Of a DNA stretch of 64,000 nucleotides, positions 1 to 64,000 are shown in pieces; within the stretch, counting starts at the first letter, position 1; each line of letters begins with the position of its first letter. This DNA is from Zingiber officinale (lineage: Eukaryota; Streptophyta; Magnoliopsida; Zingiberales; Zingiberaceae). A model generated the notes under the pieces. The model saw nothing but the letters and a program-made list of their open reading frames with translations. It was not told the DNA's origin and ran no database searches. The stretch is from positions 93,772,984-93,836,983 of the forward strand of contig NC_056005.1 in the NCBI RefSeq assembly GCF_018446385.1, read 5' to 3'. Made by a program: the position numbers and the translations under genes.

Positions 1-1071
1 TTTTAAATAATCAACAATTTTATTATTTAATAAATTTTATGAGAATAAATAATTAATCAAATTAATTATTTAAGAGTATCCTTATGGATTATAGGAATAC
101 GATTTGGGGACCATGGACCTATAATTTTAAGCTCCGATAAATTTAAATAAAATTAATTAAAGCTCTTTAATTAATTATCTAATTTATTAACTACAAGATT
201 ATTCCACTAAAACTCAGAATTATACTCTTGAGAATTATGGAATGTATTTACTCAAAAAATTTGAATAATCCATTGATATAATCATTATGTGTTGATCAAC
301 TCTCCGTTCATGATTCACAAATAAAGCTCGATGGAATTACTGTTTTACCTCTCTATTTGTCTCTAAAACCTTAAATATCATTGATTCACTAGTGAACAAT
401 TAATTCATAATTTAATTATGAATTAGAGTACTCAAACTATTTAGTATTAGAATCAACACTCAAGAGAACTATTTTAGCATCCTTTCAGAAGTTACAAATT
501 TTGTATATATAAATCATATTCCTAGCTGAATGTATAACCGAATTATCTCCAAAATGTAAGTGTTACGCCTATTATTAAAATAGGTTTTAGCAAACAAATC
601 AAGAGACCTATTAATACAAACAAGGAGTCTATGATTACTCAGGATTTAAATTTATCTACATATGATCATCTTAGCGATGTTAATTTAAGTCTTTATAACG
701 GTACTTTAAATATAGACACTTAAATGACATTTGGTCATTATCCTATATAATCATATTATATAAAATGTCTCTGCTTAGTGTCACTACACTGACTGTCCGA
801 ATAAGACTATCGTATTCATAATGTCAGCAAACTGCATTAATGATTACCAATTAAAAATTTATATTTTAATCAATCATGGATATTTTAAATATACTATATA
901 TGATTTTAATCCTTTTATATATAACAATTTATATATTAAAATCATAATTACACCAATATATTATGAAGTTTATATAGATATTCATTTTTACATAAATAAA
1001 TATAAAACAATCCACCACTAAAATAAATACTTCTTTTATTTAATTCAATAATTAATAGTAAATATCTATTT
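1..1071. other. AT-rich region, no gene seen
   Basis: AT-rich sequence with no convincing reading frame; the longest open stretch (821-1021) is low-complexity. Wording such as the 'gattactcagg' block near 635 and the general texture resemble an old LTR in reverse orientation, but I could not define its ends. It lies outside element C, whose 5' LTR begins at about 1072. Confidence 0.4.
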
Positions 1072-1410
1072 TATTGGTAGTAGTGCAGACGTGGTTATGG
1101 CTACCTCTCAGTTCTGCACTTTGTGCAAAAGTTTTAAGGAGGGTACGAGCACCTATATAGGTGTGTGCATCCAAGTGAGAAGTGATGCTTGGTTGTTGAG
1201 TTGCTGAGAGCTGAGACCGTGTCTTGTGGAGAAAAAGAATATCTGAAGCAAGTATGAGAGGGATTTAATCTGTGGAATATTGAAGGACCTTTCAAACTGT
1301 AATTGTCCTTCATACGACAACCACCAAATCATCAAATCTATATTGAAGAATCAATTCGATGAGTTCACTATAAGTTTTTACATGTTCTATATCATGCATT
1401 TCAATTAACA
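1072..1410 (+). mobile_element. 5' LTR of outer Copia element C
   Basis: This stretch matches 24463-24830 over its whole length. Shared landmarks are the 'cacctatatagg'-type box, the 'agaagtgatgct' block, the 'attgtcctt' block and the terminal 'tcaattaaca'. The upstream copy lacks about 20 bp near its start relative to the downstream copy. A primer-binding site begins directly after its end. The exact 5' boundary (here 1072) is placed by alignment to the 'tgttagcag' start of the 3' copy and is less certain than the 3' end. Confidence 0.7.
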
Positions 1411-1411
1411 A

Positions 1412-1423
1412 TGGTATCAAGAG
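1412..1423 (+). other. primer-binding site of element C
   Basis: 'tggtatcaagag' follows the LTR end after one base. It is close to the initiator-tRNA-Met complement (tggtatcagagc) used by most plant Copia elements, and it fixes the element as plus-oriented. The following 200 bp is untranslated leader; the sequence then passes into element B without a visible B 5' LTR. Confidence 0.65.
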
Positions 1424-1655
1424 ATTGTAAGTGTATGGAAATTACATTTATGTTGAAATCTCTCTGCGATGACTATTTTAAGCCACTTGGCCCTGGTTCG
1501 CTTTATTTGCTAAGAAAAATCATGACTGAGTCGTGATTAGCGATTGTTACCGGGCTCTAGCAATATACCTCCCACGGAATTTGTCTCCGTCGTATTTTGC
1601 CATGGCCAGACGAGATCACAACTAGTGTCAGATCCAGCAATTCAAGCATGGAGGG

Positions 1656-2597
1656 ATGATTTTTACGCGGAACAAGGAGTGGTATCCTTTATCTCTATCG
1701 GTAAAATCTCATAATACTAGGATAAGTTCGCCAGCCGATACAAGGAACGTGACATGCTTCGGATGCAACAAAAAAGGACACTACAAGAACGAGTGCCCAA
1801 GATTGAAGATCGACAAACCGAAGCCGACCAAAAAGAAGGCCCTCAAAGAGACGTGGGACGACTCCTCGGACGAATCAGATGCAAAAGATCAGAAGCACCA
1901 GAGCCACCTCGCGTTGATGGCCCGCGAAGCTGAGTCGGAAGACGAATCGGAAGACGGGTCCGAACCCGAATCGAGCCACGAGTCTGTACTCGTTTCCAAA
2001 GGTTTCGAAGAGGTATTCCTAACCTTAAACCGAAAGTTTTTTAAAATTATTTCTTGCTTAAATAATAAGTTAAATAAATTAGAAAATGAAAACAAATTGC
2101 TTCTCGAGGAAAATCAAATCCTCTAGGAACAAGTTGTAAATAATAAACCAACTCAAGATCTAACACTTGAGGAGAAGAATTCATCATTAAAATTAGAAAT
2201 TAATAATTTAAAAAATACGTTAGAAAAATTTATTACCAGATCAAAAAATTTAGACTTAATCCTAAATAATCAAAAAGCATGTTATAATAAAACTAGACTC
2301 AGATATAAGTCGAACTCAAATAAAACTTTTAAATCATTAATAACACAATACAAACCAACGAATAAAGCTTGGGTTCCGAAAGCGTGTTTGACCACGCAAA
2401 TAGGACATAACCAATATTATATCCCTAAAGATAAAATATATTTCATAAAGTCAAATAAACCAAATCAAAAATCAGAATACAAACCTAAACAAAAAAAATT
2501 AAAATCTAAATATACTAGAACTCACCAAAATTTAAACTATTACCAAGTAAAATATAATTATAAAAAAAATAGACATAAACCTAGAACTAAAAATTAA
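1656..2597 (+). pseudogene. gag of Copia (SIRE-like) element B, C-terminal part, one stop
   Basis: Gag forms the virus-like particle and packages element RNA. The frame shows a CCHC zinc knuckle, CFGCNKKGHYKNECP, near 1758-1802, then an acidic Ser/Asp/Glu stretch. A coiled-coil rich in Leu, Asn and Glu follows, and then a Lys/Tyr-rich tail ending at TAA 2595. One in-frame TAG at 2124-2126 breaks it; 2127-2597 reads on in the same frame, so this is a single substitution-type lesion. The N-terminal gag domain is missing: upstream lies the leader of element C, not a B LTR. A knuckle followed by an acidic Ser-rich stretch is typical of SIRE/Maximus-type Copia gag (recalled family knowledge). Confidence 0.75.
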
Positions 2598-3875
2598 ATT
2601 AACGATCATTAATTCAGGGGAGGCTCCAGAATAACTGACACCTCCAACACTAATATACCCGGTAGGGTAACCCTAACCAACCTACCCAACAGGGTAATTA
2701 GGACTAGTTAAAAAGGGTTCAAGTTTAACTTGAAAAATAGTACTGGTGAAGTTTTGGATGATAGTACGTTAGGGAAGCTTAGTCTATGCATATCTAGGAA
2801 GATATGACTTCGACCTGGTGCATTTGGCTAAGTGGAACTGACCGAAGTTACCCTTTATGGATCCTAACCAGTTAGACCAAGGTTTTGTACTAAGTACAGT
2901 GGATATGACTATTTGGAAAACCTCAAAGGCATAGTTACTCTAATGATGTCCAAGTGACTCACCATAGCCCAGAAGTTTATCCAGAGAACGTCTATTTGTT
3001 GAACCCAAAGCTAAACCTGAATCTAACATAAGTTAAAAACAAACCCTAAAATTGAACCTAATTCATCTCACAAAATTATAGGATTACCTGATTGAAAACA
3101 TAGATCAAGTGAGATGAATAAGGACTTAAATTAAATTAAAATTAAATTAAATTAAATCAAAATAAATTAAAATTAAAAATAAAATTAAATTAAAATTAAA
3201 ATAAATTAAAATAAATTAAATTAACTTAAATTAAAATAAATTAAATTAAATTAAATTAAAATAAATTAAATTTAAATTAAATTAAATTAAACTAAAATTA
3301 AATTATTTTAAAAATTAATTTTTTTAATTAAACTTAAATTTTTTTACTTAAAAAATATTTTTAAAATTAAATTAATTTTTTTTAATTAAATTTCTTTAAC
3401 TTATAAATTATTTTAAAAATTAATTTTTTTTAATTAAACTTAATTTTTTTTAACTTAAAAATTATTTTAAAAATTAATCTTAAATTTTTTTACTAAAAAA
3501 TTATTTTAAAAATTAAATTAATTTTTTTAATTAAACTTATTTTTTTTAACTTAAAAATTATTTTAAAAATTAAACTTAAATTTTTTTTAACTTAAAAATT
3601 ATTTTAAAAATTAAACTTAAATTTTTTTTAACTTAAAAATTATTTTAAAAATTAAACTTAAATTTTTTTTACTTAAAAATTATTTTAAAAATTAAAATTT
3701 TTTAATTAAACTTACATTTTTTAACTTAAAAAATATTTTAAAAATTAAATTAAATTTTTTAACTTAAAAATACACTCTAATAAATCTCATTCAACTTACT
3801 CTCATCAAATATAAAGAATGACTATAAGTCCAAAATTTAGACTAACCCCAATTCCTACCTATTGTAGGAAACTAG
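2598..3875 (+). repeat. AT-rich spacer with simple and 41-bp tandem repeats inside B
   Basis: 2600-3120 is non-coding sequence between gag and protease. 3125-3290 is a run of attaaa/aatta-type simple repeats. About 3300-3770 is a degenerate tandem array: 'aacttaaaaa' recurs at 3548, 3589 and 3630, a period of 41 bp, with roughly nine decayed copies. An intact Copia polyprotein would be open between gag and protease, so this expansion breaks the reading frame of B. Confidence 0.75.
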
Positions 3876-4168
3876 GTGGATTTTGGATAGTGGTTGCTCC
3901 AAACATATGACTGAAGATCACACAAAACTCACTCAACTCACCTACAAAAGCCTAGGAACAGTTGTCTTTGGAAACAATGACAAACTCAAGATAATTGGCA
4001 TAAGTAATATCGAACTACAAATTGACTTTATTATTACAAATATTTTACTTGTTGAAAATTTCAAATATAATCTTTTAAGTATCAGTCAATTGTGTGATAC
4101 TAGGTATAAAGTTAGGTTTTTATCTACAGAATGCTTAATCAAACACTTAGACAACCCTAACATAAGCC
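3876..4168 (+). pseudogene. protease domain of element B, cut by insertion of element A
   Basis: The frame carries the retropepsin active site W-x-L-DSGCSKHMT at 3876-3915 (catalytic Asp in DSG). The family-typical tail with NLLSISQLCD follows near 4066-4095. Retropepsin cleaves the gag-pol polyprotein. The frame is cut at 4168, where element A enters; the reading resumes at 14164 with the GAG-pre-integrase segment. The first codon in this frame is not a start, as expected for an internal polyprotein segment. Confidence 0.85.
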
Positions 4169-4173
4169 TAAAA
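4169..4173. repeat. target-site duplication TAAAA, left side of element A
   Basis: TAAAA here is repeated at 14159-14163, just outside the terminal CA of the second LTR. A 5-bp duplication is standard for LTR retrotransposon integrase and defines element A exactly. Confidence 0.92.
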
Positions 4174-5822
4174 TGTTGGTACAATATTCCTCAGGTCAAG
4201 GTTGACCAAGTTGACTGAGCTTGGACTAAGTCAAGCTCGAGTCTTGATGTTTGGATTTCGATATTTGACAATACATGAAGACAAGACATGGAGATTGCAG
4301 GTGCATTTGTTCATGTGGTGAGATTGTGAAGGAGAGTCAAGTAGGTCAAAGGGATTAACCGGATACTTGACTGGAAAATCCTGGTGAGTGAAGCTAGGTG
4401 AAAGTCCCGGTGAGTGAAGCCGGGCAGCTGGAAAGTCCTGGTGAGTGAAGCCAGGCAGAAGTGAAAATCCTAGTGAGTGAAGTTAGGTGAAAGTCCCGGT
4501 GAGTGAAGTCGGGCAGCTGAAAAATCCTGGTGAGTGAAGCCAGGTGAAAGACCTAGTGAGTGAAGCTAGGCAGTATGGAAAGTCCTGGTGAGTGAAGTCA
4601 GGCAAATGAGAAGTCCTAGTGAGTGAAGCTAGGCAGAAGGAAAATCCTAGTGAGTAAAGCTAGGTGAAAGTCCCGGTGAGTGAAGCCAGGCACAGGAAAT
4701 CCAGATGGATCAAGTTTGATCAGACATTTGGTGTTGGGAAGCCCAAGTAGGTCAAAGGGATTGACCGGATACTTGGCACGGGAAATCCAGGTGGATCAAG
4801 GTTGATCGGGCACCTGGTGGAGATAAGTCAAAGTAGGTCAAAGGGATTGACCGGATAATTGGCACGAAAAAAAGTCCAAGTGGGTCAAAGGGATTAACCG
4901 GACACTTGGTGAGCAAGTTCTAGCAGGTCAAGGGTGACCGGATGCTAGGCATGATGTACCAACAGGTTATAGGTGACCGGATGTTGGTTTAGGGGGCTTT
5001 GGACTTGATTCTAGGCAAAATCAAGGAGCTGGATCAATCAGCCGATCGATTGGGTGAGTCCCCACGACAAGCTTCCTTCCAATCGATCGGTGGATCGATT
5101 GAGAGAGGCTCGCAATCGCACATAACAGCGCTGGATCGATCAGCCAATCGATCCAGAGCTCCCAATCGATCAAGCGATTGATTGGGAGGTGCGATTCTAC
5201 GCAATAAGCCCTGGATCGATCAGTGAATCGATCTAGGCGTTTCCCTAGAACTCAGAGGCGCTCTGGATCGATCGACCGATCGATCCAAAGCCTCCCCGAT
5301 CAATTGGGATCCAACCGTTGGCGCTGGATAAAGTCGTTGGCGTGCGATTCCTTCGGTAGATCTCGCACTGTTCACTCTCGATCTACACAGCGATCTCAGA
5401 GGGTTTTTCTCCAGAGCTCACCGCCAATTCTTGAAGCTTCTTGGAACAACGTTTCCAAGGTCAAGAGGCATCCCAAGCAAGAGGAAGAAGCTAGCTAGGG
5501 TTTATTGTACATGATCTTGTAAGATTTACTTGTATTTGCTTCTTCTTCTCTTCTTGTTTGTTGTGTGAGTTTGTAAAGGTTTCTCCGCCTTCGGTAGTTA
5601 CCGTAAAGGAGTGTTTTCATAGTGGAGAGTGCTCGTGTGTGTAGATCCTTGGATTAGTCACCTCATCTTGAGATGGATATCAAGTAAATCCTTTGTGTCA
5701 GCGTTGTATGTTTTGTTTCTTGTATTTCCGCTGCATATCATTGAAGAAACAAGCAACGAAGAGCACGAGGAGCGCGACGAGCTATTCACCCTCCCCCCTC
5801 TAGCTACATTTTGGTCCCAACA
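4174..5822 (+). mobile_element. 5' LTR of element A
   Basis: 1649 bp, beginning TGTTGG and ending CAACA. It matches 12408-14158 nearly throughout. It contains a tandem block of roughly 30-35 bp units built on 'tcctggtgagtgaagccaggca' type wording (4375-4690), then units built on 'gtcaaagggattgaccgga' (4740-4990). A palindrome-rich ATCGAT block follows (5030-5310), then the likely transcribed end. Confidence 0.9.
5030..5310. repeat. ATCGAT palindrome block in LTR A
   Basis: Successive short palindromes such as 'cgatcgattggg' and 'tggatcgatc' recur about every 25-35 bp. The matching block in the 3' LTR is at 13315-13640. Similar blocks lie at 11385-11590, 48590-49015 and 61480-61775. Confidence 0.8.
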
Positions 5823-5824
5823 AG

Positions 5825-5836
5825 TGGTATCAGAGC
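5825..5836 (+). other. primer-binding site of element A
   Basis: 'tggtatcagagc' two bases after the LTR end is the classic complement of plant initiator tRNA-Met. It proves plus orientation. Confidence 0.92.
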
Positions 5837-5948
5837 GAGGCCGCTCTTCACCGGAATCATCGCCGGAAGGGGCAACAAAGCTAGATGGTGTAGAAGTTGG
5901 AGCAAATTTTATCAAGTCAAAGACTTCATCATCAAGCTCAACTTCAAA

Positions 5949-7722
5949 TGGAATTTCAAGATGGTCTTGAATTCGACACAAGGGTGCCTCCACCATTCAC
6001 AATGATGAGCTTCAATCTTTGAAGATCAAGGATCGAGAATTTCTTAATGGTGGAGATAGAGCAATGGTTTGCTCTAATGGAAGGCTTCGAAGCTCCAAAA
6101 AATTCAAGGGACAAAATTCTCAAGAGGAGCAAGTGGAGCCAAGACCAAATCCAAAGATGTGAGGCCAATGACAAAGTGACCAAGCTTTTGGTCAATTTAT
6201 TGCCGAGCAACATCTTGGAGCAAATTGGAGATTTTGAAGATGCCAAAGAGCTATGGAGCAAATTGGCCAAGATTCATGAGATCCCCTCCACTGTACCAAT
6301 CCAAGAAAAATCCAAAGAGGGTAACTCATTGGAGCAAGACCAAGAGGAGGAGAATTCCGAAGGTGAGAGATGCTCATCTTCCGAAGAAGAAGTCCAAGAA
6401 GCTTCATCTTCAAAGGAATGCAACGAAAAGGGCAAAGAGGGTGCATACTCTTTGTTTCTTATAGAAGATGAAGATGAAGGAGCCTCCACCTCTAGGAATG
6501 AGGGGGAGCAATTTTCGATGACACCGGATCAAGAAAAAGGAGAAGTCTCCACATCCGAGTCAAGAGAAGAAGAGGATGAAGAAGCTTCCACCTCCACAAG
6601 TCAAGCAAAATCAAATGGAGGATCAAGTGACATCCCTACACATGAAGGTATAAATGTTTCAATTAAGAATAAAAATCACATTATATGTTTTGAGTGTAGG
6701 GAACATGGGCACTACAAGAGTAAGTGCCCCAAATTGGCCAAGAAGAAGGGCCAAGTGGCACTAAAGGGCAAGGTGAAGCCTAAGGAGACCATCCCCGGAA
6801 CAAAGAAGAGCAAGGAGCACATTGTGTGCTTCTCTTGCAATCAAAAGGGACATTATAGGAGCCAATGTCCCAAGGGGAAGAAAGCGATAAAGGCTTATGG
6901 AGGAAGCACAACTCAAGTGGGAGCCTCCAAGGTAAAAAGAAAGGTATCATTTATTGAGCCTACTCCCTTGAATAATGGTAAAAAGTATGCTAGTTCTAAT
7001 TTTTATCATTTTAATGCTATTTACCACAAAAATAGGGAGCATAATAATATTAAAGAAAAACATATGGCTCTCCATGCTAAGACTACCACATCTAGGTCTA
7101 AGAAGGTAGATAACCAACTAGGAAGTAATCCTAAGGATTTTAGGTATTTACCTAAGAAAAAGAAAAATCAAGGTTTTAGTGAAAAATCCAAGATTGAGGG
7201 ATTATGGAGAGAAAATCAAGTCTTGAGGTCAAGACTTGATAAATTAGAAAAGACCCTAAAAAGGATGGAAAATATCCAAAAAGGGCAAAATGAGCATAAC
7301 CTAGGTTTAGGACAACAAAAGTCATTCAATGGTCATAGAGGTTTAGGATACAAACCAAAGGCTAAGAAGGATGTAATTCTTACCATAGGGTTCCATATAG
7401 TTATGGAACCGAGTCTAAGTCAAATGGTCAAGTAAAAAGTACTAGGAAGGTTATTCCTAAGAGTATTTTTGCAACAAAAGTGACTAAAACTTCTAATAAG
7501 CCCAAGAAAGTCACAAAGAAGGTCACAAGGGAAGAAATCCCCAGAGTTGACCTAGAAAATATGACCAAGGCTTCTAAGAAGCCTAACAAGGTCACTAGGA
7601 AGGTATCTAGGGAAGTTATCCCTAGTGAATACCTAGAGCATCCAAGGAGCACCAATAGGTTTTGGGTTCCTAGGAGTATTTTTTTTCTACCCCTTAGATG
7701 GGTTAGAGAGTGTCAACTCTAA
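5949..7722 (+). pseudogene. gag of element A, frameshifted
   Basis: The long open part (6047-7435) has an N-terminal gag helical region with W-F-A-L-M-E-G and the 'AKELWSKL' wording of plant Copia gag. Acidic Glu/Ser tracts come next, then two CCHC knuckles: CFECREHGHYKSKCP near 6690-6735 and CFSCNQKGHYRSQCP near 6828-6873. A coiled coil (about 7195-7290) follows. The ATG at 5949 opens a frame that carries the conserved start of gag but stops at about 6025. A frame change just before 6047 separates it from the main part. After TAA 7433 the same kind of Lys-rich tail continues in another frame to about 7720. So gag carries at least two frameshifts. Confidence 0.8.
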
Positions 7723-8178
7723 TTGAAAGGGTAGTTAACCCAATCATGATAAAGTTGGCACTCTAAGAGCATTTTCAAAGTTATTGTTAACCTTTGAAAA
7801 TGATAATGATTAATGACTTACTCTTGGAAAGAGTAAGATGTGCCAAAAATTTGAGTTTTTGGATATAATTTTAATTTGCACAAGAAATCAAGTCTAAAGA
7901 AATGCCAAGTTGGGATGTTGGCATTTTATTGGGAAGTTAAAGGCAAGTCTAAGCCTTATTTTAATTGGTTACTCTTTAAGAGAGTAATTTGTGCAAAATT
8001 TTGAGGAATATGCTTAATTTAAATTGGCACAATGAAGGAAAAGGCAAAGAAAATGTCAAAATTGGGTTTTGGCATTTTCTTGATGAAATTAGGCAATCTA
8101 GGATTTAGCTAAGGTTTTAGAATACATAGATAGGTAATCTAGGTATATTTCATTAATACTAAAACTTGCCATACTTTG
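7723..8178 (+). other. non-coding internal region of A
   Basis: Repeats of 'ttggcattttctt', 'taaggc' and related wording, without an open frame. No pol segment is visible where one would be expected after gag. Confidence 0.6.
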
Positions 8179-10576
8179 TGTTGGTTGCTACTCGGAAAAC
8201 CTAGAGGTTCCACTGTACAAAATTTTGTACAAAGGTCTGAACCTTTTCCTAGCTACCATGTGTTCTTTTAAATTAAATTTTGGATTGCCTGCGGAACTTA
8301 ACACGTTTGATCCAAAACTTAATCTATTTGTTCTTTTAGGTTTTGACTTGGGTCTCCTGCGGAACTGAACACGTTCGACCCAAATCACCTTAAGTTATTA
8401 ATTCCATTAAATATTAATTTCCATAATTGGTTCCCAGTACTGACGTGGCGAGGCACATGACCTTCTTGGATATGGGAGCAACCACCACCGACTAGACAAA
8501 ACCTTTTATAGAAAGCTAATATTTAATTTCCTAAAATAACTTTAGGTTAACCGAAAAGAACAATCAAATCACAAGGAAAAATAAAACAAAAGAACACAAC
8601 ATCGAAAAAACATATTCGAAATACTAGAACGTAAGCCTCTTGTATTTGGTATTATTTCCATAAATAACTAGTATGATGCGGAAAAGGAAAAACTACTAGT
8701 TACACCTTTTAGAAAGACCTCTTGATCTTCTACCGTATTCCTCTTCTAACCTCGGACGTTGTGTGGGCAACGATCTTCCGAGATGAGAAACCACCAACCA
8801 CCTTCTTCTCCTCCTAGCTAGGTTCGGCCACAAAGAAAGAAGCTTCACCAAGGAAGAAAATCAAAACACTAACCAAGCTCCAAGAGATGCTCGCTTCCTC
8901 TCCTTCTTCTTCTTCTTCTCCAAGTAGTATCCGGCCACCACAAGAGCTCCAAGGAAAGAGAGAGGTTCGGCCACCACAAGAGGAAGAGAAGGAAAGGATG
9001 GCCGGCCACACCAAGGAACAAAAGAGGGAGAGAAAATAATAGAGGTTGTGTCTCATGAAGGCACCCTCACCCCTTCTTTTATATTCCTTGACCTAGGCAA
9101 ATTAGGAAATTTAATTACAATAAAATTTCCTTAATTTCCTTGACATGATTTAATTGAGAAAAATAAAATAAAATTTTCCCAATTAAATTCAAGTGGTCGG
9201 CCACATCATGAAGAACAAATTGGACAAGTTTCAATCAACAATTAAAACTTCCTAATTTGTTTCCGGAAATTTTAAAATTAAAATTTCTCTTCAAAAATAT
9301 CTTCATGGTTGATAAAAGGAAATTTCTATGATTTTAATTTTACAACATGTGAATAATTTTTAAAGAGAAAATAAAATATCTCACCAATCTACAAATAAGG
9401 AAAGAGATCTAATCTCTTTCTTTAATCTTTTATAGATTTTTTACAAGAGAGATATTTTAATTTTAATTTTCTTTAATAAATTATATCTCCCACATAATAA
9501 AAATTAAAATTAAAATCCCTTTTTAAATTAATATGGTCGGCCCCTCTAGCTTGGGTTCAAGCTAGGGCCGGCCACCCTAGGCCGGCCCTAGCTTGGTTCC
9601 CAAGCTAGCTTGGTCGGCCCCCTATGGGTGGGTATAGAAGGTGGGTATAGGTGGGTATAGTACTCTATAAATAAGAGGCTACGATAGGGACCGAGAGAAG
9701 GAATTGGTTTTGGTCTCCCGATAAAATTAAGCATCCCGTGTTCGCCCCAAACACACAACTTAATTTTATCAATAATAATTCATTCCACTAGAGAACTATT
9801 ATTGAACTACCACACCAATCCCAAATTACATTTTTGGGCTCCTTCTTATTATGAGTGTGTTAGTCTCCCTGTGTTTAAGATATCGAATGTCCACTAATTA
9901 AATGAGTTACTGACAACTCATTTAATTAATATCTTAATCCAAGAGTAGTACCACTCAACCTTATCGTCATGTCGGACTAAGTCCACCTGCAGGGTTTAAC
10001 ATGACAATCCTTATGAGCTCCTCTTGGGGACATTATCAACCTAGTATCTCTAGGACACAGTTTCCTTCTATAATCAACAACACACACTATAAGTGATATC
10101 ATTTCCCAACTTATCGGGCTTATTGATTCATCAAACTAAATCTCATCCACTGATAAATTAAAGAAATAAATATCAAATATATGTGTTTGTTATTATATTA
10201 GGATTAAGAGCGCACACTTCCATAATAACCGAGGTCTTTGTTTCTTTATAAAGTCAGTATAAAAGAAACGACCTCAAATGGTCCTACTCAATATACTCTA
10301 AGTGTACTAGTGTAATTATACAGTCAAGATAAACTGATACCTAATTACACTACGACCTTCTAATGGTTTGTTCCTTTCCATTTTGGTCGTGAGCTACTGT
10401 TTATAATTTATAAGGTACTAATAACATCATCTTCTGCATGTGACACCACATACTATGTTATCTACAGTATAAATTAATTGAACAACTACAACTAAATGTA
10501 GACAATTTGACCAAATGTGATTCTTTATTCATAATGAATGTTTACAAAGCTTAGGCTTTCAGTATACACTCCAACA
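8179..10576 (-). mobile_element. solo LTR D1, minus orientation, inside A
   Basis: 2398 bp from TGTTGGTTGC to CTCCAACA with identical 5-bp flanks CTTTG (8174-8178 and 10577-10581). It is the reverse complement of 17770-20349 throughout; for example the 'gtacaaaattttgtac' hairpin at 8215 matches the one near 20308. No primer-binding site, polypurine tract or coding domain is seen within it. The open frame at 8814-9056 (minus) is a repeat of the LTR leader, not a gene. Best reading: a solo LTR left by LTR-LTR recombination. Confidence 0.87.
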
Positions 10577-10581
10577 CTTTG

Positions 10582-12393
10582 TTTACCCATCATATGTCAT
10601 GACATCATGTTTATTTTTGCATTCATATTTTATTATGAAAACCACAAAAATACCATGTCATGTCATACATACATAATGTAGTTATAGGATATTTTCTTTT
10701 GAAAATTATTTCTTTTTGATGTATGCTATAACATTATCATGCATTAATTTATTTTATGCAAACTAAGGACAAATGTCATTCATTAACATGTAACATCCTT
10801 AGTGGATGTTCATCACCTCAAAATGCCTAGATAAATATGCATGATCCCTAGAATAGGGCAAAATTAAAGTTTACATCTCACTAAGAATTATAAGGTGACT
10901 TGTATGTGGTTTCGTACACATTAAATAAAAGTGAGATGTTAGTATGATGAACAAAACTTAAGATGTTGATTTAGTGCATTATTTTGAGTTTTAGGTTCAT
11001 CAAAACACATAGTTATGTGTTTTCCAATCATTGGAAAAGCTAATGTACAAGTCATATGCATTGAGCCCAAGGAACATGGTTAGATATTGGTTTTGAAAAT
11101 CATTTTAAAATGCTTTTGGAAAACCTTGGTGAAGGCTATCTTTTGATAGTAATAATCATTGAATAGTTGAGCACAAACTTGAAGAAAGCACTAAAGTATT
11201 TATAAGTTTTCAAGTTTGTGTCAATCTTTGAAAATATGAAGTATTTTCTTAGAAAACTATTTTTCCATGATACTATATGCCCTAAATAATGTCTACAACG
11301 ATTTTATAATTTTTGAAATTTTGTAGATTTTTCTAGGGGTTTTTGAAATTGACTGAAATGGAATTTCAGCTTTTTCAGAGCTTCAATCGATCACCCGATC
11401 GATTGAAGAGTCTCAATCGATTGGGCGATCGATTAAAGAGTCTCAATCGATCGGGCGATCGATTGAGAACAAGCTTCTCGCGAACAGAAGCTTCCTGGAT
11501 CGATCCACCGATCGATCCAGCCCTCCTGAATCGATCAGTGGATCGATTCAAGCAGGTTCAATCGATTGGGACTCAACTCCAATCGATTGGGAATGTTGAT
11601 TTTGGCTGGTAAAGCCTGATTTTAGCATTTTAGACCATCTTTAGTCTAGGTAACCATTCCTAACCTCTCAAAACATATTTATACACATTTAAGGGGAGTT
11701 TTCATGATGAGAACAAGGATGGATTGGTTAATGAAGACTAAGTCGAAGTTTAGGTTGAGGTTTGGTTTCATTATTGATTTTATGAACCTCAAAACTTCTA
11801 ATTTTGGGTTTCCTAAAGGTTTAGGGATTCCAAGTCATTGTTGGTGCAATGACAGGAGTTACGTGCATGTCTTTAGGGGGAGTTCCTCTTTAAGGACATG
11901 AAAATTTATTTTTCATACACCTTGAAAGGTGGTTAACCTTCTTTAGCAAAAATGCTCAAGGTTGGGTGTTTGAATGTAATGAAGAGTGGATATCTTCATT
12001 ATTGATGTGGTGTTTGCTCACAGATGAGCATTTGATGACAATGAAGGGTATGGGACCTTCATTTGAATCGTGTGTGAATATACCAAGTGGTATATGCTCA
12101 AGGATGAGCATTTAGAATAATGAAGGGTATGGGACCTTCGTTATTGTGTTGTGAACAATGAGTGAAGTTGTCAACAATGTTGGGTAACTCTTCAGAGGGA
12201 GAGTTTGCTTATTTTGATGTGTGCCAATAGGGGGAGAATGAAAAGGTTTAAGTTAGGCCTTCATTATCTAAGAGGGAGTTTGCTCTCTTAGGGGGAGAAC
12301 GTAGGGTTTAACTTACGCCTTCATTATCTAGTGGCATGAAGGGAGTTGAGGCTATAGGATTAGCCTAACTTAAATGTGGTATTGTCAAACATC
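10582..12393 (+). other. 3' non-coding region of A
   Basis: No protein domains. It contains an ATCGAT palindrome block (11385-11590) like the one in the LTR. Lower down there are several repeats of 'ggggagtt', 'gctcaaggatgagcattt' and 'atgaagggtatgggaccttc' (11870-12370). These look like short local duplications ahead of the polypurine tract. Confidence 0.6.
11385..11590. repeat. internal ATCGAT palindrome block of A
   Basis: Tandem 'caatcgat..(g)cgatcgattga' units like those of the LTR at 5030-5310 and 13315-13640, here outside the LTR. A short open frame across it (11343-11612) is a by-product of the repeats. Confidence 0.75.
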
Positions 12394-12406
12394 AAAAAGG
12401 GGAAGA
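12394..12406 (+). other. polypurine tract of A
   Basis: 'aaaaaggggaaga' lies immediately before the 3' LTR start and would prime plus-strand synthesis. Element B has nearly the same context ('catcaaaaaggaaaaga', 21341-21357). Confidence 0.85.
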
Positions 12407-12407
12407 T

Positions 12408-14158
12408 TATTGGTGCAATATTCCTCAGGTCAAGGTTGACCAAGTTGACTGAGCTTGGACTAAGTCAAGCTCGAGTCTTGATGTTTAGATTTCAATGTTT
12501 GACAATACATGAAAATAAGACATGTAGATTGCAGGTGCAATTGTTCATGTGGTGAGATTGTGAAGGAGAGCCAAGTAGGTCAAAGGGATTGACTGGATAC
12601 TTGACTGTAAAATCCTGGTGAGTGAAGCTAGGTGGAAGTCCCGGTGAGTGAAGCCGGGCAGCTGGAAAGTCCTGGTGAGTGAAGTCGGGCAGAAGTGAAA
12701 ATCCTAGTGAGTGAAGTTAGGTGAAAGTCCCAGTGAGTGAAGTCGGGCAGCTGGAAAATCCTGGTGAGTGAAGCCAGGTGAAAGACCTAGTGAGTGAAGC
12801 TAGGCAGTATGGAAAGTCCTGGTGAGTGAAGTCAGGCAAATGAGAAGTCCTAGTGAGTGAAGCTAGGCAGAAGGAAAATCCTAGTGAGTAAAGCTAGGTG
12901 AAAGTCCCGGTGAGTGAAGCCAGGCACAGGAAATCCAGATGGATCAAGTTTGATCAGACATTTAGTGTTGGGAAGCCCAAGTAGGTCAAAGGGATTGACC
13001 GGATACTTGGCACGGGAAATCCAAGTGGATCAAGGTTGATCGGACACCTGGTGGAGGTAAGTCAAAGTAGGTCAAAGGGATTGACCGGATACTTGGCACG
13101 AAGAAAAGTCCAAGTGGGTCAAAGGGATTGATCGGATACTTGGCACGAAGAAAAGTCCAAGTGGGTCAAAGGGATTGACCGACACTTGGTGAGCGAGTTC
13201 TAGCAGGTTAAGGGTCACTGGATGCTAGACATGATGTATCAACAGGTCATAGGTGACCGGATGTTGGTTTAGGGAGGGGGCTTTGGACTTGATTTTGGGC
13301 AAAATCAAGGAGCTGGATCGATCAGCCGATCGATTGGCTCATGCCCAATCGATCGGCCGATCGATTGGGTGAGTCCCCGCGACAATCTTCCTCCCAATCG
13401 ATCAGTGGATCGATTGGGAGAGGCTCGTAATCGCACAGAACAGCGCTGGATCGATCAGCCGATCGATCCAGAGCTCCCAATCGATCAGGCGATCGATTGG
13501 GAGGTGTGATTCTGCGCAATAAGCCATGGATCGATCGGTGAATCTATCCAGGCATTTCCCTAGAGCTCAGAGGTGCTTTGGATCGATAGACCAATCGATC
13601 CAAAGCCTCCCCGATCGATTGGGAGCAATCCAATCGATTGGGATTTGACCGTTGGCGCTGGATAAAGCCATTGGCGTGCGATTCCTTCGATAGCTCTCAC
13701 ACTGTTCACTCCCGATCTACACAGCGATCTCAGAAGGTTTTTCTCCAGAGCTCACCGCAGTTCTTGAAGCTTCTTGGAGCAGCGTTTCCAAGGTCAAGAG
13801 GCATCCCAAGCAAGAGGAAGAAGCTAGCTAGGGTTTATTGTACACGATCTTGTAAGATTTACTTGTATTTGCTTCTTCTTCTCTTCTTGTTTGTTGTGTG
13901 AGTTTGTAAAGGCTTCTCTGCCTTCAGTAGTTACCGTAAAGGAGTGTTTTCATAGTGGAGAGTGCTCGTGTGTGTAGATCCTTGGATTAGTCACCTCATC
14001 TTGAGGTGGATACCAAGTAAATCCTTTGTGTTAGCGTTGTATGTTTTGTTTCTTGTATTTCCGCTGCATATCATTGAAGAAACAAGCAACGAAGAGCACG
14101 AGGAGCGCGATGAGCTATTCATCCCCCCCCCCCCTCTAGCTACATTTTGGTCCCAGCA
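12408..14158 (+). mobile_element. 3' LTR of element A
   Basis: 1751 bp, about 100 bp longer than the 5' copy. The extra length includes one more 'gaagaaaagtccaagtgggtc' unit near 13130-13180 and a longer ATCGAT section near 13330. The start is mutated from TGTTGG to TATTGG. It ends CCCAGCA and is followed by the TAAAA duplication. Confidence 0.9.
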
Positions 14159-14163
14159 TAAAA

Positions 14164-14759
14164 GGGTTTAGAAAAGACAACAATTATGCAATTAACTTAA
14201 CCACTTCTTCAATTAAGTGTTACTTAACACAAAAATAAGAAACCTGGTTATGGCATAGAAGAATGTCATACACAAATTTTAGAAAAATAAGCAGACTAAA
14301 AGGATTAGTTAGATGTCTACCAAAATTATCTAACTTAGATTCAACCATATGTAATGTCTGTCAACAAGGTAAACAGACAAAATCTACCCACAAACCAACT
14401 AGTCAATCACAAACCAACTCAATATTAGAACTGTTACACTTAGACCTATTTGACTCCCATGGAGTTAAATCAATAAATGGAAGCATATACTGTCTAGTAA
14501 TAATAGATGACTATTCTAGGTTCACTTGGGTAAAATTCTTAAAAAATAAAGATGGAGCCTTTGAAATATTCACAAATTTCTGTAAACAAATTGAAAATGA
14601 AAAAGATATCAAGATTAAAAGAATTAGAAGCGACAATGGGAGAGAATTTAAAAACCACAATTTTAGTAAACTTTGTCTCGAAAACGGATATTATCACGAA
14701 TTTTCGTGTTCGAAAACCCTCCAACAAAATGGAATTGTAGAAAGAAAAAATAGAATCCT
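14164..14759 (+). pseudogene. pre-integrase and integrase core of B, first part
   Basis: Resumes the frame of 3876-4168 after element A. W-H-R-R-M-S begins the GAG-pre-integrase zinc finger (near 14250), with C-x2-C in ICNVCQQGKQTKS (near 14350). The rve integrase core follows: first catalytic Asp in HLDLFD (about 14437), second in IRSDNGREF (about 14625), and the final Glu in VERKN (about 14740). A TAA lies between the protease remnant and the zinc finger. The frame is interrupted at about 14759 by an insertion. Confidence 0.85.
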
Positions 14760-15246
14760 CATACGTGCTTCAACGTATCCAAATGACTTTCCGACTGCTC
14801 TGGGCTCCTGCTACAAAGCTGCTGCGCTCGACGACTGCTCCAAGGAGTTCCGTTCGCGCTCGGCAGACAGACATCAACACGAAGTGCTTCATCTTTTGAT
14901 CCTTAAAAGAGTTGGTGAAATTTCCTTTATTGTACTTAATTATTATAAAAGGCAAGTGCAGTGTGTTGCACTTGGCTTCATTCTTATTGTACTCGATTCT
15001 CTCTTCCGGGGGTACCGGAAAAGGTTTTTAGTGGACTGCCCATCGATAGGTTCGCGGGACCTAGCCTTGGAGTAGGAGTCGCCGAAGGCTCCGAACCAAA
15101 TAAAAACTGCCTGTGTTATTTTTGGTGTTGCTTTTCGTATTTACTTTCTGCTGCGTACACTCGTGTTTTAATAATCGAAAAGAAGTGTTTTTCAAAACCA
15201 CGTGATTCACCTCCCCTCCCCCTCTCATGTGCGTCACGATCCAACA
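14760..15246 (+). mobile_element. LTR-like insertion in the integrase of B
   Basis: About 487 bp of unrelated sequence between two halves of one integrase helix. It holds a TATA-like 'attataaaag' (about 14940), and 'ggagtaggagtcgcc' and 'ggctccgaacca' at 15070-15100, which also occur in the 3' part of the LTR of B (22278-22312). Its end is 'cgatccaaca', like LTR B. The right end is LTR-like (CA). The left end does not start with TG, and the flanks (tcct/ccct) match only loosely. I read it as a solo LTR or LTR fragment of a B-like family with a damaged left end. Confidence 0.6.
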
Positions 15247-16470
15247 CCCTACTTGAAGCTTCCAGAACTATGCTAAATGAATATAATCTACCTAAATATT
15301 TTTGGACGGAAGCTGTCAGCACAGCTTACTATGTGCAAAATAGAACTACACTAAATAAAACACACAATAAAACCCCTTTTGAAATTTACTATAACAAACA
15401 ACCCAATATAAAATATTTCAGAGTATTTGGGCGCCCATACTTCATCCTAAACACAAGAGAACATTTAGGAAAATTCACTTCAAAAGTATAAAATAGAATT
15501 TTTGTAGGTTACTCCCTAAATAGTAGGGGCTACAAAGTTCATAATAAGGTTACCCTAAGGATTGAAGAGACTACCAATGTGAAATTTGAAGAATCCAACG
15601 AAAACCTAAAACAAACTCAACCAATTGAATTTATTCAAGAAAACAATTCTGAAGGAACCAACCAACCCCTAAATCATGAAGAAGAAGATCAACCTCAAGA
15701 GAATCAACATCCTAGAACTATAAGAGTCAACCCTAACCATCCAACTGATCAAATAATTGGTGACCTAGACCTAAGGGTTCAAACTAGGTCATCCTTTAGA
15801 AATTTAAGCCAAATATCATTAATCTCAAAAATTGAACTCAAAACCATAGCTGAATCCCTACTTGACCTAGACTGGGTCATAGCTATGCAAGAAGAACTAG
15901 CTCAATTTGAGCGTAATGAAGTTTGAGACTTAGTACCACCACCCAAAAACAAGAAAGTAATAGAAACAAAATGGGTATTTAGAAACAAACTAAGTGAAAC
16001 TGGGGAAATTACTAGAAATAAAGTCAGACTAGTTGCTAAAGGATTTAGTCAAGTAGAAGGACTTGACTATGATGAAACTTATGCCCCGCTAGCCAGATTA
16101 GAGTCCATTAGAATGTTACTTAGCTATGCAACCCACAAAGGGTTCAGATTATATCAGATGGGCGTTAAATCTGCGTTCCTAAATGGACTAATAAAAGAAG
16201 AAGTCTACGCAGAACAACCACCTGGGTTTGAAAATCTATAACACCCTGACTATGTCTACAAATTAAAAAAAGGCTTTATATGGACTTAAACAGGCACCTA
16301 GGGTATGGTATGAAAGACTAACTTCTTACCTAATCTCTAAAGGGTTCAACCAAGGTCAAATTGACCCTACCTTATTTGTCAAGTTAATAAAATAAGATAT
16401 TTTTATAGCTCAAATCTACGTAGACGATATAATCTTTGGTTCAACAAATTTAGAATTTTTAGATGAATTT
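15247..16470 (+). pseudogene. integrase C-terminus and reverse transcriptase of B, with stops and a frameshift
   Basis: The integrase helix resumes (ARTM-like 'ASRTMLNEY'), then the GKF-type end and the 'VGY' region, an acidic linker (15579-15720) and the Copia RT domain. RT features are ETKWVFRNKL, RLVAKGF (about 16027), 'YDETYAPLAR' and the catalytic IYVDDIIFGS (YVDD at 16417-16428). Lesions are TAA 15489, TGA 15924, TAA 16239, an extra base in the A-run near 16267, and a stop near 16394. RT copies element RNA into DNA; this copy cannot. Confidence 0.85.
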
Positions 16471-16479
16471 ACAAGTCTA

Positions 16480-17361
16480 ATGGAACACGAGTTTGAAATG
16501 AGTCTAGTAGGTAAATTAACCTATTTTTTATGGTTACGAATCAAACAAACGAATGAAGGAAATTACATTTTTCAACAAAAATACACTAAGGAATTACTTA
16601 AGAGATTTGGAATAGAAAATACTAAAGAGATAAAAATACCTATGGCAGTGAACACAATCTTAGATGATGACCCCAATGGGAAACCAGTGGATTTAAAATA
16701 CTATAGGAGTGTCATAGGTAGCCTACTATACTTAACTGCAAGTCGACCAGATATTTTATTTACAGTTAGTATGTGTGCTATATACCAAACCTGTGCTAAA
16801 GAATCTCATTTCACTCAAGTCAAAAGAATCTTTAGATACCTTAAAGGAACAACAAATGTAGGAATTTGGTATCCCAGAACCAATAACTTTGAATTACTAG
16901 GATATTCTGACTCTGATTATGCCGGGTGCAAATTAGACTGTAAAAGTACAAGTGGTGGGTGTCAACTACTGGGTCCATCACTTGTCAGTTGGTTTAGTAG
17001 AAAGCAACACTGTGTTGCTCTATCCACAACTGAGTCAGAATATATAACTATAGGAGAGTGCGTTGTACAATTATTATGGATGATGCACACCCTAAAAGAT
17101 TTTAACTTAAATCTTACAAATGTAAAAGTTTTAATTGATAATATTAATTCAATTAACCTAACAAAAAATCCAATGCATCATTTCCGAACTAAACAAATTG
17201 AAATTAGGCATCACTTTATCAGGGATCATGTCACTAAAGGTGACATTGAACTCAAATATATTGAGTCCAAGTCAAATTTAGCAAACATATTCACAAAACC
17301 ACTCCCTGAAAGTGAATTTATCAATCTACGTAGAAAATTAGGGATGTGTTTAATAGATTAG
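16480..17361 (+). pseudogene. RT thumb and RNase H of element B
   Basis: The 294-codon open end of the B polyprotein. It contains the RT thumb, the Copia 'YRSVIGSLLYLTASRPD' block (about 16700-16750) and RNase H. RNase H residues are seen as YSDSDYAG (about 16904) and STTESEY (about 17023). The conserved end is ANIFTKPLP (about 17281) and a 'LRRKLGM' tail before TAG 17359. RNase H removes the RNA strand after copying. This part is the best-preserved segment of B. Confidence 0.85.
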
Positions 17362-17764
17362 GATTTTCAAAATTCAAAACTGTTTTCAAAAATGATTGTT
17401 TTAAATCCTAGGTTAAAATTGTTTTATTCTTTCAAAAATTTCCTATTTTTAGAACTTTAAAAATGTTTTTTAGCCCTAGACTAGGTCAATCCCTTAGGAA
17501 TCATGTTCCCCTAGGACTAGTACTTGAGCATCTCACCAACACCCTAGTTTTACCTTGCTTGTGATTGACGAACATAGAAAGGGGTGAGATGCATAGGCCA
17601 GTTGCCTAGACTTAAGATGTTTATGTCAGTGCATCGATATAAGTCTGGGCGTTAAATACTAAACATATATTAATCAAGTTAAGTTATTCAGTTTAGTCAA
17701 ATACTAACTGATTACAATGCACTTAACTTGACTAACCAAGTAAAGCTACTATTTTCTGATAGTC
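17362..17764 (+). other. 3' non-coding region of B, before D2
   Basis: No open frame. Short repeats of 'ttcaaaa' and 'ctaggtca' are seen. It is cut by solo LTR D2, whose AGTAA duplication starts at 17765. Confidence 0.55.
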
Positions 17765-17769
17765 AGTAA

Positions 17770-20349
17770 TGTTAGGATGTATACTAAAAGCCTAGCTTTT
17801 GGTATAAACATTTATCTAGAAATAAAAATCACATTGGTCAAATGTCTACATTTATGATAAATGTAATTGTTGAATTAATTTATATTGTAGATAACATGGT
17901 GTGTGGTGTCACACACAAAAGATCATGTTATCGGTTCCTTATAAATTATAAACAGTAGCTCATGACCAAGATGGAAAGGAACAAACCATTGGAAGGTCGT
18001 AGTGTAATTAGGTATTAGTTTATCTTAACTATATAATTATACTAGTACACTTAGAGTGTATTGAGTAGGACCATTTGAGGTTGTTTCTTTTATACTGACT
18101 TTATAAAGGAACAAAGATCTCAGTTATTATAGAAGTGTGTGCTCTTAATCCTAATATAATAACAAGCACATATATTTGATATTTATTTCTTTAATTTATC
18201 AATGGGTGAGATTTAGTTCGATAAATCAATAAGCCCGATAAGTTGGGAAATGATATCACTTATAGTGTATGTTGTTGATTATAGAAGGAAACTGTGTCTT
18301 AGTGATCTAGGTTGAGTATGTCCCCAAGAGGAGCTCATAAGGATTATCATGTTAAACCCTGCAGGTGGACTTAGTCCGACATGATGATGAAGTTGAGTGG
18401 TACTACTCTTGGAGCTAGATATTAATTAAGTGAGTTGTCAGTAACTTACTTAAGTAGTGGACATTTGTTATCTTAAACACAGGGAGACTAACACACTCAT
18501 AATAAGAAGGAGCCCAAAATGTAATTTGGGATTGGCGCGGTAGTTCAATAATAGTTCTCTAGTGGAATGAATTATTATTGATAAAATTAAGTTGTGTGTT
18601 CGGGGCGAACACAGGATGCTTAATTTTATCGGGAGACCAAAACAAATTCCTCCTCTCGGTCCCTATCGTAGCCTCTTAATTATAGAGTACTATACCCACC
18701 TATACCCACCTTCTTATCCATCCCATAGGGGCCGGCCAAGCTAGCTTAGAGACCAAGCTAGGGCCGGCCAAAGTTTGGTTCATGGGTGCTTCAAGGTGGT
18801 CGGCCCTAGCTTGGGTTCAAGCTTGGTGTGGCCGACCCAAATTAAAATAAAAGGATTTTTATTTTTAAAATTTTTCTTATGTGAATAACATGATTTAAAA
18901 GAGAGTTTAAAAATTTAAATCTTTCCTTTTATAAGATTCTACAAAAGATTAAGAGAAGAGCTAAATATCTTTCCTTATTTGTAGATTAAAAGGTTGATTT
19001 TAATTTTAGTAAAAATTTTCCTTTTAACCATGTTCATGATTTAAAAGAAAGTTTAAAATTAATAATTCTCTTTTATTAGTTTCTATAAAAGATTAAGAAA
19101 AGATTTGATATCTTTCCTTATTTGTAGATTGAAAGGAGATTTTAATTTTTTAGATAACTTTCCGGAAATTATCCACATGTTTAAATAAAGATTTAATTTA
19201 TAAAATTTCTTTTTAACCAATCATGAAGGGATTAAAATTATTGGAGAAATTTTTTATAAAATTTCTGGAAGCAAATAAGGAAGTTTTAATTTGTGTTTAA
19301 AATTTTTATTTGCTTGGAGATTTGGTGTGGCCGACCATTATAATAATGAGAAGAAAAATTATTTTTAATTAAATAAATTTTTCCTTTTCATGGTAAAGGA
19401 ATTAAGGAAGTTTTTATTAAAATTTTCTTATTTGCCAAGACCAAGGATTATAAAAGAGGAGGTAGAGGAGCCTTCATGGGTGAACAACCTCTATTCTTTT
19501 CCTCCCTCTCTTCCTTGGTTTTGGTGGCCGACCCTATTTCTCTCCTCTCCTCTTGTTGGCCGAAACCTATCTTCTTGGTGGAGCTCTTGTTTGTGGCCGG
19601 ATCAAGGAAGGAGAAGAAGAAGAGAAAGCAAGTCTCGTCTCTAGCATCCCTTGGAGCATTGGTGGTGGCCGAAATTCTTCATCCTTGAAGAAATTTATTG
19701 TGGCCGAAATCTAGAAGAAAGAAGGAAGGTGGAAAGGTGGTTCTCATCTCGGAAGATCGTTGCCCACACAACGTCCGAGGTTAGAAGAGGAATACGGTAG
19801 AAGATCAAGAGGTCTTTCTAAAAGGTATAACTAGTATTTTTTCTTTCCGCATCATACTAGTTATTTTTGGAAATAATACCAAATACAAGAGGCATGTGAT
19901 TCTAGTATTTCGAATTTATTTTCGATGTTGTGTTCTTTTGTTTTTCTTTTTCCTTTTGATTTGATTGTTCTTTTCGGTTGACCTAAAGTTATTTAAGGAA
20001 ATTAAATATTAGTTTTCCTTAAAAGGCTTTGTCTAGTAGGTGGTGGTTGCTCCCATATCCAAGAAGGCCATGTGCCTCGCCACGTCAGTACTGGAAGCCA
20101 ATTTTGGAAATTAATATTTAATAGAATTAATAACCTACGTGATTTGGATCGAAAGTGTTAAGTTCCGCAGGAGATTCAAGTCTAAACCTAAAAGAACAAA
20201 TAAATTAAACTTTGGATCAAACGTGTTAAGTTCCGCAGGCGATCCAAGTTTAATTTAAAAGAACATATGGTAGCTAGGAAAAAGGTTCAGACCTTTGTAC
20301 AAAATTTTTGTACAGTGGAACCATTAAGTTTTCCGAGTAGCAACCAACA
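17770..20349 (+). mobile_element. solo LTR D2, plus orientation, inside B
   Basis: 2580 bp from TGTTAGGATG to CCAACA with identical flanks AGTAA (17765-17769 and 20350-20354). It is the same family as D1, in the opposite orientation and about 180 bp longer. Features shared with D1 are a start hairpin, 'ggccgaccc'-rich and 'tataaaagagg'-containing central parts, and the 'gtacaaaat' hairpin near the end. No internal domain exists, hence a solo LTR. The short frames at 19390-19688 are leader repeats. Confidence 0.87.
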
Positions 20350-20354
20350 AGTAA

Positions 20355-21344
20355 GTACCTAATTGGTTAGACAGCTATTTTAAATGTCAGGTTTAAGGGG
20401 AGGATTAAATCAACTTATTTTCACACTTAGCACCAAAATTATTTTCTCCACCTTAAAAATAATGTCTTTTCTAAATTTTTTTTTCAGTTTTGAGATTGAA
20501 TTTCATAAACTAAGGTTTTGAAATTTGAAGTTTTTACAAACTTAGTGTTGAAAAATCTTAATCAGTTTTGAAAAGTAGACTTTTCAAACTTAGTTTTGAA
20601 ATTTTGATTTTGAAAACTTATGTTTGAAATTTTTTTTTGATAAATCTATTTTTGAAAACTAGCTTTTATAAACTTAAATTGGATTTTATAAACTAAGATT
20701 TTGAAAACTGATTCTTTTACAAACTTATTTTGAAAAATTTTAATTAGTTTAGAAAAAGTAGATTTTTCAAACTTAGATTTGAAATTTTGATTTTGAAAAC
20801 TTATGTTTGAAAAGTGTTTCAAAGTTGAAACTTATTTTGAAAATTTAAAACTTGATCTTAAAATTTGAAACTTATACACTTATGTTTGAAAATTAGACTA
20901 TCTAAACTTAACGTTCCTAAACTTATATTTGAAAATTAGTTTTTCAAATTTTTTATTGGAAAATTCTTTCTAAGTTTGCAAATTCATTTTGAAAATTAAT
21001 TTTGTAAAAATTATCTCAAAATGTACTAACTCATTACTAAGTTATTTTGCTACAATTAACTACTTTTCAAAACTTAGTTATGTTACAAAAGTTAAGTTAC
21101 TATATGGTGAAATTTAAAACTCCCCCAAGTTGACTTGACATCATTTCTTATAATTTTTACTTTGTCTGTACTCTGTATTGTTGCTTATGTCCTTATTTGA
21201 TGAATGCCAAAGGGGGAGGGATAGGTGGTTAAGTTAGAGCAACAAAATGTCAAATTTAAAAAATTAAAAAATAACTTAAACCTTAAAAATCATGCTTGGT
21301 TTTTGTATATCTTTTCACTAACTTAACTAGGTTGTCATTCCATC
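20355..21344 (+). other. 3' non-coding region of B, TTTTGAAAA-rich
   Basis: Many degenerate repeats of 'ttttgaaaacttatgtttgaaa' type (20480-21010) with no open frame. 21130-21340 holds the G-rich 'aaagggggaggg' stretch and the approach to the polypurine tract. Confidence 0.6.
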
Positions 21345-21357
21345 AAAAAGGAAAAGA
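21345..21357 (+). other. polypurine tract of B
   Basis: 'aaaaaggaaaaga' lies immediately upstream of the LTR start TGTTGG and fixes the orientation of B. Confidence 0.8.
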
Positions 21358-21462
21358 TTGTTGGTGTGGTTAGTACTAACGGTCTAACTCAGGTTTTGAT
21401 GAATGACAAATTAGGTTAAGTTAGGTTTGTCGTTATCTAACACTTTGATCGAGTGTGCAAAC

Positions 21463-21670
21463 GAAGTCCAGACAGGTCGACGGGCTAACCGGATGTCTGG
21501 CACGAAGTCCAAGCGGGTCGGCGGGCTGACCGGACACTTGGCACGAAGTCCAAGCGGGTCGACGGGCTGACCGGACGCTTGGCACGAAGTCCAACTAGGT
21601 CGATGGGCTGACCGGATCGCTGGCGAGAAGTCCAGACGGGTCGAAGGGCTGACCGGACGTCTGGCAAGTG
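21463..21670 (+). repeat. 41-bp tandem array in LTR B
   Basis: Five copies of a unit containing 'gggctgaccgga' and 'tggcacgaagtcca', with few differences. It resembles the 'gtcaaagggattgaccgga' units of LTR A, suggesting a shared origin of this LTR subrepeat. Confidence 0.8.
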
Positions 21671-22054
21671 AGTAAAGGTAAGTCACTAGAAGAGAGTGAC
21701 TGTGAGGACGCGTTCCTGGGAAGGGAACATTAGGCGTCGATCCGGCTTAGATCCATTTTGGATATCTAAGTCGAGATCGTGACTAGATTCCGGTCTCGGA
21801 AAGACGGAATCTAAGTTATACTCTTTATGTTAAACTTATAAACTGTGCTAACACTTTATTTTGCAGGAAATTCATTATATTTGTCTCGGACTAACCTTGT
21901 CTTGCAGGAGAAGAACTTTTTCTGGAGAAAGGTGGTCCGGGCGCCTGGAGGCAAAAATTATCCAAGACGTGGCGTTGACACGTGAAGCTCGCTGGTTGGG
22001 ACTACCACGTCACACCAGGGCGCCCGGAAGGGATCCGGGGCGCCCCGAGCCTCC

Positions 22055-22062
22055 TATATAAG
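22055..22062 (+). promoter_or_regulatory. TATA box of LTR B
   Basis: 'tatataag' in the middle of the LTR, followed about 30 bp on by a C/A-rich start region. It is typical of the U3/R border of an LTR. Confidence 0.5.
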
Positions 22063-22430
22063 GAGGGTCAAAGGCAGAGCTCACAACAACAACTCAGAAC
22101 TGAAGAATTGCTCTCTTGTGCTCCTGCGACACCGCGATCTCTGACGAGTTTTCTTTCTCTGCTCCATATCTTTCATTGTGGGTATTTATTTTTCTAGCAT
22201 TCCTGTACTTAACTGTTTGTAATCGAATATTCGAATTGCTAGTGGATTACCCAACGAAAGCACCCTTGTGTGCGGGCCTTGGAGTAGGAGTCGCCAAAGG
22301 CTCCGAACCAAGTAAAATTGGTTCTTGTGTTAGCATTGTTCTCACTTTGTCTTTTCCGCTGCGCTTACTCTTCTCAACATTTTTATAATCGATATTCACC
22401 CCCCCTCTATCGAACGATAACAATCCAACA

Positions 22431-24190
22431 GATATATTATCAACAAGAGAGATGTCAAAAGAGATGTCTGAGTCTAGTCAACCGAGTGAGAGTGATTTGT
22501 CAAGTCATGAGTTGATTTCTCAACAACCTAACTTACGAAGAAGTATTCGTAAAATTAAATTTAAGAAAAGATTTGATATTAAGAATGAGGCATTGATGGC
22601 ACTCCCAGTTGATGATGATGAACTTCAATCTATTAAGGAAGCATTGGGATGTAAAGTTAGAGAAAAGTGGAAAGCTGCAATAGTTGAAGAGATATAGTCT
22701 ATGAATCAGAAACATGTATGGAACTTAGTCGATCTTCCTCTTGGTCAAAGAGCTATTGGGAATAAGTTGATTCTCAAAATAAAGAGAAAATATGATAAAT
22801 TGATTAACAGAAACAAAGCTCATTTGGTTGCAAAAGGTTTACCTAATTGGAAGGTATTGACTTTGAAAAGACATTTTCTTCCATAGTGAAATTTGTGTCA
22901 AAGTAAGTTATTTTGGTCTTTATGGCACATTATGACTTGGAATTACATTAGATAGATGTAAAAACCACTTTCCTTAATGGTATGCTTAACAAAGAAATCT
23001 ATATGGTTCAGTCAGAAGATTTCATTACTGAAGTCCAAGAGGAAAAGTATGTAGACTTAAAAAGTCTATATATGGGCCAAAGCAAGCGTTAAGATAATGG
23101 AACATAAGATTTAACGAAGTTATTTTATCTTATGGTTTCGAGATGATCAATTAGGATCATTGTGTTTTCCTAAAAAGAGAAAAAGGAAAGTATGTTATTT
23201 TATCATTATATGTTAATGATATGCTAATAGCTGGAAATGACATATGATATGTGAATAAAGTCAAGAAATGGTTGTCATCACAATTTGATACAACGAATAT
23301 AGGAGAAACTGAGTACATCGTATGAGTGAAGATCATTAGAGATTATTCTAAAAGACTTTTGGGTATGTCATAAAAGTCTTATATAAATAAGATGTTACAT
23401 TATTTCATCATGTCTAATTGTAATGTAGAACATATATCTATTGTGAAATGTATTGTTTTAAACAAAAGTATGAGTCCCAAAACTCCTGAGGAAATAGCCA
23501 AGATGAATAAAAAACTATATGCAGTGAACTATATTGGTAGTTTGATGTGCACTATGTTGTGTACACATCCCGATATCAGCTATGTTGTTAGCTTAGTCAG
23601 CGCTTCTAGTCAAACCTAGGACTGAGACATTTGAAGATGGTAAAAAGGCTATTCAGATATCAGAAGGTGACAACAATTATTGTCTTTATTTTCAAGGGCC
23701 ATATATGAGTCTGAAAAGCTATTCAAATGTAGATTGGGCTAGGGACCTCGATGATAGAAAATTTGCATCAGGCTATGCATTCTTGCTAAATGGTGGCGTC
23801 ATCTTGAGGAACAACAAGAAATAAGCTTTTGTTGCTTTATTAACTATGGAAGCTAAATATGTGACATGTTCAACGACTGTGCAAGGAGTAGTCTGGTTAA
23901 AAAGGTTCTTAAAGTATCTGAAGATTGTTAAAGACAGTGGAAGTCCAGTAACTGTGTACTGTGACAATCAAGCTATAATATCTTTCTCGAAGGATCCTAA
24001 ATATTACAGCAAAGGCAAACATATCGCTATAAAATATAATTTTGTGAGGGATATTGTTGACAAGAAAAAGATAATTCTTGAGTATGTCACTACACGTGCT
24101 ATGCTTACAAATCCTTTTACTAAGTATTGACTAAAGAGTCATTTCAAAAATATGTGAAGTCTTTGAGACTTTGTAAAATGTAACAAACAC
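22431..24190 (+). pseudogene. RT and RNase H remnant of outer Copia element C
   Basis: A decayed Copia polyprotein end. There is a Ser/Glu linker (22452-22530) with the 'LRRSIR' motif, an RT start with 'HVWNLVDLP' (about 22711) and 'AHLVAKG', then many frame breaks. A catalytic-site remnant LYVNDML (about 23206) has Asn where YVDD has its first Asp. RNase H follows: 'MEAKYV' (about 23846), DNQAI, 'KYNFVRD' and a 'NPFTKY' end (24128). A last frame change adds 'LCKM' before TAA at about 24180. The gag, protease and integrase parts of C are missing; element B lies in their place. Confidence 0.8.
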
Positions 24191-24462
24191 TTTGTAAAGA
24201 CAATTGAATATATGAAATGTCATGATCTGTTCAATGTAAATATCTTTGTAACATTTGGATAAAAGTCTCGTGAACATATAACATGTCGAGATTGGTCTAC
24301 TCACATAACCTCCAGTATGAAATTGGTTTATTCTTAACGGTCCAATTTCAAAAAAAAATGTCATTTAAATTTTTTTTTGAGATCCAAAAGACTTTTAGTC
24401 CTCTTTTTATTATTTTGTGTTCATCTTTTACGGAATTAGGGTTAGAATTTTGGGAGTATTTA

Positions 24463-24830
24463 TGTTAGCAGTAGCACCCACGTCTGCACATTGTGTAGAC
24501 GTGGTTGTCGTTTCCTCCCACTTCTGCACTTTATGCAGAAGTTTTAGGGACTACACGAGTACCTATATAGGTGTGTGCGTCCAAGTAAGAAGTGATGCTA
24601 GGTTGCTAAGTTGCTGAGAGACTGTATTTGCTGAGACTATGTGCCTTGTGGAGAAGAACATCCGAAGCAAGCATTAGAGGGATTTGGTTCGTGGAACACT
24701 GAAGAACCATTCAATTTGTAATTGTCCTTCCGACGACAAACATCAAATCAACAAATCTAGGTTGAAGAATCAGTTTGACAAATTCACTATAAGTTTTTAC
24801 AAGTTTCTATATCATGCTTGTCAATTAACA
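24463..24830 (+). mobile_element. 3' LTR of outer Copia element C
   Basis: 368 bp, TGTTAGCAGT to TCAATTAACA, matching 1072-1410. It begins about 280 bp after the RNase H remnant, as expected for a Copia element. It includes 'cacgtctgcac...gtgtagacgtgg', a small inverted repeat absent from the shortened 5' copy. Confidence 0.75.
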
Positions 24831-24985
24831 ATTTAAACAATGATTTAGTTATTTTTAGTTAGATTTTAATCAATAATATTCTATCATTTTTTACCTTAAG
24901 ATGATGAATTTTTAAATATCTATTATATTATATTCTAAGAAATTAATGGGTTTTAGAAAATTAAAGGGTTACTCGCTAAGTTAGC

Positions 24986-25017
<32 letters not shown>

Positions 25018-26022
25018 TAAAAAATATGATACCTGATTAAAGAAAAATAACTAAATTAAATAACGTTGAAGTTGGGACGATCGACCTGATCCTATGAAAA
25101 TTTCACAACGATCACAAGGATAAATTAGAAAAATACATATAAAGGCTCATTCTAATGACCAATATTCTTAAATCTACTATCCATTAAAAAAAAAATTCTC
25201 AATAATATATCATAATGAAACTTAAATGTTAAATTCCTAATCTATCACTAAAATCTGATCTAATCATCACATCCTGTCTCCTAAAGTAAAAAAAATAAAA
25301 ATAATTAATTTAATTTTATACATGTAATAATAATATGTTAAATGCCGATAATTATATGCATACCCGCAATTATTAATCTACAATGAAATTTTCAGTTTTT
25401 TTTTAATTATTACTCTTGGATCATAAATTTAAGGATTTTTTTCAAGGATAGAATAATTTTCCGATCCGATCCCCACCAATTGTATTTTAATCCCAAATAA
25501 ATTCTGTATAATATCAAATTCTACAAATTATGGTCCATTTAAAAAATTAATTAATTAATTAATTAAAATTTGAATTTCAAAGACGAATGTTATGGCGACT
25601 CCAGATTTATCACACATTTTTTCAAAAAAAACAAAGGATCATCGATTTCTAAAATTAATCGAGCAAAATCTAAACTTCCAAATTATTTTTAAAAAAATCA
25701 CGATCAGCACAATACTGAGTACTAACCAACCATTCCTAGTTCAACCAATCCAACTGAGTAAGAGCGGAGACATTTTGCAAAAGGAGACATTTATACTGAG
25801 TACCAACCAATCCAGCTGATGGATCAATCGACAAGTTTATCTGGGTTCTGAAGGTACCATTGCGATTAGCACAATATGCATAAAGAAGACACATGAGAAA
25901 CATCAACATAAGGCATAGTTTGTAGTGCACTGAGTCCTAGTTTAGTGGGATAGGGTTTTTCTTACTTAGAAACTAACAACAGACATCAGAAACATTCAGC
26001 AATGACAACATCCCTTGGTTTA
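24831..26022. other. AT-rich intergenic region
   Basis: No gene seen. It includes a (TTA)n run at about 24988-25018, and the 3' flank of the SWIB gene lies at the right. The short plus frame at 25592-25819 has no recognisable domain and poor composition. Confidence 0.6.
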
Positions 26023-28124
26023 CTAAGGTTTGAGGAAATGAGGGTTGAGCAATTTCCCCATTTCGAGCATTCCAACCTTGTCTTTGCCATCAAATATAGT
26101 CTTCAGTTTCTCGTCGCAGCGAATCTCCTGCTTATTTTTAGGATTCTGCAATGATGAAGGAAAAAAATGTTGGAACTGAAACTTTGATCAATCAGATAGA
26201 ACTGGGAATTAGCTCTCTGTAAGTTGTTCAAGCAAATATCACAATAACAATGTGTTTTTGCTCCTCTTTCAAGCAAGCAAATATCGCATATCCAATTGAC
26301 AAATCCTGAATTGAAAGTATTCAAATATAATATCTTTAAATAAGTCTTCTTCTATTTATGTGTTTCAATACCTACAATATATTCTTTTTCCCATTTTTTG
26401 TTTATTAAATAACTCTGAGATACCTCAGCAAGCTGATTGATTATAGAAATAGCAATAAGCTACACAATGCAATTAGATACCAGCGATTACATTTAAAGTG
26501 AGCATGAACATGCAAGATAAGAAGGGGAAACCCGGTTTATGTGGGATATTGATATCTTACACAGTCAAAACCTACTGAATTTAACAATAGGATGTTCATC
26601 AAATTCTTGTAGCACCATGGTTATCCACGAAAGAATTATCTGAATCGCTATCACAACTTATCCATTTGTCAAATGTGATTCAAATAAAAATCACTGTTGG
26701 ACTAAGTGCATAAGTAGACTTAGACCACGAATAAGTTGACCTTAATTCTAGTAGACAGACAAGATAAACATCTTATCCTATACCTTTCTTTTTTCTATCA
26801 TAGCAGACGCCAATAAATTACCAATCCTGGATTTATCAACTCTGTAGGCTGTAGCTTAAACTTGAAGAACCACTAATCCAATAAGCACAAACACAAAACA
26901 ATATGACAATTAAGGAGGGGCCACTTTGATGCTCTAACTATTTTTTTTTTTGTTGTTGTCACTTCCTTTTCTGAATAAACTTGTTCAGATTTCCTTAACA
27001 TATTCAAACCTTAAGTTGTATAGCCCTGAAGGAAAAAGGAAGAGCTAAGTTGCATATGGAAAGCAAACTTTTTGTATAAATAAAATATTTTTCAAAGAAA
27101 ATTTCTATGAGGAAAAGTTTCACAGGGGGATATATGATAGAAGCAAGTATACTCGCAGTTGCCTTCTCTTCCTTTTCCCCTCTTCCATGAGCCCTTCAAT
27201 AGCTTCTGCCCCCCTGCTGAAGGAGTGGAGGTGAAGGGGGCACAAATGGGGGCAGAGGGACGGGGTGCAGAGGAGGCCGAAGGGTCGCATGGAGGTGAAT
27301 GGAGAAGAGCAAATGAGGCGAATCGCCAAAAAACTCAAAAACGGAGAAATAAACCTAGAACAAAAGACTCTCAGCTTCCAAATCAATAAGAACCGAATAG
27401 AAGATTATGCAAACACCAAAATTCATCCCGAAATCGATCATTCACAACAGAAATCATCAATCAAGTAATAATCAAGTCGTGAAAATTTGTCCTACAGAAA
27501 AACCACAGCTAAGAAACCGCCAAAGCACAGTAAGAAGTAGGCGACACCAACAACTATAAGAACGGAAATAGTACAAAAAGAGTGCAGACAATGGTTAATG
27601 CTGGTGCGGATACAACAAAATCGACATCCACGATCGTAGAGGCTAAAGACAGTGAGCTAACCCTAAAATTCCTAGAATAACAAAGAATGGTCACACTGCA
27701 AGATAGTAAGATCTATGGAAAGGCAGCAACGAAGGTCAAATACATGTTTACACTTTTCCCGAACCCTAGACATAGTGCGGGAAAAAAAAAGTATAGGAAA
27801 AGGCGGGGATCGAACCTGAAGCTGGTTGGCTTTGATGTGCTCCCAGATCTTTTTGACGACCTCCATCCGCGTGCTTTCCTGGACGCCGAGGAACTTCCTC
27901 AACGCTGGGGACACCGGTACAGGCTTCCGCAAGCCCACCTTCGGCGGCGTCGCTGCTGCCGCTGCAGGAGGAGCAGCCGCTGCCACCTTCGTCACCACCC
28001 TCGCTGCTGCTGCTTCCTTCGCCCCGCCCTTGGCCGCCGCCATGAGCACTCTGCCACTCCCAAGAACCCTAGACATGGCTTCTGCTGCTGCCTTCCTCTC
28101 TCTCGGAATCGAGGCAGCTACCAT
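26023..28124 (-). CDS. SWIB/MDM2-domain protein, two exons
   Basis: Exon 1 is 28124-27816 and exon 2 is 26145-26023, both minus strand. The intron (27815-26146, 1670 nt) has GT and AG ends, and exons join after NQLQ in phase 0. Total 432 nt, 143 residues plus TAG. Residues 1-60 are Ala/Lys/Arg-rich with no acidic run, like an organelle-targeting leader. The SWIB fold spans about residues 62-143: LRKPVPVSPALRKFLG, VVKKIWEHIKANQLQ, then DEKLKTIF and VGMLEMGKLL. Short single-domain SWIB proteins of plants are often organellar or nucleoid-associated; this is family knowledge, and the location here is inferred. The first ATG is used; an internal Met at residue 17 (28076) begins MSRVLGSGR and could be the true start. 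Confidence 0.88.
26146..27815 (-). other. intron 1 of the SWIB gene
   Basis: 1670 nt bounded by CAG|GTTCG and TTGCAG|AATCC on the minus strand. Frames inside it (for example 27120-27389 on either strand) have no recognised domain. No transposon with clear ends is seen within it. Confidence 0.8.
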
Positions 28125-28732
28125 GCCTTTTGGGTTTTAAAAGAATAATGGCCAAATGCCATTTTAGACCCTGACATTTTGACAAATTGAAATTGCGCTT
28201 AAATTAATGAATGCATTTAATGATTTTAATGGCCAGATTTTTTTTCCAAAAAAAAAAAACTGTCTCCGTTTTAAATAACTGATATGCTGTGCTACTCCTA
28301 TTGTGCGATTATACGCGATCCTACTGTAGTAGATTTTTTTTATATATATAACAATGATAGAATATCATCATTATTCATTTAATCACATTACAATAGTTAT
28401 GAGTTTATAGTTACCATAACATAAAAACATATTATAATAACTACGAGTTCGTAATTATTATAATATAAAATTCGTATTGTAGTAATTAGGGTGGTAAATG
28501 AGTCGAGTCAAATTAAGTTTCAAGATGTTCAACCTTATTTGATAAAATAATCAAATTAAGTCGAGTTCAACTTAAAATGAATTAAGCTTTTGAGATGATT
28601 ATTCAAGTTTGGTTTAATTTATTTTTTGAACTTGAGCTTATTTAAAATTTATCTTGAGCTTGATTCGTTTATATATTATCAAACTTTCAATTCAAGTCAT
28701 ACTTGAACTTGATTCTTTTAGATATTATCAAA
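28125..28732. other. SWIB upstream region and old transposon remnant
   Basis: The first 150-200 bp form the 5' flank of the SWIB gene. From about 28490 the sequence becomes rich in 'ttcaagtt', 'gagctt' and 'attatcaaact'. It begins with 'agggtggtaaatgagtc'. After element F the same texture continues to about 33838 and closes with 'ttcatttacagtccta', an imperfect inverted match to that start. This suggests an old DNA-transposon derivative that F later split. Confidence 0.45.
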
Positions 28733-28737
28733 CTATC
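28733..28737. repeat. target-site duplication CTATC, left of F
   Basis: CTATC is repeated at 33517-33521. It defines the ends of element F. Confidence 0.92.
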
Positions 28738-29821
28738 TGATCCTGTCTGGAAGCTGAGAAAACGAACCTGCCGGTGTGACGTGTCTGGAAGGTTGACCGC
28801 ATCCCCATGACCCAGTCGATGATCTGTCCTCTACGTTGACCAGATCGTCAGAAGTCCTCCTCCGGTCAACTGTACCTGTATCCAGCGACCAGGTTCCCCC
28901 GGTCTCTGGTACCTCGGTGCTCGAGGCGAATCCCACAAATGCATAAATATCCGGATAATAATAGAATATTGAAATAAATGCAAAGAAGGTACGAGAACGT
29001 ACCCTGGCCCAGGGGGGCGCCCTCGGATGGATGGATGAGCTGATAGTGATGCTGATCAAGTCATAGCGCGATGGCCTGTGATCTAATGTAGCAGGAGTCC
29101 AAAGAGACGGCTCGCAGGCCGGATAATACCTGCAACTCCTAAGCATAATAACTCATCAGCTTAATAATGACGTGAATAGTGAAACCCATTGGCTCGATGG
29201 CTGGAAACCAATCCCAGCTCAAAGGCCGGCATAGGTAAACAGCATAAGTAGTGCTCGCTGCCGGAGGAGGCGACAGTGATGACAGCAGTCGCTGGAGGCA
29301 GCACTGAGTGCGGTAAGGGGCGGCGGCGGTCACTATAGGCGGCTATGCTAATCTCTGAGCCCAGCGCTAGTGAGGACTCGACGGCGATGCGGAGCGCGAT
29401 AGAGGCGTCACAGGCGCTGTGGAGCGCATTAGAGGACTAGCCGACGCTGTGGCTGTGGCCGCGGAAGAAGGCGGCGGAGGCTGGCCGCAGGGGAGCAGAC
29501 AGCAGCGAGGGGAGGAGGATAGATGTCAGTAGGCGTCGGAGTTGTAACCAGCGATAGGAGGTGGCTGCAAGGAAACATGAAGCAAGCCATGCCCCTATGT
29601 TCCTCCTAGCAGCGGCGCCTGGCGCCGGTGATGAGCTGAGCACGGGAGTGAGAGAGGTGGTCCTCCTCTCTGTCCCTGGCGGCGAACCAAATCCAAAAAA
29701 GCCTCCTTTTCTAAAGCCGAACCCTGCTTCCCTTTAAAGTCAAACCTAATTGGACTTAAAAAGACCAAACTGTCCTTCCTTCACCAACTAATTACTCCCA
29801 TGCCCATACACAACCGGATCA
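28738..29821 (-). mobile_element. left LTR of F (element 3' LTR)
   Basis: 1084 bp. It carries two stretches (about 29250-29280 and 29425-29480) absent from the right copy, and otherwise matches it almost base for base. The open frames at 28733-29643 on the minus strand occur in both LTRs and have no known domain. Confidence 0.9.
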
Positions 29822-30419
29822 CAAGCCTCCCCTTCAAGTCTAGTCGAAGGAGGCGTGAGTCCGACTGACTGGACAGTCTATCGCAAAGAGCTGAACCGCT
29901 CTCGATGTCAAAGCCGAATCGTTGAACCGATAATATAATGTCACTCGAGCGGTCGCTATGATAATAGTGTCGCATGAGATGATAAACGTGCCGAGCGGAT
30001 CAAATCTGTAACCGAACCAATGCCTAGTACGCAGCCACGAAGATACCGACCGGACGATCGAAGTGATGCCGATCGGGTGGATAGACGTTGAGCGGAAGAT
30101 GCTGAGCGAACGACAACACGCTGAGTGCTCGACATGTAAACTGATAGCCGACCGAGTGGCACGTGGGACGCTGAGTAGACCGGCATGAGGCCGGGCGTGC
30201 GACCTAGATCAAGCGGTGTGGCCGAACGGATGATCGGAAAGATGTCGATCGAGTAGACGGCGAGCGGACAACGCCTAACGAGCGACAGAAAATGACGATC
30301 AGTCGATCATGAAATGCTGGCCTGACGTGCTGAATGAGCAGCATCGAGAATGGTCAACGAGCGAACATAAAATGCTGGTCCGGCAGTCGAGTAGCGAGGA
30401 GTTGGCAATGCTGAACGAG

Positions 30420-30760
30420 CGATCGGAATGATGCCGATCGGATGGATAGATGCCGGACGGATGCTATCGTGCGAACGATCGTAATGCTGTCGATCGGATG
30501 TATAGATGCCGGACGGACGATGACATGCGTGGTGACGTCGACCGGTCAGATAGATGTCGGGCGAACGATGCCGCACATACGACCGTGGTGACGTCGATCG
30601 GTCAGATAGATGCCAGGCGGACGATGACATGCGTGCGACCGCGGTGACGTCGATCGATCAGATAGATGCCGGGCGGACGATGCCATGCGTGCGACCGGAA
30701 TGACGTCGATCGGTCAAATAGATGCCGGGCCGCGAGGACTGCTCGACCCCGAACGGGGGA
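30420..30760. repeat. tandem array in F, GATAGATGCCGG type
   Basis: Repeats of about 60 bp containing 'gatagatgccgg', 'cggacgatg' and 'gacgtcgatcggtca', in five or six diverged copies. Open frames across it are artefacts. Confidence 0.7.
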
Positions 30761-31285
30761 GATAGATGCTAGCGATGGCTACTCGACCCCGAACGGGGGA
30801 GATAGATGTATGATATACTGGTCCGATATACTGGTCCTCCCGGCCGAACGGCTCGGGGGCCTTCGGCTTCGAGCGCTTGGCTCGGATATAAACCTCTTCG
30901 AGCCTGTGGCTCGAATATAAACCTCTTCGAGCCTGTGGCTCGGATATAAACCTCTCGGCCGATCAGCTAGGGGGCCTTCGGTGATAACTCGACCTCGAAC
31001 AGGGGAGAGAATATATGATATGCTGGTCCGTGCAGAGGTCTTCAGCCCGGGAGGTTTATAGTCGCCGGCCCGACTGCGTCCCGACTCTTGGTCGGTCGCC
31101 CGGGAGGTTTACAGTCGCCGGTCCGACTTTCGATTTTTAACGACGGTGCTCGTCGGCGCGGATATTTATAGCCGGTCGGCGCGGCTCTCGATTTTTAACG
31201 ACGGTGCTCGTCGGCGCGGATATTTATAGCCGGTCGGCGCGGCTCTCGATTTTTAACGACGGTGCTCGTCGGTCTTCAAGTGAGA

Positions 31286-31700
31286 CTATATACCCGGCCG
31301 AACGGCTCGGGCCTTCACATCGAGCGCTGGGCTCGAATACCATATACCCGGCCGAACGGCTCGGGCCTTCACATCGAGCGCTGGGCTCGGATACCATATA
31401 CCCGGCCGAACGGCTCGGGCCTTCACATCGAGCGCTGGGCTCGGATACCATATACCCGGCCGCGCGGCACTAGGAAACACATCGAGCGCTGGGCTCGGAT
31501 ACCATATACCCGGCCGAACGGCTCGGGCCTTCACATCGAGCGCTGGGCTCGGATACCATATACCCGGCCGAACGGCTCGGGCCTTCACATCGAGCGCTGG
31601 GCTCGGATACCATATACCCGGCCGAACGGCTCGGGCCTTCACATCGAGCGCTGGGCTCGGATACCATATACCCGGCCGAACGGCTCGGGCCTTCACATCT
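31286..31700. repeat. 54-bp tandem array in F
   Basis: About 7.5 near-identical copies of a 54-bp unit containing 'cccggccgaacggctcggg', 'cttcacatcgagcgctggg' and 'ctcggatacc'. One unit (about 31456-31490) is a variant carrying 'gcggcactaggaaac'. As 54 is a multiple of three and the unit lacks stops, long open frames appear on both strands; they are not genes. Confidence 0.92.
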
Positions 31701-31854
31701 AGCGCTTGGCTCGCATATAATCCTCCCCGAGGTAGTCTCGGCTATAATGTACCTGGCCGAGCGGCTCAGGCATTCGCTCCTAGGCAATAACCTCCCTCTA
31801 TCATCTTGAACAGCGCAGGGTTTTGGTTTCCCATCCTGCCATAATAGTATGCAG

Positions 31855-32400
31855 CCCGGCCGAACGGCTCGGGGTCTTCGTGTTTGAGCCTGTGGCTCGG
31901 ATAGAAACCTCCTGGCCGAACGGCTCGGGGGCCTTCGGCTTCGAGCCCGTGGCTCGGATATAAACCTCTTCGAGCCTGTGGCTCGGATATAAACCTCCCG
32001 GCCGCTCGGCTCGGGGTTCGAGCGCCCGGCTCGGATATAAACCTCCCGCCGGCTTCGGTCGCCGAGCCTGTGGCTCGGATATAAACCTCCGGCCGCTCGG
32101 CTCGGGCTTCGAGCTCGTGGCTCGGATATAAACCTCCGGCCGGTCTCCGAGCCTGTGGCTCGGATATAAACCTCCGGCCGAACGGCTCCGAGCCCGTGGC
32201 TCGGGTATAAACCTCCCGGCCGCTCGGGGTTACCGAGCCCGTGGCTCGATATAAACCTCCCCGCCGGGGTTCGCCGAGCCGTGGCTCGGATATAAACCTC
32301 CGGCCGCTCGGCTCGGGGGCCCGTGGCTCGGATATAAACCTCCGGCCGCTCGGACACCGAGCCCGTGGCTCGGTATAAACCTCCAGAGCGGCTCGGGGCC
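31855..32400. repeat. degenerate GGCTCGGATATAAACCTCC array in F
   Basis: Twelve or more diverged units of 30-60 bp containing 'tggctcggatataaacctcc' and 'cggccgaacggctcgg'. It is the same word family as the 54-bp array, much more broken up. It also appears at 30840-30970. Confidence 0.8.
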
Positions 32401-32524
32401 TTCGTTCTTCTGATCATATGACTGAGAACAAATAACAGAAAAACTGACCGTGATCATGAGGATGGCGAACTATCCGGCGTCGTTCATCTTCACGTTCGAC
32501 GCGTTCCCACAGACGGCGCCAATT

Positions 32525-33516
32525 TGATCCTGTCTGGAAGCTGAGAAAACGAACCTGCCGGTGTGACGTGTCTGGAAGGTTGACCGCATCCCCATGACCC
32601 AGTCGATGATCTGTCCTCTACGTTGACCAGATCGTCAGAAGTCCTCCTCCGGTCAACTGTACCTGTATCCAGCGACCAGGTTCCCCCGGTCTCTGGTACC
32701 TCGGTGCTCGAGGCGAATCCCACAAATGCATAAATATCCGGATAATAATAGAATATTGAAATAAATGCAAAGAAGGTACGAGAACGTACCCTGGCCCAGG
32801 GGGGCGCCCTCGGATGGATGGATGAGCTGATAGTGATGCTGATCAAGTCATAGCGCGATGGCCTGTGATCTAATGTAGCAGGAGTCCAAAGAGACGGCTC
32901 GCAGGCCGGATAATACCTGCAACTCCTAAGCATAATAACTTATCAGCTTAATAATGACGTGAATAGTGAAACCCATTGGCTCGATGGTGGAAACCAATCC
33001 CAGCTCAAAGGCCGGCATAGGTAAACAGCATAAGTAGTCGCTGGAGGCAGCACTGAGTGCGGTAAGGGGCGGCGGCGGTCACTATAGGCGGCTATGCTAA
33101 TCTCTGAGCCCAGCGCTAGTGAGGACTCGACGGCGATGCGGAGCGCGATAGAGGCGTCACAGGCGCTGTGGAGCGCTGGCCGCAGGGGGGCAGACAGCAG
33201 CGAGGGGGGGAGGATAGATGTCAGTAGGCGTCGGAGTTGTAACCAGCGATAGGAGGTGGCTGCAAGGAAACATGAAGCAAGCCATGCCCCTATGTTCCTC
33301 CTAGCAGCGGCGCCTGGCGCCGGTGATGAGCTGAGCACGGGAGTGAGAGAGGTGGTCCTCCTCTCTGTCCCTGGCGGCGAACCAAATCCAAAAAAGCCTC
33401 CTTTTCTAAAGCCGAACCCTGCTTCCCTTTAAAGTCAAACCTAATTGGACTTAAAAAGACCAAACTGTCCTTCCTTCACCAACTAATTACTCCCATGCCC
33501 ATACACAACCGGATCA
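32525..33516 (-). mobile_element. right LTR of F (element 5' LTR)
   Basis: 992 bp. It is about 92 bp shorter than the left copy because of two deletions. The primer-binding site is directly adjacent on its left side. Confidence 0.9.
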
Positions 33517-33521
33517 CTATC

Positions 33522-34593
33522 AATTCAAACTTGTTTGATTATTTGAAACTTTAGTTGTTTGAATGGTTATTGAGTTTGATAATTCAAATTTATTTATTTG
33601 TTTTATTTTATTATTTAAGTTTTATTAATAATATGGTTTGTGAATATTATTTATGAATATTGCTCACGAATTTTAACGAACTAAACACATATGTGTTTAA
33701 ACTTGTTTGTTTAGTTTAATTAACTATTCTTATTTATTTAATTAACATGGTGTATATTGAATGAACATAAAAAAAAATAATCTCTTATCAAACTGAATAC
33801 CAAACTTATTCATGAACACTTAATTCATTTACAGTCCTAATAGCAACTACGAAACAATAGTTACTAGAACATGATTGTGATTTGTTTACACACATTGTAG
33901 TAACTACGAGTCGACAGCTACTAGAAAATTAAGTCTATATCATAGTAACTACATACTCATAGCAACGTGGAAGTCGCACATAATATCAAAAATTCCACAT
34001 CGTCGCACAGTGGAAGCCGCACAACATATCAAATTCATGTGTACATATAAAAAAAACATCTCATATTTTAAAAATATTATTATTATTATTATTTAAAAAA
34101 ATCTCTAATATACTTAAAATTATTTAAATAATTATAATTAATTAAGAATGACTTTGTTTTAAAGAGAATATGAACTTTCAATTCAAATTTTATCTTAAAT
34201 GTCTACTGCGTCACCAAACGTCGCCGGTAATTTCAATTTTTTTTATTTTGATAATTTAGATATTTAATTTTTTAAATTGATTAATTATGGAGATAATTCA
34301 ACGAATGTACCTATTGTAATGGTGAAAATACTTAGAGAAATAAATTAATTAATTAAAGTTTTAATTTTAATAATAATAAATATTTTATACATCAAACGCT
34401 GAGTGTATATAAATTGTTTTTTTAATTTATTAGATAGATAATAAAAGGAAAGTAATTTATCATGAAAATTAACGAATGAAATTAGAACATTTGAATTTAA
34501 AAAAAAAAAACCGCCAGCAACAAGATAAATACAAAGTTCGAAAATGCCCAAAAGACACATTAAATTTTCAATTTTCTCAAAGAGCGTTTTTTT
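33522..34593. other. AT-rich region right of F
   Basis: 33522-33840 continues the old element interrupted by F (see 28125-28732). 33840-34060 repeats 'gtagtaactacgag'-type wording also seen at 28400-28490 on the other side of F. The rest is AT-rich without a gene. Confidence 0.5.
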
Positions 34594-34595
34594 TA

Positions 34596-34800
34596 GGTCG
34601 GATTCTCTGTCCCAAATTTTTTCTGTTCCCATGTTCCACTATCGATCGAACGATCCAGATTGTATTTCAAGGATGTATTGCATATTACAAGAATATTGCA
34701 CATATCTTAAAGATGTATGATATCTTGAGATACAATCTGAATTATCCGATCGATAGTGGGACATAAGGACAAGAGAAAATTCGGGACAGAGGATCCGAAC
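34596..34800. mobile_element. 205-bp hairpin MITE
   Basis: The two arms are inverted repeats of about 54 bp. The left arm starts GGTCGGATTCTCTGTCCC and includes 'ccactatcgatcg'. The right arm ends with the complement, via 'cgatcgatagtggg', 'gggacagaggatccgaac'. The middle (34660-34735) is itself an imperfect palindrome, so nearly the whole element folds. It is flanked by TA on each side (34594-34595, 34801-34802), suggesting a TA-targeting superfamily; with AT-rich flanks the duplication is not decisive. Confidence 0.85.
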
Positions 34801-34802
34801 TA

Positions 34803-35212
34803 TTTTTTTATCTAAAATAACTTTTTATTAAATTATTTTAAATATATACAAGATGAAATTTCTCCTAATTCAGTGGAGGATCGATATACGAAGGACTATC
34901 ATATCCGATAATCAATATTTTCCTGGACATACGGGACGATTATGGACAGTAGCAAATTGACGTTGATAAAAATTCAGTATTTTTTCATTTCCTTTAAACT
35001 ACGTGAGCATATTTTAGCTCTATATTTTAACTCTTTTCTTTTTTCCTTCCATTTGTTTCTCGTCACTATTTTATAAAATCAAAGCCCTAAATCCTCCTTC
35101 CTTCTCATCCCACTCCTATCTTCTCCCACATTAAACTCTAGACTTAGACAATCTTGAAAAATCATCGCATGTTGGGATAGTTTTTACATATCAACACAAT
35201 GTTGTAGATGGT
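34803..35212. other. intergenic region
   Basis: AT-rich, with a pyrimidine-rich stretch near 35090-35130. No gene or repeat recognised. Confidence 0.5.
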
Positions 35213-36641
35213 TGTTGTGACCCAAGAATACTCATATATCTTCGTAATAATATGATATTATCCACTTCGGATCTAGGCCCTCGTGGCTTTACTCTTAGAC
35301 TCTCCTCAAAAAGTCTCATGTCAATGAAGATATCCTATATCCTTTTAAACCTATATGTTTTTTACCAAATCTTTCCAATGTGGAACTTTGATTAAATCCC
35401 AACAATCCTTCCTTCAAACGAAGGACCACAATTACCCTTATAGTTCGGGCCTTCTCGCAAGCATCTGGTCATCCTGACTTATTCTGGGCCTCCCTACAAG
35501 CATCAACATCCGATCACCTTAACCTGCTTTGGGCCTCCTCACGAGCATTCGATCACCTTGACCTGCTCCGGACCTCCCCGCGAGCATCCGGTCACCCTGA
35601 CCTACTCGCCTCCCCGCAAGTATCTGGTTACCCTATTATGCTCTAGGCCCCCCTCGCACGCATTCAGTCATCCTGACCTGCTCCGGGCCTCCTCGCGAGT
35701 ATCCGGTCACCCTGGCCTGCTTTAGGACCTCCCCGTAAGCATCCGATCATCCTAACTTGTCCCAGATCTCCTCGCAAGTATCCGGTCACCTTGACTTGCT
35801 TCGGGGCATTCTCGCAAGCATTCAGTCAATCTAACCTACCCCTGGGTCCACCCTCAATTTCGTTCAAGGTCATCCCACATGATATCTAGTCTGGATCATG
35901 GCTCTGATACTATTTGTTGTGCCCAAAGGATGTTCACATATCCCCATAATAATATAATATTATCCACTTTATACCTAAGCCCTTATGACTTTGTTCTTGG
36001 GCTCTCCCCAAAAGGTCTCATGATAATGGAGATATCATATATCTTTTTAAACTCATGATCTTTACCAAATCTTTCTAATGTGAAACTTTGTTTGAATCAT
36101 AATAATCCTTCTCTCAAACGAATGATCACAATTACTCTTATGGTCAGGGCCTCACTGCGAGCATCCGGTCACCCTGGCCTGTTCCGGGTCTTCTCACGAG
36201 CATTCAGTCACCTTGACATGCTTCGAGTCTCGCTGCGAGCATCCGGTCATCCTGATCTCCTCCAAACCTCCTCGTATACATCTAGTCATCCTGACCTGTT
36301 CTGGCCTTTTCTGCGAGTATCTGGTCACCCTGACCTACTTCGGGGTCTTCCTGCAAGCATCTAGTAAACTTGACCTACCTCGGGCCCACCTAAACTTTGT
36401 TCAAGGTCACCGCACATGGTATTTGATTTTGACCATGACTCTGATACCATTTATTAGAACTAAAGAATATTCACATATCTCCACAATGATATGATATTGC
36501 CCACTTTAGGTCTAGACTCTCATGACTTTGCTTTTGGACTCTCCTCAAAAGACCTTTTGCCAATGGAGATATTCTACATCCTTTTAAGTTAATGATCTTT
36601 ATCAAATATTTTCAATATGAGACTTTGATTGAATCTCAACA
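35213..36641 (-). mobile_element. tandem TRIM: LTR-internal-LTR-internal-LTR, minus
   Basis: Three LTR copies of about 190 bp lie at 35213-35404, 35915-36104 and 36452-36641. They alternate with internal segments at 35405-35914 and 36105-36451. Just left of the second and third LTR is the complement of a tRNA-Met primer-binding site ('gctctgatacta' at 35901-35912 and 'ctctgatacca' at 36439-36449). Next to the right end of the first two is a complement of a polypurine tract ('atccttccttcaaac', 'atccttctctcaaac'). Outer flanks ATGGT and CTGGT match at 4 of 5 bases. The internal parts are repeats of 'gcgagcatccggtcaccctgacctgc' type and do not code for protein. Confidence 0.85.
35430..35850. repeat. 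internal tandem array of the TRIM
   Basis: About eight degenerate units of roughly 48-52 bp containing 'ctccgggcctcctcgcgagc' and 'atccggtcaccctgacctg'. A similar shorter array lies at 36145-36365 in the second internal segment. The open frames at 36080-36494 are translations of it. Confidence 0.75.
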
Positions 36642-38363
36642 CTGGTATTGAAAAAAACATCACTACATTGTAACTGGTTTACAAAAAGCAACTACAATGA
36701 TAGGGAAAAAGAAAAACACTCAATATACTTTTGCAACTCCCGTGGAATGCGCCATTAAGAAATACGAGTAGAAAAAAGAGAGGAGGGAGATGAGTAAGGT
36801 TGGGCAAAAACCCTAATTAACTCACACAAGAAGACATCCTAAAGAATATGGCTTAGGTCTAGGGTTTGACACGGGGGGAAGCGAGGAGCGGGATGAGAGG
36901 GGAAGAGGGTTTAGGACTTTGATTTTGAAAATCAACGATGAGAGACCAAGGGAATTAAAAAAAAGGAGAGCCAAAATATGTTAGTGCATTTCGAAGAGAA
37001 GGAGAAAATGTTGAATTTTGGTCCGCGTCAACTCGTCACATTGCCTGTATATGATATAAGGTCCTTAGGATAATAAAACCCGATATCATATGTTAATTTT
37101 AATATATTGAATGACGATAATTAAATGAAAAAAATATATTAATATAAAAGATATTCGATTTCTAGGCGGATAATTTCTTGGTCATGCAGGACTGCCGGCT
37201 AAGCGACCTTATGGTCGCACACGGTATAGTTTCACAATAAGAAATTTAGATTGTCATCTAGATACTCACGATTTGATCTCAATTATGATGTATTTATATG
37301 ATTTTTTTTTTTAAATAGGATGTATAAGGGAAAGATACTGAACTTCTACACTGTCCGTGATAGCTGTTTTCATGAGGTTGGATAGGTCACGGTAAAGTCA
37401 CAAAACAATGGATTCACCGTTAATAATCCATAGTCAACCGCCGCCGTGGAGTCTTCCAACGTCTCCGATCAAAAAACAACTCTCAGACAATTTTCCGATC
37501 TAAAGGAAGCCGAAGTGCTCCGGAATCGACGGATCCAATTCCCAAATAAATTCGCGAGAACGAAGAAGGAAATAGAATCAGGGACGAGCTCGATCGCTGA
37601 AGCAAGAATCGAGGGAAAACCGCTCGGATCTGGGAAATGGGCGAGGGATTTCAACGATACGCACCGCGATCCAAAGAGCTTTCTCCTGAGAAAAAAGCAA
37701 CCAAACTGAAATCCAACACCGCCGCCGGAGAAGGAGATCAGCGAACAGGCAGCAAGCCAATAATCCGCCATTTTTTTACCTTCGGAGAAAATAGAAGGCG
37801 GCGACGACGACGACAAGTCCCTTCCGTTCGTTTGGGATCCTTCCACAAAGCTACATTGACGATTAGCTTCCTGTAGGCTGTCGGAGGTCCTTTTGGAGGT
37901 CTTCTCTTGGATTCTGCAATCTTCCACGGCCGTCGGTCGTCGGAGTCGAAGCTCTTCTTGATATTTGGGAATTTGGATAGTGCAGGGTGTTATTTGGGAA
38001 ATTCTGAAAGATAAGTGCCTCAAAAAAAAATAAATTTCACTAATTTCTTTTGCCCGATCTGATCTACTCTCGTCTTCCTCGATCCCAGCGGCCAGCGGGC
38101 GACGAGTAACCAGCGGTATTGGCCGGCCGGCCAGCGAACTTCTACGGGGGAAGCGATCCCTCCTCCGTCCTCGTTGGTAAACCCTCCGCCACCTCCTCTA
38201 TTTCCTTTTTCTTCTATATCGCCTTGGATTTGTATCGCTTCATCAGCAGCCAAAACGGAGAAATCGGTGGATTCCTTAGGGTTCGTCTTCGCCAATCCCT
38301 AACCGGGAGAAAGATTGATCTCCAACCCCTTCTCATTTCAAAGATTTACTCAAACCCTAGCGA
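36642..38363. other. upstream region of the trihelix gene
   Basis: 36642-37430 is AT-rich without a gene. 37440-38350 is GC-richer and gene-like in texture. It holds overlapping open frames on both strands (37446-37709 plus, 37469-38023 minus) that begin with GTG or TTG rather than ATG and show no domain. It may be promoter or 5' UTR of the trihelix gene, or an unrecognised first exon. Confidence 0.45.
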
Positions 38364-39947
38364 ATGGAGCAACCGAGCATCGTCCAGGCTCTTCCGGCCG
38401 AGCAACCGAGGATCGTCCGGGTTCTGCCAAGGGAGCAACTACACATTATCCAGGCTCTGCCGGCCACTCCTAGGAAACAAAAGGAGCGCATCGCCGGAGC
38501 CACTGCAAGCAGCAACTTTCCGTCGCCGACCGGCACTTCTCGATGCACTCGCTTGCAGGCCGCCCCTGACTGGTCCACTTACGATACGCTTGTCCTTCTC
38601 AACGAGATCGCTTCCATGGACGAGGACTGGCTCAAGGCGCTCTCCTCGTACCAGAAGTGGAAGATGATCGCGGACAACTGTGCCGCCTCGAACGTCGTAC
38701 GATCCTCCCACCAGTGCAAGAGGCGGTGGAAGTCGCTGCTCTCTGCCCACTCGAAGATCAGGGAGTGGGAGTTCAAGCATGGTGAGGGATCCTACTGGAG
38801 CTTGGATAGTGAGAAGAAGAAGCACTTGCTAGGGCTCCCGTACATGCTCGACCAGGAAGTGTTCAGTGCCATGGATGCAGTTATTAGGCCGCAGGAGGGT
38901 CAGGCTGTGTTGGTCGATATGGAGGTGGAGGGCATCATCATGGCTGCCAATGGTTTGCAAGAGCTACCTGTGGCCGCAGAGACAGAAATGCTGGATGTTA
39001 CTGATGCTCCAGGTCTGTTCACAACTCCACTTTCATTCATTAATGCATTTCCTTTTGCTAAGCAACGTTATTGAATTATGAACCATGAACACATATAGCA
39101 CATACCAGCCATTATGCAGATAGTTGGATTGACTACTTATCATCATTGGCAAACATTCTTGCTCTAAAGAAATTTGATATACTAATTTGATGTAATAGTG
39201 CTGAAGATGGGCACTCTCCTCTTAAATCACTTTTTTCCCCCATATATCTACTTAGCCTTTAGCTAACTGAATGCCATTGTCTGTGAGCCTCTCTTTTAAT
39301 TTGTGAAAGTTTGCCTCCACACCCAATCAAAGTCCAACCAATCTTGTAACCAATCATTCTGATGAACTTTGTGGTTTAGAACAGCAAATCATGTTTTCTA
39401 TGGTTAACTCTCTATGCCACTAAATCTTCATGGAATTTATGTTCGATGAGCTACTTCACCCTGCACCACTGTCACCTTACCAATAGGTATATCAAACTCT
39501 TTGGACCGATTAACCTCATGGAATCTCACACCTTCTTCTCCACTACCTTTGCTTGAACTTGATGGCCGAAAATCTCCTCTCTATGAAATTTGCATATGAG
39601 ATCACGTGATTCTGTTGATGTATCCTACTGAGAATACAGAATCTCAACTTTCAGGTTCCAAAGAGAATATAGAAGATGAGAATCAAGATAAAGAAAACTT
39701 AGAAAAGGCGAGAATTATGATGAGTAAGCTGCATGAGAATGCTCAGCAGATACATGTCATTCTGAAACATGAGCTAGAAGATAATCTTGGTGTGAATCCT
39801 GCTCTGGTGGATTTGGCATACCCTAGCGATGCAATGAGGTTGCAAGCAGATCAGTTAATCAAAGCTCTGAGGAGCCTTGTTGGTCCTCTGAACCAGTTCA
39901 CAGAGCTGATCAAGGCGGTCGGTTATGAAGGCATTCAACCTATATGA
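38364..39947 (+). CDS. trihelix / Myb-like (SANT) transcription factor, two exons
   Basis: Exon 1 38364-39012, intron 39013-39654 (GTCTGT...TTTCAG, 642 nt), exon 2 39655-39947; total 942 nt, 313 residues. The ATG is preceded in frame by TAG at 38358, so the start is firm. Residues 3-35 are three 11-residue repeats (QPSIVQALPAE type). The trihelix domain is about residues 69-140, with regularly spaced Trp at 70, 99, 122 and 135 and the 'QCKRRWKSLL' helix. A conserved 'MLDQEVFSAMDAVI' stretch follows. Exon 2 is an acidic start followed by an amphipathic helical C-terminus. Trihelix proteins bind GT-type promoter elements in the nucleus. The ASR3-like subgroup is my best guess; targets are unknown. 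Confidence 0.87.
38370..38468 (+). repeat. 33-bp in-frame triplication at the start of the trihelix gene
   Basis: Three diverged 33-bp units encode QPSIVQALPAE, QPRIVRVLPRE and QLHIIQALPAT in succession. They lie between the start codon and the DNA-binding domain. The multiple of three keeps the frame. Confidence 0.85.
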
Positions 39948-41115
39948 GTCCATGATATGCAATGCGATGCCACTTTGTCAAAGTTTTGGTTGCATTACCT
40001 CACACTTTGTCCTGATCAGGTCTACAATGCACTTAATTATTTATGAGTTAAACATGACTAATCGCTTTTGAGTTTTAGTGTATTAGCTTGTAGCCATTGA
40101 GGATCTGTCATGTTCAAAGACAGTTAGTTCATATAGCATGACTGTTTTATTTTTGGTCAAATAATTTGAAGGTTTCCTCCAAATTCAATACACAACTTTA
40201 GTTATATATGGATTTGCAAGAACACTGTTTGGATTATCCTCACATATACATATGAGAACAACTTCAGAGGACACCATGCTTCTAATCAGCATTTGTAAAC
40301 AAGTACACTGAACTCTGCGACTATTTCAATAGGTGAGCATCTCTCTCTGATAAAAATATCATCTTTTGGACATCTGCTTTGTCATTGGTTCATCTGTTAA
40401 CTTTATTTTGATGCAAAATTAATATCTCTCAGATTTCTTGCCATTTTGCTGCAGCATCACACTACGATGAATCTTGCGACCATTTTCATAGGTAAGCTCC
40501 TCTCTGATAAAATTCTTATCTTTGGATGCCTGCTTTGTGGTTGGTTCATCTGGAAACTTTATTTTGATGGAAAATGAATATTTCTCTTGAATTTCTTGCC
40601 ATTTGATGCAGAATCAACATCAATCATTCATCGTGAACGATCACACTGTCGATGAGTGATGAGTCCTGTGGCTATTTTGATAGGTAAGCATTTCTCTCTA
40701 TAAAAAAAACTCCTCTTTAGACACCTGCTTTGTTGTTGGTTCATCTGGTAACTTGATCTTGATGCAAAATTAGCATTCACCTCAAATTTCTTGCCATTCG
40801 ATCTTTTGTTTCTGGATTTCCTACGACATGATGACTCTCTTTGCTTTATCTGTTCCCTTGTTTGCGACTTATCATATACTTTTTACTGTGGAATGGGATT
40901 GCAAGTTAATGTCCTAATTCTTGGTGGGTCGTTTAAGTTGCGCACTTGCTGTAAATATGGACAAAGAACAATTGGTGGGATTTATATGGATCTTCCTTGA
41001 GTTTCTGGAGGTTCATAAAGGTCCACCATACACTTAAAGATTTACATATTAATGAACCATTTAGATCTCTTCAAATCTTTGTACTTTTCCTTTCTTTAAA
41101 AAAAATACTTTATAA
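39948..41115 (+). other. 3' region of the trihelix gene with a local triplication
   Basis: After TGA-free 3' sequence this region holds three imperfect tandem copies (about 40309-40466, 40467-40652, 40653-40805). The rest shows no gene; the frame 40791-41000 has no domain. Element G starts at 41121 with its duplication at 41116. Confidence 0.6.
40309..40805 (+). repeat. three tandem copies, each with splice-site-like ends
   Basis: Each copy of about 155-185 bp runs through '(t)gcgac.attttcataggtaagc', 'ctctctgataaaa', 'cctgctttgt..ttggttcatctg', 'actttattttgatg' and 'atttcttgccatttg'. A 'gcag' acceptor-like site follows in the first two copies. Each therefore contains a donor-like AG|GTGAGC or AG|GTAAGC. 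Confidence 0.8.
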
Positions 41116-41120
41116 ATATT
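41116..41120. repeat. target-site duplication ATATT, left of G
   Basis: Repeated at 47936-47940 directly after the terminal GGATCA. It defines element G. Confidence 0.9.
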
Positions 41121-42594
41121 TGACGTGGATATTGAATAAGGGGTAGGGAAGAAATAAGGGGAAAGAAGGAGGGCAATTAAGGAAAATCACTGTAGCATCC
41201 TTTTAGGTTGGGGTGGATAGCGAATGGAAGAGAGGGGTGGCTGGTGTTTTTCTTTTCCGCCGCCAAAAGTGAACGGGGAAGGGAGTTTTTCTTCCCTCTC
41301 ATGCCTTCGCCAGCGCCGATGCCAGCCGCCACCTCTCCTTCTCTCTTCCTCTCCTCTCGCCGGCAGAAGCTTCTAGCGGCCAGCAAAAGGAGGGTGGCTT
41401 CCTTACTCCATCTCCAGCTCTTCGCCGGTGCCGACGCCGACCACAGACTTCACCTCTCTTCCTCTCCCATTCCTCCTCGCTACGTCGTTGTCGGACTTCC
41501 CTCGTCCTCCTTGCGATACCGCAGCTAGACTCCTCCTCCTCACGATTCCGCCGCCGAACAGACCGGTCGTCGCACTTCTTCTCTCGCTTGAACTGCCTCC
41601 GGACCACTCCACTTCCTCCCTCCTACATGTTGCCGCCCAGGGGAGGGGAATGCCACCTCCATTCTCCCCCTGTCCAGCGTCGCCTCCCTCTCTATTTCTC
41701 GCACTCGCCGACAGTTCAGGAGCCCTCTACCTCCTCGTGTCACTGCCGGCCAGCATTGCTTTCAGCGGTTGACGCCGCTCACAGTTGGTCGGGGTCATCT
41801 TCAGTTCGTGAGCCGTTGATGTTTCCGACCTTCACGCCGTTTCGTGGGGTTTTGGGGTTTTGCGCCGATCTGATTTGTGTACTGTATTCTTGCCTACGCG
41901 TTTATTTTGTCTATGGGTCATGTCCCGGCCTATCTACCGAACTCGTGTCCCAATCTGTGTGCTTATTTCGTGTCTCGGACTGCGTGCCGACCCAGCGTCC
42001 CGGTCTGTGTGTCGACCCAGCGTCCCTGCTTGCGTGTCGACCCAGCGTCCCGGCTTGCGTGTCGACCCAGCGTCCCGGCCTGCGTGCCGACCCAGCGTCC
42101 CGGCCTGCGTGCCGACCCAGCGTCCCGGCCTGCGTGCCGACCTAGTGTTTCGGCCTGCGTGCTAGTGTCTTGTCCCGGTCTGTAGCTCGTCTTTCGGGCC
42201 CGTGCCGCGTTCAGCTCTCCGTCGTCAGATCCAGCTTTCCAGCCTGATCGGAGTCATCTACTCTTCCGGGTCGCGACAACTCGAACCGCGTCCCATCCGA
42301 GGGCGCCCCCCTGGGCCAGGGTACGTTTCTCAGTTCATACTCTTTATATGCATTTCATTATTTTATGGCTTAGTCTTGTACTTATATATTCGTTGGATCT
42401 GCCTCGAGTATCGGGGTACCGGGGGCCGGGCCAACCCGGTCACCGACTGCAGATAGCGTTGACCAGAGGACTTTTGAAGACTTGGTCAACACGGGAGCCA
42501 TCTCAGCACACCCCCCTCCGGGACGTCGCGATTTTGTCAACATTCTCGACACCTCACCCGACAGTCCATCCGACTCAGCTTCCGGACCGGATCA
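41121..42594 (+). mobile_element. 5' LTR of G
   Basis: 1474 bp. It is nearly identical to 46509-47935 except for two extra 25-bp units. The many overlapping frames on both strands (41177-42641) recur in the second LTR and are not genes. Confidence 0.9.
41990..42165 (+). repeat. 25-bp tandem array in LTR G
   Basis: Six full units plus one diverged unit of a 25-bp repeat containing 'cgacccagcgtcccgg'. The copy in the 3' LTR (47380-47500) has four plus one. Since 25 is not a multiple of three, the array is open in all three frames. Confidence 0.92.
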
Positions 42595-42598
42595 AATT

Positions 42599-42614
42599 TG
42601 GCGCCGTCTGTGGG
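42599..42614 (+). other. primer-binding site of G
   Basis: 'tggcgccgtctgtggg' four bases after the LTR end. The same sequence lies next to the F LTR on the other strand. Confidence 0.85.
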
Positions 42615-43814
42615 AATCTCTTCACCTGTTCTGGAACGTGAAGATGGATGACGTCGGGAGGTTCTCTACCATTATCACAATCCCGGAGTATCTCGACGCA
42701 TATATTATATTCTATCCTCACTCCACCGGTATTCGGAAGTCGAGGAATTGAGCGGAGCTTCAGCTGGCCGACAGGTTAGTTTTTCCATTACGTTTTTTCC
42801 CTAACTCCACGGGTGTTCGGGAGTTAAGGGACCAAGACAAGCGCTTATCCGGTTGGCACGACTTCCCGATCAGGTACGCTACAAGCTCCGCTCTCTTTTT
42901 ACGATTATAGTAACTGCTGTATTTCCCTGATAAAAGAGTAAGAGCCTAGTTTCTTGATCAAAGACTAGAGTTTTCAATTTCTGATCGGACACTAGGGGCT
43001 CAGCTCCCCGCTCATACACTTGGGACACAGCTCCCCGCTCATACTCTAGGGGCACAGCTCCCCACTCAGTGACACAGTATAGCTTTCCGATCAGGATCTA
43101 GGGGCCTCGCTCTTTGATTACAGCTAGGGACCTTACTCTCGATCAGGGGCAGGGGCCCAGTTCCTCAATCATGTGTGTTATAGGCTCTGCACCCTTCACC
43201 ATGAGGCTCTGCACCCTTCATCAGGAGGCTCTGCATCCTCTTACCATTACAGGCCCTGTACCCTTCACCATGGGGATCTGCATCCTCTTACTGTTATAGG
43301 CGTTTCACCTTATTGCTATTATATGCTCTGTACTCTCCACCTGTTTTGCATCTTCTTATGTATACAGGCTCGGCTTCCTTCACCCACGGTGCTATGCTTG
43401 CCTTTACTTTTATGAACTCTGCTCCCCTATATTGCCATGGGTTTCATTCTCTTTGGCGGTCAGGGCTCATATTATCATCTCCTCCCCTCGCTCCACGGGT
43501 ATTCGGGAGTTGAGGGATCGAGACAAATTCGCAGTCAATTGGCACCACACCGCTATCAGATATGACATAAGCTTTATTTCCTCATGTTGCTACATGCTTC
43601 GCTTTTACTAGCTTCAAGGCTTATCCTCCCCCGTTCGGGGGTGAGCGATTTCACTAGTCTCAGACCAGCTTATCGGATTTCATATCTCCCCCATTTGGGG
43701 GTGAGCGGTTTTCACTGGTCTCAGACCAGCTTATCAGATTTCATATCTCCCCCGTTCGGGTTGAGCGGTTTTCACTGGTCTCAGACCAACTTATTGGATT
43801 TCTTATCTCCCCCG

Positions 43815-44290
43815 TTCGGGGTCGAGTTTTCGCCACCGGTCTCGGACCGTAGTACATCATCATTTACCTCCCCCATTCAGGGTCGAGACATCGCCACCGG
43901 TCTCGGACCGGAGTATCATTACTGGTCTCGGACCAGCGCCATCGCCACCGGTCTCGGATCGGAGTATCATTACTGGTCTCGGACCAGCGCCATCGCCACC
44001 GGTCTCGGACCGGAGTATCATTACTGGTCTCGGACCAGCGCCATCGCCACCGGTCTCGGACCGAGTATTACCGGTCTCGGACCGCCATCACCACCTGGCC
44101 CCGGACCGGAGTATTACTTGGTCTCGGACCGCCATCACCACCGGTCTCGACCGAGTATCATCGGTCTTGGACCGCCATCGCCACCGGCCCTGACCGTAGT
44201 ATTACGGTCTCGGACCGCCATCGCCACCCGGTCTCGGACCGAGTATCATCGGTCTCGGACCATCGCCACCGGTCTCGGACCAGAGTATCA
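43815..44290 (+). repeat. CACCGGTCTCGGACCGG array in G
   Basis: Short units with 'ggtctcggaccgg', 'agtatcattactggtctcgg' and 'accagcgccatcgcc' repeat with a basic period of about 51 bp, degenerating to shorter units towards 44290. Each 'ggtctcggacc' is close to a palindrome. Confidence 0.85.
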
Positions 44291-44910
44291 CCCCTCGCGA
44301 GTTATAAGTGAGCTCGCCCTCACGCCCAGCGACCTTCGTCGGTCCCATGCGAGAATTAAAAGTGAGCCTGCTCACGCCCAACGACCTTTAGGTCGGTCTC
44401 ATGTCGCCTCGGTCGAGTTATAAGTGAGCTCTGCTCACGCCCAACGACCTTCTGTCGGCTCCCATCGAGAATTAAAAGTGAGCCCTCGCTCACGCTTCTA
44501 GGTCGGTAGCCCCAGACTCTCGCCTCAGTGCGAGTTATAAGTGAGCTCTGCTCTCACGCCCAACGACCTTTCAGGTCGGCTCCCATGCGAGGATTAAAAG
44601 TGAGCCCTGCGCTCACGCCCAACGATCTTTTAGGTCGGTAGCCCCAAATTCTCGCCTCAGTGCGAGTTATAAGTGAGCTCTGCTCTCACGCCCAACGACC
44701 TTTCAGGTCGGCTCCCATGCGAGAATTAAAAGTGAGCTCTGTTCTCACGCCCAACGACCTTTCAGGTCGGTAGCCCCAGACTCTCGCCTCAGTGCGAGTT
44801 ATAAGTGAGCTCTGCTCTCACGCTCAACGACCTTTCAGGTCGGCTCCCAGGCGAGAATTAAAAGTGAGCTCTGTTCTCACGTCCAACGATCTTTCAGGCC
44901 GGTAGTCCCG
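44290..44910 (+). repeat. alternating 60/120-bp array in G
   Basis: Two related modules alternate: 'gcgagttataagtgagctctgctctcacg' and 'gcgagaattaaaagtgagccctgctcacg'. Each is followed by 'cccaacgacctttcaggtcgg'. About five double units are present, some shortened. Confidence 0.85.
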
Positions 44911-45209
44911 GACTTCTGACGGTCAGGGCTTAGATTATTCTCTTCTCCCCTTGCTCCACGGGTATTCGGGAGTTGAAGGACCGAGATAGATCCTCAGTCG
45001 GTTGGCATCACTTTGTGATCAGGTATGATAAAGGTTCTGTCCCTTTATATTGCTACAGGTTTCGCTTCTATGGGCTTCAAGGCTTATCCTCCCCCGTTCG
45101 AGGTTGGGCTATTACCACCGGTCTCGGACCAGAGTATTACCCCCGGTCTCGAATCAGAGTATCACTAACGATCTCTCGGTCAGGCGGTCAGACCAATGCC
45201 CATTCGGTC

Positions 45210-45500
45210 ATCCAGAGACCAAGTCCTGGTCAGACCTTCAGATCAATTCCTGGTCAGGCCTCCAAATTGCTTCTTTGCCAGGCCTTCATATTGTTTTCGG
45301 GTCAGACCTTCAGATCAATTCCTGGTCAGGCCTCCAAACTGCTTCTTTGTCAGGCCTTCAGATTGTTTCTGGGTCAGACCGTCAGACCAAGGTTGGGTCA
45401 GACCTCCAGGTTGCTTCTTTGTCAGGTCTGCGGATTGCTTCTGGGTCACAAGTCTCCAGATCGAGTACTGGTTAGGCCTCCAGAGCACCTCCCGGTCAGG
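45210..45500 (+). repeat. GGTCAGGCCTCCAGATTGCTTCT array in G
   Basis: About nine units of roughly 30 bp with 'ggtcagaccttcagat' and 'caggcctccaaattgcttcttt' alternating. Confidence 0.8.
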
Positions 45501-46508
45501 GTCCCAGACTCTCGCCCCAGTGCGAGTTATAAGTGAGCTCTGCTCTCACGCTCAACGACCTCTCGGTCAGCGCTCATCACTCGCAACTCTGCATGACACT
45601 TGTCATACTCGATTCACTCGCCGCTCTGCTCGGCACGCATCCCACTTGATTCACTTGCCGCTCTGCCCGACACTCTCGGCTCACGTTTTCACTCACCGCT
45701 GTTGCTCGGTCGGCATTCACCGCTTTACTCGCTGCTCTGCCCAGCACTCATCGCACTCGCTTCCCTCGTCGCTTTGCTCGGCGCTCAGCATTTGCATCTC
45801 GCTCACCCCGTTCTTATTTTGCTCGATGGGTATTCTCTCTATTTCCATATCGACATTATTCGATTGCCCGATCGGGATTCACTGTCGCTCGGTCGGCAGT
45901 GGCTCGGGCGTGCGTTTGATACCACTCATTCACCGTCTTGCGATCCGCTAAGCATTTTCTGATGGACAGGTTATCATTATTCGAGTGCCCGATCGGGATT
46001 CATTGTCGCTAGGTCAGCACTCGCTCGGTCTCGCCTTTTATTGACAGGTCGCGATTCACTGTCGCTCGGTCGTCACTCGCTCGGTCGCGCCTACGATTTT
46101 ACGTGCCCATCATGTTCTTTATTGTTAGATCGTGATTTACTGTCAGTCGGTCGGCATTCGCTCGGCAGCTCGCTCATATCGCTCGGCTACTCCCTGGACA
46201 TTCTCACAATCACCCGGTGTGCATTTGCTCAGTCGCCTACACGACCTCATACGAGCGTCTTCGCGATATCACTCGGTCTCCCTCAGCATCTGATCGATCG
46301 TTTGCTTGACATGCGTTTCGAATTATTTCTCGTCGCTCATCCGATTCTGTTTGACTCACATGCTTGACATGGCCATCGCTACTCGTTTAACATTATATGA
46401 TAGACCTGCGATTGGACTCTGCATTCAGTAGTGGTTTTGATTTTTGTTCGGATGGGTCTAGTCAGTCGGACTTGCGCCTCCTTCGACTAGACTTGAAGGG
46501 GATGCTTG

Positions 46509-47935
46509 TGACGTGGATATTGAATAAGGGGTAGGGAAGAAATAAGGGGAAAGAAGGAGGGCAATTAAGGAAAATCACTGTAGCATCCTTTTAGGTTGGG
46601 GTGGATAGCGAATGGAAGAGAGGGGGGGCTGGTGTTTTTCTTTTCCGCCGCCAACAGTGAACGGGGAAGGGAGTTTTTCTTCCCTCTCATGCCTTCGCCG
46701 GCGCTGATGCCAGCCGCCACCTCTCCTTCTCTCTTCCTCTCCTCTCGCCGGCAGAAGCTTCTAGCGGCCAGCAAAAGGAGGGTGGCTTCCTTCCTCCATC
46801 TCCAGCTCCTCGCCGGTGCCGACGCCGACCACAGACTTCACCTCTCTTCCTCTCCCATTCCTCCTCGCTACGTCGTTGTCGGACTTCCCTCGTCCTCCTC
46901 GCGATACCGCAGCTAGACTCCTCCTCCTCACGATTCCGCCGCCGAACAGACCGGTCGTCGCACTTCTCCTCCTCTCGCCTGAACTGCCTCCGAACCACTC
47001 CACTTCCTCCCTCCTACACGTTGCCGCCCAGGGGAGGGGAATGCCGCCTCCATTCTCCCCCTGTCCAGCGTCGCCTCCCTCTCTATTTCTCGCACTCGCC
47101 GACAGTTCAGGAGCCCTCTACCTCCTCGTGTCACTGCCGGCCAGCATTGCTTTCAGCGGTTGACGCCGCTCACAGCTGGTCGGGGTCATCTTCAGTTCGT
47201 GAGCCGTTGATGTTTCCGACCTTCACGCCGTTTCGTGGGGTTTTGGGGTTTTGCGCCGATCTGATTTGTGTACTGTATTCTTGCCTACGCGTTTATTTTG
47301 TCTATGGATCATGTCCCGGCCTGTCTACCGAACTCGTGTCCCAATCTGTGTGCTTATTTCGTGTCTCGGACTGCGTGCCGACCCAGCGTCCCGGTTTGCG
47401 TGCCGACCCAGCGTCCCGGCTTGCGTGTCGACCCAGCGTCCCGGCCTGCGTGCCGACCCAGCGTCCCGGCCTGCGTGCCGACCTAGTGTTTCGGCCTGCG
47501 TGCTAGTGTCTTGTCCCGGTCTGTAGCTCGTCTTTCGGGCCCGTGCCGCGTTCAGCTCTCCGTCGTCAGATCCAGCTTTCCAGCCTGATCGGAGTCATCT
47601 ACTCTTCCGGGTCGTGACAACTCGAACCGCGTCCCATCCGAGGGCGCCCCCCTGGGCCAGGGTACGTTTCTCGGTTCATACTCTTTATATGCATTTCATT
47701 ATTTTATGGCTTAGTCTTGTACTCATATATTCGTTGGATCTGCCTCGAGTATCGGGGTACCGGGGGCCGGGCCAACCCGGTCACCGACTGCAGATAGCGT
47801 TGACCAGAGGACTTTTGAAGACTTGGTCAACACGGGAGCCATCTCAGCACACCCCCCTCAGGGACGTCGCGACTTTGTCAACATTATCGACACCTCACCC
47901 GACAGTCCATCCGACTCAGCTTTCGGACCGGATCA
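46509..47935 (+). mobile_element. 3' LTR of G
   Basis: 1427 bp, preceded by the polypurine tract and followed by ATATT. Differences from the 5' LTR are the two missing 25-bp units and scattered substitutions. Confidence 0.9.
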
Positions 47936-47940
47936 ATATT

Positions 47941-48165
47941 CTTAGTTATAATGGTAGGAAGATAATAGTTATAATGGACCCAACTCGGAATGTGGGTTGT
48001 TCTTGGTGTGGGTTCATGCCATGCTCGGCACCCATGGGTCAAGTGGTGGCCACCTAACCCAACTGTGGGATAGGCTGAGCTTGGCACAATATGACCTAGT
48101 CTTTGGTGGGTCTTGTTCGGCACATCCCATCTCGTGTCAGGCTATGCTAGCTATGTTACGGTTGG
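47941..48165. repeat. left copy of a diverged duplication
   Basis: The stretch from about 48010 to 48140 ('caactgtgggataggctgag', 'cctagtctttggtggg', 'cggcacatcccatctcgtgtc') matches 49385-49500 with many changes. The two copies are separated by the LTR-like insert at 48171. Confidence 0.65.
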
Positions 48166-48170
48166 CTCAA

Positions 48171-49382
48171 CTGATTGATATTGGGATAATGACTAGTCCA
48201 AGGATCCACACCACCGTCACTCTTCTACTATAGAACTTCTCCTTCTCGGAATTACACTGAAGGTGGAGAAACTTTACAAGATTTACAGCTCTCTCTCTCC
48301 AAAAGAAAAAGCTCACAACCACTACAAGAAAGAAAAAGAGGATGATTACAAACTTAGAATGACTTTTTCTTTGTAGAGTATAATGGAAAGAAGGAAAGCT
48401 TGAACTTGAGCTCTTGAGAGATCTTGAGCACTTGAGAGATCTTTAGCACTTCAGAGCAATAGAACAGTGTATTTTTGCGAGCGCTATTTCGTTAATCATT
48501 TCCCAGCTTTTTAAACATCTTCAAATATAGTCGTTTCTCACATGATCGTCGTCGTGAATTGATTGGGTTAATCTCCAATCGATTCAAAAGTATTTGTTGA
48601 GCGCCATCACATCAAGATCAACGGTGTAGATCATTTCGTTCGAACTTCAATCGATTGGGACAACATTCTCAATCGATTGAATTCATCAATCGATCAATAG
48701 ATCGATTCAGACGCACTGTGCTCTAACGCAGAAACTTCGTGAATCGATCAATAGATCGATTGGATACCTCCAATCGATCGACTAATCGATCCAGGAGCAT
48801 TCTTTGCTTCGCGCAGAAGCTTCGTCAATTGATCGGTCGATCGATTGATTTACTCCAATCGATCAGCTGATCGATCCAGGAGTATTCTGTGCTTCGCGCA
48901 GAAGCTTGGTCAATCGATCGACCGATCGATTGGTTTTCTTCCAATTGATCGGATGATCGATCCAGAAACACTCTGTTTCACAGCCATGCGTCTCAATCGA
49001 TTGGTAAATCGATTGCTGACTTCCTGATTAATAGCAAGTGGATTAACACATATTTCTTTTAATAAATACCTCGTGCTAGATGAACGCCTGTTCTTCTGGA
49101 CTTTCTTACCTTGCATCCAGCCTTCTGACTCTCTTGCCAAGAACCTGGTCCTTGATCTTCTTAGACTTCTCTTGCCTTACATCCGGTCTTCTGACATGTA
49201 AGGACTTCTTTTGCCAAGAATCTGGTCCTTGACCTTCTTGGACTTCTCTTACCTTACATCCGGCCTTTTGACCTGTAAGGACTTCTCTTGCAAACTCACA
49301 ATATACGCTAGATCCAACGTATTAACCTAAACTTAAATAATTATCAACACATTGAAACTTTCAGGACATGATTACACCAACA
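48171..49382 (-). mobile_element. probable solo LTR, minus, A-like style
   Basis: About 1212 bp. The right end reads TTACACCAACA, the complement of a TGTTGGTG start. CTCAA flanks are found at 48166-48170 and 49383-49387. It contains an ATCGAT palindrome block (48590-49015) and 'ccggtcttctgacatgtaaggacttc' units (49140-49290), as A-type LTRs do in reverse. The left end CTGATTG is not a canonical CA complement, so that boundary is less sure. No coding domain. Confidence 0.6.
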
Positions 49383-49387
49383 CTCAA

Positions 49388-49734
49388 GAGCATGGGAAGA
49401 AGCTTCAAACCATTCAACCCAACTATGTAATAGGTTAGCCCAACACAACATGATTAGTCTTTAGTGGATCGAGTGTCGGCACGTCCCATCTCATGTCTTG
49501 TGACAATTACAATTTTTTTACACTAAATGATATGCTTTTAGTGCAAGTCATATTGGCCTCCACCGGACAATATGGTTTTAGTGAGGTCATATCACTCTTA
49601 TTAAAGAGTCAAAAGATTCTTATAAATCATTTATTTCTATAAAGAGTAAGTCAACCCATTTATTTATAAAATTTAAGTAGGGAAAATAGACTTTCATTAA
49701 AAATCATTTTTAATAGTAGTATAACTTTTTATCC
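49388..49734. other. intergenic, right copy of duplication then AT-rich
   Basis: The first 110 bp matches 48010-48140 (see that entry). The remainder is AT-rich with no gene. Confidence 0.55.
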
Positions 49735-49757
49735 TTTTTTAGATGAAAGATTTTAGA

Positions 49758-49922
49758 AGGGGAGTCTTGGTGCAATGGTAAAATTATTGCTATGTGACCA
49801 AAAGGTCACGGGTTCAAATCCTGAAAATAGTCTTTTTCAAAAAGCAGGGTAAGACTGCGTGTATAATGGATCCTTTCCTGGGACCCCGTATGACGGGAGC
49901 TGTTTTTTTTTTTTTTTTTTTG
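49758..49922 (+). mobile_element. Au-like SINE
   Basis: A 165-bp tRNA-derived element with an A-box-like 'tggtgcaatggt' near 49770 and a perfect B box GGTTCAAATCC at 49811-49821. The non-tRNA part 'cagggtaagactgcgt' follows, then 'gggaccccg' and a T-rich tail, as in the plant Au SINE family (recalled). It is flanked by a 23-bp perfect direct repeat, 49735-49757 and 49923-49945, proof of retroposition. The internal boxes would be read by RNA polymerase III. Confidence 0.92.
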
Positions 49923-49945
49923 TTTTTTAGATGAAAGATTTTAGA

Positions 49946-50947
49946 TGTCATGATAAAGGATGGGCATCAAGAAGAGGAGAGGAAGAATTAAGAAGTTGAG
50001 TTGAGTTTTATAATTGTTTTAGTTTAACTAGTTTTATTGTGGATATTTTTATGATTTTGATTGGCCTTTCTCGCTTAGGTAAATGAATTCTATAGCTCTT
50101 TTTTCTTCATACCATCTAATGTTCCATGTGGCATCTTCTAGCTTTCATTACCTAATAACTAAAGTAGTCTAAACTTGCCCCATATGTATGGTGCAGTGGT
50201 AAATTACTCAGAGGGACAACACGAGATCAATTTCTGAGTGTGCATAAATTGTACTTCTAATTTATCCCTAAGCGAATTAGGAAAAAGATCATCTACTTAT
50301 TATCTAAATAACAAAACTAAAAAATAATAAAGTAGCCTAAACTTATATTTAATCTTTCAATGTGTTCTGTGATGCACCTATTTCTTTCTCATCCCTTTTG
50401 ATTCATATCATTCCTCTTGTTGGAATGACAAGAGCCTCACAAGATAACAAAGAATCTGGAATTTACTGAAATATAACAAATCCACTTGATCTGAAATCAT
50501 TGAAGTTCTTTTAGAACATTGCTCTGTTTTTCCACACCAGTAATGATATAATACTGAAAGTTGTTGCAACTTTCAGAACTGGTAGTGTTTTGTTTATTTA
50601 TTTAATTATTTTTGAAGTTATTCTGATGCATCAATCTTAGTGGAGAGCTCTTTTTTCTCTCAGTGTATCATTTGAGTCATCAAATCTTACATGATTGTTT
50701 AAAGAAGAATATTATTATGATTGAGTTTGCTTTAGTATTGCTTGTTAATCTTTATGTTCTTGATACCATGAAAGATTATTGGTAAGACGAGTAAATCACT
50801 TTTATTATCAAGTGACATGGTAACTTGTGGTAAAGAAATGTATCGAATATGTTACTTTTGGCGCACACTCTTTACACTCAAGTCATTCACAACCTCTATC
50901 TACAAGTTTTCTTTTCTTCTCAAAGACTCGCTAATAAGAAGAGCACC
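49946..50947. other. AT-rich intergenic region
   Basis: No gene seen. At about 50185-50280 there is a 'ggtgcagtggtaaatt' and 'gagatcaatttctgag' pair that could be a very decayed tRNA-related SINE (A and B boxes). 50400-50940 has no recognisable signal. Confidence 0.4.
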
Positions 50948-51378
50948 CTAAAAAATGACTCTACTATGGCTTAGACCTCTGCCCATCCGAGTCCTCAGTC
51001 CAATCTTCATCACCCTTAAGCAATATGATTGAATCCCGAATAACAATGCTGAATTGATAGTTATGGGTTCGACTGTCAGTCTGAGCTTCGACCATGAAGG
51101 CACTGGATTGCAGTTAAGAACATTTTCATTAGACATTTTGCATCCACAAAAGGCACACACAGGGAATCAACATCTAACATATGTGGTGATGTTATTCCAA
51201 ATGAAATGATAATGATGGAGCACTTCTTTAAAAGTAACCACAAATGGTTAGATGAACAATGCTTCACTATTTGAAAGTAATATAATTGGTGAGTGTCCCA
51301 CTCCATTTCAAGAATAAGTTCCAAAAGTTGCAACCACACTCGACAAGGAAAAGACATCTGTTTTTTTTTTTCATACAT
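50948..51378 (-). other. possible gene fragment, unrecognised
   Basis: Two overlapping minus-strand frames of 70 and 100 codons (51160-50948 and 51378-51076) have more normal composition than the surrounding AT-rich DNA. The downstream frame has a Cys-rich start (CAFCGCK) and 'PSWSKLRLTVEPIT' wording. I do not recognise a family. It could be an exon relic or chance. Confidence 0.2.
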
Positions 51379-51429
51379 AGCATAATATTTGAACGGGAAT
51401 TTGGCTTAACGGTAAACTCTTGTAAAATA

Positions 51430-51890
51430 TAAGATAAAGTAAAACTTTGTATAATAGATCTAACAGTTTTTTATCATACATTGTAAGTAAATTTTTAAAA
51501 TTATTAGATCGCATAGAATAATTTTAAAATTATTAAATTATGTATTCATTTTTCATTGAATTTATTTTGTTTTGTGTTAAAATGTTAAATTTTTTAACAA
51601 ATTAATCGATTGATTTTTTTCATAGGAATTAATTTTATGTTAATTCGAGGTCATTTGGTTTATATATCGATTTTGTCAAAAATTGATTGATGGAATAAAT
51701 GATCTTGGATTGTTTAACAAGTTGTTGTTTAGGCACTGAACAAAATCGATTTGATTGATAAATATATCAATCGATTGATTGAGATGAAATGAAAAATAGA
51801 TACATGATTTGATAATTTTAAAATTAATTTATATAATTTAATAATTTGAAAATTTTACATATGTGATTCCGTAAAAAAAATATAGATCTA
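51430..51890. repeat. fold-back (inverted-repeat) element candidate
   Basis: The left arm at about 51480-51570 ('attattaaattatgtattcatttttcat') is the imperfect complement of the right arm at about 51785-51860 ('atgaaaaatagatacatgatttgataatttt'). A second inner inverted pair consists of ATCGATTGATT words (51602-51615 and 51770-51782). Ends and duplication are not resolved. Confidence 0.5.
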
Positions 51891-52746
51891 ATCTGGTATG
51901 ATCATTGAGAGTTTCATGTATCGGATTATTTTTTATAATATTTTCAAATTATGTTAAAAAGCAGAGGTGTTATTTTGTACATATGATACATGTAGTACTT
52001 CAATGTCTTTAGAGGTACTCCAGCATTGTAGAGTACTATAATCTTATTAGAATTTCTACAAACGTAAATTATTATTTGAATAGCTATATAATCTTATTAT
52101 ATATATCATAAATGATTATCTGATAATCACTATTTATTTATTTTTTTATAATCCAGATATTAAAGTTTTGATTACTTCTAGAGGTAGATGACATTTGTCC
52201 TGTTCACTCATCGAATAAATTCGGAAGCATAAACGACAGAGATATTATTAGTATTGCATTGTGCCCGGGGGCTTCAATTAGGATAATTTTAGCTATGTAA
52301 AATATCAACTTTAACGAGCAAATCTAATCAAATATCTTCCTTAATCTATGGCATATATTCTCCTGATAAGTCAACTGAATCACTCCAACTTCTAAGGGAT
52401 GCATATTCTTATCATTTACCACAATTATTATTAGAATTTTTATTCTATCCCTTACCTTATCTAATCTCATCTTTTAAATAACAATAATAATTATCAAGTA
52501 TTTATTGCATAAAAAGAATCAACTAGAACTTGATTCTCTATTATATTATTATTATCATCTATATTTAAAATAATTTTATTATTACTAATAATTTTTTTTA
52601 TTCTTTTATATTTATTAACATCTTAGGTCACCATGATGTATTTATTCGTCACTATGGCCATCTTCATATTATTTTAAATATCGTTGGTAGTTTTTTTCGC
52701 AAACTTAACTTTCTTTCTTATATTTCTATCTATTTATTTATTTATC

Positions 52747-52822
<76 letters not shown>

Positions 52823-53585
52823 TGGTGATAAAAAAGAGCCCCTAAAAAATAGATTAAAGTAGGAAAGATCAGTTGACGTGGAGGTTAAATTTAAATGATC
52901 AAAGTTACATGGTAAGACATACCTAGAACCGTTGAGCTGGCTATGTCGACTGCGCGAACCTTGCATCGTTGGTCAAACGTGAAGTGTTGACCAACCATCC
53001 TTTATAACTTATAGACGAGGTGTGATACTGAGTACTAATTTATCCGACCCATCGTCCTAATCGATCGAACCTAAGGGTTGATCGGGCACGGTGCGCCTCC
53101 CTAACAATATGAAGGGTCGAGCGAAGAACAAATCGGTAGCTGCATTCTGTAAGGCCAAGCTAGCGATCAACTAGCCAAGTAGCGGTCGATTGGCCTACGG
53201 TGGGACCTAGATATCTGCACTTTTTTGGAAGTTTGTACCAAAAAGGATAGAGAATATCCTACCGGTAAATCATCTTTTAGAAGCTTCTAGCATGTCAAAT
53301 CATAAAGATTTACACATCCATTTAAGGAAATATGTCAGAAGCACTTTATGACCTATCCTTTCTTAGAAAAACTTGGAAAATGTGTTTATGCTTTAAGATG
53401 CATGTATAACACAACATTTACACTATAAAAGATGACTCCATCTATAGGCGAAGATATGCAATACTACATTTTTAAACATGCTCTTTGCTATAGTGTTCTT
53501 CGTTTGTTCTCTTCTCTTAACCGGATTACTGATTTGAACGTCATAGGACCAACAAAATCAATACATGTTTACCCTTTTGTGTTTA
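51891..53585. other. intergenic region upstream of HKT
   Basis: AT-rich to 52740, then a long (TA)n run. 52817-53210 is GC-richer with 'gatcgaacc' words and may be part of an old element. 53210-53585 is the near promoter of HKT. No gene seen. Confidence 0.5.
52750..52816. repeat. (TA)n microsatellite
   Basis: About 33 uninterrupted TA units, roughly 820 bp upstream of the HKT start. Confidence 0.95.
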
Positions 53586-53586
53586 C

Positions 53587-53594
53587 TATAAATA
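53587..53594 (+). promoter_or_regulatory. TATA box of the HKT gene
   Basis: 'tataaata' 46 bp before the second in-frame ATG, in a plant-like context followed by a CT-rich start region (53596-53606). It implies a very short 5' UTR. Confidence 0.6.
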
Positions 53595-53639
53595 TTCCCT
53601 CCCTCTCAACAAAATCTTCAAAACTTTCAATTAAATTTC

Positions 53640-55430
53640 ATGATCATGGAGATTGAACATATCAGCAGGAAGTCTCCTCCTCCTCCTCCTCCTTTTCATT
53701 CATGCCGTTCTCTCGCGAGACGCTTCTGCCACTTCCTCCTCTTCCGCTGCGATCCCTTCTTTCTTCAATTCCTATACTTTCTTCTCATTTCGCTCTCCGG
53801 CTTCCTCCTTCTGAGATCGCCGGCGGTCGCCGGAAGGGGTCGTCACATTGAAGATCTGGACCTATTCTTCACGTCGGTATCCGCCTCGACGGTGTCCAGC
53901 ATGGACACCGTCGAGATGGAGTCCCTCTCGCGCGCGCAGCTCTGGGTCCTCGTCGTCCTCATGCTCGCCGGCGGCGAGGTCTTCACCTCCCTGCTCGGCC
54001 TCCACTTCACGAGCCTGAAGCTTAGACTAAAACGGGAGGATTCGACCGTTGGTTCCGGCGGCGAGCTCGAGGACAAGCGCGAAGTGCTCAGGTGGCTGGG
54101 CTACGCCGTGCTGGGATACCTCCTCTGTTTCCACCTCGCCGGAATCTTCCTCGTCTCGGTGTACTTCGCCGTCGCGCGCGACGCGAGGGAGGTGCTGAGG
54201 CGGAAGGCGATCGGGGTGCCGGTTTTCGCCGTCTTCCTGGTCGTGTCCTCCTTCAGCAACTGCGGCTTCGTCCCCACGAATGAGAACATGGCGGTCTTCA
54301 AGAACGACTCAACTCTGCTTCTCATAGTGATCCCGCAGATCCTGGCCGGCAATACCCTCTTCCCTTGCGGCCTGAGGCTCGCAGCTTGGGTCGCGAAGAG
54401 GGCGGCGAGGAGGAAGGAGCTGGCTGGGGTTCTGCTGGCGCCGGAGGCTGTGGCGAGCGAGTACAAGCACTTGTTGCCTCGCCGGCACTGCGTCTACTTG
54501 GCGGCGACGGCGGTGGGGTTCGTGGCGGTGCAGGTGGCGATGGTGTGCGCGCAGGAGTGGAGGTCGTCGCCGGAGGTGTTGGGCGGGATGGAATGGTACC
54601 GGAAACTGGTGGCGGCGCTGTTTGAGGCGGTGAACTCTAGGCACACCGGGGAGACGGTCGTCGACGTGTCGAAGCTGTCGCCGGCGATCTTGGTGCTCAT
54701 CGCCGTCATGATGTGAGTCAATTAATTAAAAATTAAATAAATTAAAAAAAGTATCTCAAATTTGATATTTAAGATTTGATTTGATTTATCAATGTTTAAA
54801 TTACGATTTTTTTTTTTGAAAAAAAGGAGATAATTAGTTATTAATTTTTTAATAAAAAAATTACTTACTAAATATTGAATGTATATGTGTAGGTATGTTC
54901 CTTCGTATACTTATTTTGTTCCTCGAAGAGAAAGAGACTCTTGGAATTTTATAAAATCTAAATACAACGAAACAAAGATGCTTCGACGGAGCCTACACTT
55001 CTCCTTGATATGTTTCCCGATCATCTTTGTCTTTCTCATTTGCATCACCGAAAGAGGAGCGTTCTCGATCGACCCGTTGAACTTCAACATCTTCAATGTC
55101 ATCTTCGAAGTCATCAGGAAAGCTTGTTATTTACTATATAACACAAAAATAATTTACTATCATTATCGTTATCATTATCATTATCATTATCAATTTGTGT
55201 TTGTTGATGGTGGGATATCTTACAGTGCCCATGGAAATGTCGGGTTCTCGGTCGGATACAGTTGCGAGCGGCGGATGAAAGTAAACCCTAATGGTAGCTG
55301 CAAGGATGCTTCATATGGATTTGTAGGGAGATGGAGCAGCAAAGGAAAGATAATCTTGATGATGGTTATGCTACTTGGAAGACTGAAAAAGTTTCAAATG
55401 AATGGAGGGAAGGCATGGATGTTTGGATGA
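53640..55430 (+). CDS. HKT1: HKT1-type Na+ transporter, three exons
   Basis: Exon 1 53640-54712, intron 54713-54892 (GTGAGT...GTGTAG), exon 2 54893-55117, intron 55118-55225, exon 3 55226-55430. Total 1503 nt, 500 residues, normal for HKT. It has four membrane-pore-membrane units. Pore A is TVSSMDTVEME with filter Ser87, pore B SNCGFVPTNENM (Gly209), pore C ILAGNTLFPCG (Gly237), pore D HGNVGFS (Gly439). Ser-Gly-Gly-Gly is the class I, Na+-selective signature; such proteins retrieve Na+ from xylem at the plasma membrane (family knowledge). The N-terminus has a Pro run and basic residues. Met3 (53646) has the better start context. Intron 2 begins GA, not GT; if retained it adds 36 residues before pore D without a stop. 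Confidence 0.9.
54713..54892 (+). other. HKT intron 1
   Basis: 180 nt. The GTGAGT donor splits the codon AT|G and the acceptor GTGTAG is followed by GTATGTTCC. The site is the one expected from HKT family structure, between the fourth-domain start and the preceding helix. Confidence 0.85.
55118..55225 (+). other. HKT intron 2 with non-canonical GA donor
   Basis: The coding join ATCAG|TGCCCATGG gives I-S-A-H-G-N-V-G and keeps the frame. The donor reads CAG|GAAAGC; only one base separates it from the ideal CAG|GTAAGC. The acceptor is TTACAG. The length, 108 nt, is 36 codons, and the intron has no stop in the HKT frame. The interior holds a TATCAT-like simple repeat. Confidence 0.8.
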
Positions 55431-55435
55431 GAAGA

Positions 55436-56098
55436 AACAATATTATTATTATTATTATTATTATTAATGATTATAATTATAATAATAATAATTATTATTA
55501 TTTCATAAAAAATATTTTTTAACATTTTTTGATGTTTAATTTTGCATAAAATTAACCCTAATTTTCGTTTAAATGAGGCTAGCTATGCAAGCACAGCCCG
55601 TCAACCATCACCTAACGAAAAGAGCTATTAGTTGTATCAAATCTATATCACATTGCCCTCGTCCCTTGATCATCAAACATCACCTAAGCAACAAAAGAAG
55701 TCAGTCATATCTTGAATTTTAGGCATAAAAATGTTTTGTTTTTTTTACCAAAAAAAATACCAGAAAATCAAGAATGTCTTTTAAGTGTTGATCTCTGACA
55801 GTTCATGATTGTTTGATTGGTAATCGTAATACCCAAGGAAATGTTTTGAAACTGAATCTAAATATGATAACATAGTTAGACAAAGTTATGAAACCCCATG
55901 GACAGAGATATTTGTGTGTACTGCAAACCATGAATTCAAGAGAAATTTTGTTGGCTAAGCTCTTTGGTTATTTGCAAACTGAATTATACAGTTATTTACC
56001 ATAACAAAATGGTCACTTTTTATTATTCACTTTAGGCCTTGTTGAACATAGGTACAAACTCTGCACCCAACCCTCAATCTCTGCTTGTGCTGCATCAT
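55436..56098. other. 3' flank of HKT; possible LTR of the Gypsy remnant
   Basis: An (ATT)n/(TAA)n run at 55440-55500. The rest is AT-rich. The end, just before 'tggtattagagtc' at about 56100, has the place expected for an LTR end, but I could not define the LTR start. Confidence 0.4.
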
Positions 56099-56099
56099 T

Positions 56100-57120
56100 T
56101 GGTATTAGAGTCTTAGAGCTTTAATATGTCTACAAGATCGGGAAGGAACTTTAGAGGAAAGTTGGCTGATAATCAATGTGATGAGATACTTATTCGCATG
56201 ATGCAGCAACTTGATGACATACAAATTCGTCTAAATGGTGTTGAAGTCATGATTTCTCAATCTAAAGGTGATCAAATTTAAGGAGAGCATTGAGAAACAT
56301 CTCAAGCAAACAACAACTTGATTTAAGAAGGACTTCCAATGCCTAACAAAATTAACCTTTTTCTAAGTGGCCTAGAGAATTTTTTGAAGTAGAAAATAAT
56401 TATCAAGATGTTGCTGAGATATCACAGAGAATGTTCGAACTCACGTACCAGATTTTAAAGGAAAAGTGAACCCCACTTTATTTGTTTATTGGCTTGCAGC
56501 AATAGAAGAATATTTTGATTGGTATGAGATGCCAGATGATCAAAAAGTAAGGTTTGCTCAAATGAAGCTCGTAAGTTTAGTAAAAATATGGTGGATTGGT
56601 GTCAAAACAAGCATAAGGACATTAGGACAACCACCAATCAACTCATGACAAGAGATGAAAGCTAAATTATGAGAGAAGTATTTGCCTACAAATTACTATG
56701 ACAAATTATGTGATCAACTTATTAATTTAAAACAGAATCATTTATCTGTAGCTGAGTATATGCAGAAGTTTGGTAAGTTAAAAATAAGGAGCCAAATTGT
56801 TGAAAATCTCAGACTGACTCTTGTATAGTTTAAAGTTAGATTAAGGTCTGAAATCTAAAGACAATTATTAAGACAACCAATTTACAGCTTAGAACAAGCT
56901 TTCCAAATTGCCTTGGATATGGAGGAGTATCTGAGTTATTCATTTGGTTAAAAGCTTCAAGTTTTAGGGATGAATACAGAAATTATGAAACCAACTAGCA
57001 AGCAAGAGGTGGATTCGTCAACTCATTTAATCAACAAAGTGACTCTAAACCACCTTTGAACCCAACCGAGTTAAAGAACAAGGGCATCATATGTCTCAAG
57101 GTTGTGCAGGCGAGGACAAG
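56100..57120 (+). pseudogene. gag remnant of a Gypsy-type retrotransposon
   Basis: Broken frames carry the plant Retrotrans_gag signature: 'YWLAAIEEYFDWYEMPDD' (about 56485), 'RFAQMKLVSLVKIWWIG', 'EKYLPTNYYDKLCDQLINLKQ' (about 56675) and 'VAEYMQKFGKL'. Stops fall at 56279, at 56646 and near 56828, with frame changes. Just upstream is a primer-binding-site-like 'tggtattagagtc' (about 56100). Element H interrupts what would follow. Confidence 0.75.
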
Positions 57121-57888
57121 TGTTGAGTGATTATACTCGAGGGTAAAATCCTAAGTTAGGGTTTACCAGTTGATTAGAATATATACTAGTTGACTGGTGG
57201 TTAAGAACCAGCAAATTCGAAATGAAATTTTGTGATTCTAGGGTTACAAGTCGACTAGTAAAGACACCAATCAACTAATCCACTTGACTGAGCAGTCAAC
57301 TAGGGAGCGAACTGAAGGCTCTGTTCGCTCAGCCCATGTGGAGTGGTCGACTGGTCCATGGTGAGCAATCAACAGTATTGCGTCATTGGGTTGTAACGAT
57401 CGAATTCCATGAAGGCCAGTCGATTGGTAAGTATGATAGCCAACTGGTGATGAAAGCATAGCTTGGGTGTTTCCTTCCGAGCTCTATATAATATAGTTTG
57501 GGATGGCGGGCTTGGTTGACGAGTTTGAGGTAGTTAGCTCCTAATAGAGTCTCAAAAGCTCAGAGCAATCCAAGAGTCTTGATCAAGCTTGTGGTGAAGT
57601 TTCTTCATCAACAAAGAGGATTGAGCTAGCTGGAGTTCCAAGGACTAATCCACCAATGGATTAAGAGATTGGCCACCTTACAGATAGCCATGGAGTAGGA
57701 GTATCATCTCCGAACCATGTTACATCAACCTATTAGTGGTTTGATTGCTTTCTTTATAGTCTTCTAGTAATTAGCTTTCGTATTACTTGTGTTTGTTTGT
57801 ATTCTGCTGCGCTAACAAGTGTAGGAAAGCGAACGAAGCGGGTGACAGTCTATTCGTCCCCCTCTAGCCGATGATCAAGATCCCAACA
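57121..57888 (+). mobile_element. 5' LTR of element H
   Basis: 768 bp from TGTTGAGTGA to GATCCCAACA. It contains inverted words 'agtcgact' and 'tcaactagt', a TATA-like 'tataatatag' (about 57486), and the 'ggagtaggagtatcat' block seen in several LTRs here. A degenerate primer-binding site 'tagtattagagc' follows at about 57890. The left boundary is placed by the TG start only; the partner LTR is not in the window. Confidence 0.6.
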
Positions 57889-57889
57889 A

Positions 57890-60510
57890 CTAGTATTAGA
57901 GCGAGGAGCACTCTTGAGGACTAACCGCCAAAAGGAACTAGCACTAGAGGAAGAAGGCAACGATTTTTGAAAATCATCCGATACCAACAAGTGGTATCGC
58001 AATGGAGTCGGAAGGAGTATTAGGATGGGGCATCCGAATTTCATCTCCATACGAGCACGAAGACTTCTAGTATTGGAGGAAACACTTGGAGATATAGTTC
58101 CAAATGGATTGAAACCATTGGATAGCGTTGGAGGAACCTTTTGAAGCTCCGACAGACAAGAAGGGAAAGCGTCTCATGATCTAATGTGTTATCTTGTGTA
58201 GGTGAATACAAGTATGCTCATGATCTATAGAGCAATGTGATTGCTCTTCATGTAAATCCTACATAAATCAAACAAGTGGAGGAGCTCAAGGAGAATGGCT
58301 CATTGGTCCAAAAGGAGGAGAAGGATCAATCGGATGTTGAAACGTGCTCAACATCCAAAGAGGAGGAAGAAGTGGAATCATCCACATCTTCGAGGGAAGA
58401 AGTGGAATCATCCACATCTTCGAGGGAAGAAGTGGAATTGTCCATATCTTCAAGGGAGGAGGTAGAGTTCAAGACAAATGAAGAATAAGTCTTAAAAGCG
58501 CAACTCTCAATTGCCTCTACTGAGAAGAGTGGAAAGAACTACATCAAGTGTTTTGAGTGTGGTAAAATGGAACACTACAAGAGTAGTTATCCTTTACTGA
58601 AAAAGAAAAAAGAGGTAACTCCTAAACTCAATTCAATACATTTAGAATCTAATTTGAGTTGTAGTAGGAAGAAGAAGAAGATGCACATAATGTGTTTAAC
58701 GTGTGGTGAGCGAGGACACTACCACACAAAATGTCTAAGGAAGGGAGTGCTCAAGAAGACGAAGTGGATGAAGCAATGGAGAAGAAACAAGTCATGTAGA
58801 TGCTCGTGTCAAGAGGGGAGTGTTGAGGATCGGTCGGTCGGCTTGAAGGGGGGTTGGATAGACGGCACCCCCAAATACTCGCTTCTTTCTACAACGTTAG
58901 TGCGCAAGCGGAAATGCAAACAAAGCAAGTAGCAAGCTAAATACTAAAGGAAAGAGTGCAAACCAAGCTACACGATCATTTACGTGGTTCGGAGATAAGG
59001 CTCCTACTCCACGGCTGTCCGTAAGGTGGACGATCCCTATCCGTCGGTAGATTACTCCTCGGAAGACCTCCGGCTAGCTCACGTAGCTCCTTGTGGGTGG
59101 AGAAACCTCACCACAACTCTTACAAAAGACTCTTGAGAAGCTAGGGCACTGGTAGACTACTAATAGGGGTTAACCACCTCTATTTCGTTAACCTCAACCA
59201 AGCTTCCAAGGCTTGGTTATATAGGCCACGGGTTGGAAAACCCCGCCTACCAGTCGACTGCTAAAACATGCAGTCGACTACCCTCTGTGGAAATTCGACC
59301 GTCACATCCCAATGGCTCGATTCCACACTAACCGAGTGAACAGAGACATTCTGTTCACTGCCAGTCGACTGCACCAGTCGACTGCTAAAACATGTAGTCG
59401 ACTGCTACAGTACTGCAACAGTGGCGCTACAGTACTGCTACAGTACCCCCCTAAAACTAGGATTTTACTCCGAGTGCAATCTCTCATGCACTTGTACCCT
59501 CACCCTTATGACTCATTTGACGCTTCATTTGTAGCTTTGACCTCTTGCCTTCAAGCCTACTTCCTTTGGCTCTCGTCCCTCGGATGCATTCAAGCCCGCG
59601 GCTCGTCCCCAATGTCATCCTTCGCGTATGCCTCGAAGTCGCTTCCCTCGGCCCTTGTCCTTGCTGCCTTGTCCACGGTCCCTTGGATGCTCCATCCTTC
59701 ACCGGACCCGAAGTCATCAACCTAAGTCACATGTGTATCCTGCAGTCCTGCATAACTCAAGTACACATATCAAATAACAAGGGTGAACCTAACTTAAATC
59801 CTTTGCCCAAACACCAAAACATATGGTCCCGCGGACCATCGGGATTGCTCCAACAGGGAGCTCCAATGGTAAGTAGGAAGGTAAGTCCCAACTTGATTTT
59901 TAATTCAAGTATCAATTCAAATCCTAGTGTATTTATACATGCTAGAAATGAAAAATATGTTCATATGCCCATGCATAATTTTGGATTCAGATATAACGAT
60001 AGGAATAGGGTAATATGGTTGATAACCCTAAGAAATTAAATCTAAATGCTAAACCCAGAAATAATCAGAAATAATAGACCTAAGGAAAACCTAGGTGTTA
60101 ATCCCAAGAAAAGAAGGTATATGCCTAGGAAGGTGAGTAAATCTAAGAATGTCCATGATGGATAAGTCAATTATAAGGTTAGAAATCTAGAATTGAAAAA
60201 TCAAGCCTTGAGGGAAAAGCTTGATAGGGTAGAACAATTCCTAAATAGATTCATTGTTAGATCTAAAAAACTTGATAAGATTTTGAGTAGTCAAAAATTC
60301 AAAAGTGATATATCCAGTTTGGGATACTGGTATTCATCAAACAATGGTAAAGGGAAATTATCCATAGAGCACTTTGGTGGAAATGTAATAGTAAAGTCAA
60401 CTAAAGTCAAGGAAAAGTCGTATGCAAGAGTTGCATATAACTATAGCAAGGAGAAATTAACCAAAGATAAGGTATCTAAGGTTAAGAGAGTAAAGTGGTT
60501 AGGTAAATGA
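57890..60510 (+). pseudogene. gag of element H, broken and split by solo LTR I
   Basis: Fragments in several frames. There is an acidic Glu/Ser tract with near-identical 'STSSREEVE' repeats (58360-58470). A damaged first knuckle (CFECGKMEHYKSSYP) has Tyr in place of the last Cys near 58595. An intact knuckle CLTCGERGHYHTKC lies near 58700-58740. LTR I then interrupts at 58821-59855. Afterwards come Asn-rich segments, a coiled coil (about 60190-60300, LREKLDRVEQFLNRF) and a Lys-rich tail to TGA 60508. Order and style are like the gag of element A. No pol is seen after it in the window. Confidence 0.7.
58821..59855 (-). mobile_element. solo LTR I, minus, in the gag of H
   Basis: 1035 bp, TGTTGAGGATC to TTGCTCCAACA on the plus strand, with perfect flanks GGGAG at 58816-58820 and 59856-59860. 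Inside are 'cagtcgactgctaaaacatg' repeats and, in reverse, the same block order as the H LTR (pre-end 'ccgtggagtaggag'). No interior, hence solo. It disrupts the gag frame just after the second knuckle. Confidence 0.85.
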
Positions 60511-60682
60511 TTACATGAGGTGCATCATAGTGGTCTAGCTGTTAGGGTTGAAATATGCTAGAGGAGGGGGGTGAATAGTTCGTCGTGCGCTCGTTGCTTG
60601 CTTCTTTGATGATAATATGCAGTGAAAAATACTCAAGCAATGCTAACACTAGATTTACTTGGTATCCACCTTAAGAAGAGGT

Positions 60683-61113
60683 TGTTGGGGTTGCAAGGTT
60701 GCAAACATAGTCCCATATTGGAAACACATGGGAAAGATCATGAGTTTATAAGAGAAAAGATATCTCCATTGGCATGAGACCTTTTGGGGAGAGCCCAAGA
60801 GCAAAACCATGAGGGTCTAGGCCCAAAGTCCTAGTTGCGGCTAGGCAAGGAAGTCCTAGTAGGTCGGGTGGACCGAGGGGCAGGAAGACCTGGTGGGTCA
60901 AGGATCAGACATGGGAAGCCTATGATCCTTTGTTTGAGGGGGGGATTGTTGGGGTTGCAAGGTTGCAAACATAGTCCCATATTGGAAACACATGGGAAAG
61001 ATCTGGCATGAGGCCTTTTGGGGAGAGCCCAAGAGCAAAACCATGAGGGTCTAGGCCCAAAGTGGATAATATCATGCTATTGTGGAGATATCTAAATTCT
61101 TTTCGATCCTACA
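60683..61113 (+). mobile_element. TRIM with shortened 5' LTR
   Basis: 431 bp with perfect GAGGT flanks (60678-60682, 61114-61118). It starts TGTTGGGGTT and ends GATCCTACA. The 3' LTR is 60947-61113, preceded by the polypurine 'tttgagggggggat'. The left copy matches it to about 60830 ('ggtctaggcccaaagt'), then jumps directly into interior, so the end of the 5' LTR and the primer-binding site are deleted. The 3' LTR also lacks about 30 bp present in the 5' one. The family is the same as the TRIM at 63403. Confidence 0.85.
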
Positions 61114-61479
61114 GAGGTGACTAATCCAAGGATCCGACCCTTACTCACTCATCCACTATAAAAACACTCATTTACAATAACTACCGAAGGCGGAGAAGCC
61201 TTGTACAAGCTCACACACAAAGATATATAAGAAGAACAAAATACAAACTAATACAATATCAAATCTTACAAGATTTACATGGCAGAAACCCTAGCTTGCT
61301 TTTCTTCTTGCTTAAATGCACCTCTTGACTTGCTTGGAATTGCAACAACATTCCTTTCTAAGCCTCCAAGATCTGGTGTGTGTCGGTGAGCTAAGTGGAG
61401 AACAGATCGGGGAAGAAGCATTTGAAGCTGTGTAGAAGAAATCGCTCGCAACAGCTTTAAACCTACGCAACGGTCGGAT

Positions 61480-61775
61480 CTCAATCGATTGAATGACTCT
61501 CAATCGATTGGGGAGGCTTTGAATCGATCGGTCAATCGATTCAGAGCACCTCTGTGCTCTATGGAAATAGCTGAATCAATCGACCAATCGATCCTGCCTT
61601 TCTTGCGTCTGCGCACGAGAAATCCAATCTCCAATCGATCGACCTCTGTGCTCGCGACAATTGCTCCCAATCGATCGACCAATCGATTGGGTCAAATCTT
61701 CTTTGCGACACACATCCAATCGATCAACTGATCGATTGGACTACGGTTCAATCGATGGATTGATCGATTGACCCA
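61480..61775. repeat. ATCGAT palindrome block in the solo A-like LTR
   Basis: Repeated 'caatcgatcga.caatcgat' words. It sits where the LTR of A has its own block (5030-5310), here in reverse. Confidence 0.75.
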
Positions 61776-62099
61776 CCTTTGACTTGCCTAAATCAAGTCC
61801 AAGGTTCCCAAACCCAACATCCGATCAATCCGTGACCTGTTGGAACCTCATGCCTAGCATCTGGTCAATCTTGACCTGCTAGGTCTCCTTCACCAAGTGT
61901 TCGATCAATTCCTTTAACCCACTTGGACTTTTCTCCTCGTTCCAAGTGTCCGGTCAACCTTGACCCACTTGGAATTCCACCAAATGTCAGGTCACCTTTG
62001 ACCCATCTGGATTTTCTTGTGCCAAGTATCCAGTTAATCATTTGACCTACTTGGACTTCCCAACACTAGGTGTCTGATCAACCTTGACCCACCTGAATT

Positions 62100-62410
62100 T
62101 TCACGTGCCTGGTTTCACTCACCAGGACTTTCTATCTGCCTAACTTTACTCACCAGGACTTTCACCTAGCTTCACTCACTAGGGTTTTCACCTGACTTCA
62201 CTTACCAGGATTTTCCCACTGCCCAGCTTCACTCACTGGGACTTTCACCTGCCTGGCTCCACTCACTAGGATTTTCACCTAGCTTCACTCGCCAGAATTT
62301 TCCCACTACCCAGCTTCACTCACCGGGACTTTCATCTAACTTCACTCACCGGGACTTTCACCTAACTTCACTCACCAGGACTTTCAACTGCCTAACCTCT
62401 AGTTAGGACT
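62100..62410. repeat. CTTCACTCACCAGGACTTTCACCTG array
   Basis: About ten units of 27-33 bp. It is the reverse of the 'cctggtgagtgaagccaggca' array in LTR A at 4375-4690. Confidence 0.85.
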
Positions 62411-62642
62411 TTCTTAGTCAAGTATCCGATCAACCTTTTGACCTACTTGACTCTTCTTCACATCTAATTGGTCAACATTGGCCAGATGGGAATTGTATCA
62501 ACCATCTCCCCAATCGGACGATTGCATCCGCAATCTCCATGTGTTGTCAAACTTTGAAACCCAAAATATCAAGACTCAGGCTTGAGCCAACTCAAGCCTA
62601 ATCAACCTAGTCAACCTTGACTCAGGGGATATTGCACCAACA

Positions 62643-63402
62643 CTATCCATAGTAGATAAGCCACCTAGGAAGGTGGTTAGGGTTAAGAGATCTAGCGGGA
62701 GTTCAAAAAGTTAATTTGGGACCCATGATCAATGAATCTCAAGTGGACCTTTCTTAGGATTCTATATAGGTCATAAAAGGTGCCAAAGGGTTTAGAAATA
62801 GACTCGAGTATCTAATCTAGTTGGTTGGGACAATTGGGATGAGATTCATGTATAAAAATATGAAATGGGATTCATATTGTATGAAAATTAATTTCAGATG
62901 TACAGATGTCATATAAACTAATACTAGAGATCCATTATAGTTTAGTATAGGTAGATGCATCAAGAGCAAGTCAAAACTAGCACTTTAGGTCAAGGTTCAA
63001 TTGAACCATTTAAATAATTTTAGATTTTATGTCTATCTTTGGATCCATGATGAATTAATTTTTAATTCTATTTTTCCTAAGTATAAAATGGTAAAATAAA
63101 CTTCTCTATAAAATTTGAGAATTTTTGAAAGTCTAGAAAATTTCTGGTGTATTTTTGAAATTGGGTTAAGAAATGGGTTTAGGCTGAAATTTTGGTGCCA
63201 GACAACTGGTAACATTGTTCACGAACACACAATGACTCTGTGAGGTTGATTCGATAAGGTCAGTTGACTAGGGACTAGGGTGATTGACTGAGACAGTCTC
63301 AAACTATTTTTAATAATAGAAAATAACTAAAATGATGATATACATGTATGTAATCATATGAAGAATTAATACATGATGATTATAGTCATTAGAGGTATAA
63401 GA
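62643..63402. other. non-coding interior of element H (inferred)
   Basis: No open frame with a domain. Lys-rich gag-tail wording ('agataagccacctaggaaggtggttag') continues at 62650-62690, then AT-rich sequence follows with 'gggattcatattg'. It ends at the second TRIM. Confidence 0.45.
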
Positions 63403-63872
63403 TGTAGGATCGAAAAGAATTTAGATATCTCCACAATGGCATGATATTGTCCACTTTGGGCCTAAGCCCTCATGGTTTTGCTCTTGGGCTCTACCCAAAA
63501 GGCCTCATGCTAATGGAGATATCTTTTCTCTTATAAACTCATGATTTTTCCCATGTATTTCCAATATGGAACTATGTTTACAACCTTGCAACCCCAACAA
63601 TCCCCCCCTCAAACAAAGGACCATAGGCTTCCCACGTTCGATCCTCGACCCACCAAGTCTTCCTGCCCCTCGGTCCACCCGACCTACTAGGACTTCCTTG
63701 CCTAGTCGCAACTAGGACTTCCTGCCTGGTGTCTGGTCCTCTTGATACGAACATAGGAGCCCCCACTTTCTTTGTTCGAGGTTAATATTGTACCCACATG
63801 GCTCAATCAGACCATAGCTCTTGTGCACAGTCGGCGGTTAAACCTTCTGGCAGTCCGGGCTCTGATACCACT
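63403..63872 (-). mobile_element. TRIM in minus orientation, LTR plus interior
   Basis: LTR 63403-63599 (TGTAGGATCG to ACCCCAACA on plus) is the reverse complement of the TRIM LTR at 60947-61113. A complement of the polypurine tract follows ('atccccccctcaaac'), then about 260 bp of interior. A perfect complement of a tRNA-Met primer-binding site, 'gctctgatacca', lies at 63859-63870. The expected 5' LTR should begin at 63873, but an A-like LTR is found there instead. Confidence 0.78.
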
Positions 63873-64000
63873 TGTTAGGACCGAAAAGTAGCTAGAGGGG
63901 GGGTGAATAGCTTCGCGTGTGCTCGTCGTGCTTCGTTGCTTGTTTCTTCAAAGTGATGCGCAGCGGAATACAAAGAAACAAACTACAACAATGCTAACAA
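63873..64000 (-). mobile_element. partial A-like LTR at the window edge
   Basis: TGTTAGGACC, then 'tagctagaggggggg' and 'tgaatagct', the reverse of the end of the LTR of A. It is like 60540-60590. Only 128 bp is visible; it sits directly against the primer-binding site of the TRIM interior. Confidence 0.65.

Follow-up and report, generated by a model that had tools for sequence, protein, structure and literature searches.

Introns with GA-AG boundaries are a kind already known; what is added here is an HKT gene of ginger. GA donors are very rare, numbering 0 to 14 per genome in five annotated plant genomes according to one report (PMC10668435), and just 19% of the GA donors annotated across the species studied in another had RNA-seq support (PMC7072748). 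In plants, intron 12 of SYMRK in Trema orientalis has changed from GC to GA, is ∼95% spliced and leaves the gene functional, and the same GA change works when placed in the SYMRK gene of Parasponia (PMC10668435). In animals, Eurytemora affinis and Oikopleura dioica possess thousands of supported GA-AG sites, for which a U1 variant has been suggested (PMC7072748). Within the HKT family, the second intron of rice OsHKT1;4 has a GC donor and is unstably spliced: of two longer variants, the first retains the intron entire and the second loses a shorter piece, and the truncated form of the protein is 47 residues shorter with its last 19 residues different. The authors linked splicing variation at this intron to leaf Na+ (PMC3394774). 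Searches of the open-licence literature found no paper on HKT and GA-AG splicing, none on an HKT GC-AG intron and salt, and no title on ginger HKT for Zingiber officinale, HKT1 and salt stress.

The ginger gene lies in a window of 64,000 nucleotides (C20:93772984-93836983), which was compared with its own assembly of 3,090,333,446 bases in 211 contigs. It occupies 53640-55430 on the forward strand and has three exons. Exon 1 (53640-54712, 1073 nt) carries pore loops A to C. Intron 1 (54713-54892, 180 nt) is an ordinary GT-AG intron (GAT/GTGAGT...GTGTAG, the slash marking the exon boundary) containing in-frame stops. Exon 2 (54893-55117, 225 nt) ends in ...TTC GAA GTC ATC AG and adjoins the filter of pore loop D, and exon 3 (55226-55430, 205 nt including the stop) supplies that filter, AHGNVGF, and the last helix. 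The three exons join to exactly 1503 nt, as the initial annotation had it, giving 500 codons and a stop.

The joined protein matches TrkH (PF02386) in a profile search with an E-value of 5.9e-33. Its top match in the Protein Data Bank is the HKT1;1 chain 8y6j (5.7e-124), followed by chains of HKT1;5 and HKT1 (8w9n, which we take to be Arabidopsis HKT1), and all of these outscore the HKT2 chains. Its segments SVSASTVSSM, SNCGFVPTNEN, VNSRHTGET and SAHGNVGF have aligned counterparts in HKT1 chains. HKT subfamily 1 is marked by serine in pore loop A and glycine in loops B to D, and with residue roles assigned from general knowledge, this signature is present in the window gene. On these matches the gene is a member of HKT subfamily 1, belonging to the TrkH/HKT family and closest to HKT1-class chains, and its spliced mRNA is predicted to encode a normal Na+ transporter of 500 residues, or 498 from the allele on C19 described later in the text. 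No relatives were found for the joined protein among genome contigs, or for the retained frame of exons 2 and 3 among viral contigs, as expected of a plant gene.

Elsewhere in the window are Copia-type retrotransposon pieces at 6047-7435 and 14263-17361 (forward strand; gag, integrase core and a weak reverse transcriptase match), a SWIB-domain exon at 27672-28124 (reverse strand), a tandem-repeat open reading frame at 31262-31702 built of repeated YTRPNGSGLHIERWARIP units and open on both strands, a Myb/SANT-like open reading frame at 38364-39071 (forward strand) and the H/ACA snoRNA snoR103 (RF01213) at 40931-41035 (forward strand; 80.6 bits, cut-off 50).

The feature of interest is intron 2 (55118-55225, forward strand). 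Its boundaries were sought by pairing each donor in 55090-55225 with every acceptor no further on than 55239, for introns of at least 20 nt and over all dinucleotide pairs. Four joins regain the sequence EVISAHGNVGF, with ends CA-TA, AG-AC, GG-CA and GA-AG. These are one junction slid by up to 3 bases, and an AG end is found only in the GA-AG join. The donor that had been proposed at 55118, CAG/GAAAGC, is therefore confirmed as the only one that restores the pore sequence with an AG end. The restored EVISAHGNVGF and the EVISAYGNVGF found in HKT1 and HKT1;5 chains align without gaps. GT and GC donors in exon 2 and intron 2, taken from 55050 onwards with every AG up to 55326, were also tried, and none keeps the pore.

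The GA dinucleotide (55118-55119) is preceded by AG and followed by A (CAG/GAA). The acceptor AG (55224-55225, TTACAG/TGCC) is the sole AG in the intron past 55122. A branch-site-like TTGAT, by consensus match, lies at 55204-55208, its A at 55207 being 19 nt before the end of the intron, and an array of TATCAT hexamers runs from 55158 to 55192 (both on the forward strand). The intron is 108 nt long and free of in-frame stops, again as first annotated, and retention adds 36 residues directly before AHGNVGF.

The assembly contains paired chromosomes (C19/C20, C9/C10, C13/C14 and C1/C2), and the homologous chromosome C19 carries a second allele of the gene. Its donor, CATCAG/GAAAGC, has the same GA. 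Its intron 2 is 96 nt long, 12 nt shorter than that on C20, the length difference falling in the region of the TATCAT array, and is still a multiple of three and open. Over 498 aligned codons the two alleles differ with dS 0.0725 and dN 0.0203, a ratio of 0.28 (Fisher p 2e-5). The ratio is 0.24 for exons 2 and 3 (p 0.0055), and exon 3 alone has three silent and two replacement differences (p 0.07). By these ratios the coding sequence of both alleles is under purifying selection. Aligned intron sites diverge by 10.3% in intron 1 and 8.3% in intron 2, like silent sites. With a substitution rate of ∼6.5e-9 per site per year, the alleles would have diverged on the order of 5 million years ago. The 81 nt surrounding the donor show no difference between haplotypes, so a recent local exchange between them could have spread the GA. 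This identity is nevertheless unexceptional, since exon 1 contains identical runs of 216, 137 and 88 nt.

PF02386 matches 10 places in the genome, taken as its HKT loci, and the second intron was read in all of them. HKT1-class loci are non-GT at this intron in all six cases found: the donor is GA in the C20 and C19 alleles and GC, with AG acceptors, in three loci on C9 and one on C10 (GCAAGT once, GCTAGT three times). The four HKT2-class loci, on C13, C14, C1 and C2, all have GT. The C20 and C19 proteins share 61% identity with the C10 protein and 38 to 40% with the GT group. The C10 protein is closest to HKT1;5, HKT1;1 and HKT1 chains. From each GT pair one protein was compared, C13 and C2, and for both the HKT2 chains rank highest, HKT2;2 ahead of HKT2;1. 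Intron 1 has a GT donor in all ten loci (GTGAGT in nine, GTCAGT in C9b), so that a weak donor is seen only at intron 2, and there only in the HKT1 class.

As to the loci themselves, the HKT1-class cluster has three copies at C9:84.94-85.05 Mb and one at C10:81.67 Mb, so the haplotype copy numbers found differ. Exon 1 appears broken or shortened in C9a and C9c, by a frame change or an extra stop, and C10 is complete. The HKT2-like pairs lie at 4.86 Mb on C13, 4.31 Mb on C14, 145.6 Mb on C1 and 165.4 Mb on C2; they encode 520-555 residues and have GT-AG introns.

Intron 2 occupies the same position in all ten loci. Like an exitron, it is a multiple of three and stop-free, and its retention adds residues (PMC10985678, PMC4484396). 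The exitron reading was rejected, however, as the intron separates exons and does not lie inside a coding exon. Judged by its shared position, it is an old intron between exons.

The initial annotation had set the donor against an ideal GT site. The one-base difference stands, but GC is the donor at the four loci most closely related to it in the genome, which makes a change from GC to GA likelier than one from GT. Within this genome alone, a change from GT to GC with a separate change from GT to GA is as short a path as GT to GC to GA, and the two tie. The tie is broken in favour of the second path solely by the GC of rice, represented by OsHKT1;4, and by the apparent age of the duplication between C20 and C10. 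These two differ with dS 0.72, which suggests that they duplicated after the split from the grasses; rice would then be an outgroup and GC likely ancestral. The rice intron is very probably the same intron, because it is followed by ∼66 residues, as computed from PMC3394774, compared with 68 in the window gene and 66 in C10. Both genes are HKT1-class, and in both the intron is the second of two, at matching positions. They differ in that the rice donor is GC and retention leads to an early stop, whereas the ginger donor is GA and the retained frame is open. Derivation of GA from GC by one base change is the likeliest history.

The explanation that we favour, and consider probable, is that a GC-AG intron became GA-AG by this single change, now present on both haplotypes, and that the ordinary U2-type spliceosome, using normal U1, still cuts it out at the GA, with more leakage than for a GT intron. 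Of the possibilities put forward in the initial annotation, that of a rare GA-AG intron is the one supported, by the sole AG-ended join that restores the pore and by the same GA on C19. CAG/GAAAG would base-pair with U1 to either side of a lone mismatch at +2, like a GC site. The computed U1 duplex at the donor is -6.4 kcal/mol and is unchanged with C at +2; with G it is -7.0 and with T -11.1, so GA is not singled out. The GC sites of the paralogues give -6.8 and -7.5 kcal/mol. This energy is a coarse measure, as an internal GT at 55210 (ATG/GTGGGA, -7.3) outscores the GA donor, yet with none of the AG acceptors tried does that GT preserve the pore.

A U1 gene whose position 7 would compensate by pairing with A at +2 was not found among 30 read of at least 42 Rfam U1 matches, all 30 having the normal ATACTTACCTG 5' end. 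The exact variant pattern including flanking bases occurs at two places, on C1 and C2, and no Rfam family matches either. On the U1 matches read, normal U1 is the likelier agent. Rescue by RNA editing was dismissed on general grounds, as A-to-U editing of RNA is not known to occur. Removal of the intron would probably be less complete than that of a GT intron, and leaky retention is plausible. The unspliced fraction would give a protein, probably inactive, with 36 (C20) or 32 (C19) residues added shortly ahead of the pore-D filter.

A sequencing error was also among the original suggestions. Taken here to include an assembly error at 55119, with GT or GC as the true donor, it would involve a single base only. 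The ginger assembly of PMC8342452, if it is the one used here, was nanopore-based and Illumina-polished, and polishing could in principle give both haplotypes one shared error. Against this, the C19 allele, ∼8 to 10% different in its introns, has the same base, and the single-base error rate given in PMC8342452 is ∼0.0014%. Error is extremely improbable as an explanation, and a new null allele is very unlikely, given that C19 shares the GA despite a dS of 0.07 and that the gene is under purifying selection; the assembled A is very unlikely to be anything but the real base. The suggestion of a new loss-of-function allele is thus contradicted as well, the GA being present on both homologues in a frame that selection maintains. 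A different form of loss would be that splicing ceased with the GA, leaving a recent null or a dying gene in both haplotypes. Changes at position +2 usually destroy splice donors, and sister-group HKT1-class copies, at least one of them complete (C10, 494 aa), could cover the loss. Both alleles, however, keep full frames, with dN/dS 0.28 across a dS of 0.07. This argument weakens if exchange between the haplotypes spread the GA recently, but we still regard loss of the gene as unlikely.

The open frame through intron 2 raises another possibility, namely that the intron has become coding, being always kept in a protein that works with the insert. An open intron that retains the frame is found among the ten HKT loci only in the GA alleles, at 108 and 96 nt, and in none of the other eight: in seven (C9a, C9b, C10, C13, C14, C1 and C2) the retained intron has a stop, and in C9c (113 nt) it is open but shifts the frame. 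Yet when intron 2 is shuffled, 4.8% of the sequences stay open under mononucleotide and 10.8% under dinucleotide shuffling, and the intron contains the TATCAT array, so by itself the open frame carries little weight as evidence. Once open, it would survive eight random changes with a probability of ∼0.62, and the association of GA with an open in-frame intron is compatible with chance. Between the C20 and C19 introns five codons differ, each difference being an amino-acid replacement, and divergence of the intron is close to that of silent sites; there is therefore no sign that the insert has been selected as protein. Moreover, the insert adjoins the filter, at a position that is gap-free in the alignments of four solved HKT chains. 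A coding intron is in our estimate highly improbable.

Regulated retention, another possibility of the initial annotation, which would switch the gene between an active transporter and the inserted isoform, is an addition to the favoured explanation, and their odds overlap. It finds a parallel in OsHKT1;4, where splicing varies at the same intron and has been linked to leaf Na+ (PMC3394774), but the retained protein is not conserved. We think it improbable. A more specific version, a splicing valve in which a retained, pore-blocked HKT1 isoform would evade nonsense-mediated decay and lower Na+ retrieval, tuned by tissue or salt, is a long shot. If true, the inserted isoform would perhaps act by joining normal subunits, and the tuning would resemble that suggested for OsHKT1;4 and its GC intron in rice (PMC3394774).

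Returning to GA-AG removal by the normal spliceosome, the case resembles Trema SYMRK in that a plant gene with a GA donor has relatives with GC at the same intron and is kept functional, in ginger probably so. In Trema, splicing was measured and the GA is confined to Borneo accessions (PMC10668435); the ginger gene encodes a transporter and has GA on both haplotypes of one plant, where its splicing is predicted. In the sites of Eurytemora affinis and Oikopleura dioica, too, AG precedes and A follows the GA (PMC7072748), but the U1 variant suggested for those animals has no counterpart in the U1 genes read from ginger.

The ginger intron would be a second plant example of a step from a GC to a GA donor, beside Trema SYMRK. 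Support comes from a series within a single genome, of GT in HKT2-class genes, GC in the sister HKT1-class genes and GA in the window gene. Gene finders expecting GT or GC could mis-annotate this gene. The locus would offer a natural, testable system for the acceptance of GA by the normal spliceosome, in a salt-tolerance gene family with a weak donor at the same intron in rice and ginger.
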